Positions 1-52,972 of a DNA stretch of 52,972 nt are shown piece after piece. The notes below the pieces were generated by a model. It was not told the DNA's origin, made no database searches, and was given only the letters and a program-made list of their open reading frames with translations. This stretch comes from Oscillatoriales cyanobacterium (GTDB lineage: Bacteria; Cyanobacteriota; Cyanobacteriia; CACIAM-69d), in contig RDXB01000050.1 of the NCBI GenBank assembly GCA_004292515.1, positions 1 through 52,972 on the forward strand. Reading direction: 5' to 3'. The translations under genes and the position numbers were made by a program. Within the stretch, counting starts at the first letter, position 1; the number at the start of each line of letters is the position of its first letter.

Positions 1-1561
1 CCGACTCGGCGATCGGGCGGACAACCTTGGCGATCGCCTGTTGCACAAAGCGTTTGACGAAGCGATCGCGCTGTTCCAGTTGGAATTGTTTTTTCACGGC
101 CTCGCTGATGCCGCCGTCGCCCCAGTCTTGGTCGTGGCGGAAATAGTCGATGAAGCTGCGGCCGGCGATCCGGGTCAGGTAGGCCGCCGTGACTGCTTGG
201 ATCGTGCGGCTGACGATCGCCGTGGCCAGGTTAAATTGCAGCGCCGTGGTCAGCAGGCCGGCCGCTCCCTTGACGATGCCCAAGCCGGTCATGGTTTTGG
301 CCAGGGACAGGGCTAGCTCCTGAGCCCGATCGCCGCTGAGATTGCAGCCATAGACCTTGCCCAGCTCGATGATCATTTGGGCATTCACCGCCGCCGTGGC
401 TAGCAGATCTAGCAGGGGAATCGGCGTGACGGCGACGGCTCCGGCGCTTAACCATTGGTAGCGATCGACGATCGATTCGGCTTGGCGGCGGCGTTGGCTG
501 TCGATCAGTTGGCGGGCCCGATCGCTCAACCGTTGGGCCTGGAGCAGCATATTGTCGGCAATCAAGTCCTCGCCCTCGGCCCGCAACACGGCCACCATCC
601 GCCGAATTAGGGGCATGATTTCCGGGTCGGGTTGCAGGGTTGTGCCATCGGGCAGTTGCACGGCGGCGGGGCGGGCGGCGATCGGCACAATGTCGGCGGC
701 TAGGAGCTGATCAATCAGGCGTTCTTGCAGCTTGCCCAAGATGGCGGTGCGATCGAGTTCGGGGTAGCGATCGGTTTTGTTGAAGGCCAGGAGCGATCGC
801 TTACCGATCGCCAACAGTTGCTGGAGCGGGTCGAGTTCCGATTGTTGCAAATCGCCCTCCACCACAAAAATCAGCAGGTCGGCTTCGGCGGCCAGTTGGC
901 GGGCCAGGCGATCGCGCTGGGTGCCCGCCACCCCCGGCTCCAAAATCCCCGGCGTATCGGTAATCAAAATGGCGCGATCGATCCCCGGTAAGTCCAGGCG
1001 GTAGGTTTCGCCCTCTTCAGTCGTGCCCGTGGTGGGGCCCACTGCGCCGGCCACTCGCCCCAGCAGGGCATTCACCAAAGAGGTTTTGCCGGCCGACCCC
1101 GTGCCAAAGACCACCAGCAGCAGTTCTCCCCGATCGAGGCTGCTGGCAATTTCCCGCGATCGCTCCAGCAGGGCTTGGCGGGCCACCCGATCGCGAATCA
1201 AATCCACTTGGGCGCGTACGGCTTCCAGGGCTGCGCCGGCCGCTTCAGTTTTGATTTCAGAAACGGCGGGCGGGGGCAGTTCAACGGGGTTGGGGGTTGG
1301 GTCACTTTGGAGCGATCGGCGCAGGGTTTGGCCGAGCGATCGCCAGTCGGTGGGCCAGTCCAGGGGCTTTACGTAGCGGAAAAAGGCCACCAACAGCGCC
1401 CCCAGCAAAGCCAGGGTCAGCAGCACCACCACGGGCCCCAAAAAGGGAGCCGTCCAACTGACTTGCCAATAGAGCTGTTGCAACGCGCTGACCAACCACA
1501 GCACCAGCGCCAGAATCACGCAGAGGCCGGTAATCAGGATAATGAAGCGCGTCAAGGTCAT
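1..1561 (-). CDS. Membrane-anchored DUF697-type GTPase, 3' end beyond window
   Basis: The gene reads leftward from an ATG at 1559-1561 and stays open to base 1, so about 520 codons are present and the C-terminus is missing. Two hydrophobic segments (about residues 6-28 and 40-62) come first, then a linker, then a G domain: P-loop GTGSAGKTS at 153-161, DTPG at 202-205 and NKTD at 261-264. The region after about residue 360 (SAGAVAVTPIPLLDLLATAAVNAQMI and onward) resembles the DUF697/YcjF module of cyanobacterial Era-like GTPases. Members are inner-membrane or thylakoid-associated proteins of unclear function, sometimes called dynamin-like. A second GTPase of the same general type lies at 34713-36290. 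The family call is from motifs and architecture; the biological role is unknown. Confidence 0.85.
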   Translation of the reverse strand, partial: MTLTRFIILITGLCVILALVLWLVSALQQLYWQVSWTAPFLGPVVVLLTLALLGALLVAFFRYVKPLDWPTDWRSLGQTLRRSLQSDPTPNPVELPPPAVSEIKTEAAGAALEAVRAQVDLIRDRVARQALLERSREIASSLDRGELLLVVFGTGSAGKTSLVNALLGRVAGAVGPTTGTTEEGETYRLDLPGIDRAILITDTPGILEPGVAGTQRDRLARQLAAEADLLIFVVEGDLQQSELDPLQQLLAIGKRSLLAFNKTDRYPELDRTAILGKLQERLIDQLLAADIVPIAARPAAVQLPDGTTLQPDPEIMPLIRRMVAVLRAEGEDLIADNMLLQAQRLSDRARQLIDSQRRRQAESIVDRYQWLSAGAVAVTPIPLLDLLATAAVNAQMIIELGKVYGCNLSGDRAQELALSLAKTMTGLGIVKGAAGLLTTALQFNLATAIVSRTIQAVTAAYLTRIAGRSFIDYFRHDQDWGDGGISEAVKKQFQLEQRDRFVKRFVQQAIAKVVRPIAES

Positions 1562-1620
1562 GGGGGCACAGGAGTCAATCGGTAGTAGGGCGGCTGTCTT
1601 AACTCACTAGGTCAAGGTTG

Positions 1621-1676
1621 CGAAGTCAGTTGTCATAACAAGGGGCTTAAGCCCCTTGCTGCCTAACGATTTGCTT
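1621..1676. repeat. Family B/A fragment with central palindrome
   Basis: The stretch carries the 20-bp perfect palindrome CAAGGGGCTTAAGCCCCTTG followed by the CTGCC extension seen in the longer family A and B copies. Terminal inverted repeats are not recognisable, so this is a decayed fragment. It lies between two leftward genes and could form a hairpin, but it has no T-tract to mark it as an intrinsic terminator. Confidence 0.6.
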
Positions 1677-1685
1677 ACAGCGCTA

Positions 1686-1769
1686 GTAGGTTGGGTTGAG
1701 GCACGAAACCCAACACCAGCCAAGTTTGCATTGATCGCGTTGGGTTGAGCAAAGCGAAACCCAACCTAC
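1686..1769. repeat. GTAGGTTGGG inverted-repeat element, copy R1
   Basis: An 84-bp element runs from GTAGGTTGGGTTGAGG to AACCCAACCTAC. The ends are inverted repeats and each arm can also fold on itself (GGTTGGGTT...AAACCCAAC). The same element with the same CTA left flank recurs at 32854-32941 and 33620-33707. This sequence type is widespread in cyanobacterial genomes. The copy ends 5 bp before the stop codon of the next gene. Confidence 0.8.
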
Positions 1770-1773
1770 GGGG

Positions 1774-3996
1774 CTAGGGTTCGGTGCGAGTGATTGCGAT
1801 CGGGGCGGCATCGACGATCGCCCGCAGGGGGCCGGCCTGATCTTGACCGGCCACGGATAGCTCACTGTGGCACAGGTAGAGTCGATCGCGACAGCGGCCC
1901 AACAGGTCATAGAGCAACCGTTCAAGCCGATCGCGATCGGCTGCTTCTTCGTCATCTACTGTCCAGCGCCGACCGGCCCAATTTTGTAAAAACAGTGATG
2001 AGCCAAACAGCACTGCCGCGCCGCCTCGGGGCCACAGGGGTGATCCCACATCTAGCCAAAAATGCCAGCGGTGGGCCAAGCGGCGGGTGCGGTACTGGAA
2101 AATGTTCGCCAGGGTCACGCCCTCAGCTTCCGGCGCAAAGGCCCGCAGGGGGAAGGGATCGGCTGTGAACGTGCCCCGCCGCAAGAGGCTAATAAACCGG
2201 GCGATCGTTTCCGTGGGGGGCGCTTGGGGATCGATCCGGTTGCCCACTTCCCAATAGCGTTGGGCCGCTTCCAGCAATTCGCGCAGGATCGCCAATTCCG
2301 CCGGGTCGAGTTGTCCCCCATGCCACAAAAACTGTTGAACGGCCCGATCGAGCACCAACAGCGGGCTGGTGACTAGGCGTTGGCGCACTTGGGTTTGTTG
2401 CTGATCAATCCAATCGAGTAAGCGTTCATAGGCGGTGGCGGCCCGGTAGCCCAGGCGATCCCAACGGACAAAGGCGGCGATCGGCAGCAGTTTGGGGGCT
2501 TGGCGATCGGGCTGGAAGCAGTGATCGGCAATTAGGCCGGCGCGCACGGGGTCGATCGCCCGTTGGAGACCCGGCGGCGGGGCCTGGGGATCAGAAACAG
2601 CGCGATCGGGATCAGTGGGCGATCGCAGGGGATCGGGTTCCAGGCTCAAACAAACCAACATCTCGGCCACATCTTCGCGGTTGAGCCAATCGCCCAAACC
2701 GGGATAGACCAGCGCCCAGAGGGCCAAGAGCGATCGCACCAGGGGCGAGCTAATGGGGGGGCGACGGTTGCCCGACCAATCGATCGGCAGACCCCGATCG
2801 CGCAGAATCGTAGACAGGCTGTAACCGGCGATCGCATCCAGCCCGGGCCCAATCACGGCAATGTCTTGGGGAGCTACCTGGCCCGACTGCACCGCCTGGA
2901 CGATCGTCTCGGCCGTTTCCCGCAAGAGCTGCGATCGCGACAGGGTGGCGATCGTCTGCACTTCGGCGGGCCATTGGTCGGCCCACTGGGCGATCGCAAA
3001 GGGATCGTGGGCCACAGCCACCAAAACCGGCGCAATGTGCTGCACGAGGGGTTGATTGGCTCGGCCCAAGTCCACCAGCTCGCAGCGATCGGCGAGGGTT
3101 TGCAACGCCGCCGGGTCAGCACCTAAGCCCGATCGCGCGCCCCCGTCGGGATTGTGGGTGAAATAGCCCGTCGCGCCGCCCTCCAGCAGCTTGGTCAGCA
3201 GCCGCCCCGCCAAGGCCGGAAAGTCATCCGTATCATCAGCCAGCACCAAGGCATAGCGCTGACGGAGCCGATCGCCATAGGCCGGATCGGACAACAAAAA
3301 TTCCCCATAGAGCCAGCTCACCAGCCCATAGGTCAGCAGCCCCCGTGCCAAACACCAACTGCGCCACTGCTCGATCGCCTCGCCAGCCCGCTCCACCCAG
3401 CCCCCCGGCAACTCCACGGCCGCCGCTGGCCCCAGCCCTTGGAGCAGGCGATCGGGAATCTCCGCCACCGCCACCGAACCATTGGCCGCCAGTTGCATCA
3501 AGTCCAACAGTCGCCGCACCAGCCGTTCCCAAGCGGGAGCCGCGATCGCGCCGAGAGCATCCGGGTCGCCCTCGGCCCAGCAACGCCCGGCCAGTTCCTG
3601 CTCATTTTCGGGGCGCAAGATCACCGGAAACTGCGGCCAGGGCACGATCGGTAACACGCCGGTTCGCTGGGCCAAGCGAGGATAGAACAGAATCACTTCC
3701 TGCTCAAAAAAACCGAGGGGCGTGGTGCAGTCGATCGCCGGCCAACGGGCCGCCGCCAGTTGTTGCATCAGGGCCCCACGGGTTTCACCATTGCCCACCA
3801 GGGCCAGCACCCGATCGCCCGCAGCCAGATGGGGGACAGCTTCCGCAAAGGCCCGCAAGAGGGCTTGGGTTTTGCCGCTTTTGGCCCCGCCTGCAAACCA
3901 GCGCGATCGGCAATTGCCGATCGCCGATGAGTCGGGTTTGGATGACTTGCTGGATGATTTTGGGGATGACTTGGCAGAACGGTTAGCCACAGGCAA
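1774..3996 (-). CDS. Divergent UvrD/AddB-like ATPase (cyanobacterial recombinase-family protein)
   Basis: A 740-residue protein. After a Ser/Lys-rich N-terminus of about 25 residues it has a Walker A motif GGAKSGKTQ (36-44). An acidic DDTDDF at 254-259 stands where superfamily 1 helicases have the DExQD Walker B motif. The C-terminal part (VTLANIFQYR..., then LLGRCRDRLYLCHSEL) aligns by eye with the UvrD C-terminal helicase lobe, but the usual motif VI VALTRA is replaced by LLGRCRD. No nuclease motif was seen. It may be a DNA repair or recombination ATPase related to AddB/UvrD, or an inactive relative. The gene stands alone between repeats. The fold family is fairly sure; activity is uncertain. 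Confidence 0.7.
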   Translation of the reverse strand: MPVANRSAKSSPKSSSKSSKPDSSAIGNCRSRWFAGGAKSGKTQALLRAFAEAVPHLAAGDRVLALVGNGETRGALMQQLAAARWPAIDCTTPLGFFEQEVILFYPRLAQRTGVLPIVPWPQFPVILRPENEQELAGRCWAEGDPDALGAIAAPAWERLVRRLLDLMQLAANGSVAVAEIPDRLLQGLGPAAAVELPGGWVERAGEAIEQWRSWCLARGLLTYGLVSWLYGEFLLSDPAYGDRLRQRYALVLADDTDDFPALAGRLLTKLLEGGATGYFTHNPDGGARSGLGADPAALQTLADRCELVDLGRANQPLVQHIAPVLVAVAHDPFAIAQWADQWPAEVQTIATLSRSQLLRETAETIVQAVQSGQVAPQDIAVIGPGLDAIAGYSLSTILRDRGLPIDWSGNRRPPISSPLVRSLLALWALVYPGLGDWLNREDVAEMLVCLSLEPDPLRSPTDPDRAVSDPQAPPPGLQRAIDPVRAGLIADHCFQPDRQAPKLLPIAAFVRWDRLGYRAATAYERLLDWIDQQQTQVRQRLVTSPLLVLDRAVQQFLWHGGQLDPAELAILRELLEAAQRYWEVGNRIDPQAPPTETIARFISLLRRGTFTADPFPLRAFAPEAEGVTLANIFQYRTRRLAHRWHFWLDVGSPLWPRGGAAVLFGSSLFLQNWAGRRWTVDDEEAADRDRLERLLYDLLGRCRDRLYLCHSELSVAGQDQAGPLRAIVDAAPIAITRTEP

Positions 3997-4525
3997 TCAA
4001 CTAGGACGGTTTTGCTATGATACCGATCGCCTAGGGAGTCTTGAGAATTGCGCCGCCAAATCCATCGTGAGCACCATGATCACAATCAACGATTTTGATG
4101 TTGCGGATTGCAATGATTAACGACCCAACCCACCGGGACAATTAGCGCGATCGCCCCCCAGTAGCCGTTAGTCACTGAACGATTTGTTGACTCACTCGTT
4201 ACTCATCAACGGTGCAAAATAGTAGGTGCAAAATAGTAAGCATTGCTGTTGGGGGATGACCCGGCTAATTGTCCCCAATCCCCTTGCTATAGATTCCTGA
4301 TTGCGATCAGAATCCTAGTGACTGTTCCATCAGTCAATTGGCGATCGCATAATATCCTCGTGAGCAAAATTTGATCGTCTTAATTATTTTGGCAATTTTG
4401 CGCAACTTGCCGCTAGTCGTGCGCTAATTTAAAGGGATTGAAATCGCCAAGAATCGGTTAGTTGTTGTTGAGAAGTTGGGTTTCAGGCGCAATCAACCAC
4501 AACGCACCGCAGCCAACCCAATCTT
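3997..4525. other. Intergenic region without a gene
   Basis: No convincing coding sequence. It includes a 15-bp direct repeat of GTGCAAAATAGTA near 4211-4240, and a weak inverted pair of GTTGGGTT and AACCCAAT at about 4473-4523 that looks like a decayed relative of the GTAGGTTGGG element. The base composition from 4300 to 4440 is more AT-rich than the genes around it. Confidence 0.5.
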
Positions 4526-4804
4526 AGAGGATGTTTGAAAAGCCAGAATTGACACTGTGCACGCCCCATCGATCGACACAAACAAGAGGCTTAGGGCCTG
4601 TCATCAATTACCCTGAAACCCTGACTCCACCGTTAGCAGATCGTGGGGGCAAGGGGCTTAAGCCCTTTGTTACGACCATTGAGGCGCGGGAAATCGACGA
4701 TTTCAGACTCAGTTATGGAAAATGATGACACCCCCTAAGCCCCTTGGCTCCCACGACCATTGGTGCTTGGCCCGGGCCAAAAGGTACTTTGCAGACATCT
4801 CCTT
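4526..4804 (+). mobile_element. Family A MITE-like element, interrupted by a family B copy
   Basis: The left end is AGAGGATGTTTGAAAAG and the right end is CTTTGCAGACATCT, which are imperfect inverted repeats of each other. Internal A sequence (CCATCGATCGACAC... and CGACCATTGGTGCTTGGCCCGGGCC) matches the complete copies at 22214-22348 and 48836-48968. The element is split at the TA in the middle of its palindrome by 142 bp of family B. Removing that insertion and one TA restores a continuous A element. Confidence 0.85.
4594..4735 (-). mobile_element. Family B MITE-like element nested in family A, with TA duplication
   Basis: The ends are GGGCCTGTCATC (4594-4605) and GATGACACCCCC (4724-4735), near-perfect inverted repeats. 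TA dinucleotides flank it at 4592-4593 and 4736-4737. The interior carries the palindromic core and the phrase TTACGACCATTGAGG. A 64-codon open frame covers part of it but is repeat-derived. A TA target duplication is the hallmark of IS630/Tc1-mariner transposases, which would have to act in trans. Confidence 0.85.
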
Positions 4805-4858
4805 GCAGACGGCTCGTTATGAGTGATCTTGTCGCACCTCCAATGCATTCTCAAACCT

Positions 4859-6355
4859 ATGAAGAATCGATGGACTCCGAACCTCCGATCGCTCTGGACT
4901 AAGGCCGGTCACTGGTATGAAACAACCCCTGAGCGAGCGCTTAACCAAGCCTACGAAGCTGCTTTGGCCATTCGGGCGATCGAAGAGCGGTATTTTGACG
5001 GCGGTGCGATTAACTTTGACACCACGCGCTATGGCGAGAGTACTTGCGATTTTTTCCGCACGGAACTGCGCAAGCATTTAAAAATGATCGAAACTCGCCT
5101 ATGGGAATTCAATAGCAGCAATGCTTTTTTGGATTTTGCCTCGAAGACCGTTGGCATTCCCGCCCGCAAGCCCGAAACCGGATTGCTCGATCGCGAAAAT
5201 CCTGTGGCCTTGGCTTCGGAACCCAGCAATCGGCGGTTTTCTGACCCAGGCGATCGCTCCTTTATTGTGCTGAAAAAACTGGAGGCGATCGATCAAATTC
5301 TCGATCGCTACGGGCCCGGTCGTTTAGCCACGGGTCTGAGCTCCCCCACCGGCTCGCCCACAGAGGCCGCACCCCCCAAAGCCGACCCGGTGACGAACGC
5401 CCAAATTCCCAGCCAGTCGAACATTGAACAGTCGCGATCGTGGCAAGCGGCCGCCAATGCAGCCCTGCAACCGCCCCAGCGGCCGTCCAGTTGGCGGGTG
5501 GGGGCGATGAATGTGTCCTCGGGCAAAATTTCTGGGGCCATGCGCAAGCCCTCGGCCACGGGTGGCACGAGCTTAATTCCCCGATCGTTACTCACTACCT
5601 TCGATCGGGTGCGGCGGGACATTGGCGATCGCTCCGAAGAAGAAGTGCTGCAAAACTATCGCACCTCCAAAATTCGGACAGTTGTTTCGCTCAAGTTTAT
5701 TTTGTTGCTGATTTTAGTGCCGTTGTTAACTCAGCAATTATCTAAAAATTTTTTGGTGGGCCCCCTAGTCGATCGCATCTATCACCCCCAAATCAGCAAT
5801 GTGTTCTTGAATATCGATATTCAAGAAGAAGCCCTGGTGGAACTGGAGCGCTACGAGCATTTACTGAAGTTTCAAATGCTGACGGGGCGATCGCCCAAGC
5901 TATCGGAGGAAGAACTCGAAGAAAAAATCCATGAGCGAGCTGACGAAATTGCTGAAGAATCCCATAAGCGGGGTTCCGATGCCCTGAAAAATATTTTTTC
6001 AGACTTACTATCGTTGGTTGGCTTTGGCTTTGTGATTGTGTATAGCCGCGAGGAAATTGCCATTCTTAAGTCATTTATCGATGAAATCATGTATGGCCTC
6101 AGTGATAGTGCTAAAGCCTTCGTGATTATTCTCTCGACTGATATCTTTGTGGGTTATCACTCGGCCCACGGTTGGGAAGTGATTGTCAGTGGCATTTCTC
6201 GTCATTTGGGACTTCCCGAAAACAAAGACTTTATGTTTTTGTTTATTGCCACTTTCCCGGTGATTTTGGATGCGGTGATTAAGTATTGGATCTTCCGCTA
6301 CCTGAACCGAATTTCGCCATCGGCTGTGGCAACCTACAAAGATATGAATGAGTAG
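4859..6355 (+). CDS. pxcA: Proton extrusion protein PxcA (CemA-like)
   Basis: This is the cyanobacterial homologue of chloroplast CemA, a membrane protein needed for light-dependent proton extrusion. The start is taken as the ATG at 4859 because family proteins begin close to the WYETTPERALNQAYEAALAIRAIEERYF block. A GTG at 4823 would add 12 residues. At about 498 residues it is somewhat longer than usual because of a Pro/Ser-rich insert (about residues 155-245). The C-terminal half has four hydrophobic segments, beginning with VSLKFILLLILVPLLTQQLS, and ends in the family signature ISPSAVATYKDMNE. It lies alone downstream of a MITE cluster. Confidence 0.93.
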   Translation: MKNRWTPNLRSLWTKAGHWYETTPERALNQAYEAALAIRAIEERYFDGGAINFDTTRYGESTCDFFRTELRKHLKMIETRLWEFNSSNAFLDFASKTVGIPARKPETGLLDRENPVALASEPSNRRFSDPGDRSFIVLKKLEAIDQILDRYGPGRLATGLSSPTGSPTEAAPPKADPVTNAQIPSQSNIEQSRSWQAAANAALQPPQRPSSWRVGAMNVSSGKISGAMRKPSATGGTSLIPRSLLTTFDRVRRDIGDRSEEEVLQNYRTSKIRTVVSLKFILLLILVPLLTQQLSKNFLVGPLVDRIYHPQISNVFLNIDIQEEALVELERYEHLLKFQMLTGRSPKLSEEELEEKIHERADEIAEESHKRGSDALKNIFSDLLSLVGFGFVIVYSREEIAILKSFIDEIMYGLSDSAKAFVIILSTDIFVGYHSAHGWEVIVSGISRHLGLPENKDFMFLFIATFPVILDAVIKYWIFRYLNRISPSAVATYKDMNE

Positions 6356-6507
6356 TTATGAATGAGTAGTCTAGTGGCGATCGAGAATGCCCGATCGCAA
6401 CGGCTCGATGGTGAGGGGATTTCCCGAAGATCTCGATGATCTACAAGCGTCCAAACAGACGTTAAACTAACAAACTGGCCATCAGTGCCGTTCTATGGCA
6501 GCTTGCT

Positions 6508-7449
6508 ATGACAACTCCCACGATTCAATGGTATCCCGGTCACATTGCCAAGGCGGAAAAGGCCTTGCTCGAACAGTTGAAATTAGTTGACGTGGTGCTG
6601 GAGGTGCGAGACGCGCGGATTCCGTTGGCGACGCATCACCCCAAGCTGCAAACCTGGCTCGATCGCCCCGACAGCAAAACCGGCCGGGTGTTGGTGCTCA
6701 ATCGGGTGGACACGATCCCCAGTCCGGTGCGCCAATCCTGGGAACAGTGGATGCGGGCTAATGGCGAAACACCCTACTTCACCGATGCGCGCCAAGGTCA
6801 GGGGGTGAAGGCGATCGCCCACGCGGCTAAGGACGTGGCGGCTTGGGTGAATGAGCGGCGACTGAGTCGGGGAATGCGCCCTCGACCCGTGCGGGCGGCG
6901 GTGGTGGGGTTCCCAAATGTGGGCAAGTCGGCCCTGATTAATCGGCTGCTGAACAAGCGGGTGGTGGAGAGTGCTGCCAAGCCGGGGGTGACGCGCCAAC
7001 TGCGCTGGGTGCGAATTTCCTCGGAGCTGGAGTTGCTGGATGCGCCGGGAATTTTGCCCGCCAACTTGGTAGATCAGGCGGCGGCGATCAAGCTGGCAAT
7101 CTGTGACGATATTGGCCAAGCGGCCTACGACAACCAAAAGGTGGCGGCGGCGTTGGTGGATCTGCTGTGTGGGTTGCAGTTGCCCAGCAAGTTGGCCTCG
7201 GTTGTGCCGGAAGCGATCGCAGCAGCGGAGGTTGGGGCCGAGGAACCAACCCAGCGATCGACGGGCGATCGGGTGTTGGATCATCGCTACGGTTTGGCTC
7301 CTGGCTTGTTGAATGGCGAGGACTACGTGCCGGCCCTGGCGGATTTTCGCTACAAGGGCGATCGGGAACGAGCGGCCCGCACCTTGCTGCAGGATTTTCG
7401 CAAAGGGCTGTTGGGGACTTTGCCGCTGGAGCTACCGCCCTCTATCTGA
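6508..7449 (+). CDS. ylqF: Ribosome biogenesis GTPase YlqF/RbgA
   Basis: A 313-residue circularly permuted GTPase that assists late assembly of the 50S ribosomal subunit in the cytoplasm. The motif order is permuted as expected: G4-type NRVD at 65-68 comes before G1 GFPNVGKS at 134-141, GVTR at about 160 and G3 DAPG at 178-181. The N-terminal QWYPGHIAKAEK is the family signature. Length and motifs are normal. The RbgA C-terminal helical region follows the G domain. A 150-bp gap separates it from pxcA. Confidence 0.95.
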   Translation: MTTPTIQWYPGHIAKAEKALLEQLKLVDVVLEVRDARIPLATHHPKLQTWLDRPDSKTGRVLVLNRVDTIPSPVRQSWEQWMRANGETPYFTDARQGQGVKAIAHAAKDVAAWVNERRLSRGMRPRPVRAAVVGFPNVGKSALINRLLNKRVVESAAKPGVTRQLRWVRISSELELLDAPGILPANLVDQAAAIKLAICDDIGQAAYDNQKVAAALVDLLCGLQLPSKLASVVPEAIAAAEVGAEEPTQRSTGDRVLDHRYGLAPGLLNGEDYVPALADFRYKGDRERAARTLLQDFRKGLLGTLPLELPPSI

Positions 7450-7562
7450 ATCTTGAAGTGATCAGGCTGATTGATCACTTCCCAAATGAATTTCAGGGCA
7501 AACTTCAGATTAATTCTGTGCGTTTCTGTCTGTGCGTTTCTGTTCAGACTGGGTATTCCAAG

Positions 7563-8054
7563 ATGATTGCGATCGGGAAACGGCTGCTTTTTGGGGTTTT
7601 GTTGGCGCTGATCTGGATTGTTTTATCGACTTTGCCGGCCCAAGCTGTGGCCAACTACAGCAAAACGAATATGGAAGGTCGCAATTTTGCCGGTGAAGAA
7701 TTGGTGGGTGCGGCGTTTTTGGCGACGGATTTGCGGGATGCCAATTTTGAAAACGCGAATCTGGGGGGAGTGACTTTCACCCAAGCGACGCTGTTGCGGG
7801 CAAATTTGCGCGGGGCTGATTTGACGGGAGCTTTAGTCGATCGCGCGGTTTTGGAAAATGCTGATCTGAGTCAGGCGATCGCCCAGGAAGCGGTGTTTAC
7901 GCGATCGATTTTGACGAACTTAGTGATCGAAGGGGCTGATTTTACAGATGCACTGATCGATCGCTACGATGTGGCGCAACTGTGCAAAGTCGCCAGCGGC
8001 AAAAATCTCAAAACTGGCGTGGATACTCGCGAAAGCCTCGGTTGTCCCGAATAG
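7563..8054 (+). CDS. Secreted (probably thylakoid-lumen) pentapeptide-repeat protein
   Basis: A 163-residue protein. The ATG at 7563 gives a clear signal peptide (LLFGVLLALIWIVLSTLPAQA) with an AxA cleavage site near residue 28. The mature part is an A(D/N)Lxx pentapeptide helix of about 90 residues (GANLRGADLTGA and similar). The C-terminal tail LCKVASGKNLKTGVDTRESLGC with two cysteines is typical of lumenal TL15/TL17-type pentapeptide proteins of cyanobacteria and plastids. The molecular function is not known. Its last 47 bp overlap the end of convergent dacB. Confidence 0.88.
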   Translation: MIAIGKRLLFGVLLALIWIVLSTLPAQAVANYSKTNMEGRNFAGEELVGAAFLATDLRDANFENANLGGVTFTQATLLRANLRGADLTGALVDRAVLENADLSQAIAQEAVFTRSILTNLVIEGADFTDALIDRYDVAQLCKVASGKNLKTGVDTRESLGCPE

Positions 8055-9717
8055 AAGCTTGGCAAGCGATCGCAGGGGTAGAGACCGGTTTCAAGATTTT
8101 GCGTCGTTTGACTTGAGGGCGGCTGACTTGAGGGCGGCTGTCGATCCAGCCAATGACCTGATCGATCGCCGATCGCAGTTCTGCACTAGAAGCCGTCGCC
8201 CGATCGACCATGATGCTAAAGGCGATCGGGCCCCACTCGGGATGATCCCAGTAGCCCGCCAGGGAGACCACGCCCGTGAGTGTACCTGTCTTGGCCCGCA
8301 GTCGGCCGGCCAGAGTGGTGTTGGTAAATCGATTGGTCAGAGTGCCGCTGTGGCCAGCCAGGGGCAAAGAGTCGCGATAGATCTGGGCATGGGGCGATCG
8401 GGCCATGGCTGTCAATAATTGGACGATCGCCTCGGGGCTGACCAAGTTTTGGCGCGACAAACCCGACCCGTCCACCAGTCGATAGGCCTGGGGATCAACC
8501 CCCAATTTCGTCAGCACTTGTCCTAATCGATTGATCGGCTGATCGGGATCTAGCCAACGCAACAGCACCTCAGCCCCCAAGTTATCGCTGGCTTGGTTCG
8601 TGATCGTCACAATTTCCGCCAGGGGAGGCGAGTTTAGCAGGGCAGTCGGTTCGCCCAGACCATCGGGCAGGGGGAACGATCGCACCTGATAGGCCACCGG
8701 CAAGTGGCGATCGCGATCGTACCCAGGGGCAGTGGGTGGCTGAAGAGCGGGAACCTGCCAAGGATTGGTTGAACGGTTGGGGCGTTGAGCAGGGGTTGAA
8801 CTTGCCGAGCGGTTAGGCGGTTGCAGCTCAAAAAAGCGCCCCGAAAGGTGGTCAGCCAAAATCCAAGCAAATTGCTGGGCCGGCTGGGGATGGGCCAAAG
8901 TGAGCGTCACCGACTGCCCCGTGGGAATGCCGCCACTAAACAGCACCATGCCCGTGCTGCGATCGAGGGTGACGCGCCAGGTGGGCGTGGCTCCGGCCGG
9001 CAAGGCCCGAAATCCCGACGGGCGAAACCACTCGATCAACGACGACAGGCCCGTAGCTGGCTGGACTTGCAACCCCTCAGGGCTGGGAGCCAGGGTTAGT
9101 TGCACCGCGTTGCGATCGACGATCGCCCGATTCACCACGGGTGCATAGTGATAGATCAAATCGTCCCACTCCCAACTGGGCGGCGTTTCTGCGCGATCGA
9201 ACACCACCAAATCCATCGGTTCGCGAGGCGGGTGTAACTGTGCCAGTTGTTCCGCCCAGGCCCGCAATCGATCGCCCGTCAAACTAGGATCACCACCGGG
9301 CACAATCACCCAAGCCGGTCGCGGCTGAATCTTGGCGGTTCCGCGCTGCCAATAGGCCCGAGGTTGCCAATAGGCCCGCGTGGGCGATCGAAACTCCGGC
9401 CCCAGCGCCGTCAGAGCCGCCGCCGTTGCAAACAACTTGGTATTAGAAGCGGGCACGAATAAACGCCGCTGATCCAGACTAATCAGGGTTTGGGAATTGT
9501 TTGGATCGAGGGTGCGGGCCACGATCCCCCAGTGCGATCGATCCCAGCGCGGGTCTTGTTGTAATTGGGCGATCGCCGGGGCCAAGTCCGCCAAGCAACG
9601 GGATTTGGGCGCAACTTGGGCCGGGGCCGGCTGTGCCCAACCCAAGCCCACCAACACCAGCCCCAACAGGGTTTGGCGGTGGCGATGTCCTAGGCCGTGA
9701 TCGTGTTTGGTTTGCAT
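8008..9717 (-). CDS. dacB: D-alanyl-D-alanine carboxypeptidase/endopeptidase (PBP4, family S13)
   Basis: A 569-residue periplasmic peptidoglycan hydrolase that trims or cleaves pentapeptide cross-links. A signal peptide (about residues 14-35, ending APAQ) is followed by the active-site motif SNTK at 91-94. Further on are the SGLSRQN block containing the second motif and the KTG triad in RLRAKTGTL. Between the first and second motifs sits the long insert typical of class C PBPs, here rich in Pro and Arg (around NRSASSTPAQRPNRS). The last 47 bp overlap the convergent pentapeptide gene, so the final 15 residues are encoded opposite another protein's end. Confidence 0.93.
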   Translation of the reverse strand: MQTKHDHGLGHRHRQTLLGLVLVGLGWAQPAPAQVAPKSRCLADLAPAIAQLQQDPRWDRSHWGIVARTLDPNNSQTLISLDQRRLFVPASNTKLFATAAALTALGPEFRSPTRAYWQPRAYWQRGTAKIQPRPAWVIVPGGDPSLTGDRLRAWAEQLAQLHPPREPMDLVVFDRAETPPSWEWDDLIYHYAPVVNRAIVDRNAVQLTLAPSPEGLQVQPATGLSSLIEWFRPSGFRALPAGATPTWRVTLDRSTGMVLFSGGIPTGQSVTLTLAHPQPAQQFAWILADHLSGRFFELQPPNRSASSTPAQRPNRSTNPWQVPALQPPTAPGYDRDRHLPVAYQVRSFPLPDGLGEPTALLNSPPLAEIVTITNQASDNLGAEVLLRWLDPDQPINRLGQVLTKLGVDPQAYRLVDGSGLSRQNLVSPEAIVQLLTAMARSPHAQIYRDSLPLAGHSGTLTNRFTNTTLAGRLRAKTGTLTGVVSLAGYWDHPEWGPIAFSIMVDRATASSAELRSAIDQVIGWIDSRPQVSRPQVKRRKILKPVSTPAIACQASIRDNRGFREYPRQF

Positions 9718-10218
9718 CGCGATCGCCTCCTGCCCCTTCGTCGGGTGCGTTCCCCGGTCTCAATTCCCTGCCACAGTCATAGCAGCGCGATCGCCACCGT
9801 TGGTATTGCAGCACCATTAGCCCCGGACGGGCAACGACTACACTGGAGACAGGCCGGGCGCATTGCAAACTGGATTGGCAATCGAGGCGGATCATTCAGA
9901 GCCTGACGAGTACTTGAAATTGAGTACCGCAGCTTGAGTGCTGGAACGTTGAAGGGTGCATGGATCGTTCATGGGCTGATCAGTCCCAGGGGTTGACTTA
10001 ATCGTGGATTGATCGTCCAGCGGCAAAACGCGATCGGTTGGGTCAATCTGGGCTTGGGTCAATCTGGGCTTGGGTCAATCTGGGCTTGGGTCAATCTGGG
10101 CTTGGGTCAGTCTGGGGCAGTTGGGATCAGCGCTGATGAGCAACCGGCAACCCCGCGATCCCCTGAGATCGTCTCCCTTGGACAGTCACCCTTGAGTAGC
10201 CATCGTTAAATAGCCATC
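9718..10218. other. Intergenic region between dacB and glycosyltransferase
   Basis: The two flanking genes are divergent, so promoters for both should lie here. No reading frame looks protein-like. The only structured element is the 16-bp tandem array at 10038-10117. Confidence 0.5.
10038..10117 (+). repeat. Tandem repeat, five 16-bp units
   Basis: Four exact copies of TTGGGTCAATCTGGGC and a fifth degenerate copy (TTGGGTCAGTCTGGGG). The array lies 100 bp upstream of the glycosyltransferase start. A period of 16 puts no constraint on a reading frame. It may be simple slippage DNA or a variable spacer in the 5' region. Confidence 0.95.
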
Positions 10219-11238
10219 ATGTGCGCCCTTTCGACCGATCCTCCCATCGATCCCGCTGACCTTTCCGCAACCGACCTCACCTGGCCCGATGCGCCCATGC
10301 GACAGCCGCTGATTTCAGCCATCATTTGCACCCACAACCGGGCGGACTATTTGGGGGCAGCGATCGATAGCTTGTTGCGCCAGGATTGCGACGAGGGCAG
10401 CGAAATCCCGTTTGAAGTGTTGGTGGTGGACAACGCCTCGACCGATCGCACCCGCGAAATTGTGGAAGCCCGCGTCATCAACCCACACCTGCGCTATCTC
10501 TACGAGCCAGTCACGGGCCTGTCGGTGGCCCGCAACACCGGAGCCAAGGCCGCCCGTGGTGCTGTCTTGGCCTATCTGGATGACGACGCAGAGGCCAGCC
10601 CCCAATGGTTGCGCTGTTTGCATCAGGCCTTTGCCAACAACGATCGCCTAGCGATCGCCGGAGGACGGGTGACGCTGCTGTGGCCACCGGGGCGATCGCG
10701 TCCCCCTTGGCTGTCGGATGGCTTGACGGAACCCCTGGGCGCATACGATCTAGGCGATCGTCCGATCACGATCCAAAATCCGGGGCAAACGCCTCGGGGC
10801 CTGAACTATGCCATTAGGCGTAATTTTCTAGATCAGGTGGGTGGCTTTGACCCCAGCCTCGGCCGCGTCGGTACAAAGTTATTGTCCAATGAAGAACTAA
10901 TGATGACCGAGCAGGCGATCGCCCGGGGCTGGGAAGTGGGCTATGTCCCCGAAGCCCACGCCGCCCACAACGTTGCCCCCGAACGACTAGAACCGCGCTG
11001 GTTTCTGAAGCGATCCTGGTGGCAAGGGATCAGCGAATGCTATCGCGAGCAACTCGCCGGCCGTGCAGGCATTGACCAACTGCGACTCGCGCTCGATCGC
11101 TTCTCCCGTGGTCTCTACAAAGCCCTGCGCTACTGGCGAAACCCGGCCCTTTGCTTCGATAACTTGGTCTATGCCTACGGTCAGTTGGGCTACTTGCTCG
11201 CCATTCTGCGGCATTTCTTCGGCCGCAGTGCCCTTTAG
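10219..11238 (+). CDS. Family 2 glycosyltransferase
   Basis: A 339-residue GT-A enzyme that should transfer a sugar from a nucleotide donor to a lipid- or glycan-linked acceptor at the inner membrane face. Visible are the start of the fold LISAIICTHNRADYL (residues 31-45), VVDNASTD, the metal-binding DDD in YLDDDAEAS, and the acceptor-side block LSNEELMMTEQAIARGWEVGYVPEA. The C-terminal part is basic and Trp/Tyr-rich with no certain membrane span. A second start at codon 27 is possible. It is followed 125 bp later by another GT2 gene and then an acetyltransferase, so a surface polysaccharide role is inferred. Confidence 0.88.
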   Translation: MCALSTDPPIDPADLSATDLTWPDAPMRQPLISAIICTHNRADYLGAAIDSLLRQDCDEGSEIPFEVLVVDNASTDRTREIVEARVINPHLRYLYEPVTGLSVARNTGAKAARGAVLAYLDDDAEASPQWLRCLHQAFANNDRLAIAGGRVTLLWPPGRSRPPWLSDGLTEPLGAYDLGDRPITIQNPGQTPRGLNYAIRRNFLDQVGGFDPSLGRVGTKLLSNEELMMTEQAIARGWEVGYVPEAHAAHNVAPERLEPRWFLKRSWWQGISECYREQLAGRAGIDQLRLALDRFSRGLYKALRYWRNPALCFDNLVYAYGQLGYLLAILRHFFGRSAL

Positions 11239-11363
11239 GTTTTCGCTGTTTTCGTTACTTTCGTTGTTGGTGTTGTTTGGGATGGCGATTGCTACTGACA
11301 ACTCGATCGCCCGCCTGATCTTGCTAGCGAATTTCTAATCCTTCTCTTGCCCAATTACCCATA

Positions 11364-12332
11364 ATGACCATTACTCAAAATCACGCCAATACCATCCCCA
11401 TTTCGGTCTTGATTCCTGCCAAAAATGAGGAAGCCAATCTACCCGCCTGTTTAGCCAGCGTGGCCCGAGCCGATGAAATTTTTGTTGTGGATTCTAACAG
11501 TGACGATCGCACGGTGGAGTTAGCAACCAGCCACGGAGCCACCGTCGTGCAATTTGACTTTAATGGCCGCTGGCCCAAGAAGAAAAATTGGTCACTCGAA
11601 AACCTGCCCTTTCGCAATGATTGGGTCTTGATTGTGGACTGCGATGAGCGGATTACGCCTGAACTTTGGGATGAAATTGCAGAGGCGATCGCCCAGCCCG
11701 GCTTTGCAGGCTATTACCTGAATCGTCGGGTGTTTTTCCTAGGGAAATGGATTCGCCACGGCGGTAAATATCCCGATTGGAACCTGCGTTTATTTCAACA
11801 TCGCCATGGTCGCTACGAAAACCTCGGCACTGAAGAAATTCGTAATACTGGTGATAACGAAGTCCACGAACACGTATTAATTCCGCCCGAGGCCGGTCAA
11901 GTGGGCTATCTGAAAGCAGATATGTTGCACATCGACTTTCGAGATATTTACCAATGGCTTGCACGCCACAATCGCTACTCCAACTGGGAAGCGCAGGTTT
12001 ATTTAAATTTGCTCCAAGGCCAGGGCAAGGATGGCACGCTGAAGGGCAATTTGTTTGGCAATGATGTGGAACGGAAGCGGGCCCTCAAGAAAATTTGGGT
12101 ACGATTGCCCATGAAGCCGCTGATTCGATTTGTGCTGTTTTATATTGTGCGACTGGGTTTTTTAGATGGCTATCCCGGCTATGTCTATGGTCGGCTGCTG
12201 AGTCAATATGAGTTTCAAATTGGCGTAAAGCTGTATGAATTGCAACAGTTTGGCGGCCAGCTCAATGTCCAAAAACAGAACCAAGCAGCGCGATCAAACC
12301 AGGCTCCATCCTCATCTGCCAAGCTATCGTAG
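11364..12332 (+). CDS. Family 2 glycosyltransferase, WaaE/KdtX-like
   Basis: A 322-residue protein with the GT2 opening ISVLIPAKNEEANLPACLASV, then VVDSNSDDRT, and VDCDERITPEL in place of the DxD. This matches the WaaE/KdtX-type beta-glucosyltransferases, which carry a DCDE motif. NEVHEHV and a C-terminal hydrophobic stretch (FVLFYIVRLGFLDGYPGYVYG) are also typical of this group. The tail after about residue 300 is polar and low complexity. It is in the same direction as the GT2 gene upstream and the acetyltransferase downstream, although a 336-bp repeat-filled gap separates the latter. Confidence 0.87.
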   Translation: MTITQNHANTIPISVLIPAKNEEANLPACLASVARADEIFVVDSNSDDRTVELATSHGATVVQFDFNGRWPKKKNWSLENLPFRNDWVLIVDCDERITPELWDEIAEAIAQPGFAGYYLNRRVFFLGKWIRHGGKYPDWNLRLFQHRHGRYENLGTEEIRNTGDNEVHEHVLIPPEAGQVGYLKADMLHIDFRDIYQWLARHNRYSNWEAQVYLNLLQGQGKDGTLKGNLFGNDVERKRALKKIWVRLPMKPLIRFVLFYIVRLGFLDGYPGYVYGRLLSQYEFQIGVKLYELQQFGGQLNVQKQNQAARSNQAPSSSAKLS

Positions 12333-12382
12333 CTCTCCTAGGTGCTTAACTTTTAAGCCAACCACTTAAGCCAATCACCTAA

Positions 12383-12471
12383 TACCAATTTCGATTGCCA
12401 ATGCTACAAATTCTGACCTGGAATCCTTGCTGGCTCTAGATCTTGTGTAGCGTTAATTCACAAAATTGGTA
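12383..12471. mobile_element. Family D MITE-like element
   Basis: An 89-bp element with perfect inverted ends TACCAATTT and AAATTGGTA, plus an inner inverted pair (GCTACA and TGTAGC). The TA at each end may be part of the repeat or a TA target duplication. Elements with TACCAATTTTG-type ends are common in cyanobacterial genomes. Confidence 0.7.
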
Positions 12472-12481
12472 TAAGCCAATC

Positions 12482-12572
12482 GGTAGTGCCGTAATTCAGT
12501 AATGATGAGCTAGTAAAAGCCTTACGGTGTAAGCGATCTTTTTCCAAAAAGCATCACCTCACAGGCACTACC
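12482..12572. mobile_element. Family E MITE-like element
   Basis: A 91-bp element with perfect 9-bp inverted ends GGTAGTGCC and GGCACTACC. The interior AAAAGCCTTACGG...CCAAAAAGCATCACCTCACAG is similar to the stretch at 51760-51837, which lacks the left end. It lies 10 bp after family D. Confidence 0.65.
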
Positions 12573-12576
12573 AGCC

Positions 12577-12628
12577 AATCATGCAAGCTAATCATGCAAG
12601 CCAACTATGCAAGCTAACCATGCAAGCT
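12577..12628 (+). repeat. Tandem repeat, four 13-bp units
   Basis: Four copies of AATCATGCAAGCT with one or two changes per unit. It fills the space between the family E element and the start of the acetyltransferase gene. Confidence 0.9.
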
Positions 12629-12668
12629 AAATTGTGCGGTTGCTGTCTCCTGGGGAGTATCTTCAAGC

Positions 12669-13376
12669 GTGGATCATTCTTCCGAGTTGCCACCTGATTT
12701 ACCTAAGCCACCCGATCGCACCCAGCGATCGATTCATGATCATGCCGATGATCGATTCACACCTCAGCATGATCATCAATTTACCAATCATCAACCGTCG
12801 ATTTCCCTCGACGAATCCGCCTGGTTTGACCTCAGCCAATACGATCAGTCGTGGTTCGATCGCGGTCGGCCCGGTTGGTTTATTTTGCTCTGGTGGTTGG
12901 TTCAGGGATTACTGTTTCCCCTATCGCCCCATCCGGCGAATGGGTTTCGGTGTTGGCTGTTGCGTTGTTTTGGAGCAAAAATTGGTCGGCGGGTGGTGAT
13001 TCGGGCCAGTGCTCGATTTGTCTATCCTTGGAAGGTGGAAATCGGTGACTGGTCTTGGGTGGGCGATCGCGTCATGTTCTACAGCCTCGATCGGATTGTG
13101 GTTGGCTCCCACTGCGTGATTTCCCAGCATAGTTATCTTTGCACCGGCAGCCACAATAGTCGCGATCGTGCCTTTGGTTTAATCACCAAACCAATCGCCA
13201 TTGGCAATGGCACCTGGATTGCCACGGACTGTTTTGTAGCTCCCGGCATTCGGATTGGAGCTAACAGTATTATTGGTGCGAGAAGCACCGTGTTAAATGA
13301 CATTCCCGCGCGCAAAGTGGCTTGGGGAAATCCTTGTAAAGTGCAGCGCGATCGCGAGCCTTTTGCTGAGATCTAG
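12669..13376 (+). CDS. WcaF-like hexapeptide acetyltransferase (possibly HpsU-type)
   Basis: A 235-residue protein whose left-handed beta-helix half (about residues 105-225) matches sugar O-acetyltransferases of the WcaF/NodL group: IGRRVVIRASARFVYPWKVEIGDWSWVGD, then the catalytic-histidine loop CTGSHN and GTWIATDCFVAPGIRIGANSIIGARS. These enzymes move acetyl from acetyl-CoA to a glycan precursor. The only reasonable start is the GTG at 12669. It produces an unusual His/Asp-rich N-terminus (residues 22-45), so the true start could be later. Hormogonium polysaccharide loci of filamentous cyanobacteria carry a similar acetyltransferase called HpsU; whether this is the orthologue cannot be decided here. 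Confidence 0.85.
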   Translation: MDHSSELPPDLPKPPDRTQRSIHDHADDRFTPQHDHQFTNHQPSISLDESAWFDLSQYDQSWFDRGRPGWFILLWWLVQGLLFPLSPHPANGFRCWLLRCFGAKIGRRVVIRASARFVYPWKVEIGDWSWVGDRVMFYSLDRIVVGSHCVISQHSYLCTGSHNSRDRAFGLITKPIAIGNGTWIATDCFVAPGIRIGANSIIGARSTVLNDIPARKVAWGNPCKVQRDREPFAEI

Positions 13377-13386
13377 CCCGGTTGTT

Positions 13387-13646
13387 TGTCCACGCCCCAG
13401 TTGTCATCACAAGGGGCTCCAGCCCTGTCGCCATTTCCTAGGAGCAAGCTGAAACAGTTGATTTTCCATGCCCCAGCCGTCGTAACAAGGGGCTTAGGGG
13501 CTGTCGTCATTGCCAGTAGGGATGCTGAAACGGTTGATTTTCTGTACCCCAATGGTCGTAACAAGGGGCTTAAGCCCCCCTTGCCCCTAACCATCGATCG
13601 CGTTACGGCGGAATCAGGATTGCCGGCGATTTGACAATAGGCCCTA
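13387..13646 (+). mobile_element. Nested family B elements (two or three levels)
   Basis: Successive left halves, each ending in an AACAAGGGGCT-like core half, begin near 13387, 13421 and 13497, but only one right half follows. The innermost copy (13497-13644) starts GGGGCTGTCGTC and ends TTTGACAATAGGCCC. It is flanked by TA at 13495-13496 and 13645-13646. The pattern fits repeated insertion into the palindrome centre followed by loss of outer right halves. The right end supplies the stop codon of the neighbouring TsaC-family gene. Confidence 0.75.
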
Positions 13647-14261
13647 AGCCAAGGACTCGGAAAATTGCACCGATCCTTGTCGCAACAAATCCCAACCCGT
13701 CGGAGTCCAGCGCACCACCGTTGACGGCAGACCCGATCCTTCCTCTGCCTCACCCATGGCCGCCACATCGTCTGGCGATAGGGTCAGCACATGGGGAAAC
13801 TCGCGATTGATGTCGGCAATGGTGCGCAAAGGCGGCTGACCCGATCGATTAATGCTGGTAGTCAGCAGGGGCCCCGTTTGGGCCAGGATCGATCGCGCCA
13901 CTTCGCAAGCCGGAACCCGCAGGCCAATGGTGGCATCCCCGGCCGCCAAGTCTTGGGGAATGGGGGGGCGATCGGGCGAGGCCGGCAACACCAGGGTCAG
14001 GGCCCCGGGCCAAACCTGTTGGGCGATCGCCTGCCACTGGGCGGTGGCTTCCGGGCGATCGGCCACGTAGGGCCACAGATCCGCTGCACAGGCTCCCATC
14101 AAAATCAGCGGTTTCGAGGGGTCTCGCTGCTTGGTTTCATAGATGGCCCAGGCGCGATCGGGGCGGGCGGCCAAGGCGGGAACCGTATCGGTCGGGAAGC
14201 TCCCCAAGGCAGAGCCGTCGCGCAGTCCGGCGACTAATCCTGAAAAAGTAACCTGCGGCAT
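13644..14261 (-). CDS. Threonylcarbamoyl-AMP synthase family (TsaC/YrdC/Sua5)
   Basis: A 205-residue protein. The family makes threonylcarbamoyl-AMP from threonine, bicarbonate and ATP for the t6A modification of ANN-decoding tRNAs. Seen are FPTDTVPALAARPD near the N-terminus, the KxRxxxKPL motif as KQRDPSKPLILM, VWPGALTLVLPA, and TIGLRVPAC followed by TTSINRSGQPP. It has only the YrdC domain, so it is TsaC-length rather than Sua5-length. YciO-type paralogues are an alternative. The stop TAG is formed at the junction with a family B element, so the natural C-terminus may have been slightly different. Confidence 0.85.
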   Translation of the reverse strand: MPQVTFSGLVAGLRDGSALGSFPTDTVPALAARPDRAWAIYETKQRDPSKPLILMGACAADLWPYVADRPEATAQWQAIAQQVWPGALTLVLPASPDRPPIPQDLAAGDATIGLRVPACEVARSILAQTGPLLTTSINRSGQPPLRTIADINREFPHVLTLSPDDVAAMGEAEEGSGLPSTVVRWTPTGWDLLRQGSVQFSESLA

Positions 14262-14297
14262 AGCAACTCTCTTGATTGATCCAGCTTTAACCCGGCT

Positions 14298-14759
14298 TTA
14301 ACCAATGAGGCGCATCGAGCTGCGAAGCCGATCGCGGGTTTCCATCAGGACTTTGCCCAGCTCGTTCTTGCCGGTGCGATCGGCTCCGCAGCCCCAGTAA
14401 TAATCAATGGGTGAGTCTTCCACCAGCTCTTCATTGCCGGTGTGCAGCAGTATGTTGGCCAATTCCGGGTGCGTCGAAAACTTGATCCACACGGCCTCGT
14501 CCATGATCGATCGCTTCACGGTTTCCCAGTCCGATCGCAGGTGCAAGCTCGGATCGCGTCCCATTTTGGCGGCCTCCGAGGGGGTAGCCAGCGCCCGAAT
14601 CTGAGCGATCGCGTCAGCCGACTCGGTTCCTACAAACTTTTGAGCCTGGTAGAAATGCTCAACCGTCGGCCAATCCAGTCCTGCAACTTCGATCCAATGG
14701 GGTGAAAAGTTCGAGAAACACCCATAGGGATCGCCCAATTTGTAGAAATAGATGGTCAT
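14298..14759 (-). CDS. NADAR family N-glycosidase (YbiA-like)
   Basis: A 153-residue single-domain protein. NADAR proteins hydrolyse N-glycosidic bonds, in YbiA on unstable riboflavin intermediates, and related members remove ADP-ribose. Hallmarks are FYKLGDPYGCFSNFSPHWIEV at the N-terminus, WPTVEHFYQAQKF (the conserved Glu/Tyr/Gln/Lys set), and YYWGCGADRTGKNELGKVLMETR at the C-terminus. Length is normal. It lies 36 bp upstream of the TsaC-family gene on the same strand, so the two may be co-transcribed. Confidence 0.92.
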   Translation of the reverse strand: MTIYFYKLGDPYGCFSNFSPHWIEVAGLDWPTVEHFYQAQKFVGTESADAIAQIRALATPSEAAKMGRDPSLHLRSDWETVKRSIMDEAVWIKFSTHPELANILLHTGNEELVEDSPIDYYWGCGADRTGKNELGKVLMETRDRLRSSMRLIG

Positions 14760-14902
14760 ACGGAGGCCAGCAGGCGATCGAACCAGCGATTCAGTAACAG
14801 TGATCGACCCAAGCAGGTCGGATCATCAAGCCCGGCCACAGGGTCTCACCGCAGGGGTGTCATCATCTTACGGCGAGACCCGGCCGGGAATGGCCAGCAA
14901 CG

Positions 14903-15754
14903 TTAGGAATTGACCGCCGCGCGATCGACCTCCAGCAGCTTGACCCGATCGACCAAGGGCGCACAACCCAACCAACGCTGGGCCAACTGGGCAAAGCGAT
15001 CGCCATCGCCCGTGACGCAAAAGCGTGTGGGTTGAGGCTGGCCATGGTGGCGCAGGTTCAGCAAGTCCAGCTCTTGGGCGGCTGCGGCCACGACGTGCTC
15101 GGCGGGGTCGATCGTCTGCACACCCGACGGCAACAGGGTTTCGATCGTGCCGGCCAGGTGTGGATAGTGGGTGCAGCCATAGACCAACGTGTCGATTTGA
15201 CAGTCGATCAAGGGTGCTAGGTAGTCTCGGGCAACGGCGATCGTTTCTGGATCGTGGAGCCGCCCCGCTTCGATCGCGGGCACAAACTCCGGACAGCCTA
15301 CCTGCCACACCTGCACCGTAGGATCCACTTCCACCATGGCCCGACGGTAGGCGTTGCTTTCGGCCGTGATTGGCGTGGCAATTACCCCAACGCGCCGGCC
15401 TTGGTTGACGGCTACCTTAGCGGCGGGCAAAATCAGCCCCACAATCGGCAGGTCAAATTCTTGGCGCACCACATCCAAGGCCAAGGCCGATGAGGTGTTG
15501 CAGGCCATGACAACCATCTTCACGCCTTGGCTTTCCATCCAGCTCAAGATTTCTCGCGAAAACTGGATGATTTCGGCGGGCGATCGCGTGCCGTAGGGAA
15601 GGCGGGCCGTGTCGGCCAAATAAAGCAAGGACTCATTCGGCAGTTGGCGATAGAACTCGCGCAACACGGTCAGACCGCCCACGCCGCTGTCAAACACACC
15701 AATTCGCCGCTTGCGAGCATCTAACGCGATCGCTCCCGAATTGAGCACCTTCAA
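14903..15754 (-). CDS. murI: Glutamate racemase
   Basis: A 283-residue enzyme that converts L- to D-glutamate for peptidoglycan. The opening IGVFDSGVGGLTVLREF with its catalytic Asp/Ser, the first catalytic cysteine in VVMACNTSSALAL and the second in VYGCTHYPHL are all present. The reading frame begins with TTG at 15754. A GTG two codons later is an equally possible start, and no ATG lies near the family's usual beginning. Confidence 0.95.
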   Translation of the reverse strand: MKVLNSGAIALDARKRRIGVFDSGVGGLTVLREFYRQLPNESLLYLADTARLPYGTRSPAEIIQFSREILSWMESQGVKMVVMACNTSSALALDVVRQEFDLPIVGLILPAAKVAVNQGRRVGVIATPITAESNAYRRAMVEVDPTVQVWQVGCPEFVPAIEAGRLHDPETIAVARDYLAPLIDCQIDTLVYGCTHYPHLAGTIETLLPSGVQTIDPAEHVVAAAAQELDLLNLRHHGQPQPTRFCVTGDGDRFAQLAQRWLGCAPLVDRVKLLEVDRAAVNS

Positions 15755-15954
15755 ACCCTAGACCTCCGAAGCTGAATGGATGGTTAGCTGGCTCGACACC
15801 GGCCCCTGCGGAGGTGGGGCGAAGGGGGGCAAGCCCGATCGCGTAGCAACAGATGGGGCGATCGGGTGGGGGTGTCGAGGCCCCCTATGGGGCGATTTCC
15901 CATCAATTACGCTATAGCTTGGCTGGGATGTCAACCAATTGCCTAACGCAGTAC

Positions 15955-16764
15955 CTAGGCAAATACCCGGTGTTCAAGGCAGGGCATTTGGCGGCGGACT
16001 TGGTTGAGGCGATCGGGATTGACCTCTGCGATCGCCAGGCCCACCGGGTCGCCCGCATCGGCCAGAATCGTACCCCAAGGATCAATAATCGCCGCGTGGC
16101 CGTGGGACTGGCGGCGGCCGTAGTGCAAGCCTGTTTGGGCCGGGGCGATCGCATAACAGGTATTTTCGATCGCCCTTGCTTGTAACAGCACTTGCCAGTG
16201 ATCTTTGCCCGTGTAGGCCGTAAAGGCCGCAGGCACAAACAGCACATCCGCCCCCTGCTTCGACAAGTGGCGATAGAGTTCGGGAAAGCGCACGTCATAG
16301 CAAACGGACAACCCCAAATTGCCCAAGGTGTCCGAGCGATAAACCGGCGGCAGATTGGAGCCGGCCAGCACTGTTTGCGACTCACGGTAGGTATTGCCAT
16401 CGGGCAAATCCACATCAAACAGATGCACCTTTTCGTAGCGCACCGTGTTCCCGTCGGGATCAACCAACAGCGCCGTGTTGGCCACTTTGCCCCCCGCCAC
16501 CGGGACGGCAAACCCACCCCCCAAAATCGTGACCTGATATTTTTGGGCCATGGTCTTGAGGAATTTCTCGCTAGCGGTAGCGATTTCGGCGGCCCGGGCC
16601 AATTTTTCGTCTTCGTTGCCCAAAAATGAAAAATTTTCCGGCAGGCCAATCAGTTCTGCGCCTCGGTTGACGGCCAGATCGATTAAATCTTCGGCTTGGG
16701 TGAGGTTGTGGGCAAGATCGGGCTGGCTGTTCATTTGCACTGCCGCAGCCAGATAGGACTTCAT
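15955..16764 (-). CDS. Carbon-nitrogen hydrolase, Nit1/deaminated-glutathione-amidase type
   Basis: A 269-residue cytoplasmic amidase of the nitrilase superfamily. The start at 16764 places the conserved KSYLAAAVQMNSQPD at the N-terminus; an upstream frame extension is ignored. The catalytic triad is Glu43 (LPENFSF), Lys in YEKVHLFDVDLPDG and Cys in VCYDVRFPELYRHL. The HLFDVDxPDG...ES block and GHAAIIDPWG are typical of Nit1-type proteins, which repair deaminated glutathione. The substrate is inferred from this similarity only. Confidence 0.9.
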   Translation of the reverse strand: MKSYLAAAVQMNSQPDLAHNLTQAEDLIDLAVNRGAELIGLPENFSFLGNEDEKLARAAEIATASEKFLKTMAQKYQVTILGGGFAVPVAGGKVANTALLVDPDGNTVRYEKVHLFDVDLPDGNTYRESQTVLAGSNLPPVYRSDTLGNLGLSVCYDVRFPELYRHLSKQGADVLFVPAAFTAYTGKDHWQVLLQARAIENTCYAIAPAQTGLHYGRRQSHGHAAIIDPWGTILADAGDPVGLAIAEVNPDRLNQVRRQMPCLEHRVFA

Positions 16765-17640
16765 AAGCTCAGATCGGGTAAGAAAATCAAAGGAAAAATC
16801 AACAGGGAACAACCAGCGATTAGCTAGTTTCGCGCCCAGGGGACGATCGAAGTCATTGCGGCTTTTGTCGGGAGCATGATGAACCGTCAACCATGGTTAA
16901 CCGTCAGCTCCTGAACGCAGATGAACTGGGATCAGCCCAAAACTGCCCTGGACGGTTTGTTAACAGGCAGATTAGTAATAGCGGACGCGCGAATCTTCCC
17001 ATTATCCCTAAATCGGCCGTTTTTCTAGAGGTTGGCGCGATCGAGCTGTGACGGGATGGTGGAGATCATCCCCGATTGTTCCCAATTGCCCCCGATCGCC
17101 CCTAATTGCCTCTGAATGGCGCTTGGGTTGAATGGCGCTTGGGTGATCGCCGACTGTTGCTGGGTGGGTAATTCATCGCTAGCGGCTGATGGCTGATTGG
17201 AGATTGCGAGCGAGGGATCGCTGACTGGCTGCCACGGCCACGGGATCGCGGGGCAATGGTGAAGAGAAGGCCGCGGCGATCGGGCATCGTCCCAATTCGT
17301 GATAGGTTTGATGCTCTTTGTCGAGCGTGCGGCCATCCGAGCCGGTGCACGGGCTGCGACGGACTCCAGGGTTGATGGTCGTTTTGCGGCTGGTTTGACC
17401 TGGGCTGGTGGTTGCAGCAACTGTCCTATTGGGCAAAGACGGCTAGAATGACTTCGCCCTGTTGGTTGTTGGTGATGACAACCGGGTGGCGATCGCCCAA
17501 AATTTTCGGGTGGTGGGGCCTGTGGCCGTTGGTCAGCACGAGCCTTGCAAAACCGCGCATTGCCAAGATGCGCACTGTAAAGATGCGCACTGTAAAAATG
17601 TGCCGGAGCGATCGCCGTTCGATCGAGATTCGTCCAGAGG
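16765..17640. other. Long non-coding region upstream of dnaA
   Basis: This 876-bp gap separates the divergent amidase gene from dnaA. Open frames across 17025-17648 on the minus strand have no recognisable domain and Pro/Ser-rich composition. There is a 16-bp direct repeat of GAATGGCGCTTGGGT at about 17113-17144, and a 15-bp direct repeat at 17566-17595. I found no cluster of DnaA boxes of the TTATCCACA or TTTTCCACA type, so an origin of replication is not supported. Confidence 0.5.
17566..17595 (+). promoter_or_regulatory. 15-bp direct repeat just upstream of dnaA
   Basis: Two exact adjacent copies of AGATGCGCACTGTAA end 45 bp before the dnaA start, followed by a half copy AAATGTGCC. The location in the untranslated leader or promoter of dnaA makes a binding site possible. 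The regulatory role is a guess from position. Confidence 0.4.
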
Positions 17641-19065
17641 ATGTCCACCGTGGAAAAGTCGCTCGATGTGTTCTGGGGGCAGATTTTGGATCAACTCCAA
17701 AATCAACTGAGCCGGCCGACCTTTGAAACTTGGATCAAAACGGCCATTGCAGAGCGCTTGGACGATCGGGCATTGGTGGTGCGGACTCCGACTCCCTTTG
17801 CGCGCAATTGGCTGCAAAAGTATTACCTGAAGGCGATCGCCCAGGCGGCCCGTGAGGTGCTCGGCCATGACGTGGAAATTCAAATTGTGGCGGCTCGGGG
17901 CGACGAGAGCGTGGGCGGGGCGATCGATCCCGAGGCCTTTTTGCCACCGGCCGAACCGATCGTGGAAGCGCCTGCCGCCCCCGCCAGTTCGGAGCGAGCG
18001 GATCGGTCAGATCGGGGCCGCAACGCCACCGAACTGAATTCCAAATACACCTTTTCGCGGTTTGTGGTGGGGGCCAACAATCGCATGGCCCACGCCGCGT
18101 CCTTGGCGGTGGCTGAGTCACCGGGGCGGGAATTTAATCCGCTATTTTTGTGTGGCGGCGTGGGTTTAGGCAAAACCCATTTGATGCAGGCGATCGGGCA
18201 CTATCGCCTCGAAACCGACCCCAACGCGCGAATTTATTACGTCTCCACCGAGCAATTCACGAATGATTTAATCGCGGCAATCCGTAAAGATGGAATGCAG
18301 CGATTCCGCGAGTTTTATCGCGCGGTAGATGTGCTGATTGTGGATGACATTCAGTTTATCGAAGGCAAAGAATATACCCAAGAAGAATTTTTCTACACGT
18401 TTAATACGCTGCATGAAGCGGGTAAGCAAGTAGTGCTAGCGAGCGATCGCCCACCTAGCCAAATTCCCCGACTGCAAGAGCGCCTCTCATCGCGATTTTC
18501 GATGGGGCTAATTGCCGATATTCAACCACCGGACTTTGAAACCCGGATGGCGATTTTACAAAAGAAAGCAGAATACGAAAACATCCGCATGACCCGCGAT
18601 GTCATTGAGTATATTGCAGCGAGCTACACCTCCAATATTCGAGAATTAGAAGGGGCGTTAATTCGGGCAGTAGCCTACATTTCGATTTCTGGCTTGCCGA
18701 TGACGGTGAGTAATATTGCCCCAGTTTTGAACCCGCCGATCGAAACCGTTGAAGCCTCGCCCGAATCCGTGATTCAAATTGTGGCCGATGCCTTTAACAT
18801 TTTGATCGAAGATTTGAAGGGCAATTCCCGCCGCCGTGAAATCAGCCAAGCGCGCCAAGTCGGGATGTTTTTGATGCGGCAACATACGGATTTGAGCCTG
18901 CCACGGATTGGCGAAGAATTTGGCGGCAAAGACCACACAACGGTGATGTATAGCTGCGACAAGGTAGCCCAGCTCAAAAACGGTGATCCAGAATTTGCCC
19001 AAACCCTGCGCCAACTGAGCGATCGCATTAATTTAGCTGCCCAACCCCCGGCCCCCTCCAACTAG
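17641..19065 (+). CDS. dnaA: Chromosomal replication initiator protein DnaA
   Basis: A 474-residue AAA+ protein. The N-terminal domain I (about 1-85) is followed by a short acidic/Pro-rich linker. The ATPase domain has Walker A GGVGLGKT at 172-179 and Walker B in VLIVDDIQF. The C-terminal DNA-binding domain ends with the DnaA signature [14 protein letters not shown]. The domain order and length are normal. In many cyanobacteria dnaA is not next to dnaN; here too, leuD follows. Confidence 0.97.
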
Positions 19066-19172
19066 GGCGATCGCCTGAAGAGACGAATCGATGCATATTC
19101 CTGGTCGCGATCGGCGGTAGGATATCGATACTATTTCGATCGGCGATCTGAGCCAATCAACTGTTAATTCCC

Positions 19173-19775
19173 ATGAGCGAAATCAACAGCACAATCCAAC
19201 AAATTTCAGGGCCGGGTTTGCCCCTGCGCGGTGATGATATCGACACCGATCGAATCATTCCTGCTCGATTTTTGCGCTGCGTGACCTTTGATGGGCTTGG
19301 AGACCACGCCTTTGTCGATGATCGCCAACAACTGAACGGTGAACACCCCTTCGATCGCCCGGTCTACCAAGGAGCCAAGCTGTTGGTTGTCAATCGCAAC
19401 TTTGGCTGTGGCTCCAGTCGGGAACATGCACCCCAAGCGATCGCCCGTTGGGGAATTCAGGCAATCATCGGCGAAAGTTTTGCGGAAATTTTCTTTAGCA
19501 ATTGTGTGGCGATCGGGATTCCCTGCGTGACGGCCGATCACGAAGCCCTCTTGAGTTTGCAAACGGCGATCGAAGCAAATCCCACTGCCCCTGTCACCCT
19601 CGACTTGGATCAACTGACCGTGGCGATCGGCGATCTGACCATCCCCGTAGCCATGAAGGACGGCCCGCGCCAGGCCTTCCTCAGTGGCATGTGGGACAGT
19701 TGCGGTCAGTTGGTCGCTCAACTGCCCACCGTCCGCGAAAGCGTCACCAAATTGCCTTACCTCGCCTGGACTTAA
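19173..19775 (+). CDS. leuD: 3-isopropylmalate dehydratase small subunit
   Basis: A 200-residue subunit that pairs with LeuC to isomerise 2- to 3-isopropylmalate in leucine synthesis. Signature blocks are GDDIDTDRIIPARFLR, the active-site loop NFGCGSSREHAPQAI, and GESFAEIFFSNC. It belongs to the short bacterial/archaeal LeuD type. It is 107 bp downstream of dnaA on the same strand, with leuC not in the window. Confidence 0.95.
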   Translation: MSEINSTIQQISGPGLPLRGDDIDTDRIIPARFLRCVTFDGLGDHAFVDDRQQLNGEHPFDRPVYQGAKLLVVNRNFGCGSSREHAPQAIARWGIQAIIGESFAEIFFSNCVAIGIPCVTADHEALLSLQTAIEANPTAPVTLDLDQLTVAIGDLTIPVAMKDGPRQAFLSGMWDSCGQLVAQLPTVRESVTKLPYLAWT

Positions 19776-20030
19776 GCAAGGCCCGGCCACACGAATTTTC
19801 ACCTTGCAGGCTAGGGGGCAACGGACGATTGGTGGTCTACCGTGTCCAATACTGGCCTGTCCAATACTGGTCAATGTCAAATACTTGTCAAAAGGTAAAA
19901 AGATGCATCGATCGCCCCCAACCCCCTAGGAACTCGCGAGGTTGTTCCGTAGAATGAGAGAGTGGAGATTTGGGAATCGCCCAAGACTCCGAAACCATCA
20001 CTGCGCGCCCACTCCCCGAGGTGGCATCTG

Positions 20031-20549
20031 ATGCTGAAGGCCTCTTCCCAGCGATCACTCTGTACAACCTTAGCCGCCCTCTTGGCGACCAGCGCGGTTG
20101 CCCTGCCAGCCCAAGCCGGTAACCTCTGCATGGGCGACCTGGAACAGTTCGTCTGTTTGGAAAATGCCGACCAGCACGTGGAAATTGCCGGTGCTTGGAA
20201 TGAATCCCTATTGGCTATGGGGCTAGATCCCGGCCAAGCCGCCGAAGTCGATCGCCTCTATCAGTCAATTTTGGGCCGGCCGGCCGATTTGGATGGGCTG
20301 CGTACCTACACCCGCGCCCTAGGTCAGGGCTGGTCGTTGCACAAAGTTCGCTGGGCGATCGCCAACAGTTCCGAAGCCCAGGTCGCGATCCATCGCATCT
20401 ATCGCGAAGTGCTCGATCGCGAAGCCGACAACGAAGGCCTCAACACCTACCGCGATCGCCTAGAGCGGGGTTGGGAGCTGAACCGAGTCCGCAACGACAT
20501 CAACGCTAGCTATGAAGCCCAGTCCCGTCGTCGCCCCCTCACCAGCTAA
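20031..20549 (+). CDS. Secreted DUF4214-domain protein
   Basis: A 172-residue protein. The ATG at 20031 is preferred over the GTG at 19962 because it is followed directly by a signal peptide (SLCTTLAALLATSAVALPAQA). The mature region contains two DUF4214-like units: VDRLYQSILGRPADLDGLRTYTRAL and IHRIYREVLDREADNEGLNTYRDRL, each followed by (G)W.L..VR..I..S.EA. DUF4214 occurs in bacterial secreted and S-layer-like proteins, with an unclear role. Two cysteines flank the LCMGDLEQFVCLEN segment. Confidence 0.82.
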   Translation: MLKASSQRSLCTTLAALLATSAVALPAQAGNLCMGDLEQFVCLENADQHVEIAGAWNESLLAMGLDPGQAAEVDRLYQSILGRPADLDGLRTYTRALGQGWSLHKVRWAIANSSEAQVAIHRIYREVLDREADNEGLNTYRDRLERGWELNRVRNDINASYEAQSRRRPLTS

Positions 20550-20699
20550 GGGGGGTGAATCCTCGCCCTGCTAGATTTTGAATCAGTCCGCTAGCTAGCA
20601 CAATGCAATCATCGCGATCATCCACAACCCGCATAGACCCACACTACTGGATTGGGCCATGCGGGTTGATTTTGGGCACTTTCGCCGAAGGAACAGCAG

Positions 20700-20815
20700 C
20701 TCCATGCCCCATTGATCGATCGATGCAGACAAGGAGCTTCAGCCCCTTACCCCCACGACTATTGGTGCTTTGCCCGTGACCAAAGATCCTTTTCAAACAT
20801 CCTCATAGGGCCTGT
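20700..20815 (+). mobile_element. Family A element lacking its left end
   Basis: The sequence from TCCATGCCCCATTGATCG to the right terminal repeat CTTTTCAAACATCCTC matches family A. The first 30 bp or so of the element, including AGAGGATGTCTGAAAAG, are replaced by unrelated sequence. The central palindrome is degenerate (AAGGAGCTTCAGCCCCTT). Confidence 0.7.
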
Positions 20816-20817
20816 CA

Positions 20818-20988
20818 TTAATTAGCCTAAAAAATTAGCCTAAAACCCTGATGCCACCGGGACGCGATTGTGGGGGCAAATTTTTGGGGGCAAATTGTGG
20901 GGGGCAAGAGGCTTGAGCATCTTGTTACGACTATTGAGGCATGGAAAATCGATGATTTCAGACCCATACCGGAAGTGATGACATCCCC
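20818..20988 (-). mobile_element. Family B element with TA flanks
   Basis: The ends are GGGCCTGTCATTA and TGATGACATCCCC, with TA on both sides (20816-20817 and 20989-20990). Short internal duplications, ATTAGCCTAAAA twice and GGGGGCAAAT twice, make it 171 bp instead of about 142. It is in the same orientation as the copy at 4594-4735 and abuts the preceding family A remnant. Confidence 0.8.
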
Positions 20989-21048
20989 TAGCCTCATTTC
21001 CGCAATTAAGCTGTTATTTAAGCTGTTATTGATCTCCTTTGGCACCCT

Positions 21049-22104
21049 ATGTCTTTGCTGAATGACTCCGTCTTCACCCGCCGCCGGCTTTTGCAATACG
21101 GGGCGATCGCCCTTGGTTCCGGGTTAGCCACCGCTTGTAACAGTAACCCCGAAGCCAGCAGCAGCCCAGCAGCCAGCAGCAGCCCAGCAGGGCTTGATCG
21201 CGTCACCCTCGCAACGGATTGGGTGGCCCAGGCAGAGCATGGCGGTTTTTATCAAGCCCTCGCGACGGGGATCTATCGCGACTATGGCTTGGATGTGAAA
21301 ATTCGGATGGGCGGCCCCCAAGCAGCCACGGGCACGCAACTGCTGTTTGGCAAAGTGGCTGACTTCGCCATGAGCAACAGCACGATCGCCCTGAACGCCG
21401 TTGCTGAGGGTGTTCCCAAGGTGACGGTTGCAGGCTTTTTCCAAAAAGATCCGCGCTGTATTGTGGCTCACCCAGGCGTGAAAGATTTGGCTGATTTGAA
21501 GGGTAAGCCGTTGTTTGTTACGCCCCAAGCTGTTTCAGATTTTTGGGGATTGCTGGCGAAGAAATACGGATTTACAGATAGCCAACGCCGAGTTTATAAC
21601 TTCAATCCTGCCCCATTCTTGGCAGATAAAACCTCTGCGCAACAGGGATTTGTCACCTCAGAACCCTACAGCATTGAAAAAGAGGGTGGTTTTAAACCTG
21701 CTGTGTTTTTGCTCGCTGATGTGGGATATAAACCCTACGCCACCACGATCGACACCACCAGTCAAATGATCGCAGAGAAGCCAGATGTGGTCAAACGATT
21801 TGTGCAGGCCTCCACGAAGGGATGGTATAGCTACTTGGCTGATCCGGCCCCTGGCAATGCCTTGATCAAAAAAGACTATCCCGAAATGACAGACGATCGC
21901 TTGACCTATGGCATTGCCAAGCTGAAGGAATATGGAATTGTGCTGTCTGGTGATGCGCTAACCAAAGGGATTGGCTATATGAGCGATACCCGCTGGCGGG
22001 AATTTTTTGAGGATATGGTGGGTTTTGGGGTTTATGCCAAAACCCTGGACTATCGCAAAGCATTCACGTTGGATTTTGTTCAAGACTTGCCTACGTCGGT
22101 CTAA
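21049..22104 (+). CDS. NMT1/THI5-like ABC transporter substrate-binding lipoprotein
   Basis: A 351-residue protein. Twin arginines (RRR 11-13) and a lipobox ending at Cys30 (GLATAC) indicate an exported lipoprotein, possibly through Tat. A Ser/Pro/Ala linker contains a small duplication (ASSSPA twice). The mature domain matches the THI5/ThiY/SsuA group: LATDWVAQAEHGGFYQALATGIYRDYGLDVKIRMGGP, then QLLFGKVADFAMSNS and LADLKGKPLFVTPQ. ThiY-type proteins bind thiamine pyrimidine precursors, and SsuA binds sulfonates. The sequence slightly favours the pyrimidine type. No permease or ATPase gene is adjacent. Confidence 0.87.
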   Translation: MSLLNDSVFTRRRLLQYGAIALGSGLATACNSNPEASSSPAASSSPAGLDRVTLATDWVAQAEHGGFYQALATGIYRDYGLDVKIRMGGPQAATGTQLLFGKVADFAMSNSTIALNAVAEGVPKVTVAGFFQKDPRCIVAHPGVKDLADLKGKPLFVTPQAVSDFWGLLAKKYGFTDSQRRVYNFNPAPFLADKTSAQQGFVTSEPYSIEKEGGFKPAVFLLADVGYKPYATTIDTTSQMIAEKPDVVKRFVQASTKGWYSYLADPAPGNALIKKDYPEMTDDRLTYGIAKLKEYGIVLSGDALTKGIGYMSDTRWREFFEDMVGFGVYAKTLDYRKAFTLDFVQDLPTSV

Positions 22105-22213
22105 TTGTGGGGGCGATCGCAGCTCTGATTGCAGTCATGATCGCAGCCCCGATCGCAGCCCCGATCTCAGTCATGATTACAGCCACTTCGGTTTAATAGT
22201 TTGAATAGCTTCC
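22105..22213. other. Short HIP1-derived imperfect repeats after binding-protein gene
   Basis: The stretch repeats GATCGCAGCC and CAGTCATGAT several times in imperfect form (22128-22190). It has no terminator-like hairpin with a T-tract. It looks like slippage or HIP1-rich spacer DNA. Confidence 0.4.
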
Positions 22214-22348
22214 AGAGGGTGTCTGAAAAGCCAAAATTGATACTCCAGATACCCCAGCGATCGATGCAGACAAGGGAATTAAGCCCCTGGCTTCCCAGCG
22301 ACCCTTGGTGCTTGGCCCGGGCCAATTGATCCTTTGCAGACACCCTCT
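22214..22348 (+). mobile_element. Complete family A MITE-like element
   Basis: A 135-bp element with ends AGAGGGTGTCTGAAAAG and CCTTTGCAGACACCCTCT. Relative to the copy at 48836-48968, the left end changes GGATGTC to GGGTGTC and the right end makes the matching change to GACACCC, so pairing is preserved. The central palindrome is degenerate. Confidence 0.85.
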
Positions 22349-22350
22349 CG

Positions 22351-22470
22351 GATTGCGGATGCTATGGGGTTGTGAGTTGGTGGACATTTGCCCACCCTAC
22401 GGGCTACGGGCTTCTTCTACGGGCTTCTACAAGCTGCTGTACTTATTAAGCGAGGTCAAGGCTGTATTCA
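22351..22470 (+). repeat. Family C repeat
   Basis: The sequence from GATTGCGGATGCTATGGGG through GGTGGACATTTGCCCACC to TTAAGCGAGGTCAAGGCTGTA matches 50213-50300 on the same strand and, in part, 38651-38720 on the other strand. A 16-bp insertion (GGGCTTCTTCTAC twice) enlarges this copy. It touches the family A element. Confidence 0.7.
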
Positions 22471-22567
22471 TCATGTTTGATGAGGTTTGGTGTGAAGGTT
22501 TGGTGTAAACGACAGCACTAATTGCAGCGCAATTTTTGTGAAAACTTCGAGCAATTGTGCATGGTGA

Positions 22568-24727
22568 TCAGGTCATGTCAGCCAGCACCGGCAGCAAGAT
22601 AGTCATCGTGGTGCCGTGATGTGGAATCGAATGACATTCGATCGTGCCGTGATGACGCTCCACCACAATTTGGTAGGCGATCGCCATCCCTAAACCCGTT
22701 CCTTTGCCCACGGGCTTGGTTGTGTAAAACGGATCAAATAGCTTGGCGCTCGTGTCTGCACTCATGCCAATACCGTTATCAGCGATCGCAATTTTCACCC
22801 AAGTTTCTTGAATCGATTCAGTTGAGATTACGATCTGCGGGGATTCGTGATGGACGGGGGCAGTTTGCCATCGCTCTTCGATCGCATCGATCGCATTCAC
22901 AATCAAATTTGTCAGCACCTGATCAATTTGACCGAGGGTGCAGTCCACTGGAGGAATGGGGCGATCGTTCCGAATCAACTGAATTTGAGGTACCGACTGT
23001 AACAGCCGATGGTGCAGAATCATCAGAACACGATCGAGGGATTCATACAAATTAGCCGGCTCCTTGGCCTCATTGGTGACGTGGGAATAAATTCGTAAGG
23101 ACTTGACAATCTCTCGAATTCGCCCTGTTCCCACACGCATGGACTGCAACAACTTGGGAAAATCTTGGGCAATAAAATCCAGGTCAGAATCTTGTAAAGC
23201 TTGCAGGGCTTCATCAGCAAATGCAGGAACTTGATCCCCTGTTGCCATCCATTGACGAATAGCGCGCTGGTAGACGTTTAAGGCATTTAACAAATCAACG
23301 GCATATTCACTGGCATGGTGTAAGTTGCCATGGACAAAACTCACCGGATTATTAATTTCGTGAGCAATGCCTGCCACCAATTGCCCCAAACTCGACAGCT
23401 TCTCGGACTGAATTAAGTGGGTCTGGGCATTTTTGAGATTGGTCAGGGCCGTTTCGAGTTCGTGGGTGCGTTCTTGTAGAGACCGTTGAGACTGTTGGAG
23501 ATCTTGATTGGCACTCACCACTTGACCGAGCAAACCGTCACGGGCGATCGCTTGTTGAATGCCACGAACTAGATAGGCCGTAATGCTGCCCGTTAAGGTC
23601 AGTCCCAACACGAGGGCCCACAAACTGCCAGACCCAAGGTGCAGTGCTGGGGCTGTGGGCAGCAGCAGCAATGACAATTCCCGATCGCCGACCCCGATCG
23701 AGTGGGTGCAAATATCCCACGGGCCGTTCCAGGGACAGGTGACGGAGGACTGGAAGTGATCAGCCCCAGAAACAGTGCCAGGAATGGTGGCCACGAGGGG
23801 ATTGAGGGGATCTAGAGGGCTAGGTTGGGGCAAGCGAGCTTCTAGGTAATCTAGGGGCCGGTCAAATAAGAAGACCTGTAAATTCAGCACTCCCATACGC
23901 CCCAGGGTCATCCGCAGCGATCGATTCACATCGATTTCAGCCAAAAACCACCCTCGATCGCTCGCCTGCACCACCAAAAGCAGTGGCTTGAGGCCAGGCA
24001 CAATCGCTGTGATCGGTCGTTGGATCGATCGCGATCGAACAAACAGGGGCAAGAGCTGCTGCCAATCACGATCCGTGGCTGTCGCGGCCCAGGTGCGGTC
24101 AGTGGGCCCATTGCCCACCGTCAGTCGAGGGCGCGGCAGGGTTGCCACGGTGGTCGCCGACTGGGGCGTGGCGGCGGCGGCCGACGATGGCAGCTCAATC
24201 CAGTTCACTCCCTGCACAGCCAAGGCATCCGATCGCAAAATGCGACTGCTGGCAGCAAAGTCCGCCGCCGACTCGGGCTGACGGCGACTGTAGAGCAGCG
24301 CCCCAGCCCGCGTCATTTGCAACGACTGTTCTAGCTCGTAGTCAAAGGCGGCGGCGATATCCTGGGTGCGACGTTGCAACTCAGCCCGAGCCTTGGCCAT
24401 TTCGTGATCGGTGAGCTTCAGCGCCACCTCGATTGCACAGCCCACCCCAATTACCGCCGTCAGCGCCACGGGCCAGTAATGTCGCCACAGCGATCGACCT
24501 CGGGGCGGCGTGGGCGGGCGGTTGTCGGGAGCCAATCGCGGCTCTGTTGGTGAAGGGTCAGGAGGTTCAACCGGCAATTTTGTGGGTGAAACCGTCAACA
24601 TTGACCAAAGAGTGGGGGGAGGTTGATCAAGGCGACCTGATATCAGCGGCTGACCGGGCGTGACGGCATGGGATTTCCAGCCTGCGATCCAAGAATTCTG
24701 AGGAGATGGAGTATTCACGAATGGCAT
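22568..24727 (-). CDS. Membrane-bound sensor histidine kinase with CHASE-like sensor
   Basis: A 719-residue kinase. A Pro-rich cytoplasmic N-terminus (1-80) is followed by transmembrane segments at about 86-104 and 368-388 enclosing a periplasmic domain of some 260 residues. The QDIAAAFDYELEQSLQMTRAGALLYSRR start of that domain resembles CHASE sensors. A coiled coil (about 400-445) leads to the HisKA box with phospho-accepting His456 in AGIAHEINNPVSF. The HATPase domain has VLTNLIVNAIDAIEE, DNGIGM and GKGTGLGMAI. A start at Met43 would drop most of the Pro-rich tail. No response regulator is adjacent, so the target is unknown. Confidence 0.92.
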   Translation of the reverse strand: MPFVNTPSPQNSWIAGWKSHAVTPGQPLISGRLDQPPPTLWSMLTVSPTKLPVEPPDPSPTEPRLAPDNRPPTPPRGRSLWRHYWPVALTAVIGVGCAIEVALKLTDHEMAKARAELQRRTQDIAAAFDYELEQSLQMTRAGALLYSRRQPESAADFAASSRILRSDALAVQGVNWIELPSSAAAATPQSATTVATLPRPRLTVGNGPTDRTWAATATDRDWQQLLPLFVRSRSIQRPITAIVPGLKPLLLVVQASDRGWFLAEIDVNRSLRMTLGRMGVLNLQVFLFDRPLDYLEARLPQPSPLDPLNPLVATIPGTVSGADHFQSSVTCPWNGPWDICTHSIGVGDRELSLLLLPTAPALHLGSGSLWALVLGLTLTGSITAYLVRGIQQAIARDGLLGQVVSANQDLQQSQRSLQERTHELETALTNLKNAQTHLIQSEKLSSLGQLVAGIAHEINNPVSFVHGNLHHASEYAVDLLNALNVYQRAIRQWMATGDQVPAFADEALQALQDSDLDFIAQDFPKLLQSMRVGTGRIREIVKSLRIYSHVTNEAKEPANLYESLDRVLMILHHRLLQSVPQIQLIRNDRPIPPVDCTLGQIDQVLTNLIVNAIDAIEERWQTAPVHHESPQIVISTESIQETWVKIAIADNGIGMSADTSAKLFDPFYTTKPVGKGTGLGMAIAYQIVVERHHGTIECHSIPHHGTTMTILLPVLADMT

Positions 24728-25130
24728 TCACCCGGCAGTGTTTTGACCGACGGTTTGGAGAGGGTGGAATTGAGAAAGTCCTTCTATTCTAATTGAGAAG
24801 TATTTGCAACTAGGAAGGATCATATTTCGATTAATCTATTGAACAGCCAATATCCATAGGATCTTCAAAAGTCCAGGCCAGGTCGTGATGCTTTCAAGGC
24901 TGTGCGGAACGACCGATTTACGCTGCTCTGGTCGTTACAACAGGAATTTACAGCACTTTTCAGCCAAGGCCTTGACAATGCTGGCCTCAGCGGCTGGGAG
25001 GTCTGACTACCGGTTTCAGGGTCGCGATCGCTGCCACTACCTGACCCGAAGTTATTGATAAATCTGGCTAACACCGGCTCACACTGGCTAACACCATAGA
25101 CCGTTGGCAAGCATCGACTACCAGCCCTCA
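24728..25130. other. Intergenic region upstream of the kinase gene
   Basis: No protein-like reading frame. The first 120 bp are AT-rich and probably hold the promoter of the divergent kinase gene. The rest is GC-richer, with a short direct repeat of CTGGCTAACACC (around 25064-25097). Confidence 0.45.
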
Positions 25131-25274
25131 TCGCGCAGCATGATCCTGAAACCGTCGATTTTCCATCCCTCAATCGCTGTAATTCAGACGCTGTAATTCA
25201 GATGCTCAAGCCCCTTGCCCCCACGAGCCGCTAACGGTGGAATTAGGGTTTCAGACTCATTGAGGACAGGCCCT
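25131..25274 (+). mobile_element. Degenerate family B element
   Basis: Typical B segments are present: CCTGAAACCGTCGATTTTCC, the core CTCAAGCCCCTTGCCCCCACGA, GCTAACGGTGGAATTAGGG and a right end GAGGACAGGCCCTC. The left terminal repeat is not recognisable. A 12-bp internal duplication (GCTGTAATTCAGA) replaces part of the core. Confidence 0.65.
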
Positions 25275-25363
25275 CGGAGTCAGGGTTTTGACCAATCCTG
25301 CATCAGTCCTGGCAAAATCAGGGGGCATCTTAATTCAACTCTGAAGCGATCGCTGGCCGCGCC

Positions 25364-26341
25364 ATGACAAACCGTTTACCGATCGCCCTGCCCCTGATGG
25401 GTTGTGGCACCTGGGCCTGGGGCAACCGCTTGCTCTGGGGCTACGACGAAACGATGGACGGCGAGTTACAACGGGTCTTTAACCAATGCGTGGCGGCCGG
25501 CGTGACCCTGTTTGATACGGGCGATTCCTACGGGACAGGGCGCTTAAACGGTCGCAGTGAGCAACTTTTGGGGCAATTTGCCCGCGACTATTCCGGCGAC
25601 GATCGCGATCGCCTCTGCCTGGCCACCAAACTCGCCGCCTATCCCTGGCGATTGACGCGCGGCTCCATGGTCAAAGCCTGCACTGCATCGGCCCAGCGGA
25701 TGGAGCGGGTGGACTTGGCCCAACTGCACTGGTCCACGGCTAACTATGCACCCTGGCAGGAGTGGGCCCTGTTGGATGGGCTTTGCGATCTCTATGAGCA
25801 AGGGCTGGTGCGCGGGGTGGGTCTCTCGAACTTTGGCCCCCAGCGGCTGCGACAGGTACACCGCAAATTTCAGGAACGCGGCATCCCGATCGCCACACTC
25901 CAGGTGCAATATTCGCTGCTGTCCACCTACCCGGTCACGGAACTGGGCCTCAAGGACACCTGCGACGAGCTGGGGATCAAACTGATTGCCTACAGCCCCC
26001 TGGGATTGGGCTTGCTGACGGGCAAATACGATCCCCAAAAATCTCTACCCAAAGGCATTCGGGGGCTGCTCTTTCGGCAATTGCTGCCGGGATTGCAGCC
26101 ACTGTTGGCTGGTTTGGAGGCGATCGCCCAGGCCCGGGCCAAAACGATCGCCCAAGTGGCCCTGAACTGGTGCATCGCCAAGGGCACAATCCCGATTCCT
26201 GGCGCAAAATCCTTGGCCCAAGCCACGGAAAATACGGGGGCGATCGGCTGGCTGTTGGAGGCGGGTGAGGTTGCGGAACTCGATCGGATCGCGGCGGGAC
26301 TCGATCGCGTGATGGTGCAAAACATTTTCCAGTCGCGCTGA
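25364..26341 (+). CDS. Aldo/keto reductase
   Basis: A 325-residue NADPH-dependent oxidoreductase with the AKR catalytic tetrad: Asp51 and Tyr56 (LFDTGDSYGTG), Lys89 (LATKLAAYPW) and His122 (DLAQLHW). LSNFGPQRL and IPIPGAKSLAQATENTGA, the cofactor-binding loop, complete the picture. It resembles the plant-chloroplast/cyanobacterial subgroup of potential pyridoxal-reductase-like AKRs. The substrate cannot be told. An SDR gene follows 141 bp downstream on the same strand. Confidence 0.93.
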   Translation: MTNRLPIALPLMGCGTWAWGNRLLWGYDETMDGELQRVFNQCVAAGVTLFDTGDSYGTGRLNGRSEQLLGQFARDYSGDDRDRLCLATKLAAYPWRLTRGSMVKACTASAQRMERVDLAQLHWSTANYAPWQEWALLDGLCDLYEQGLVRGVGLSNFGPQRLRQVHRKFQERGIPIATLQVQYSLLSTYPVTELGLKDTCDELGIKLIAYSPLGLGLLTGKYDPQKSLPKGIRGLLFRQLLPGLQPLLAGLEAIAQARAKTIAQVALNWCIAKGTIPIPGAKSLAQATENTGAIGWLLEAGEVAELDRIAAGLDRVMVQNIFQSR

Positions 26342-26482
26342 TTCCAGTCGCGCTGATTCCAGGCAATCTGATCACAGGCAACCCGATCGGGGCTACCGGA
26401 TTGCTGGCTGGGCGATCGGTGGATTCCTGGGCCGTGTTAGCCTGTTGACGTAAAGATTTGTAACGAAAACCATAAACCGACC

Positions 26483-27217
26483 GTGCAAGACTGGCAAAGC
26501 AAGCTTCAAGGCAAAGTTGTAGCGATCGCAGGCGGCACGGGTGGCATTGGCTCGACCCTGGCTCGCAAGTTGGCCCCCGCTGGGGTGCAGTTGGTGTTGG
26601 CAGCGCGCCGAGCCGATCGGTTGGCTGCCTTGGCCCAAGAACTGAGCGCGATCGGCCCCACGCCCCTGGTGATTCCCACAGACATTACGGATGGGGCCCA
26701 GGCGACGCATTTTTTGCAACAGGCGATCGCCCAGTTTGGACAAGTAGACTGCTTGGTGAATGCGGCGGGCGCAGGGATTTTAAAACAGTTTAATAAACTC
26801 ACCGAAGCCGATTTTGATCGAATGTTGGCGGTGAATTTAAAGGGCAGTTTTCACACTTGCCAAGCGGCGATCGAGGTAATGAAAGATCGCAAAGTCGGTC
26901 ACATCTGCAACGTGATCGGCATTTTGGGTAAGCATTCAATGCCGATGGGTGCTGCCTATTGTGCCTCCAAGTTTGCCGTTGCCGGTATGAGCAAATGCAT
27001 GGCCGACGAGGCGCGCCGCTACGGAATTAAGGTGACGCTGTTCTATTTCGGTGGGATTGATTCGCCTTTTTGGGATGAAGTGAGCCTGAAGGTCGATCGC
27101 TCCAAAATGCTATCTACGGAAACGGCAGCCGACGCGATTTTGTTTGCCATGGCGGCGGAACCCCAAGCGATTCCGATGGAAATCAACATTCAACCAGAAA
27201 GCCACCTGTTTTTCTAG
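26483..27217 (+). CDS. Short-chain dehydrogenase/reductase
   Basis: A 244-residue SDR starting with GTG. The dinucleotide-binding motif GGTGGIG is at 17-23, followed by AARR (NADP preference) and VNAAGAG. The active-site Tyr159 and Lys163 lie in YCASK. The serine usually found about 13 residues before the tyrosine is replaced: the segment reads NVIGILGKHSMPMGAAYCASK, with Gly146 at the expected place. Activity may therefore be altered, or another Ser (152) may stand in. The substrate is unknown. Confidence 0.9.
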   Translation: MQDWQSKLQGKVVAIAGGTGGIGSTLARKLAPAGVQLVLAARRADRLAALAQELSAIGPTPLVIPTDITDGAQATHFLQQAIAQFGQVDCLVNAAGAGILKQFNKLTEADFDRMLAVNLKGSFHTCQAAIEVMKDRKVGHICNVIGILGKHSMPMGAAYCASKFAVAGMSKCMADEARRYGIKVTLFYFGGIDSPFWDEVSLKVDRSKMLSTETAADAILFAMAAEPQAIPMEINIQPESHLFF

Positions 27218-27280
27218 TAGAAATCCAGTTGCGAAATCAGTCGCGACAGGGGGCGTAGGAATCCCCATCAGTCGTGACAG

Positions 27281-27415
27281 ACAAGGGGCTTAAGCCCCTT
27301 GCCCCCCACGATCCCATCACGGTGGAATCAGGGGCTCAGACGATTTGATGGCCGGCCCTCAACCCCTTGCCCCCCACGATCCCATCACGGTGGAATCAGG
27401 GGTTCGGGCGGTGTG
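27281..27415 (+). mobile_element. Family B core with two tandem right halves
   Basis: One 20-bp palindromic core (27282-27301) is followed by two copies of the right half CCCCACGATCCCATCACGG...ATCAGGGG with a period of 69 bp, the same period as at 29133-29410. No left terminal repeat is seen. The array ends 17 bp before the stop of the next minus-strand gene. Confidence 0.75.
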
Positions 27416-27431
27416 ATCACCAGCTCTGGCG

Positions 27432-27803
27432 CTACCGACGGATGATCACGGTGGTGCGATCGAATCCCGGCGGCAAACCCGGCGCAACGGGCGGAGGAGC
27501 GGGACTGTTGGGATTGCTGGGATTGTTGGGGGCTGTGTCGCCCGATCGCACCCGGCTGGCCCCTGCGCCCGTGCTGTTGGGTGCGCCGCTGCCCGCAGCC
27601 GATCGCCCACCCAAAGGATCAGCCATCCCATCCAGCGCATCAGTGACAAAGGTATCCGCAAAACCCGTGCGAGACGGTCGGCGCGATTCCTCAAAAAACG
27701 AGGGTTTGGGCGCTTTGCCACCCCCCGGTGCGGGCGGCGTTTGGGCGATCGCCCCCGTTCCCAACCCGATCGCCATCGCCAAGCCCAGACCCATCCAACG
27801 CAT
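27432..27803 (-). CDS. Small secreted Pro/Gly-rich hypothetical protein
   Basis: A 123-residue reading frame that I do not recognise. It begins with a good signal peptide (MRWMGLGLAMAIGLGTGAIAQ). A low-complexity region rich in Pro, Gly, Ser and Asn follows, ending PPGFDRTTVIIRR. The start lies 160 bp from divergent trpS. A longer overlapping frame on the same strand (27446-28018) has no signal peptide and odd Arg/Cys composition, so this frame is preferred. Confidence 0.55.
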   Translation of the reverse strand: MRWMGLGLAMAIGLGTGAIAQTPPAPGGGKAPKPSFFEESRRPSRTGFADTFVTDALDGMADPLGGRSAAGSGAPNSTGAGASRVRSGDTAPNNPSNPNSPAPPPVAPGLPPGFDRTTVIIRR

Positions 27804-27962
27804 GATCCATCACTCCCCAATTTGCAGTCCAGCTTAAAACCACGATTGAATCCAGCAGACCACCGCGCTAGGATTCCTAGACGACAAGCTGCGGGCGATC
27901 GTTTCCCGCCTTGCTCGTCTTGATCCATTGCCAACCTGTTCGATCGGCCCCTTTTGCAACCC

Positions 27963-28982
27963 ATGAGCCAAACCAGCAACAAGCGCGTTCTCTCCGGCGT
28001 ACAACCCACCGGCAGCATTCACCTTGGCAACTACCTGGGCGCAATCCGAAACTGGGTCGTCGATCAATCCCAATACGACAACTTCTTTTGCGTTGTGGAC
28101 TTGCACGCGATCACCGTGCCCCACAATCCCGCCGTCCTGGCCCAAGATAGCTACAAAATTGCCGCCCTTTATCTGGCCTGTGGCATTGACCTATCTTGCT
28201 CAACGATTTTTGTCCAGTCCCATGTCAGCGCCCACAGTGAGCTGACTTGGTTGTTGAACTGCATCACGCCCCTGAACTGGCTGGAACGGATGATTCAGTT
28301 TAAGGAAAAAGCCGTCAAACAAGGCGAAAACGTCAGCGTTGGCCTGTTGGATTATCCGGTGTTGATGGCGGCAGATATTTTGCTTTACGACGCGGACTTA
28401 GTGCCCGTGGGTGAAGACCAGAAGCAGCATTTGGAGTTGACCCGCGATGTGGCAATTCGGGTCAATCACCAGTTTGGCCAGGACGATCGCCCCGTGTTGA
28501 AAGTGCCAGAACCCGCCATCCGCAAGGAAGGGGCACGGGTCATGAGCTTGACAGACGGCACTAAAAAAATGTCGAAGTCTGACCCAGCGGAACTGAGTCG
28601 GATTGAGCTGCTGGACGATCCCGACACGATCGCCAAGAAAATTAAGCGCTGCAAAACCGATCCGCAACGGGGCCTGGAGTTTGACAATCCCGATCGCCCC
28701 GAGTGCCACAACCTGCTGGGCCTCTATCAAATCCTGTCGGGCAAATCCCGCGAAACCGTAGCGGCAGAATGTGCCGAGATGGGCTGGGGCCAGTTCAAGC
28801 CCCTGCTGACGGAAGCAACGATCGCCGCCCTGGAGCCGATCCAGCAAAAGTACCGCGACGTGATGGACGACAAGGGCTATCTGGAATCCGTGTTGCGGGA
28901 CGGCCGCGAAAAAGCAAGCGCGGTGGCCGATGCAACCCTGCTACGGGTAAAGGATGCCTTGGGGTTCTCGCGGCCGCTGTAG
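27963..28982 (+). CDS. trpS: Tryptophan--tRNA ligase
   Basis: A 339-residue class I synthetase charging tRNA-Trp. The HIGH-type signature is HLGN at 20-23 (SGVQPTGSIHLGNYLGA). The KMSKS loop is at 202-206, and the family block DLVPVGEDQKQHLELTRD is intact. The ATG at 27963 is preferred over an in-frame TTG three codons earlier. Length is normal. Confidence 0.97.
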   Translation: MSQTSNKRVLSGVQPTGSIHLGNYLGAIRNWVVDQSQYDNFFCVVDLHAITVPHNPAVLAQDSYKIAALYLACGIDLSCSTIFVQSHVSAHSELTWLLNCITPLNWLERMIQFKEKAVKQGENVSVGLLDYPVLMAADILLYDADLVPVGEDQKQHLELTRDVAIRVNHQFGQDDRPVLKVPEPAIRKEGARVMSLTDGTKKMSKSDPAELSRIELLDDPDTIAKKIKRCKTDPQRGLEFDNPDRPECHNLLGLYQILSGKSRETVAAECAEMGWGQFKPLLTEATIAALEPIQQKYRDVMDDKGYLESVLRDGREKASAVADATLLRVKDALGFSRPL

Positions 28983-29050
28983 TTGCGTGACATGCTTAAA
29001 ATGCCCGGTCAAACCTTTGCAGCGACACAAACACCTAAGCACGGTAGACA
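28983..29050. other. Spacer between trpS and family B array
   Basis: A short stretch downstream of trpS with no gene. The rest of the 626-bp gap up to 29609 is the family B array described separately, plus about 190 bp before the pentapeptide gene in which I see nothing beyond a probable promoter region. Confidence 0.4.
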
Positions 29051-29410
29051 AGGGGCTTGGGGGTGTCGTCATTTCCCGTCATGAGTCTGAAATCGTCGAT
29101 TTTCTACGCCTCAATCGTCGTAACAAGGGGCTTAAGCCCCTTGCTGCCCCACGATCCACTAACGGCAGAATCAGGGTTTCAGGGATTTGATGACAGCCCC
29201 TAAGCCCCTTGCTGCCCCACGATCCACTAACGGCAGCATCAGGGTTTCAGGGATTTGATGACAGCCCCTAAGCCCCTTGCTGCCTCACGATCCATTAACG
29301 GCAGCATCAGGGTTTCAGGCGAATTGGTGACAGACCCTAAGCCCCTTGCTGCCTCACGATCCATTAACGGCAGCATCAGGGTTTTAGGCGAATTGGTGAC
29401 AGACCCTAAG
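29051..29410 (+). mobile_element. Family B element with four tandem right halves
   Basis: One left half (from GGGGGTGTCGTCATTTCCCG to the palindromic core at 29124-29143) is followed by four right halves. Each runs from TAAGCCCCTTGCTGCC to a GTGACAG(A/C)CCC or GATGACAGCCCC end. The TAAG boundaries fall at 29133, 29201, 29269, 29338 and 29407, giving a 68-69 bp period. Later units diverge slightly (CACGATCCATTAACGG rather than CACGATCCACTAACGG), so amplification was stepwise. Confidence 0.9.
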
Positions 29411-29609
29411 CCCCCTGCTCCCGACGATCTCGCCACCACAACATCAGGGGGTGGGGAATTTGGTCAGAGTGCCTAGTTATCCCTCCAGCTCGTTAAATTC
29501 CTCATCGCTTGTGGGTAACCCTTCTCGCGACACGGCTACGATAGGAACAAGATCCATATCATCCGGATCAAGCTGACATCCAGCGACATCTAGCGCGTGA
29601 GGCACGAGT

Positions 29610-30170
29610 ATGAAACTAGCCGAATTGCTACAGCGTTATGAGCAAGGCGAGCGAGATTTTCGAGGCGTTGATCTCAGTGAAATGGATTTGTCGAATGTTA
29701 GCCTCCCGGGCATTAATCTGAGTGGTGCCACCCTGGTGCTGTCTAACTTGATGCGGGCAGATTTGCGTGAAGCCAATTTGAATGGAGCCAACTTAATTGG
29801 TGTGGACTTCATAGAGGCTAATTTGTCGCAAACTAGCTTGACTTGGATCCGGGCGATCGGGGCGAATTTTTCGGGTGCGAGTTTTGTGGGTTCCAATGCG
29901 ATCGAAGCAATTTTTACGGGTGCTGTGTTCGATCGCGGCAACTTGTCTAGAATTTGTGCCCTAGGAGCCGATTTCATGGGCACTTCTCTGATTGGAACTG
30001 ACCTGAGGGATGCCAACCTATTGGGAGCAAATTTTGCGGGAGCTGACCTCTCTTCAACCCAGCTCGAAGGCTCAAATTTACATGATGCTTATTGGAAATC
30101 TGCCAAGTTGTCTCCCGAAACGATCGTCTATCTCAATAACTATCAACGCCGTCGCATTCATAGTGCTTAA
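29610..30170 (+). CDS. Cytoplasmic pentapeptide-repeat protein
   Basis: A 186-residue protein with a short N-terminal helix (MKLAELLQRYEQGERDFRGVDL) typical of cyanobacterial pentapeptide proteins. About 25 consecutive A(D/N)LxG-type pentapeptides follow (for example ADLREANLNGANLIGVDF). A short C-terminal tail ends SAKLSPETIVYLNNYQRRR. There is no signal peptide, in contrast to the protein at 7563-8054. The function is unknown; the fold is a right-handed quadrilateral beta-helix. Confidence 0.9.
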   Translation: MKLAELLQRYEQGERDFRGVDLSEMDLSNVSLPGINLSGATLVLSNLMRADLREANLNGANLIGVDFIEANLSQTSLTWIRAIGANFSGASFVGSNAIEAIFTGAVFDRGNLSRICALGADFMGTSLIGTDLRDANLLGANFAGADLSSTQLEGSNLHDAYWKSAKLSPETIVYLNNYQRRRIHSA

Positions 30171-30406
30171 CGGATAGTTAAAAAGTCAGAGGGCTTCCGG
30201 TGGATAATGTTATGGCAAAACTTATGGCAAAACGGGATTAAGTTGCTCTCCAATTTGGGATGAGACGCATCCTCAGATGAATTCTGAGATGGATCGGTCG
30301 GCTGATTTTCAGGGCTGGGCCGAGACTTGTCGGGCATCGCTTCAGTCTGTTGATTAACCTTCCTTTGTCCTCTAGGGCATAGCCTGAAGTTTAGCCAGGG
30401 CGATCG

Positions 30407-32209
30407 CTATCCTTGCAAGGCTTCGGCGATTTTGGTTTGCAGCGTGCCCACCAAATCGGCGATCGCCACTTCTTCGGCCGTTGCCGTGGCGCGGGTCACG
30501 AGTTCCACCTTGCCCTGGGCGATCGCCCGGCCCGTCACCACCCGGAACGGAATCCCGATTAAGTCCGCATCCTTGAACTTCACGCCGGCCCGCTCTTCGC
30601 GATCGTCCAGGATTGTTTCGATGCCCGCCGCGTTTAGGTCGGTGTAGAGCTGCTGGGCGATCGCCATTTGGTTCTCGTCGGCAATATTCGGAACCGTCAC
30701 GATCGCCTGGTACGGGGCGATCGCCACGGGCCAGATGATGCCGTTTTTATCGTGGGACTGTTCCACCGCCGCTTGGGCAATCCGCGACACCCCCACGCCA
30801 TAGCAGCCCATCCAAAAGGGCTGGCTTTCGCCGGATTCCGTCGTGAACGCTGCGCCCATGGCCTGGGAATATTTCAGCCCCAATTGGAAAATATGGCCGG
30901 CTTCGATGCCCCGCGCCGATTGCAGGATTTGTGAGGGATCATGCACCGCGCGATCTCCTGGCCGCGCCAAATCCAACTCCACCACGTCCGGTAGTTTGTA
31001 TTGGGTTCCCCAGTTTGCGCCAACGACGTGATAGCCCGGTTGGTTTGCGCCGGTCACGAAGTTCTGGAGCTGGCTGGCGTTTGGATCGACTAGCCGCAGG
31101 AATTGGGGAGCCGTGTCCTTGGTTGTGGCGATGTGGTCGTCGCTCAAATCTGGTGCAAGGTAGCCGAGGGGCAAGGGTTTGGCCGCCCAAGCCGCTTGGG
31201 CCGCCGCATCAGGTACTTTCAGGGCCAACACCTTCGAGCCGCCGTAGTTCGGGGCCCGTTGGGTAATCGCGTTGAACAACTTCACCTCGTTCACATCCCG
31301 ATCGCCCCGAATGCTAATCAGCACCAGCACCCGCTTGCCGTTATCCAGCGTGGCTTCATAGAGCACATTTTTCACCACCTGGGTCGGGTCGCACTTCAGC
31401 ACCTCACACAACCGGGCGATCGTCGTGGTGTCCGGCGTTTCCAGGGTTTCAAAACTCGTAAAGGGCGAGGCAACCGCATCCACCGGCAGCGACACCGCCT
31501 TTTCCACATTGGCGGCGTACTGCTCGTCCTCGGTGAACAGGATTTCATCTTCGCCCGTATCCGCCAGGATCATAAATTCCTGGGACGCGCTGCCCCCGAT
31601 CGCCCCGGAATCCGCCTGCACCGGCCGGAACTTCAGGCCACAGCGGCGCAGCATATTCCGATAGGCCTGATCCATCGCGTCGTAGGTTTCCTTCAGGCTT
31701 TCGGGCGAGGTGTGGAAGGAATAGGCATCCTTCATGATGAATTCGCGACCCCGCAGCAGGCCAAAGCGCGGGCGAATTTCATCCCGAAATTTCGTCTGAA
31801 TCTGATACAAATTCACCGGCAGTTGGCGATAGGAACGGATCAGTTCCTTGGCCACGGTGGTGATCACTTCCTCGTGGGTGGGCCCGAGCATCAGCTCCCG
31901 ATCGTGGCGATCGCTCAGGGTGAAGGCGATTCCTTCTGCCTTATACACATCCCAGCGGCCCGACTCCTGCCACAGTTCCGCTGGTTGCAATTGCGGCAGC
32001 AGGCATTCCTGCGCGCCGGTTGCGTCCATCTCCTCGCGCACAATCTGCGACACCTTTTGCAGCACGCGCCACATCAGGGGCAAATAGGCATAAATCCCGC
32101 TACCGATTTGGCGGATGTAGCCCGCGCGCAGCAACAGCTTGTGGCTGGTGACAACGGCTTCGGCGGGGTCTTCACGAAGGGTGACGAACAGGGCTTGGGA
32201 CAGACGCAT
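30407..32209 (-). CDS. proS: Proline--tRNA ligase
   Basis: A 600-residue class II synthetase of the bacterial type. The start at 32209 gives the standard [35 protein letters not shown]. Motif 2 lies in [25 protein letters not shown]. The YbaK-like editing domain that clears mischarged Ala-tRNA is inserted between motifs 2 and 3 (about residues 220-380). An anticodon-binding domain closes the protein ([13 protein letters not shown]...). A frame extension of 28 residues upstream is not conserved-looking and is excluded. Confidence 0.97.
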
Positions 32210-32372
32210 AAAACAGCCAGGAGCAATGCACAGTCCAGAATATCGCAGTTGGGGCGATCGAATAAGGCGATCGCGCTGGAGAGTGGGCGGCAATGCCCTG
32301 TTACTTGGTTATCGATACAGTATTTTTTAAAGGCTTTAATGGATTTTTATTTTATGATTTTATAAGTGAATT

Positions 32373-32777
32373 ATGAGAATCAAGATGTCTCATTCTCGAA
32401 AGCTTGCTTTTGGCTCCTTAATCGGTTTAGGTGTCGCCTTGGGTGGGGGAATTTGGCCCCAACAGTCTCTCGTTGCTTCAGTTGCTCACCCAAAACCGAG
32501 CCTAGAATCGGCGATCGCACTCCCCTCGATCTCCAAGCAAGCTACTAAGCAGGGGGCGTTGCTCCGATGCCGTGTGGTGGGCATTCGTACAGGGCAATTG
32601 GCCCTACGTCATACACCTGGTGGCGCATCACGGGCTGGTCTGAACAATGGCAACATTGTGGATGTGTATGATCAGCAGGATATTTGGAATTACGTGCAAG
32701 TGGTAGCTGGCCCCAATCGACAAGTAACGGGTCTTTGGGGCTGGGTCAATCGTAACTATCTGGCTTGCAATGATTGA
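32373..32777 (+). CDS. Secreted SH3-like domain protein
   Basis: A 134-residue small protein. The first 35 residues form a signal peptide (KLAFGSLIGLGVALGGGIWP). The region from about residue 65 (CRVVGIRTGQLALRHTPGG...GNIVDVYDQQDIWNYVQVVAG...GWVNRNYLACN) resembles bacterial SH3 (SH3b/SH3_3) domains found in cell-wall and secreted proteins. A start at the Met four codons later is possible. The role is not known. Codon use and lower GC suggest a more AT-rich neighbourhood than the preceding genes. Confidence 0.7.
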   Translation: MRIKMSHSRKLAFGSLIGLGVALGGGIWPQQSLVASVAHPKPSLESAIALPSISKQATKQGALLRCRVVGIRTGQLALRHTPGGASRAGLNNGNIVDVYDQQDIWNYVQVVAGPNRQVTGLWGWVNRNYLACND

Positions 32778-32853
32778 GTTTATAGGAGAGGTCATGCTCA
32801 CCTAACGCTTATAGTTCATCGCTCAAGCAATCCAATCAGCTAGTTAGTCGCTA

Positions 32854-32941
32854 GTAAGTTGGGTTTCGTTCCTCAGCCCAACGGCCGTGATCTCGGTCTA
32901 GATTGTTGGTATTAGGTTTTGCGAGGCCCAACCCAACCTAC
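32854..32941 (-). repeat. GTAGGTTGGG inverted-repeat element, copy R2
   Basis: This 88-bp copy starts GTAAGTTGGG and ends CCAACCTAC. The CCCAACGGCCGT segment is at its left side, whereas in R3 ACGGCCGTTGGG is at the right side. The two copies therefore lie in opposite orientation around the MNT/HepT genes. It ends 55 bp before the MNT start. Confidence 0.8.
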
Positions 32942-32996
32942 ACCGAACGGTCAGCAGGGCGATCGATTACGATCAAGGACAAAGAAGCAACCGGCT

Positions 32997-33290
32997 ATGA
33001 CCATTGACGATTTAACCCCCGTGATTCGGGTGCGAATCAAAGAAATCGCCGCTCAACATGGAGCCTACAATGTCCGCATTTTTGGCTCCGTTGCTCGTGG
33101 GCAAGCGGATCAACACAGCGATTTGGATTTGCTGGTGGATTACGATCTCGATCGCATCAGTCCTTGGTTCCCTGTGAGGTTGATTCGAGATTTAGAGGAC
33201 TTGTTGGCAGTTAAAGTTGATGTTGTGACTCTCGCAGGTTTGAAAGAACGAATTCGCCAAGAGATCTTACAAACAGCTTTACCGCTATGA
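32997..33290 (+). CDS. MNT-type nucleotidyltransferase antitoxin
   Basis: A 97-residue minimal nucleotidyltransferase. The ATG at 32997 removes an upstream extension that runs into the R2 repeat. The core motif GSVARG (30-35) followed by SDLD (41-44) marks a catalytically competent MNT domain, with the third acidic residue likely in VDVV. MNT proteins of HepT/MNT pairs neutralise the HEPN ribonuclease toxin by adding AMP to it. The gene overlaps the hepT start by 4 bp, so the two form a translationally coupled pair. Confidence 0.9.
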   Translation: MTIDDLTPVIRVRIKEIAAQHGAYNVRIFGSVARGQADQHSDLDLLVDYDLDRISPWFPVRLIRDLEDLLAVKVDVVTLAGLKERIRQEILQTALPL

Positions 33291-33633
33291 GAAATGATAT
33301 TGAACGAATGAAGGATATCCAAGAGGCTATTCAAAAAATAGAAAAATATACCGAAAGAGGTGAGCAAGAATTTTTTGAGAATGAATTAATCCAGGGATGG
33401 GTATTGCTTCAGCTACAGGTTATTGGTGAAGCTGCAAGAGCCATGAGTGTTGAGACTTATAACCAATAAACCAATATCCGCATATTGCGTGGCGCGACAT
33501 GATCGATTTCCGAAATATTCTGGTTCATGAATACTTTCGAGTTGATCTAGTCATTGTCTGGCAAATTGTTGATCGAGAAATTCCTAGGCTTAAATCCCAA
33601 ATTCGAGCCATTCTAGCTAGTAGGTTGGGCTGA
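33287..33633 (+). pseudogene. HepT-like HEPN toxin gene, frameshifted by an 8-bp duplication
   Basis: The first frame encodes 60 residues and stops at TAA (33467-33469). The stop lies in an exact tandem duplication of AACCAATA (33461-33468 and 33469-33476). Deleting one copy restores a continuous HepT of 112 residues: ...ETYNQYPHIAWRDMIDFRNILVHEYFRVDL and on to ...RAILASRLG. The HEPN catalytic RxxxxH motif (RNILVH) lies wholly in the second frame. The product as it stands therefore lacks the ribonuclease site. The last codons come from the adjoining repeat R3. The family call comes from the restored sequence and the MNT partner. Confidence 0.9.
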
Positions 33634-33707
33634 GCCTTGCGAAACCCAACAACAGCAATTTAGGCAAGAATAACGGCCGTTGGGTTTCGTTCCTCAACCC
33701 AACCTAC
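33620..33707 (+). repeat. GTAGGTTGGG inverted-repeat element, copy R3
   Basis: An 88-bp copy from GTAGGTTGGGCTGAGCC to CCTCAACCCAACCTAC, with the same GCTA left flank as R1 and R2. It overlaps the last few codons of the broken hepT and lies 27 bp before the Fic gene, so it occupies the whole gap between them. Confidence 0.85.
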
Positions 33708-33734
33708 AACTACAACTGATAATTAAGCTTTAAT

Positions 33735-34691
33735 ATGACGACTTTGTTTTATGAAAGATTTATTCAAAAGGTGATTGATTTTAGCCGATTGTCGGAATAT
33801 TCATCTATTTCTATTGTTGAGCAATATTTGAGAATGGATCATCAGCCTAAAATTGCACAAATCAACCAACTTAAGGCTTGGCTCGATCAGTTTCGACCAC
33901 TGGAGCCGATGATCGTTGCTGAACTCAAACAACGCTATGACGTTCGGTTTACTTACAACTCGAATGCGATCGAGGGCAACACCCTAACCCAAAGTGAAAC
34001 GGAGCTTGTCTTAACCAAAGGCATCACGATCGGGGGCAAGACTCTCGATGAGCACTTGGAGGTGATTGGGCATCAGGAAGCGATCAATTATATTGAAGCT
34101 CTGGCTCAGCGAGAAACCCGGATTGGTGAATGGGAAATTAAGCAAATCCATAACTTGATTTTGCGAAAAATTCGCCCCGAAGAAGCCGGAAGCTATCGCA
34201 CGATCGATGTGATGGCGGCAGGAACCAACTATCGCTATCCGCCCCATTATCTGTTGGCTCAGTTGATGGGAGATTTTGTGGACTGGCTGAATTCAGAATC
34301 CGCCTTAAATTTGCATCCAGTTGAATATGCAGCGATCGCCCACTATCGGTTTGTGTCGATTCATCCGTTTCGGGATGGCAATGGTCGGACGGCGCGCCTC
34401 TTGATGAATCTGTTGTTGCTGCGGGCGGGTTATCCGATCGTGGTGATTCATAATCGCATTCGCAATGACTACATCAACGCACTGGCCTACGGACAGCAAC
34501 ATCAAGATGATTGGAGTCGGCTATTGGACTTAATTTTTGATGAGGCGATCGCATCACTCGTGGAACTATTGGGACTGTTGGCCACGGCCCAGAGCAGCGC
34601 CGAAAGAGCACAGCCGTTTTATCAGACCATGATTGATTTTTTGGATCGCTACGGGACAACGATCGCAACGTCCGGCGGCGATGGATCTTGA
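33735..34691 (+). CDS. Fic family protein (class II-like AMP transferase)
   Basis: A 318-residue protein that should transfer AMP from ATP to a hydroxyl side chain of a target protein. The catalytic loop HPFRDGNGRTAR begins at His210. An N-terminal inhibitory motif [S/T]xxxE[G/N] is present as SNAIEG (76-81), so the enzyme appears autoinhibited in cis. The first 33 residues are AT-rich and may not be translated; Met34 (33834) is an alternative start. It follows the broken HepT/MNT pair after one repeat element. Fic proteins often act as toxins or regulators, but no separate antitoxin gene is seen here. Confidence 0.92.
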   Translation: MTTLFYERFIQKVIDFSRLSEYSSISIVEQYLRMDHQPKIAQINQLKAWLDQFRPLEPMIVAELKQRYDVRFTYNSNAIEGNTLTQSETELVLTKGITIGGKTLDEHLEVIGHQEAINYIEALAQRETRIGEWEIKQIHNLILRKIRPEEAGSYRTIDVMAAGTNYRYPPHYLLAQLMGDFVDWLNSESALNLHPVEYAAIAHYRFVSIHPFRDGNGRTARLLMNLLLLRAGYPIVVIHNRIRNDYINALAYGQQHQDDWSRLLDLIFDEAIASLVELLGLLATAQSSAERAQPFYQTMIDFLDRYGTTIATSGGDGS

Positions 34692-34712
34692 TCGATCGCT
34701 GGGAAGATCGGG

Positions 34713-36290
34713 TTGATTTTGGCTGAGTCTCCTGGTGGGCGGGGCGTTTGGCGGGATCGATCGAGCCAGATGATCGCTGCCCTTCTACAATGGGGGCCTG
34801 TTGATGTTCCAGATGAGTTCACTGCTTTGGCCGTGCCACAATCCGAACAATTCGAGCGAGTTCGATCGAGCTTGCAACGGGCGATCGAGCAATTTGGCCC
34901 CCGGAATTCCCAGCGTTGGAATGATTTGATTCAGCCCGACTTGGATCGTTTGGCCGGTGCCTTAGACAAGCTCGATCGCTTTGTGGTGAGGATTGCGGCC
35001 TTTGGGCTGGTGAGCCGGGGCAAATCGGCGGTGCTGAATGCGCTGTTGGGCGAGCGGCTGCTGGAAACGGGGCCACTGAATGGGTTGACCCGCCTGCCCC
35101 GATCGGTGAAGTGGCATCCCCCGGGGCGCGATCGCCCGATCGAGGTGGAGCTAATCGACACGCCGGGTTTGGATGAAATTGATGGGGCCAGCCGGGCCGA
35201 GTTGTCGCGGGAAGTGGCCGATCGCGCCGATTTGATTCTGTTCATTGCGGCGGGCGACCTGACCCAGGTGGAATACGACGCGCTGCGCCAGTTGCGATCG
35301 GCCCATAAGCCGCTGATTTTGGTCTTTAACAAAATTGATCTGTTTCCCGACAGTGAGCGACCGGCGATTGTGGCGCGGCTGCAATCGCTGATGCAGTTGG
35401 AAGCGGCCCAGCCCGTGCCTGCGCCTGCTCCCGATCAGCCCGATCGCACCTGGGGCCCCGTGTTGCCCGTGGATGAAATTGTGTTGGCGGCGGCGGAACC
35501 GGCTCCGATTCAGGTGCGGGAAGAATGGCCCGATGGGCGGATCACCTATGGTTGGGAATCGCTGCCCCCGGAAATTGAGGCCCTCCGATCGGCGATTTTG
35601 GCCACGATTGATCGCGAAGGGGAGGCCCTGCTGGCCCTGAATGCCCTGATGCAAGCGCGCACGGCCCAGCAAACGATCGCCCAAAAAACCCTGGCTCACC
35701 TGCGCGACGATGCGGAGGCCAAAACCTGGCAACTAATTCAAGTCAAAGCGGTGGTGGTGGCCCTCAGTTCCTTTGTGTTGCTCGATGCGATCGCGGCGGT
35801 GTTGGCCGATTGGTTTTTGGTGCGATCGCTGTCTCGGCTCTACGGGTTGCCTCTGGTGCGGTCGTCCCTGCAATCCTTTTGGCAAGCGGGTTTGGTTAGC
35901 TTGGGGGCGATGCTGCTGGGGGAAGTGGGCGGCGAATTTTTAGGCGGCAATGATGGGCGATCGCTCCAGGCCGGGAGTGACGGCTTTGGCGGCTATTTGG
36001 GCGCGGCCTTGGTGCAGGCGGCGGCGGCGGCTTTTGGCAGCTTTGCGATCGCCAAAACCACCCGTACCTCCCTGGAAGCCGGTTGCACTTGGGGGGCCGA
36101 TGGCCCCGACACCCTGGCTAAGGATTTGCTGGATTTTGTGGAGCCGGGCACGGTGTTGCATCGGTTGCGGCACGAGTGGCGATCGCGGATTGGGATCGGT
36201 GATTTGGACGAGCTGCCCAGCGATCCAACTAAAACAGTGGCGATCGTACCCGCGCCGAAAATCCCCCCGGCAGATAGATCGGACAAGTAG
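34713..36290 (+). CDS. Membrane-associated Era/dynamin-like GTPase
   Basis: A 525-residue protein with G motifs GLVSRGKS (98-105), DTPG (149-152) and NKID (206-209), an N-terminal helical region of about 90 residues and an Ala/Pro-rich insert (around 231-245). The second half has hydrophobic helices (VKAVVVALSSFVLLDAIAAVLADWFLV, then GLVSLGAMLLG and LGAALVQAAAAAFGSFAIA), resembling DUF697-type C-terminal domains. The start is TTG at 34713; ATG at 34770 is possible. The gene follows fic by 21 bp and may be co-transcribed. It is the second such GTPase in the window, along with 1-1561. The cellular role is unknown. Confidence 0.85.
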   Translation: MILAESPGGRGVWRDRSSQMIAALLQWGPVDVPDEFTALAVPQSEQFERVRSSLQRAIEQFGPRNSQRWNDLIQPDLDRLAGALDKLDRFVVRIAAFGLVSRGKSAVLNALLGERLLETGPLNGLTRLPRSVKWHPPGRDRPIEVELIDTPGLDEIDGASRAELSREVADRADLILFIAAGDLTQVEYDALRQLRSAHKPLILVFNKIDLFPDSERPAIVARLQSLMQLEAAQPVPAPAPDQPDRTWGPVLPVDEIVLAAAEPAPIQVREEWPDGRITYGWESLPPEIEALRSAILATIDREGEALLALNALMQARTAQQTIAQKTLAHLRDDAEAKTWQLIQVKAVVVALSSFVLLDAIAAVLADWFLVRSLSRLYGLPLVRSSLQSFWQAGLVSLGAMLLGEVGGEFLGGNDGRSLQAGSDGFGGYLGAALVQAAAAAFGSFAIAKTTRTSLEAGCTWGADGPDTLAKDLLDFVEPGTVLHRLRHEWRSRIGIGDLDELPSDPTKTVAIVPAPKIPPADRSDK

Positions 36291-36966
36291 ACCAGCCCCG
36301 CATCTGATCCCAGGTGCAAAACTGGGCAGCCAAGGTGTCGCCGCGCGGATTGCAAACCCGCACGTTGTAGCCATATTCCCGCGCCACCCGCCCAAACTCG
36401 TTCAGATAGGCATACTGGCGCGGATATTCCAAGTTGTTCCAGGGCTGCAGGTTGAAGGTGACTTCCACCCAGGGCGGCAGTTCGTCATTGCCGGTGTGAA
36501 TGGTCCAGCGGTTGACGATTTTGCCGCCGAGCAAGTCGCGGGTTAACCAGAGGCTCGGCGGTGTCAGGCCCTGTTGGCGGATTTCCTTGTCCGTGGCGAT
36601 CGGCTCGTCCCCAAAGCAACCCGTTTGCCGAAAGGCCCGGTTGGGTTCTTCCTCGGGTTGGTCGCTGGTGGGATTACCAGTTGGATTACTGGTGAAATCA
36701 CGGGTGAGCGTAGCCGCCTGGCCGACGGTTGGATCAACCGATGTGGCGGTCTCGCTCGGGGGCGGGGGTGCGGCGTGGCGAGCGATCGAGTCGGCCGCTG
36801 GCTCGGGAGCGGCCTGGGCCGTCGGGACTTGGGCCGCCGCCGGCCAGTGGTTGCCCAGCCCCCCCAAGCCCAGACCCCCCAGTCCCAGTCCCCCCAGGCC
36901 CAGACCCCCCAGGCCCAGAACACTGCCCCAAGCGACGGCAACCCAAGAATGACGAGAGTGGTGCAT
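36229..36966 (-). CDS. Secreted hypothetical protein with Gly-Leu repeat in signal peptide
   Basis: A 245-residue protein that I cannot assign to a function. The start at 36966 (MHHSRHSWVAVAW) leads to a hydrophobic stretch built from GLGGL-type repeats (about residues 15-38) and then AAAQ, a likely cleavage site. A Pro/Thr-rich linker follows. The conserved-looking C-terminal domain of about 130 residues has four cysteines and motifs such as PSLWLTRDLLGGKIVNRW, NLQPWNNLEYPRQYAYLNEFG and FCTWDQMRGWSTCPIYLPG. The end overlaps the convergent GTPase gene by 62 bp. The DNA of the repeat (36855-36920) is nearly pure Gly/Leu codons. Confidence 0.75.
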   Translation of the reverse strand: MHHSRHSWVAVAWGSVLGLGGLGLGGLGLGGLGLGGLGNHWPAAAQVPTAQAAPEPAADSIARHAAPPPPSETATSVDPTVGQAATLTRDFTSNPTGNPTSDQPEEEPNRAFRQTGCFGDEPIATDKEIRQQGLTPPSLWLTRDLLGGKIVNRWTIHTGNDELPPWVEVTFNLQPWNNLEYPRQYAYLNEFGRVAREYGYNVRVCNPRGDTLAAQFCTWDQMRGWSTCPIYLPGGFSARVRSPLF

Positions 36967-37250
36967 GGTGTTGCCTCTAAGGGCGATGAAGGGCAATGAA
37001 GGGCGATGGCAAGAGTTTTGGACTAGGGTTTGGGATCAAAGACCGCCGGTATTCCCCAATTATCCGAGGGGGGGTTGCTCGCGGCCTCAGACCTAGGGGC
37101 GATCGGCCAACTGTCCGAGGCGCTGGTGATCGGTCTGGTGAAATTAGGGCGATCGAACCCTGCAATGAAACCAAGTGAAGTTATTAGAATGGGTCTCGGG
37201 TTAGGCGGCGATCGCTTGGCCCTCGTCCTTTTTGCTGTTGCTGAGTTGCT

Positions 37251-38633
37251 TTGAGTCAGTCGTCCACCCCGTCCGCGCCAAAGTCCACTGCTGCTCAACC
37301 CACCCGACCATCGGACTGGGACCGATTGATGCAGCCCGAGCGATCGCAACCGCGATCGAGTTGGTTGGCGCGTCTATTGTTTTGGGGCACAGCGGGCGTG
37401 GCGATCGGCACGATTTCCGCCACCCTGGGCGCAGGGGCCGCCCTGTTCATGCCCCTTGATCCAGCGGTAGTGCCCCTATTGCGAGAAGAAACGGGCAATC
37501 AGTGGTGGCGCAACGGCTTGCAATATCGGTTGCAACAACCGCTGACAGTGTTGGTGTTGGGGGTGGAGCCATCGCCGGGCATTCCCCTGGGTGCACCGGA
37601 AGCCCTGAACGGCCATGCCGACGCGATTTGGTTGGTGCGGTTTGACCCCCAGGAAGACAACACAACGGTGCTATCGTTGCCGCGTGATACACGGGTGCTG
37701 TTTCCCAGCGGGGCGGTGGGGGCTTTGCACGAAGCCGACACGATCGGGGGCACGGCCCTGGTGCAGCAGTCCGTGAGCACGACTTTGGGTGGTTTGAAGA
37801 TTGATCGCACCGTGCGGCTCAACCCCGAGGGCCTGCGGGAGGTGGTGGATCTGTTGGGGGGCGTGGAATTGTTGGTAACTCAGCCGATGCGCTATCGCGA
37901 TCGCGCGGGCAACCTGACCATTCAGCTCGACAATGGCTGGCAGAGTTTGGACGGCGATCGGGTGGAGCAGTTCGCACGCTACCGGGTTGATAGTCCCTGG
38001 GGCGAGCTGGATCGGGTGCAACGGCTACAGGTTCTGTTGCTGGCCCTGCGCGATCGGGCCCTCAGTCCGGGGATGTTGCCGCAACTGTCACAAGTTGCCC
38101 AGCGGGCCCACAAATATTTGCGCACCAACCTATCGCGTGAGGAAGTGATTGCGATCGTCAACTTACTTAGCAAGCAAGATCCCGAGCGGATGCAACTGTT
38201 GTTGTTACCGGGCAAGATGGATCCCAATAATTTCTGGAATCCCGAATCCAAGGCCCTGGGCCGGTTGCTAGAAACCTATTTCCCGCCCGATCGCCCCGGT
38301 GTCGGTCGCCGCACCAAGCTAATGAGCAGCAGCGCCCGCGATCGCTACGACCAAACCTACAACCGGATTTCGGTGCAAGATGCGACGGGCAATCCAGCGG
38401 CTGTTGAGCAGGCGATCGCCCAACTGCGGCAAGCGGGATTTGTGCAAGTACGGGCGATCGATCCCTGGCCCTATCCCCAACGTCACACACAAATTGTGGC
38501 CCAATCGGGTGATCTCAACCTCGCAGAATTGGTGCAGCGGCGCTTAGGACGGGGTGAAATTGTACGCGCCGCCACGGGCGATTTAGGCTCGGATCTGACC
38601 ATTCGGTTGGGAACCGATCTGGTGGAGCCGTGA
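37251..38633 (+). CDS. LytR-CpsA-Psr (LCP) family ligase with LytR C-terminal domain
   Basis: A 460-residue protein with one transmembrane segment (about 40-68) and an extracytoplasmic LCP domain: PLTVLVLGVEPSPG, HADAIWLVRFDPQEDNTTVLSLPRDTRVLFPSG, VDLLGGVELLV, DGDRVEQFARYRVDSPWGELDRVQRLQ. LCP enzymes attach undecaprenyl-linked glycans to the cell wall. A LytR_C domain (about 365-455, NRISVQDATGNPAAVEQAIAQLRQAGF) follows. The start codon is TTG. Its substrate might be surface glycan made by enzymes such as those at 10-13 kb, but there is no direct link. Confidence 0.92.
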   Translation: MSQSSTPSAPKSTAAQPTRPSDWDRLMQPERSQPRSSWLARLLFWGTAGVAIGTISATLGAGAALFMPLDPAVVPLLREETGNQWWRNGLQYRLQQPLTVLVLGVEPSPGIPLGAPEALNGHADAIWLVRFDPQEDNTTVLSLPRDTRVLFPSGAVGALHEADTIGGTALVQQSVSTTLGGLKIDRTVRLNPEGLREVVDLLGGVELLVTQPMRYRDRAGNLTIQLDNGWQSLDGDRVEQFARYRVDSPWGELDRVQRLQVLLLALRDRALSPGMLPQLSQVAQRAHKYLRTNLSREEVIAIVNLLSKQDPERMQLLLLPGKMDPNNFWNPESKALGRLLETYFPPDRPGVGRRTKLMSSSARDRYDQTYNRISVQDATGNPAAVEQAIAQLRQAGFVQVRAIDPWPYPQRHTQIVAQSGDLNLAELVQRRLGRGEIVRAATGDLGSDLTIRLGTDLVEP

Positions 38634-38650
38634 TCCTGGGACTAGCCCAA

Positions 38651-38720
38651 GAGAGCCTGTAGAGAGCCTTTAGGGTGGGCAATGCCCACCGACTAACAGC
38701 CTCATAGCATCTGCGATCTG
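38651..38720 (-). repeat. Family C repeat, partial and reversed
   Basis: Read on the minus strand this is CAGATCGCAGATGCTATGAGG, then TTAGTCGGTGGGCATTGCCCACCCTA, matching 22351-22400 and 50213-50260. Its outer end has become the seed of the 14-bp tandem repeat. A fragment of the far end (GAGGTAAAGGCTGTA) appears in the opposite orientation at 38806-38820. Confidence 0.65.
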
Positions 38721-38792
38721 ATATCTGCGATCTGATATCTGCGATCTGGTATCTGCGATCTGATATCTGCGATCTGGTATCTGCGATCTGAT
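38709..38792 (+). repeat. Tandem repeat, six 14-bp units
   Basis: Six units of ATCTGCGATCTG(A/G)T with no indels. The unit is derived from the family C end ATCTGCGATCTG, so the array grew out of that repeat. It lies downstream of both flanking convergent genes. Confidence 0.95.
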
Positions 38793-38906
38793 GTGCCAAC
38801 TGTTTGAGGTAAAGGCTGTATCTTTAAACCTCTAGCAAACTAAACCTCCAGCAAACATCTAGAGTCAATAGCGCTAAATATCTAGAGTTCACAAAATTAG
38901 TCTGAT

Positions 38907-39524
38907 TTACTCAAACTTTGCACAAAACAAACAGGGCTGTTGAGTCGCCTGGGCCAACATGAGTTCATAGTGTCGATCGCGCACGTTGTAAGCCCCAAAG
39001 CGTGCCAAATGGGGGTTCATCATTTGGGCATCAAACAGCAAAAAGTGGCGCGATCGCAGATGCTCCACTAACTTAACCATGGCAACTTTGGAAGCATCGG
39101 CGACGTTATAAAACATCGATTCGCCAATGAAAGCACCCCCGATCGCGATCCCTAAAACTCCCCCTGCCAACTGATCATCAACCCAAGTCTCAAAACTATA
39201 GGCATAACCAGCTCGATAGAGTTCCCAGTAAATATCCTTCAGTTCTTGGGAGATCCAGGTGGTTTCGCGATCGGCACAGCCTTCGACAACTTCCAAAAAA
39301 GCCCGGTTAATGGCCACTTGGAAGCGATTTTGATTCAGAATTCGCCGGAGGGACTTGGGATAACGAAAGCGGTGATCTAAGGGAATGAGGGTACGTTCGC
39401 GGCTAAAGTACCAGCCCAGATCGCGACCCGCTTCATCGGCCATTAAAAAATAGCCTCGGGAATAGCCCGCAACCAGGGCCGCGATGTCGTATTCAGGCGT
39501 AAAGGAGTCGGTGGTCTTGCCCAT
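38907..39524 (-). CDS. aat: Leucyl/phenylalanyl-tRNA--protein transferase
   Basis: A 205-residue enzyme that adds Leu or Phe from charged tRNA to the N-terminus of proteins with basic N-termini, marking them for ClpS/ClpAP. The family core VGGVLGIAIGGAFIGESMF is clear, as is ASKVAMVKLVEHLRSRHFLLFDAQMMNPHLARFGA. The N-terminal YSRGYFLMADE and the RERTLIPLD segment are also typical. Length is normal. Confidence 0.95.
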   Translation of the reverse strand: MGKTTDSFTPEYDIAALVAGYSRGYFLMADEAGRDLGWYFSRERTLIPLDHRFRYPKSLRRILNQNRFQVAINRAFLEVVEGCADRETTWISQELKDIYWELYRAGYAYSFETWVDDQLAGGVLGIAIGGAFIGESMFYNVADASKVAMVKLVEHLRSRHFLLFDAQMMNPHLARFGAYNVRDRHYELMLAQATQQPCLFCAKFE

Positions 39525-39554
39525 CGGCTCATGGAGAAAGCACTGGAGGCGATT

Positions 39555-40121
39555 TTAGCGCGATCCCGTGGTCAATTGGGGGTTGCGGACTGTGTAGCAG
39601 CAGGCCGAGACCTGGCGTTCTCGCCACAGGATCTCTGATTCGAGGGTCATGCCAACTTTTTCGGCTACCCGTCGCGATGCTAAATTGTCCGGGTGAATGA
39701 GCGAAATCACTTGCGGGCGCTGGAGGATTTTGAAGGCATATTCTCGACAGGCGATCGCCGCCTCCGTCGCATAGCCCCGTCCCCAATATCGCCGAGCAAT
39801 TAAATAGCCAATTTCCAGTTTTGATTGGCCATTCACCACTTGATGAATGAGTCCACATTGCCCAACTGGATCGCCCGTTGCCCGCGAACAAACGGCCCAC
39901 AACCAATGACCAGACTCGCGATATTGACCAAGGGCGCGATCGAGCCATTGTCTGGTTTCTTCGCGGTTTTTTGGACTTGGGTAATATTGCATCGTGAGCG
40001 GATCTGACAAGACTTCATACAAAAAGTCCTCGTCATTGAGGGTTAACTCCCTGAGAAAAAACCGCTTTGTTTCTAGGACAATGTGAGTATTGACTAAACT
40101 CATGGACTTTGGTTTCATCAT
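39555..40121 (-). CDS. GNAT N-acetyltransferase (RimJ/RimL-like)
   Basis: A 188-residue acetyl-CoA-dependent acetyltransferase. Seen are ETKRFFLRELTLNDEDFLYEVLSDPLTMQYYP, the acetyl-CoA-binding RRYWGRGYATEA (the Q/RxxGxG/A motif), and HPDNLASRRVAEKVGM. This pattern is the RimJ/RimL ribosomal-alanine or general small-molecule subgroup. Any of Met1, Met2 or Met7 could be the start. It lies 30 bp upstream of aat on the same strand and may be co-transcribed. Confidence 0.9.
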   Translation of the reverse strand: MMKPKSMSLVNTHIVLETKRFFLRELTLNDEDFLYEVLSDPLTMQYYPSPKNREETRQWLDRALGQYRESGHWLWAVCSRATGDPVGQCGLIHQVVNGQSKLEIGYLIARRYWGRGYATEAAIACREYAFKILQRPQVISLIHPDNLASRRVAEKVGMTLESEILWRERQVSACCYTVRNPQLTTGSR

Positions 40122-40221
40122 TGGATTTTGAGCAATACAGATCCAACCAACTTGATTGGCTTAATCTGACCTGACCAACCTGATGCACACCCTTGAAAGC
40201 CACTAGAAACGATTAAAAGCC

Positions 40222-42069
40222 GTGTCTCTTTTCTTTTTGTCGATAGCTGATCGCTGGATTGATCGCTGGTATCAAGCCTGGATGCAGTACCAATCGCGAT
40301 CGCCCTGGGCACTCATCCTCAGTTTAGCGTTTTCAGCCCTCTATGGGGGGCTGGCATTACACCAAGGGTTTGGTGGGGAATTTATTGTTCAAGATGATGC
40401 GCGGCAGCATGTCTTTTGGATGCAACGATTTGTTGATCCTCAGCGATTTCCCAATGATTTAATTGCAGACTACTTCCAGTCGATCGCACCGGTTGGTTAT
40501 GCCGCAATTTATCGCTTTGGGGCTGCTGTTGGGATTGATCCGAGTCTTTTAAATAAGCTGTTACCCTTTGGCTTAGGGTTATTGACTACGTATTTTGCCT
40601 ATCGTGTTACGTTGCGATTATTACCCGTGCCCCTAGCGGGCTTTACGGCAACCCTGCTGCTGAATCAAAGCCTGTGGCTAAAAGATGATTTGGTGTCGGG
40701 AACGTCGCGGGCCTTTGCCTTTCCCTTATTTTTAATGGTGTTGGATGGGCTGCTAATTCGATCGCCCAAGTTGCTGTGGGGGGCGCTGGCACTACAGGGG
40801 TTGATTTGTCCTTCCTATGCACTGGTGTCAGCGGGATTGCTGGTGGTACGAGCTTTGTCGCAGGCAGCCAAGTCATGGCTTAATCATCCAAAACGGGCAC
40901 TGAATTCTGCTACTACATCGCCCATTTTGCCTGTGATTCAACGGTGTTTTCAGCAAGAATCTAAGGGGGATTGGATACTGTATGGATGCGGCTTGTTAGT
41001 CACATTTATGGCACTGTTGCCAGTGCTATTATTGGGCAAAGATTTTGGGCCAACGGTGTCGAGTGACCTGGCTAAAACCATGCCTGAATTTTTGGAGGGT
41101 GGTCGCACAAACATTTTTGATCGTGACTGGTTAGACTATTGGCTCTTTGCCCGAGGAACTAACTTAATCCCGCGATCGCTGCTGACACCTGTAACCCTAA
41201 TTTTGGGTTTGAGTTTGCCTGTTTTGCTCTGGAAACCCATTGGCCAGCACCTAGCTCTGTCCCAACGAGTGACGGCACGGGTGTGGATCTTGCCGCAACT
41301 GATCTTGGCTTCGGTGGGCTGGTTTTTGCTGGCTCACCTCACCCTCTTTAAGCTACATTTACCCAGTCGATATACGGGGCATAGCTTTCGGATTGTGATT
41401 GCGATCGCGGCGGGCATTGGCATGACGATCGTGTTGGCTAAGAGTCTTGAATGGTGGCGACAGTCGCGATCGCCCTGGCGATCGCTTTCCGGGGCTATTG
41501 TGACCCTTGTGCTGGGGGGACTATTGATTGGTTATCCGCTGCTGGTTCCTGAGTTTCCAGCGAACAGTTACCAACAGGGAAAAGCCCCACAACTCTATCA
41601 ATTTTTGCAACGGCAACCGATCACCACGCGCGTTGCATCCTTGAGTGAAACGGGTGATGATCTGCCAACCTTTGCGGGGCGATCAATTCTGACAGGTAAG
41701 GAATATGCCGTGCCCTATCATGTGGGCTATTACCAAGCTTTTCGCGATCGCTTACTCCAGACCATTGCGGCTCAATACAGCCTAGATCCTGTCAAAGTTC
41801 AACAGTTTCTAGATACCTATCGGGTTCAGTTTTGGCTGATCGATCGCGCCGCATTTCAAGTTCCATACTTGGAAGATTCATGGCTCAAACAATACCCAGA
41901 AGCCACGCAACCTGCCCTGGAACATCTGCGATCGGGGCAACCCTTGCTGATACAAGCCGCACTCGATCGCTGCGGGGCCTTGCAGGGCGACACCTGGGTT
42001 TTGCTAGAGACCACTTGCTTGCGATCGACCCTAGATTCGGTGCGGACCGCGAGCAATCAACGGCCGTGA
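40222..42069 (+). CDS. Polytopic membrane protein, possible GT-C glycosyltransferase
   Basis: A 615-residue membrane protein with about ten hydrophobic segments. An acidic pair in a short loop after the first transmembrane helix (IVQDDARQHVFWMQRF) is reminiscent of GT-C lipid-linked sugar transferases, which use such residues in the first external loop. A soluble C-terminal domain (about 460-600) follows. I do not recognise a named family. The start is GTG. The stop overlaps the convergent oxidoreductase gene by 13 bp. Confidence 0.65.
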   Translation: MSLFFLSIADRWIDRWYQAWMQYQSRSPWALILSLAFSALYGGLALHQGFGGEFIVQDDARQHVFWMQRFVDPQRFPNDLIADYFQSIAPVGYAAIYRFGAAVGIDPSLLNKLLPFGLGLLTTYFAYRVTLRLLPVPLAGFTATLLLNQSLWLKDDLVSGTSRAFAFPLFLMVLDGLLIRSPKLLWGALALQGLICPSYALVSAGLLVVRALSQAAKSWLNHPKRALNSATTSPILPVIQRCFQQESKGDWILYGCGLLVTFMALLPVLLLGKDFGPTVSSDLAKTMPEFLEGGRTNIFDRDWLDYWLFARGTNLIPRSLLTPVTLILGLSLPVLLWKPIGQHLALSQRVTARVWILPQLILASVGWFLLAHLTLFKLHLPSRYTGHSFRIVIAIAAGIGMTIVLAKSLEWWRQSRSPWRSLSGAIVTLVLGGLLIGYPLLVPEFPANSYQQGKAPQLYQFLQRQPITTRVASLSETGDDLPTFAGRSILTGKEYAVPYHVGYYQAFRDRLLQTIAAQYSLDPVKVQQFLDTYRVQFWLIDRAAFQVPYLEDSWLKQYPEATQPALEHLRSGQPLLIQAALDRCGALQGDTWVLLETTCLRSTLDSVRTASNQRP

Positions 42070-43202
42070 AACTGACCCATAAAACGGCGATCGAGCCAAT
42101 TTTTCCAATACCAAGCCCAACGCCCCGCCACTAGGAAACGACCTCGGGTGGCGATCGCCCGACCGTCGGCGGTGTTGATGATGCTGAGGAATTGGCGCTG
42201 GGGATAAAACGGCTGCAAGGGCTGATCGCGCAAGGCCGCTTGCCAATTTTGGGCGAGGGGCAATCCCTGGCGCACCGCAAAGACCCCCGCTTTGGGTCGG
42301 GGCTGGTGGATCATTGAGGCCACATCGCCCGCCGCAAACACCTGTGGATGGGAGAGCGATCGCAAGCAATCATCAACCGCCACGAAACCCCGATCGTCCG
42401 TGGCCAGTCCCGAGTGCCGAATCCAGTCGGGTGCAGCGGCCTGAGTTGCCCAAATTACCCGATCGCAGTCGATCGCTAACCCGGAAGCGCATTGCAGCGT
42501 GACGGATCCGTTGGCTTCCGTGACCGATTGGGCTGTTTCACCTAAACAAAGCTCGATGCGGCGCTGGCGGAGTAGTTGTTGCAAGCGATCGCCCAGTTGG
42601 GGAGCCATGGCCGGCAGCAGGGTACGATCGCGCTGAATCAAGACCAACACCAAGCGATCGCCCACCAAAACCCGCAACCGCCGCTCCAAAGCCAGGGCCA
42701 ACTCCACGCCCCCGGCCCCACCTCCGACGATCGCCAACCGCAGTTGCGCGGGCGGATGGACTGACCAGTCTGCCCACCAAGCATCCCAGTGGGTGAGCAA
42801 ATCCCGAATGGGCTTGGCGGCAATCACCGATTTCCCCAACAGCGGCCGCACCTCCGGCGGCACTTGGGGCGTGCTGCCCGTGTCGATCGACAACCAATCA
42901 AAGGCCACCGTTGTGCCGCTTGCCAGTTGCACCCGTTGGGTCGCCAAGTCTAGGCCAACGGCACGATCGACCCGCAAACTCGCCCCGGCGCGATCGCAGA
43001 GCCGTTGCAAGTCAATAAAACAATCGGCGCGGCGATATTGCCCGGCCACATGGCCCGGCACCATCCCTGAATAGGGCGCATCGGCCCCGTCGCTAAAGAG
43101 TAGGAGCTGATGGTTTGGGAGGGGATGGCGCGCCCACCAATCCAGGGCGATCGCATGGCTGTGGCCGCCCCCCAGCAGCACTAATCGAGGGTTCAAGGTC
43201 AA
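42057..43202 (-). CDS. FAD-dependent pyridine nucleotide-disulphide oxidoreductase, SelD-associated type
   Basis: A 381-residue flavoprotein. The FAD-binding opening LVLLGGGHSHAIALDWW and PYSGMVPGHVAGQY are characteristic of the NDH-2-like domain that many cyanobacteria carry fused in front of selenophosphate synthase (SelD). A second Rossmann motif AIVGGGAGGVELALALE (about 165-180) and VFAAGDVASM complete the fold. Here the protein ends after the oxidoreductase domain and no SelD sequence follows. The start is TTG inside a short repeat. The electron partner and substrate are unknown. Confidence 0.85.
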   Translation of the reverse strand: MTLNPRLVLLGGGHSHAIALDWWARHPLPNHQLLLFSDGADAPYSGMVPGHVAGQYRRADCFIDLQRLCDRAGASLRVDRAVGLDLATQRVQLASGTTVAFDWLSIDTGSTPQVPPEVRPLLGKSVIAAKPIRDLLTHWDAWWADWSVHPPAQLRLAIVGGGAGGVELALALERRLRVLVGDRLVLVLIQRDRTLLPAMAPQLGDRLQQLLRQRRIELCLGETAQSVTEANGSVTLQCASGLAIDCDRVIWATQAAAPDWIRHSGLATDDRGFVAVDDCLRSLSHPQVFAAGDVASMIHQPRPKAGVFAVRQGLPLAQNWQAALRDQPLQPFYPQRQFLSIINTADGRAIATRGRFLVAGRWAWYWKNWLDRRFMGQFHGR

Positions 43203-43250
43203 TAAGCCTAAGGCTAGTCTGAAATCAATAAGCCTTAGGCTAGTCTGAAA
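43201..43250. promoter_or_regulatory. Two tandem 26-bp palindromic repeats at the oxidoreductase start
   Basis: Two near-identical units of AATAAGCCTWAGGCTAGTCT each contain a palindrome (AGCCTAAGGCT and AGCCTTAGGCT), and the array abuts the TTG start of the minus-strand oxidoreductase gene. The arrangement looks like a pair of operators or a small duplication. No protein that would bind it is apparent. Confidence 0.45.
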
Positions 43251-43271
43251 ATTGTGACTTGAGCGCCGAAC

Positions 43272-43517
43272 CTACGCGGCTTCGCAGACGATCGGGCCCA
43301 TTTGCGATCGGGGAAGGATCGTTTCTCCATAGCCCGGAATCCACACCGTCCAAGCGTCGTCCGCCTCTTCGCACAGCAACATGGCGCGATCGTGGCAACT
43401 ATCGGACGGCAACCACAGGAGTTCGACCCAGCAGCGATCGTGGGGGTTGACCACGTTAGCCGCAGCGCTCCAGGTGGCGGGCGTGTAAGAGCGCGTAACG
43501 CGGTTGAGTAGCTTCAT
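43272..43517 (-). CDS. Small conserved cyanobacterial protein
   Basis: An 81-residue protein with an acidic C-terminal half (CEEADDAWTVWIPGYGETIL). The start is supported by a good ribosome-binding site AGGAG seven bases upstream on the minus strand. The mix of aromatic and acidic residues (WVELLWLPSDSCHDRAMLL) looks like a real folded protein and I believe close relatives occur in other cyanobacteria. No function is known to me. Confidence 0.7.
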   Translation of the reverse strand: MKLLNRVTRSYTPATWSAAANVVNPHDRCWVELLWLPSDSCHDRAMLLCEEADDAWTVWIPGYGETILPRSQMGPIVCEAA

Positions 43518-43758
43518 GCTCTTCGCTCCTAAATCAAAGGGGATCGGCTGCGATCGCCCGCTTGCTTCGCAGGAAGATCGCGTTCAATCAGAAATCTGTG
43601 TCTTAAGCTACAAAATTTTGGAAAGCTTGGTCAATGTAGTTTTGTATAACGTTACACGGGTTTGATGAAGACTCCAGATCGTCCCTGGCAAAGGCGTTTA
43701 CGATCATGGTCAGGTGATCCACAGGCCCGATCACGGCCACCACAGCGGGAGGACTCCC

Positions 43759-45153
43759 ATGGCCATCGCCACTGTCAACCCCACCACTGGGGAATCGATC
43801 AAAGACTTTGCACCGCTGACTGATGCAGAACTCGCAGCCAAAGTAGCTCTGGGCGATCGCACCTTTGACAGCTACCGCCACAGCAGCTTAGAGCAGCGAT
43901 CGGGCTGGTTGCATCGGGTGGCCGATCGCCTAGAGCAGGACTGTGCAGCACTGGCGCATCTGGCTGTGTTGGAAATGGGCAAACCGATCGCCGCCGCCCA
44001 GGCCGAGATCCAAAAATGCGTGATGGTCTGCCGGTTTTATGCCGACCATGCGGCGGAATTTTTGGCTGATGAAATCGTCAAAACCGATGCCAGCCAAAGT
44101 TTTGTGCGCCCACAGCCCTTGGGGATTGTCTTGGCGGTGATGCCGTGGAATTTTCCCTACTGGCAAGTATTTCGGTTCGCGGCTCCGGCCCTGATGGCGG
44201 GGAATGTGGCGCTGCTCAAACACGCCTCGAACGTACCGCAGGTGGCCTTGCGCCTAGAGCAGCTTTTTCGTGAGGGGGGCTTTCCCGAGGGTGCGTTCCA
44301 AACCCTGTTGATTGGGGGCGATCGGGTGGCGGCGTTGGTGGGGGACGATCGCATTCGGGCAGCCACTCTCACGGGCAGCGAGGCGGCGGGCATCAGTCTC
44401 GCCAGCGCCTGTGGTCGCCATCTCAAAAAAACCGTGCTGGAATTGGGCGGTAGCGATCCGCTGATCGTTTGCCCCAGCGCAGAGATTAGCCAAGCAGCGG
44501 CCGTGGCGGTGACGGCGCGAATGCTGAATAACGGTCAGTCTTGCATCGCCGCCAAGCGCTTTATTGCGGTGGGGGAAACGGTGGCGGCCGAGCTGGAACG
44601 GGCGATCGCGCGGGATTTCGCGGCCTTAGTGGTGGGCGATCCGATGAATCCAGCGACCCAACTGGGGCCCTTGGCCACGCCGCAGATTTTGGCGGATCTG
44701 GAAACCCAGGTGGCGGCGGCGATCGCGGCGGGGGGACGGCTAGTGGTCGGGGGCGATCGCGCGGCTTTGCTGGAGCGATTGCCGCCAGCCCTGCGATCGG
44801 GCCATTTTTACCCACCGACCCTGCTGGCGGATCTGCCCCAGGATACGACGATCGCCCGGGAAGAATTTTTTGGGCCGGTGGCACTGCTGTTTCAAGTGGC
44901 GACGCTCGATCGGGCGATCGCGCTGGCCAATGACACGCCCTTTGGGTTGGGGGCGAGTGTGTGGACTCAGGATGCGGCCGAGATCGATCGTTGCGTGGCG
45001 GGCATCGAAGCCGGTGCGGTGTTTGTGAATGGCATGGTCAAGTCTGATCCGCGCTTGCCCTTTGGGGGGATTAAGCGATCGGGCTACGGCCGAGAACTGG
45101 CTCGCCAAGGGTTGCTGGAGTTTGTGAATTTAAAAACCGTTTGGATTGCCTAA
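43759..45153 (+). CDS. gabD: Succinate-semialdehyde dehydrogenase
   Basis: A 464-residue aldehyde dehydrogenase of the GabD type. The start at 43759 gives MAIATVNPTTGESIKDF. The catalytic Glu228 (LELGGSDP) and Cys262 (NNGQSCIAAKRF) are present, and the cofactor-binding PWNFPYWQVFR is intact. With the next gene it forms the known cyanobacterial bypass that converts 2-oxoglutarate to succinate via succinic semialdehyde, characterised in Synechococcus sp. PCC 7002. The two genes are 114 bp apart on the same strand. Confidence 0.93.
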   Translation: MAIATVNPTTGESIKDFAPLTDAELAAKVALGDRTFDSYRHSSLEQRSGWLHRVADRLEQDCAALAHLAVLEMGKPIAAAQAEIQKCVMVCRFYADHAAEFLADEIVKTDASQSFVRPQPLGIVLAVMPWNFPYWQVFRFAAPALMAGNVALLKHASNVPQVALRLEQLFREGGFPEGAFQTLLIGGDRVAALVGDDRIRAATLTGSEAAGISLASACGRHLKKTVLELGGSDPLIVCPSAEISQAAAVAVTARMLNNGQSCIAAKRFIAVGETVAAELERAIARDFAALVVGDPMNPATQLGPLATPQILADLETQVAAAIAAGGRLVVGGDRAALLERLPPALRSGHFYPPTLLADLPQDTTIAREEFFGPVALLFQVATLDRAIALANDTPFGLGASVWTQDAAEIDRCVAGIEAGAVFVNGMVKSDPRLPFGGIKRSGYGRELARQGLLEFVNLKTVWIA

Positions 45154-45267
45154 ATGGTTTTGATTTTTGGGGTGGGGTAAATCGCTATTTCCAGCGGTCA
45201 TACTAGTAGTAGAAGCTTCGAGATTTGCTGATTTTTTCGGGTTGCTAATCGCACTCCTGGTGATGGT

Positions 45268-46905
45268 ATGAATACTGCTGAACTGTTGGTTCAATGCCTA
45301 GAAAATGAAGGTGTCCAATATATTTTTGGATTGCCCGGTGAAGAAAACTTACATTTGCTTGAAGCGATCGCCCAATCCTCCATTCAATTCATCACCACAA
45401 GGCACGAACAGGGCGCAGCATTCATGGCCGATGTTTACGGCCGGCTCACGGGTAAAGCGGGTGTTTGTTTATCGACTTTGGGCCCGGGAGCCACGAACTT
45501 AATCACGGGTGTGGCCGATGCAAATTTGGATGGTTCGCCCTTGGTGGCCATTGCTGGACAGGTGGGCACCGATCGAATGCATATCGAGTCCCATCAATAC
45601 CTGGATTTGGTGGCAACCTTCACGCCTATGACCAAGTGGAGCACGCAAATTGTCCGCCCCAGCAACACACCCGAAATTATTCGCAAAGCTTTCAAGCGGG
45701 CCCAAAGCGAAAAGCCCGGTGCTGTTTATATTGATGTGCCGGAAAACATCGCAGCCATGGAAGTGATGGGCAAGCCCCTCGCAACCGATCGCCAGGAAAA
45801 AACCTATGCTTCCTTCAGTGCCTTAAACGCGGCGGCGAACCTGATTTCCAAAGCCAAAAATCCGCTAATTTTGGCGGGGAATGGTGGCATTCGGGCCCGA
45901 GCCGATAGTGCAGTAACAGAGTTCGCCACCCAACTGAATATTCCGGTTGTCAATACCTTCATGGGCAAGGGGATTATTCCCTACACTCACCCTCTGTCTT
46001 TGTGGACAACGGGCCTGCAAAAGCGGGACTTTATTACCTGCGCCTTTGAAGCGGCTGATTTGGTGATTGCGATCGGCTATGACCTGGTGGAATATTCACC
46101 TAAGCGCTGGAATCCTAAGGGCGAAATTCCAATCATTCATGTGGCAGGAATGCCCGCTGAAATTGACAGCAGCTATATCCCAGCGGTGGAAGTGGTGGGG
46201 GATATTTCTGACTCGTTGAATGAGCTATTACGGCGGGCCGATCGCAGCGATCGCCCAGAGCCTTTTGCAGTGCATTTGCGATCAGAAATTCGCGAAGACT
46301 ATGAGCAATACGCGAGTGACTCAGGGTTTCCAATGAAGCCCCAAAAGATTGTCTATGATATCCGCCAGGTGCTAGCCCCCGATGATATTTTGATTTCCGA
46401 TGTGGGCGCGCACAAAATGTGGATTGCCCGCAATTATCACTGCGATCGCCCCAACACTTGCTTGATTTCCAATGGATTTGCGGCAATGGGAATTGCCATT
46501 CCTGGGGGCGTGGCTGCAAAGTTGGTGTGCCCACAGCAGAAGGTTTTAGCCGTGACCGGTGATGGTGGCTTCATGATGAATTGCCAAGAACTCGAAACAG
46601 CACTGCGGATCGGTACGCCCTTTGTGACGCTGGTGTTTAACGACAGTGGCTATGGCTTGATTGAGTGGAAGCAACAAGATGCCTTTGGGCGATCGCGCTA
46701 CATCAAATTCGGCAACCCTGACTTCGTAAAATTTGCAGAAAGTATGGGTTTAAAGGGCTATCGAGTGGAATCAGAAACGGACTTTGTGCCGATTTTGAAA
46801 CAAGCGCTCAATGACTCTGTGCCAGCGGTCATTGATTGCCCCGTAGACTACCAAGAAAACTTCAAGTTTTCGCAAAAGTCAGGCAATATGCATTGTGAAC
46901 TTTAA
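45268..46905 (+). CDS. 2-oxoglutarate decarboxylase (ThDP enzyme, annotated often as acetolactate synthase)
   Basis: A 545-residue thiamine diphosphate enzyme. The conserved catalytic Glu47 (TTRHEQGAAFMADVYGRLTGK) and the ThDP-binding motif GDGGFMMN...NDSGYGLI near residue 430 are both present. By similarity alone it could be called acetolactate synthase large subunit. The adjacency to succinate-semialdehyde dehydrogenase, the same order as the verified pair in Synechococcus sp. PCC 7002, and the length fit 2-oxoglutarate decarboxylase. It would make succinic semialdehyde and CO2, closing the TCA cycle without 2-oxoglutarate dehydrogenase. Confidence 0.85.
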   Translation: MNTAELLVQCLENEGVQYIFGLPGEENLHLLEAIAQSSIQFITTRHEQGAAFMADVYGRLTGKAGVCLSTLGPGATNLITGVADANLDGSPLVAIAGQVGTDRMHIESHQYLDLVATFTPMTKWSTQIVRPSNTPEIIRKAFKRAQSEKPGAVYIDVPENIAAMEVMGKPLATDRQEKTYASFSALNAAANLISKAKNPLILAGNGGIRARADSAVTEFATQLNIPVVNTFMGKGIIPYTHPLSLWTTGLQKRDFITCAFEAADLVIAIGYDLVEYSPKRWNPKGEIPIIHVAGMPAEIDSSYIPAVEVVGDISDSLNELLRRADRSDRPEPFAVHLRSEIREDYEQYASDSGFPMKPQKIVYDIRQVLAPDDILISDVGAHKMWIARNYHCDRPNTCLISNGFAAMGIAIPGGVAAKLVCPQQKVLAVTGDGGFMMNCQELETALRIGTPFVTLVFNDSGYGLIEWKQQDAFGRSRYIKFGNPDFVKFAESMGLKGYRVESETDFVPILKQALNDSVPAVIDCPVDYQENFKFSQKSGNMHCEL

Positions 46906-46932
46906 TAGCTTGATCGAATCATCGATCGGAGC

Positions 46933-48765
46933 TTATTTCCTCTGAATGATCAGCCATTGATCGAGGGCTTGGCTGATAGCTTGCAATGGGTTTGACCAGT
47001 CACCCATCTTGGTCTGTCGAAAGAGCCGCATGGTGGGATACCAAGGGGAATCAGTGCGATCGAGCAGCCAGCGCCAATCGGCCCGCCGAGGTAACAAGAC
47101 CCAAGTGGGTTTACCCAATCCTGCGGCTAAATGGGCTACGGAGGTATCCACCGACACGATTAGATCCAAGCGATCGCAGATGGCCGCCGTATCAGCAAAG
47201 TCAGTAATCCAAGGACTGCAATCGATCGGTAAACTGCAATAGGATTGGGGTGCTGGGGCACTCAAATCCCGAACATTTTCACCCACTTGCAGACTATAAA
47301 GCTGCACATTTGATCGAGATAAGGTTTGCACCAATGCTGAGAGGGTAGCAGACTTGTCGAGGTAGGTATTATGCAGAACTTCTTCGGGTCGATATCCACT
47401 GGCCCAGACAATACCCACCTTGACTAACCTACGATCAAAATCAATGGGGAACTTGGAAGATACTGTTTCTGCTATTTCGGGGCTAACTGGTAAATAGGGT
47501 ACTTGATTGGGAATAGTATCAATAGTTGTACCTAATAGCTTGGGTAAGCTCATCAGGGGCGATCGCGCATCAATTTCAGTGACCGATAATTCGAGATCAT
47601 AATCACTCAATACACGATCAACGGCGGGCATTCCCGCAACGAGTCGATGGAGCGATCGCGGGCCACTAAACCAAACCCTAGCGCCCCTTTCAGCCAGCAA
47701 CACCGCATAGCGAATGAATTGTAGGGAATCTCCCAAGCCCTGTTCGGCTTGTAATAGAATAGTGCGCCCTGCGAGGGATTCACCCTGCCAAAGGGGACGA
47801 GCGATCGGGAGTGGTTGTTGCACCACAGACCACCGCCATTCGTATTCGGCAAATCCTCGCTGAAAGTCACCCGTTTCTAAGAGCACATGGCTTAAATTCC
47901 AGTGGTGCTTACTATCTTGGGGATTGAGTTGAATCGCGCGATCAAATGCTTGAATCGCGGCGGACTGTTGACCCGATCGCCAATAGTGATTGCCGAGGTT
48001 GTAGTAATGATTGGGGTTAGTGGGCTGTGAGTCGATCGCCCGTTGGTGAGCAGTTTTGGCCGCCTGGATTCGATCGAGCCGCGATAACACACAACCCAAG
48101 TCACTCCAATAATCAGCCTGCTCGGGGTCAAGCCTAATGGCCTGTTGATAGGCTGCGATGGCCGTTTGATCCTGTTGTTGTTGGTAATGTCGCTTGCCAA
48201 TTTTGGCCCAGGCTCGGGCAGTCCGCTGACTTAAGCGTGAGTCGTATAAGCCTTGGGCGATCGCCCGTTGATAATAGGCTAGTTCTGCTACATAGTCCGC
48301 CATTTGTTGAGCAATCCAAGCCGCATTCAAATAGGCTTCTAAATGTTGTGAATTTTGGGTAATTGCCAGCTCATAGGCTTGACAAGCCAACTCAAAAGAC
48401 TGGGCTTGGGCGAGGTAATTGCCTAATTGAAAATATTGCTGATCAGAGATAGGTTCTGTATAACAACTGAATGCTTGGAACTCATATTCTGAGGCGGCTT
48501 GTTGATTACCCATGGCACGAGCAATTAAGCTGCGCTGATGCCAGGCTAATGACAATGTGCGGTCTAATGTCAAGGCTTGTCTGATGGCTCGATCAGCCGC
48601 CTTGATCTGTCCTTGTTGGCATAAGAGTTGGGATAATTCGCAGTACAGCAGTGCTGCATTGGGTGACTGCCGCAGGCGATCGCGACAATCACTCAATGCC
48701 ACCTCAAGATTAATTGATACGACAGAATCGCTAGATTGCAAAAAGTCTTCAGCCTTCACGATCAA
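46933..48765 (-). CDS. TPR protein with C-terminal GT9-like domain
   Basis: A 610-residue protein. The N-terminal 320 residues are TPR units (for example YYNLGNHYWRSGQQSAAIQAFDRAIQLNP). The C-terminal 270 residues (GESLAGRTILLQAEQGLGDSLQFIRYA..., SVDTSVAHLAAGLGKPTWVLLPRRADWRWLLDRTDSPWYPTMRLFRQ) match the heptosyltransferase (GT9)-like domain of cyanobacterial and proteobacterial TPR-glycosyltransferases. It may glycosylate proteins or surface structures. The start is TTG at 48765 or the GTG two codons later. The stop is 28 bp from the convergent decarboxylase. Confidence 0.88.
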   Translation of the reverse strand: MIVKAEDFLQSSDSVVSINLEVALSDCRDRLRQSPNAALLYCELSQLLCQQGQIKAADRAIRQALTLDRTLSLAWHQRSLIARAMGNQQAASEYEFQAFSCYTEPISDQQYFQLGNYLAQAQSFELACQAYELAITQNSQHLEAYLNAAWIAQQMADYVAELAYYQRAIAQGLYDSRLSQRTARAWAKIGKRHYQQQQDQTAIAAYQQAIRLDPEQADYWSDLGCVLSRLDRIQAAKTAHQRAIDSQPTNPNHYYNLGNHYWRSGQQSAAIQAFDRAIQLNPQDSKHHWNLSHVLLETGDFQRGFAEYEWRWSVVQQPLPIARPLWQGESLAGRTILLQAEQGLGDSLQFIRYAVLLAERGARVWFSGPRSLHRLVAGMPAVDRVLSDYDLELSVTEIDARSPLMSLPKLLGTTIDTIPNQVPYLPVSPEIAETVSSKFPIDFDRRLVKVGIVWASGYRPEEVLHNTYLDKSATLSALVQTLSRSNVQLYSLQVGENVRDLSAPAPQSYCSLPIDCSPWITDFADTAAICDRLDLIVSVDTSVAHLAAGLGKPTWVLLPRRADWRWLLDRTDSPWYPTMRLFRQTKMGDWSNPLQAISQALDQWLIIQRK

Positions 48766-48835
48766 AACAAATTGATGAGTAACCCACCCCTAGTCTAGGG
48801 GAATGGTGATCCTTACAGCACTTTTAAGGGCTATG

Positions 48836-48968
48836 AGAGGATGTCTGAAAAGCTAAAATTGATACTCTGCATGCTCCATTAATCGACGGAAACAAGGGGC
48901 TTAAGCCCCTTGCTGCCACAACTATTGGTGTCTGGTTCGAGCCGAAAGGTACTTTTCAGGCATCCTCT
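48836..48968 (+). mobile_element. Complete family A MITE-like element
   Basis: A 133-bp element with ends AGAGGATGTCTGAAAAG and CTTTTCAGGCATCCTCT, inverted with one mismatch. The intact palindrome AAGGGGCTTAAGCCCCTT is at its centre. It is the best-preserved A copy in the window. It lies between the divergently oriented ends of two minus-strand genes. Confidence 0.88.
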
Positions 48969-48988
48969 GAGGCTCAATTGAAAACCCA

Positions 48989-49948
48989 TTAAGCAACCGA
49001 TCGCAACGCGAAAAATCTATCATTCATTTGCTGCCCGATCGCATTAAGCTCCAGTTGCAGTCCATCGATGAACTCATGTAGACCGCGATCCATCACATCA
49101 TCAACTGCCAAGTAGCTCAACTCAGCTAATAGACGACCCAATGGCCGCTCCACTGGATTACTCCAAGTGCCGGTTGGAGTCCCTGTAATCTCATGGAGAG
49201 ATTTTTGGGCTTGTAATAGGCAAAACAGAACTGCTCGGGGAAAATGGCGATCAAGCAACAAAAATTCCACAACCCCTGTGGGTGAAATTCGATTATTGCG
49301 CCACCGCTGATACATCTCATAGGCACTCGCCGACTTCAGCAAGGCGATCCATTGAATTCGGTCTAGCGTCGTCCCCACATCCTGCACAGAGGGCAACAAG
49401 ATATAGTACTTTACATCTAAAATTCGGGACGTTTTATCCGCCCGCTCTAGGAAGCGTCCAATCTGACCAAAATGCCATCCCTCACTATGGGTCATGGTGG
49501 CATCCGTAACCCCATAGAAAAGGTGACTAGCCATCTTAACTTCATTAAAGAAATGGTCGAGGTCAACACCACCAGCACTGTAGTTTTCAGCCGCTTCTTT
49601 AACCATTAAATAAAAAGTGTTGATCTGCTCCCAAACTTCAGTGGAAAGGGTTTCGCGAATTGAACGTGCATTTTCACGAGCCGCTTTTAAACAAGACAAG
49701 ATTGAATTGGAGTAGTTAGGATCAAAAGTCAGAAAATGAATAACGTTTTCAGCGGAAGCTTCGCCATAGCAAACCTGAAAGCTTTCTGAGTCACCCGTTG
49801 TCATAATCAGGGGTTCCCATTGCTGGGAAACCCCAGATGGTAGATCGAGACTGAGCTTGAGGTTGACATCCACAAACCGCGCCACATTTTCGGCCCGTTC
49901 CACATAGCGATTGAGCCAGTAAATTGAATCTGCAACGCGACTGAGCAT
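48989..49948 (-). CDS. Alpha-E domain protein (DUF403)
   Basis: A 319-residue helical protein with the family opening MLSRVADSIYWLNRYVERAENVARFVDVN. The internal RSIRETLSTEVWEQINTFYLMVKE and GRFLERADKTSRILDVKYY are also typical. Alpha-E proteins are usually encoded beside a circularly permuted ATP-grasp protein and a transglutaminase-like protein, a set proposed to make peptide-type products. Neither partner is present on either side here. The function is unknown. Confidence 0.93.
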   Translation of the reverse strand: MLSRVADSIYWLNRYVERAENVARFVDVNLKLSLDLPSGVSQQWEPLIMTTGDSESFQVCYGEASAENVIHFLTFDPNYSNSILSCLKAARENARSIRETLSTEVWEQINTFYLMVKEAAENYSAGGVDLDHFFNEVKMASHLFYGVTDATMTHSEGWHFGQIGRFLERADKTSRILDVKYYILLPSVQDVGTTLDRIQWIALLKSASAYEMYQRWRNNRISPTGVVEFLLLDRHFPRAVLFCLLQAQKSLHEITGTPTGTWSNPVERPLGRLLAELSYLAVDDVMDRGLHEFIDGLQLELNAIGQQMNDRFFALRSVA

Positions 49949-50212
49949 CGTCTAAATCTCCAAAGGGCTAATAGTTGAGTGATCGAAATGACTAGGTTAG
50001 GCAGGTTTAAACTGTGAATCTTGGGAGGATTGCCAGCCATTGCACCTGTACATTAGTCCTTCTTAGATGGGAAAACTGATTATTTTGTTACAGTCAACTG
50101 ACCTCAGAATCAGATCCTCAACAGTGAATCGCCGAGTCTGAAGCTGAGGCAGACTGGTGATGGGACGAATGAGCCAGTTGATATAGCCTTTATTTCAAAC
50201 GATGGGTTTGTC
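49949..50212. other. Intergenic region upstream of the alpha-E gene
   Basis: AT-richer DNA without a coding frame that I trust. It should contain the promoter of the alpha-E gene. Together with the family C repeat and the AT-rich stretch to 50506 it makes a 558-bp gap, where an ATP-grasp gene would be expected in the typical arrangement. Confidence 0.45.
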
Positions 50213-50300
50213 AGATTGCAGATGCTATGAAGCGGTTAGTCGGTGAGCATTGTCCGTCCTAAAGGTTGCTGTACTGAATTAAGCGAGGTAAAGACCGTAG
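50213..50300 (+). repeat. Family C repeat
   Basis: Runs from CAGATTGCAGATGCTATGAAG through GTTAGTCGGTGAGCATTGTCC to TTAAGCGAGGTAAAGACCGTA. It matches 22351-22470 without the insertion found there. The GGTGGGCATTGCCCACC palindrome of the other copies is degraded here. Confidence 0.75.
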
Positions 50301-50339
50301 GATTGATTGGGATCAATGATCATGCAATTTGTTACTATT

Positions 50340-50363
50340 GATAATGATGATCATGATTATTTT
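50340..50363. promoter_or_regulatory. Fur-box-like site
   Basis: GATAATGATGATCATGATTAT closely resembles the classical Fur box GATAATGATAATCATTATC and has a palindromic ATGATCAT centre. It lies about 145 bp upstream of the DUF3288 gene. The match is by eye, and AT-rich DNA can give such a site by chance. Confidence 0.35.
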
Positions 50364-50506
50364 AGATAATACCTAGACAGTGATGATCTTAGTTTAAGAA
50401 CTGCAAACGATGTAAGGGTTCTATGAACCAATCATGACTGCAAGGTGATACTGACTAATGGTGATCATTATTGGCTTGACCCCGATTGAGAACGCCTAAA
50501 CTCATC

Positions 50507-50794
50507 ATGAAACAACAGGATCAACAACACCCCCAAGAGATTGTCGATCGCAACACCGTCCAGACCATTTCGAATGGGGAGCCAACGGATCTCAATTTGT
50601 GTGAATTGGCGCGATTGCGTATTCGCTATCGTAACTTTCCAGGCGCTCGCCAAACCCAGACAGATTTGGATGCGGCCCTCAAACGTTGGAACCTATCCGA
50701 GGAAGAACTCTACGCAAAAACGCGCGAAATTCATCAGCGCGGCAATGTCTACACCGTCACCACCCGTCGGCGGAACGAGGAAGATTGGAGCTAG
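50507..50794 (+). CDS. DUF3288 family protein
   Basis: A 95-residue protein of a small family found in cyanobacteria. The ATG at 50507 matches the family start MKQQDQQHPQEIVDR; an upstream ATG in frame adds 7 residues. The middle block GEPTDLNLCELARLRIRYRNFPGARQTQTDLDAALKRWNLSEEELYAKTREIH and the ending NEEDWS are characteristic. The function is unknown. A Fur-box-like site lies upstream and an alpha/beta hydrolase gene lies 53 bp downstream. Confidence 0.88.
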   Translation: MKQQDQQHPQEIVDRNTVQTISNGEPTDLNLCELARLRIRYRNFPGARQTQTDLDAALKRWNLSEEELYAKTREIHQRGNVYTVTTRRRNEEDWS

Positions 50795-50847
50795 GCAATA
50801 ATGCCCTTAATTATGCTGGCCAATTGATTACAAATCATCTTTGAGTT

Positions 50848-51738
50848 ATGGCAACCGTGAATCTCAATTTTGGCTCTCAAAATACTTGGTCATTGCCAAC
50901 CTTGCCCGAATCATCCTTGCACTTTTTGCGTTGGGGAAATCCTACCGATCGCCCCCTGCTATTTTTGCATGGACTCGGTGATTGTGCGGCAGTTTGGTCA
51001 GGAGTAGCCACCATCCTCTCGGCACGGGGCTATCAGGTTATTGCGCTCGATCTGCCAGGGCATGGGGATAGTGTCAAGGGCGATCGCGCCTACGATTGCG
51101 AGGCAATTATTGCTGATTTGGAACCCTGGCTCGATCAATTGGGCTGGAACCAAATCACAGCGATCGGTCATTCTTGGACTGGTAAGTTATTAGCTCGTTG
51201 GGCGCAACAATCGCCTGATCGCTTCCAGCAGTTGGTGATTGTCGATCCTTTTTTTATTGGCAAGATCCCAAGCTGGCTACAAATAACATTTCCGGTGCTC
51301 TATCGCACCTTGCCGTTTTTGCAGATGTGTGGCCCATTTGCCGATCGCGCTGCGGCTGAAACGAAAGCCAAAACCCTTAAGCAATATCGTGAATGGAATG
51401 CACTACAATCAGCCGTTTTTGCAGTGAATCTAGAGCAAAAAGCTGATGGAACTTGGGGTAGCAAGCTTGATTTGTGGGCGCGCGATCGCATTTTTGTAGA
51501 CGTGCTGCGCGTTGCGGGAATTACTCAACCCATTCAGATTCCGACCTTGTTGATGTTGCCCGATCGCGGACTGAACCGATTTGCTTGGCAAGTCCAAGAT
51601 TTCTATACTTTTTGCCAAGCTCTCACGGTTGAATCCATTCCCGGCAATCACTGGGCATTTTTGGCTCATGCTCCAGAATTTGCCCAGGTGCTCGATCGCC
51701 ACTTAAAATCAAGCATGGGCAGTGCCGTCATTCGGTAA
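50848..51738 (+). CDS. Alpha/beta hydrolase
   Basis: A 296-residue hydrolase. LLFLHGLGDCAAVW supplies the oxyanion loop. The nucleophile is Ser109 in GHSWTGK, and the catalytic His lies in PGNHWAFLAHAPEF near residue 271. An acidic residue in the strand before it (LLMLPDRGLNRF) is a good candidate for the third member. The fold class is sure; the substrate is not known. Confidence 0.88.
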   Translation: MATVNLNFGSQNTWSLPTLPESSLHFLRWGNPTDRPLLFLHGLGDCAAVWSGVATILSARGYQVIALDLPGHGDSVKGDRAYDCEAIIADLEPWLDQLGWNQITAIGHSWTGKLLARWAQQSPDRFQQLVIVDPFFIGKIPSWLQITFPVLYRTLPFLQMCGPFADRAAAETKAKTLKQYREWNALQSAVFAVNLEQKADGTWGSKLDLWARDRIFVDVLRVAGITQPIQIPTLLMLPDRGLNRFAWQVQDFYTFCQALTVESIPGNHWAFLAHAPEFAQVLDRHLKSSMGSAVIR

Positions 51739-51759
51739 TAATCAACAATAATCAACCCA

Positions 51760-51837
51760 TGAAAGCCTTGCGACATCAGCAATGTTTTGCCAAGCTTTAC
51801 CAAGTTTTGCCAAAAAGACTATCTCACAGACACTACC
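51760..51837. mobile_element. Truncated family E element
   Basis: The stretch GAAAGCCTTGCGACATCAGC...TTTTGCCAAAAAGACTATCTCACAGACACTACC parallels the second half of the family E copy at 12482-12572. The left end GGTAGTGCC is absent. A short direct repeat (CCAAG..TTTGCC twice) interrupts it. Confidence 0.5.
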
Positions 51838-51859
51838 GATTTTCTATCCGATCGCCCGA

Positions 51860-52972
51860 CTAATCCTGGGGTGACTTGGAGCCATAACGGGGTTTGGACT
51901 CCGCGACTTTCAGGGACGATCGCCCTGTTTCTGGGGTTGGTAGCAAGCTTAACTGACCCTTGGATCGGTCGCGTTTTGTCGGTTCCGATCGGCGGCGATC
52001 GCTCGTGCGTTCTTCCACCGTGTCAGCCGCCACCACTTCATACAAAATTGCGCGTTTTCCTGGCTCACTGCCCTTACGTAAAATCCGCCCCAACCGCTGA
52101 ATAAATTGTCGAGTCGAGCCAGTTCCCGCCAGGAAAATTGCAACTTTAGCATCGGGTACATCCACCCCTTCATCTAACACATTGGCAACCACAATGGTGT
52201 TGTAGTCCCCTTGCTTAAACTTTTGCAGAATCTCGTGGCGTTCTTTAACGGGTGTTTGATGGGTAATGGCTGGGACTAGGAACTCCTGAGAAATGCGATA
52301 AACCGTGGCATTGTCATTCGTAAAAATCAGCACCCGATCGGGATAATGTTGCGCCAATAAATCCTCAAGTAATCGCAACTTGCCATCGGTTCCCAGGGCG
52401 ATCGCCTTGGCTTCGTGGTGGGCCAGCAGCGCTTGGCGACCCTCGGGCGATCGCGCCGACACCTGAATGAACCGCTGCCAACCATCCAAGGAGCCAAAGG
52501 AGATTTTCTGCGATCGCAAAAACTGGTTGCGGGTTTGGATCAGCTCCTCATAGCGCGATCGTTCCCGATCGGCTAAATTAACGCGAATTTGTACCACCTC
52601 GTGGTCGGCCAAGGCTTGACCCGACAGCTCCTCCGGCGTTTTGCGGTAGACCTCGGGGCCAATCAGTTGATCAAGATCCACATGGCGGCCATCGGCTCGA
52701 TCGGGCGTGGCGGTCAGGCCCAAGCGGTAAGGCGCGATCGAACAATCGGCGATCGCCCGGTAGAAATTGCTGGGCAAATGGTGGCACTCATCAAAAATTA
52801 GCAGCCCGTAGCGATCGCCCAAATTTTCCGCATGGATCGCCGCGCTGTCGTAGGTGGCCACCAGCAGGGGCGAGCGATCGCGCGAACCGCCCCCCAACAG
52901 CCCCACAGTTACATCGGGAAAAGCCGCCGACCAATGGGCATACCACTGGTGCATCAAATCCAGCGTCGGCAC
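51860..52972 (-). CDS. XPB/Ssl2-like DEAD/DEAH helicase, 5' end beyond window
   Basis: The gene enters from the right edge, so the N-terminal domain and Walker A motif are outside the window. The 370 residues present begin with VPTLDLMHQW (end of motif Ia region). They contain motif II DECHH, motif III GLTATPDR, and a second RecA lobe with VLIFTNDNATVYRISQEF, ANVLDEGVDVPDA and motif VI QRLGRILR. This set fits bacterial XPB-type superfamily 2 helicases. The tail of about 50 residues is basic and low complexity. The role would be DNA repair or restriction-like DNA processing; this is inference. Confidence 0.85.
   Translation of the reverse strand: MPTLDLMHQWYAHWSAAFPDVTVGLLGGGSRDRSPLLVATYDSAAIHAENLGDRYGLLIFDECHHLPSNFYRAIADCSIAPYRLGLTATPDRADGRHVDLDQLIGPEVYRKTPEELSGQALADHEVVQIRVNLADRERSRYEELIQTRNQFLRSQKISFGSLDGWQRFIQVSARSPEGRQALLAHHEAKAIALGTDGKLRLLEDLLAQHYPDRVLIFTNDNATVYRISQEFLVPAITHQTPVKERHEILQKFKQGDYNTIVVANVLDEGVDVPDAKVAIFLAGTGSTRQFIQRLGRILRKGSEPGKRAILYEVVAADTVEERTSDRRRSEPTKRDRSKGQLSLLPTPETGRSSLKVAESKPRYGSKSPQD

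Follow-up and report, generated by a model that had tools for sequence, protein, structure and literature searches.

In the window, by which I mean the whole stretch of 52,972 bp of cyanobacterial DNA analysed here, a short element (B) lies inside the central palindrome of another (A). It is highly probable that A and B represent two different families of IS5-type MITEs moved by transposases acting in trans, that B belongs with an IS427-like element that prefers the palindrome, and that B landed in an older A. The evidence comes from the structure of the locus, the TA duplications around B, its repeated insertion in both orientations, the enrichment of these insertions at one target, and the ends that B has in common with IS5 elements. 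The nesting is clear but ordinary, and A and B are ordinary IS5-type MITE families; the unusual feature is a single palindrome, common to the middle of A, B and a third family, which is also the hot spot of B.

Structure of the nested locus

The nesting of B within A is real and was confirmed by reading the sequence directly: B (4594-4735, 142 bp) splits A, which runs from 4527 to 4802 including its guest. The earlier note had placed the arrangement at 4526-4804, and of this the nesting holds while the exact limits do not. The features are as follows.

4524-4526, no strand: left target duplication of A, TTA, of the TNA type; its right counterpart is TTG, with one base changed
4527-4593, plus strand: left half of A, with end GAGGATGTTTGAAAAG and inner edge CAAGAGGCTTA, including the left half-palindrome CAAGAGGCT and one TA
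4592-4593: TA, left copy of the target duplication of B (direct reading)
4594-4735, plus strand: element B, 142 bp, with inverted ends GGGCCTGTCATC and GATGACACCCCC
4651-4668, no strand: palindrome in the middle of B, AAGGGGCTTAAGCCCTTT; B targets this same motif
4736-4737, no strand: TA, second copy of the target duplication of B (direct reading)
4738-4802, plus strand: right half of A, beginning with AGCCCCTTG and terminating in CTTTGCAGACATCTCC
4803-4805, no strand: right target duplication of A, TTG, degenerate, the TTA/TTG flanks being one base off
22215-22347, plus strand: empty copy of A, 133 bp, without B (by alignment)
48837-48967, plus strand: empty copy of A, 131 bp, without B, flanked by TGA/TGA

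Deleting B and one TA in silico leaves an A of 132 bp with an intact CAAGAGGCTTAAGCCCCTTG, the centre of which is ACAAGAGGCTTA joined to AGCCCCTTGGCT, i.e. ACAAGAGGCTTAAGCCCCTTGGCT. This rejoined A aligns, each time with a single gap, to the B-free copies at 48837-48967 (81% identity), at 22215-22347 (79%) and at L056:5798-5928 elsewhere in the genome (84%), and the gap falls off the junction, about 9 bp from it in the two alignments viewed base by base. The inverted-repeat ends with a TA on either side, the palindrome that is restored once B and one TA are removed, and the greater age of A at this site, all proposed beforehand from the window sequence, are thus borne out by the ends, by the TAs at 4592-4593 and 4736-4737, and by the match of the rejoined flanks to empty copies of A.

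The locus lies upstream of a pxcA/CemA gene. Both A and B are absent from this locus in two congeners (G001 and G002), where the suggested search for an empty A in relatives was carried out; the flanks there have diverged too far for a base-by-base alignment and for the exact empty site to be seen.

Where B inserts

In order to obtain an unbiased sample, 40 stretches of 20 kb were taken together with the window, 852,972 bases (0.85 Mb) in all. The sample holds 37 near-complete copies of B, of which 24 have TA at both ends, in agreement with the claim that TA is the target. Eight of these 24 TA-flanked copies sit in the palindrome AAGGGGCT-TA-AGCCCCTT, a site being called when at least 12 of 16 bases match, against a background of 79 among the 22,614 TA sites of that sample; the enrichment over all TA sites is about 95-fold. 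The other 16 copies lie outside the palindrome, mostly with YTAR flanks.

The motif AAGGGGCTTAAGCCCCTT occurs 413 to 482 times in this genome (413 at up to 2 mismatches), with 0 to 3 occurrences of the reversed control. Two congeners have 364 and 156 copies and a sister genus 71, and five distant cyanobacterial genomes have 17 to 54 each (reversed control 0 to 1). Three families, A, B and a further one, C, have this palindrome in their middle. A text search of the literature for GGGGCTTAAGCCCC returned no paper. Family C, whose ends are close to TAGTAGCGCGGC and whose centre is AAGGGGCTTAAGCCCCTT, is seen at about 1584-1711 of the window and at L042:3831, L046:19604 and L052:15653. Solo copies of GACAAGGGGCTTAAGCCCCTTGTC are found in distant families (L102-L106, in genomes G022, G020, G017, G013 and G027; one example was read per genome, none of them in A or B), and to the right of the one at L105:1501-1518 (contig C1 of G013), half-palindromes TAAGCCCCTTGTCTAGC follow in tandem about four times.

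I infer that the transposase itself recognises the palindrome, and that the pattern does not simply come from where insertions survive. The opposite explanation, which I regard as possible but doubtful, is that B inserts at any YTAR and that copies in the palindrome either survive better, disturbing no gene, or profit from a cruciform that exposes the TA. It agrees with the 16 of 24 copies outside the palindrome and their mostly YTAR flanks, with the autonomous relatives that sit elsewhere in ordinary YTAR sites, and with the central hairpin of B, which forms in the minimum-energy structure. However, the enrichment of about 95-fold would still exceed twentyfold if only about a quarter of all TA sites were tolerated (an estimate, not a measurement), and the only insertion sequence in this family known to carry the ends of B lies in the palindrome as well. 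Survival may nevertheless account for part of the enrichment, as the palindromes are largely in MITEs outside genes. I do not argue for a hairpin-guided mechanism, since B folded as single-stranded DNA does not differ significantly from shuffled sequences (z = -1.44).

With the preference placed in the enzyme, a broader hypothesis can be put forward tentatively: a central GACAAGGGGCTTAAGCCCCTTGTC would be common to three or more unrelated MITE families of cyanobacteria (A, B and C among them), the IS5-type transposase of B would actively recognise it, and each insertion would supply the next target, with nested arrays of B as the result; the palindrome might even be a module of its own, mobile or captured.

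The enzymes behind B and A

Among the PF01609 loci of six genomes of the family, an insertion sequence with both the left and the right end of B was found in G004, from a sister genus. It measures 862 bp (L129:1473-2334), ends in GGGGGTGTCGTCATTT and GGGGCTGTCGTCAA, and sits between CAAGGGGCTTA and TAAGCCCCTTG within B-like sequence, i.e. in the same palindrome, with a TA duplication. Its two overlapping reading frames, of 123 and 150 aa with the A6G slippery motif GCAAAAAAGGGGG at the overlap, match PF13340 (DUF4096, 101.5 bits) and PF01609 (DDE_Tnp_1, 50.9 bits), as well as the NCBIfam model NF033580 'IS5 family transposase' (140 and 135 bits); the protein is 100% identical in the MAG MS008 bin-008_6 (L191). 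Relatives of this element in cyanobacteria and other bacteria terminate in GGGCGTGTCATCAATTA or close variants. By end sequence alone, 56 distinct IS5 transposase loci could be delimited; TA stands on either side of 52, and a YTAR context is found in 55 of 58 TA-flanked relatives. The left end of B, GGGCCTGTCATCAATTAGC, is the end of such IS5 elements (one end at L161, for example, is GGGCCTGTCATCAATTAGCT), and the resemblance between B and its partner is limited to the ends, about 12-19 bp.

On these sequence matches, the enzyme that moves B is very probably of the IS5 type, and the dependence of B on a transposase supplied in trans, as proposed earlier, is supported; that an IS5 transposase actually moves B I infer from the common ends. 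The partner can provisionally be called IS427-like from its size, the layout of its reading frames and the length of its duplication. Neither this genome nor its two congeners yielded an intact insertion sequence with the ends of B, and the other DDE transposases of this genome (L034-L036) have other ends, or none that were detected. The helper of B may be absent, or may have been lost in the assembly gaps (111 contigs), and B may now be an orphan.

The earlier note had assigned B to an IS630/Tc1-mariner-type transposase, and this part is not supported. The TA duplication, a trait of IS630/Tc1-mariner that B does have, is not diagnostic and does not support the assignment, because it is also common to the IS427 group of IS5. 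An IS630-type element with the ends of B was not found in this genome, nor was a pair of B-type ends seen around the transposase gene at any PF13358 (IS630) locus, a few of which are cut by contig ends, in this genome or in five others of the family. The small size of B would be compatible with an IS630 MITE, as would its duplication, and the genome does encode IS630 transposases; yet the insertion sequence that bears the ends of B codes for IS5-type proteins, and dozens of IS5 loci have similar ends and TA flanks, which makes movement by an IS630 transposase very improbable.

Element A is a non-autonomous MITE of 130-135 bp with a central palindrome and its own 3-bp target duplication, TNA rather than TA. 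Copies flanked by TTA/TTA, TGA/TGA and TCA/TCA occur; TNA is present on 21 of 34 flanks, and the 3-bp flanks are identical in 4 of the 17 copies that were delimited. The ends of A, GAGGATGTCTGAAAAG, are the same but for one base as those of a DUF4096/DDE_Tnp_1 element in G003 (L133:1189-2085; 897 bp), flanked by TAA/TAA and with a broken reading frame, and they also match a longer degenerate DUF4096/DDE_Tnp_1 element in G005 (L132). Because of this match A is taken to be of the IS5 type with a 3-bp duplication. The autonomous-type partners of A and B were both found in other genera and none in this genome.

Copies of B across the genome

B has the characters of a MITE: 142 bp, no transposase gene, terminal inverted repeats GGGNCTGTCATC, a target-site duplication and many copies. 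When the genome (3.98 Mb) was searched and 40 of about 470-500 candidate places were scored for each query, there were at least 65 matches to A plus B and at least 56 to B alone, and at least about 40 related copies of B were scored genome-wide. The interior of B was sought in named genomes by exact pattern, with no match, so that in the form given it is not widespread.

The context of B was read in windows around 30 scored places. Copies of B with the orientation of the surrounding A are found at L001, L005, L009, L020 and others, copies with the opposite one at L003 and L026, and copies at unrelated TA sites at L006, L010, L022, L027 and L029; the recurring TA flanks at unrelated sites and the repeated independent insertions uphold the claim that B is mobile. 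The copy in the window is 98.6% identical to one (L002, contig C62) that has no A around it. The closest kin of A-borne copies are mostly outside A (L012 for L005; L013 and L019 for L026), and the A-borne copies do not cluster together. Since their nearest relatives are mostly outside A, the copies of B in A are independent insertions and not copies of one composite. It is hardly credible that A and B are a single composite that copies itself whole, or that recombination between a pair of palindromes gave rise to the arrangement: A and B do occur together at several loci, but in both orientations, with the TA duplicated, with the nearest relatives just described, and most of the 17 copies of A delimited in the sample have the empty length (about 130-175 bp).

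At L015, B is inserted in B, in the order left, left, palindrome, right, right, an arrangement explained by the target palindrome that B carries at its own centre. Two compound copies of B lie in the window:

13497-13644, minus strand: copy of B with a second right half of B (13426-13496), read as B nested in B
29059-29464, minus strand: copy of B (29059-29200), then left halves of B, 68 bp each, in tandem (29201-29464)

Serial nesting was considered for the second and rejected; since several left halves face a single right half, later tandem duplication, or deletion after nesting, is more likely. Short tandem repeats are also seen in the window at 38695-38804 (14 bp), 10038-10117 (16 bp) and 36854-36928 (15 bp).

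Discussion

The course of events was very probably as follows. IS5-family (DDE) transposases would move A and B in trans, each of them being non-autonomous. A, as a TNA-duplicating IS5-type MITE, inserted first, upstream of the pxcA/CemA gene, and B later, at the central TA of the palindrome of A. The IS427-like transposase of B would cut at the TA within YTAR and duplicate the TA, with a strong preference for AAGGGGCTTAAGCCCCTT, and as B has that same palindrome at its own centre, each insertion would leave a new target.

These observations correct the transposase family assigned to a very abundant cyanobacterial repeat, and they indicate that a TA duplication by itself is insufficient for an IS630/mariner call in bacteria. 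If the transposase truly recognises the palindrome, B would offer a natural case of an element that brings its preferred landing site along with it; such an arrangement would spare genes and yield nested elements and tandem arrays of half-elements.

MITEs of IS630/Tc1-mariner resemble B in the TA duplication and the short inverted ends, but their transposase (DDE_3) is unlinked to the ends of B in all genomes searched. Some groups of the IS5 family other than IS427 make a 3-bp TNA duplication; the 897-bp element of G003, with flanks of this kind, has ends like those of A, whereas A is non-autonomous, with an unrelated interior and a central palindrome. Members of the IS427 group of IS5, such as IS1248, ISPpa6 and ISPam4, are 832-865 bp long and have two overlapping reading frames with a frameshift motif; their inverted ends are short and their duplications mostly of 2 bp (PMC3281130). 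The partner of B in G004 is alike in its size of 862 bp, the overlap of its frames, the A6G motif and the TA duplication, while B itself lacks the reading frames and has only the ends in common; a preference for a palindrome is not mentioned in the passages on the group.

The MITEs of Anabaena sp. 90 (PMC3542288) and Nezha (as cited in PMC10969869) are like A and B in being non-autonomous, 100-300 bp long, present in many copies, mostly intergenic and bounded by inverted ends. The Anabaena MITEs have no recognisable partner insertion sequence (PMC3542288), whereas here an IS5-type partner is identified and the site of nesting is fixed. Precise insertion of a small repeat or insertion sequence into an iterated palindrome has parallels in SDR5, for which the palindrome is HIP1 (PMC4390886, citing Elhai et al. 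2008), and in IS1111, for which it is that of QMITE2 in Coxiella (PMC10969869). These are other elements and other palindromes, and B differs from them in that it also contains the target palindrome itself.
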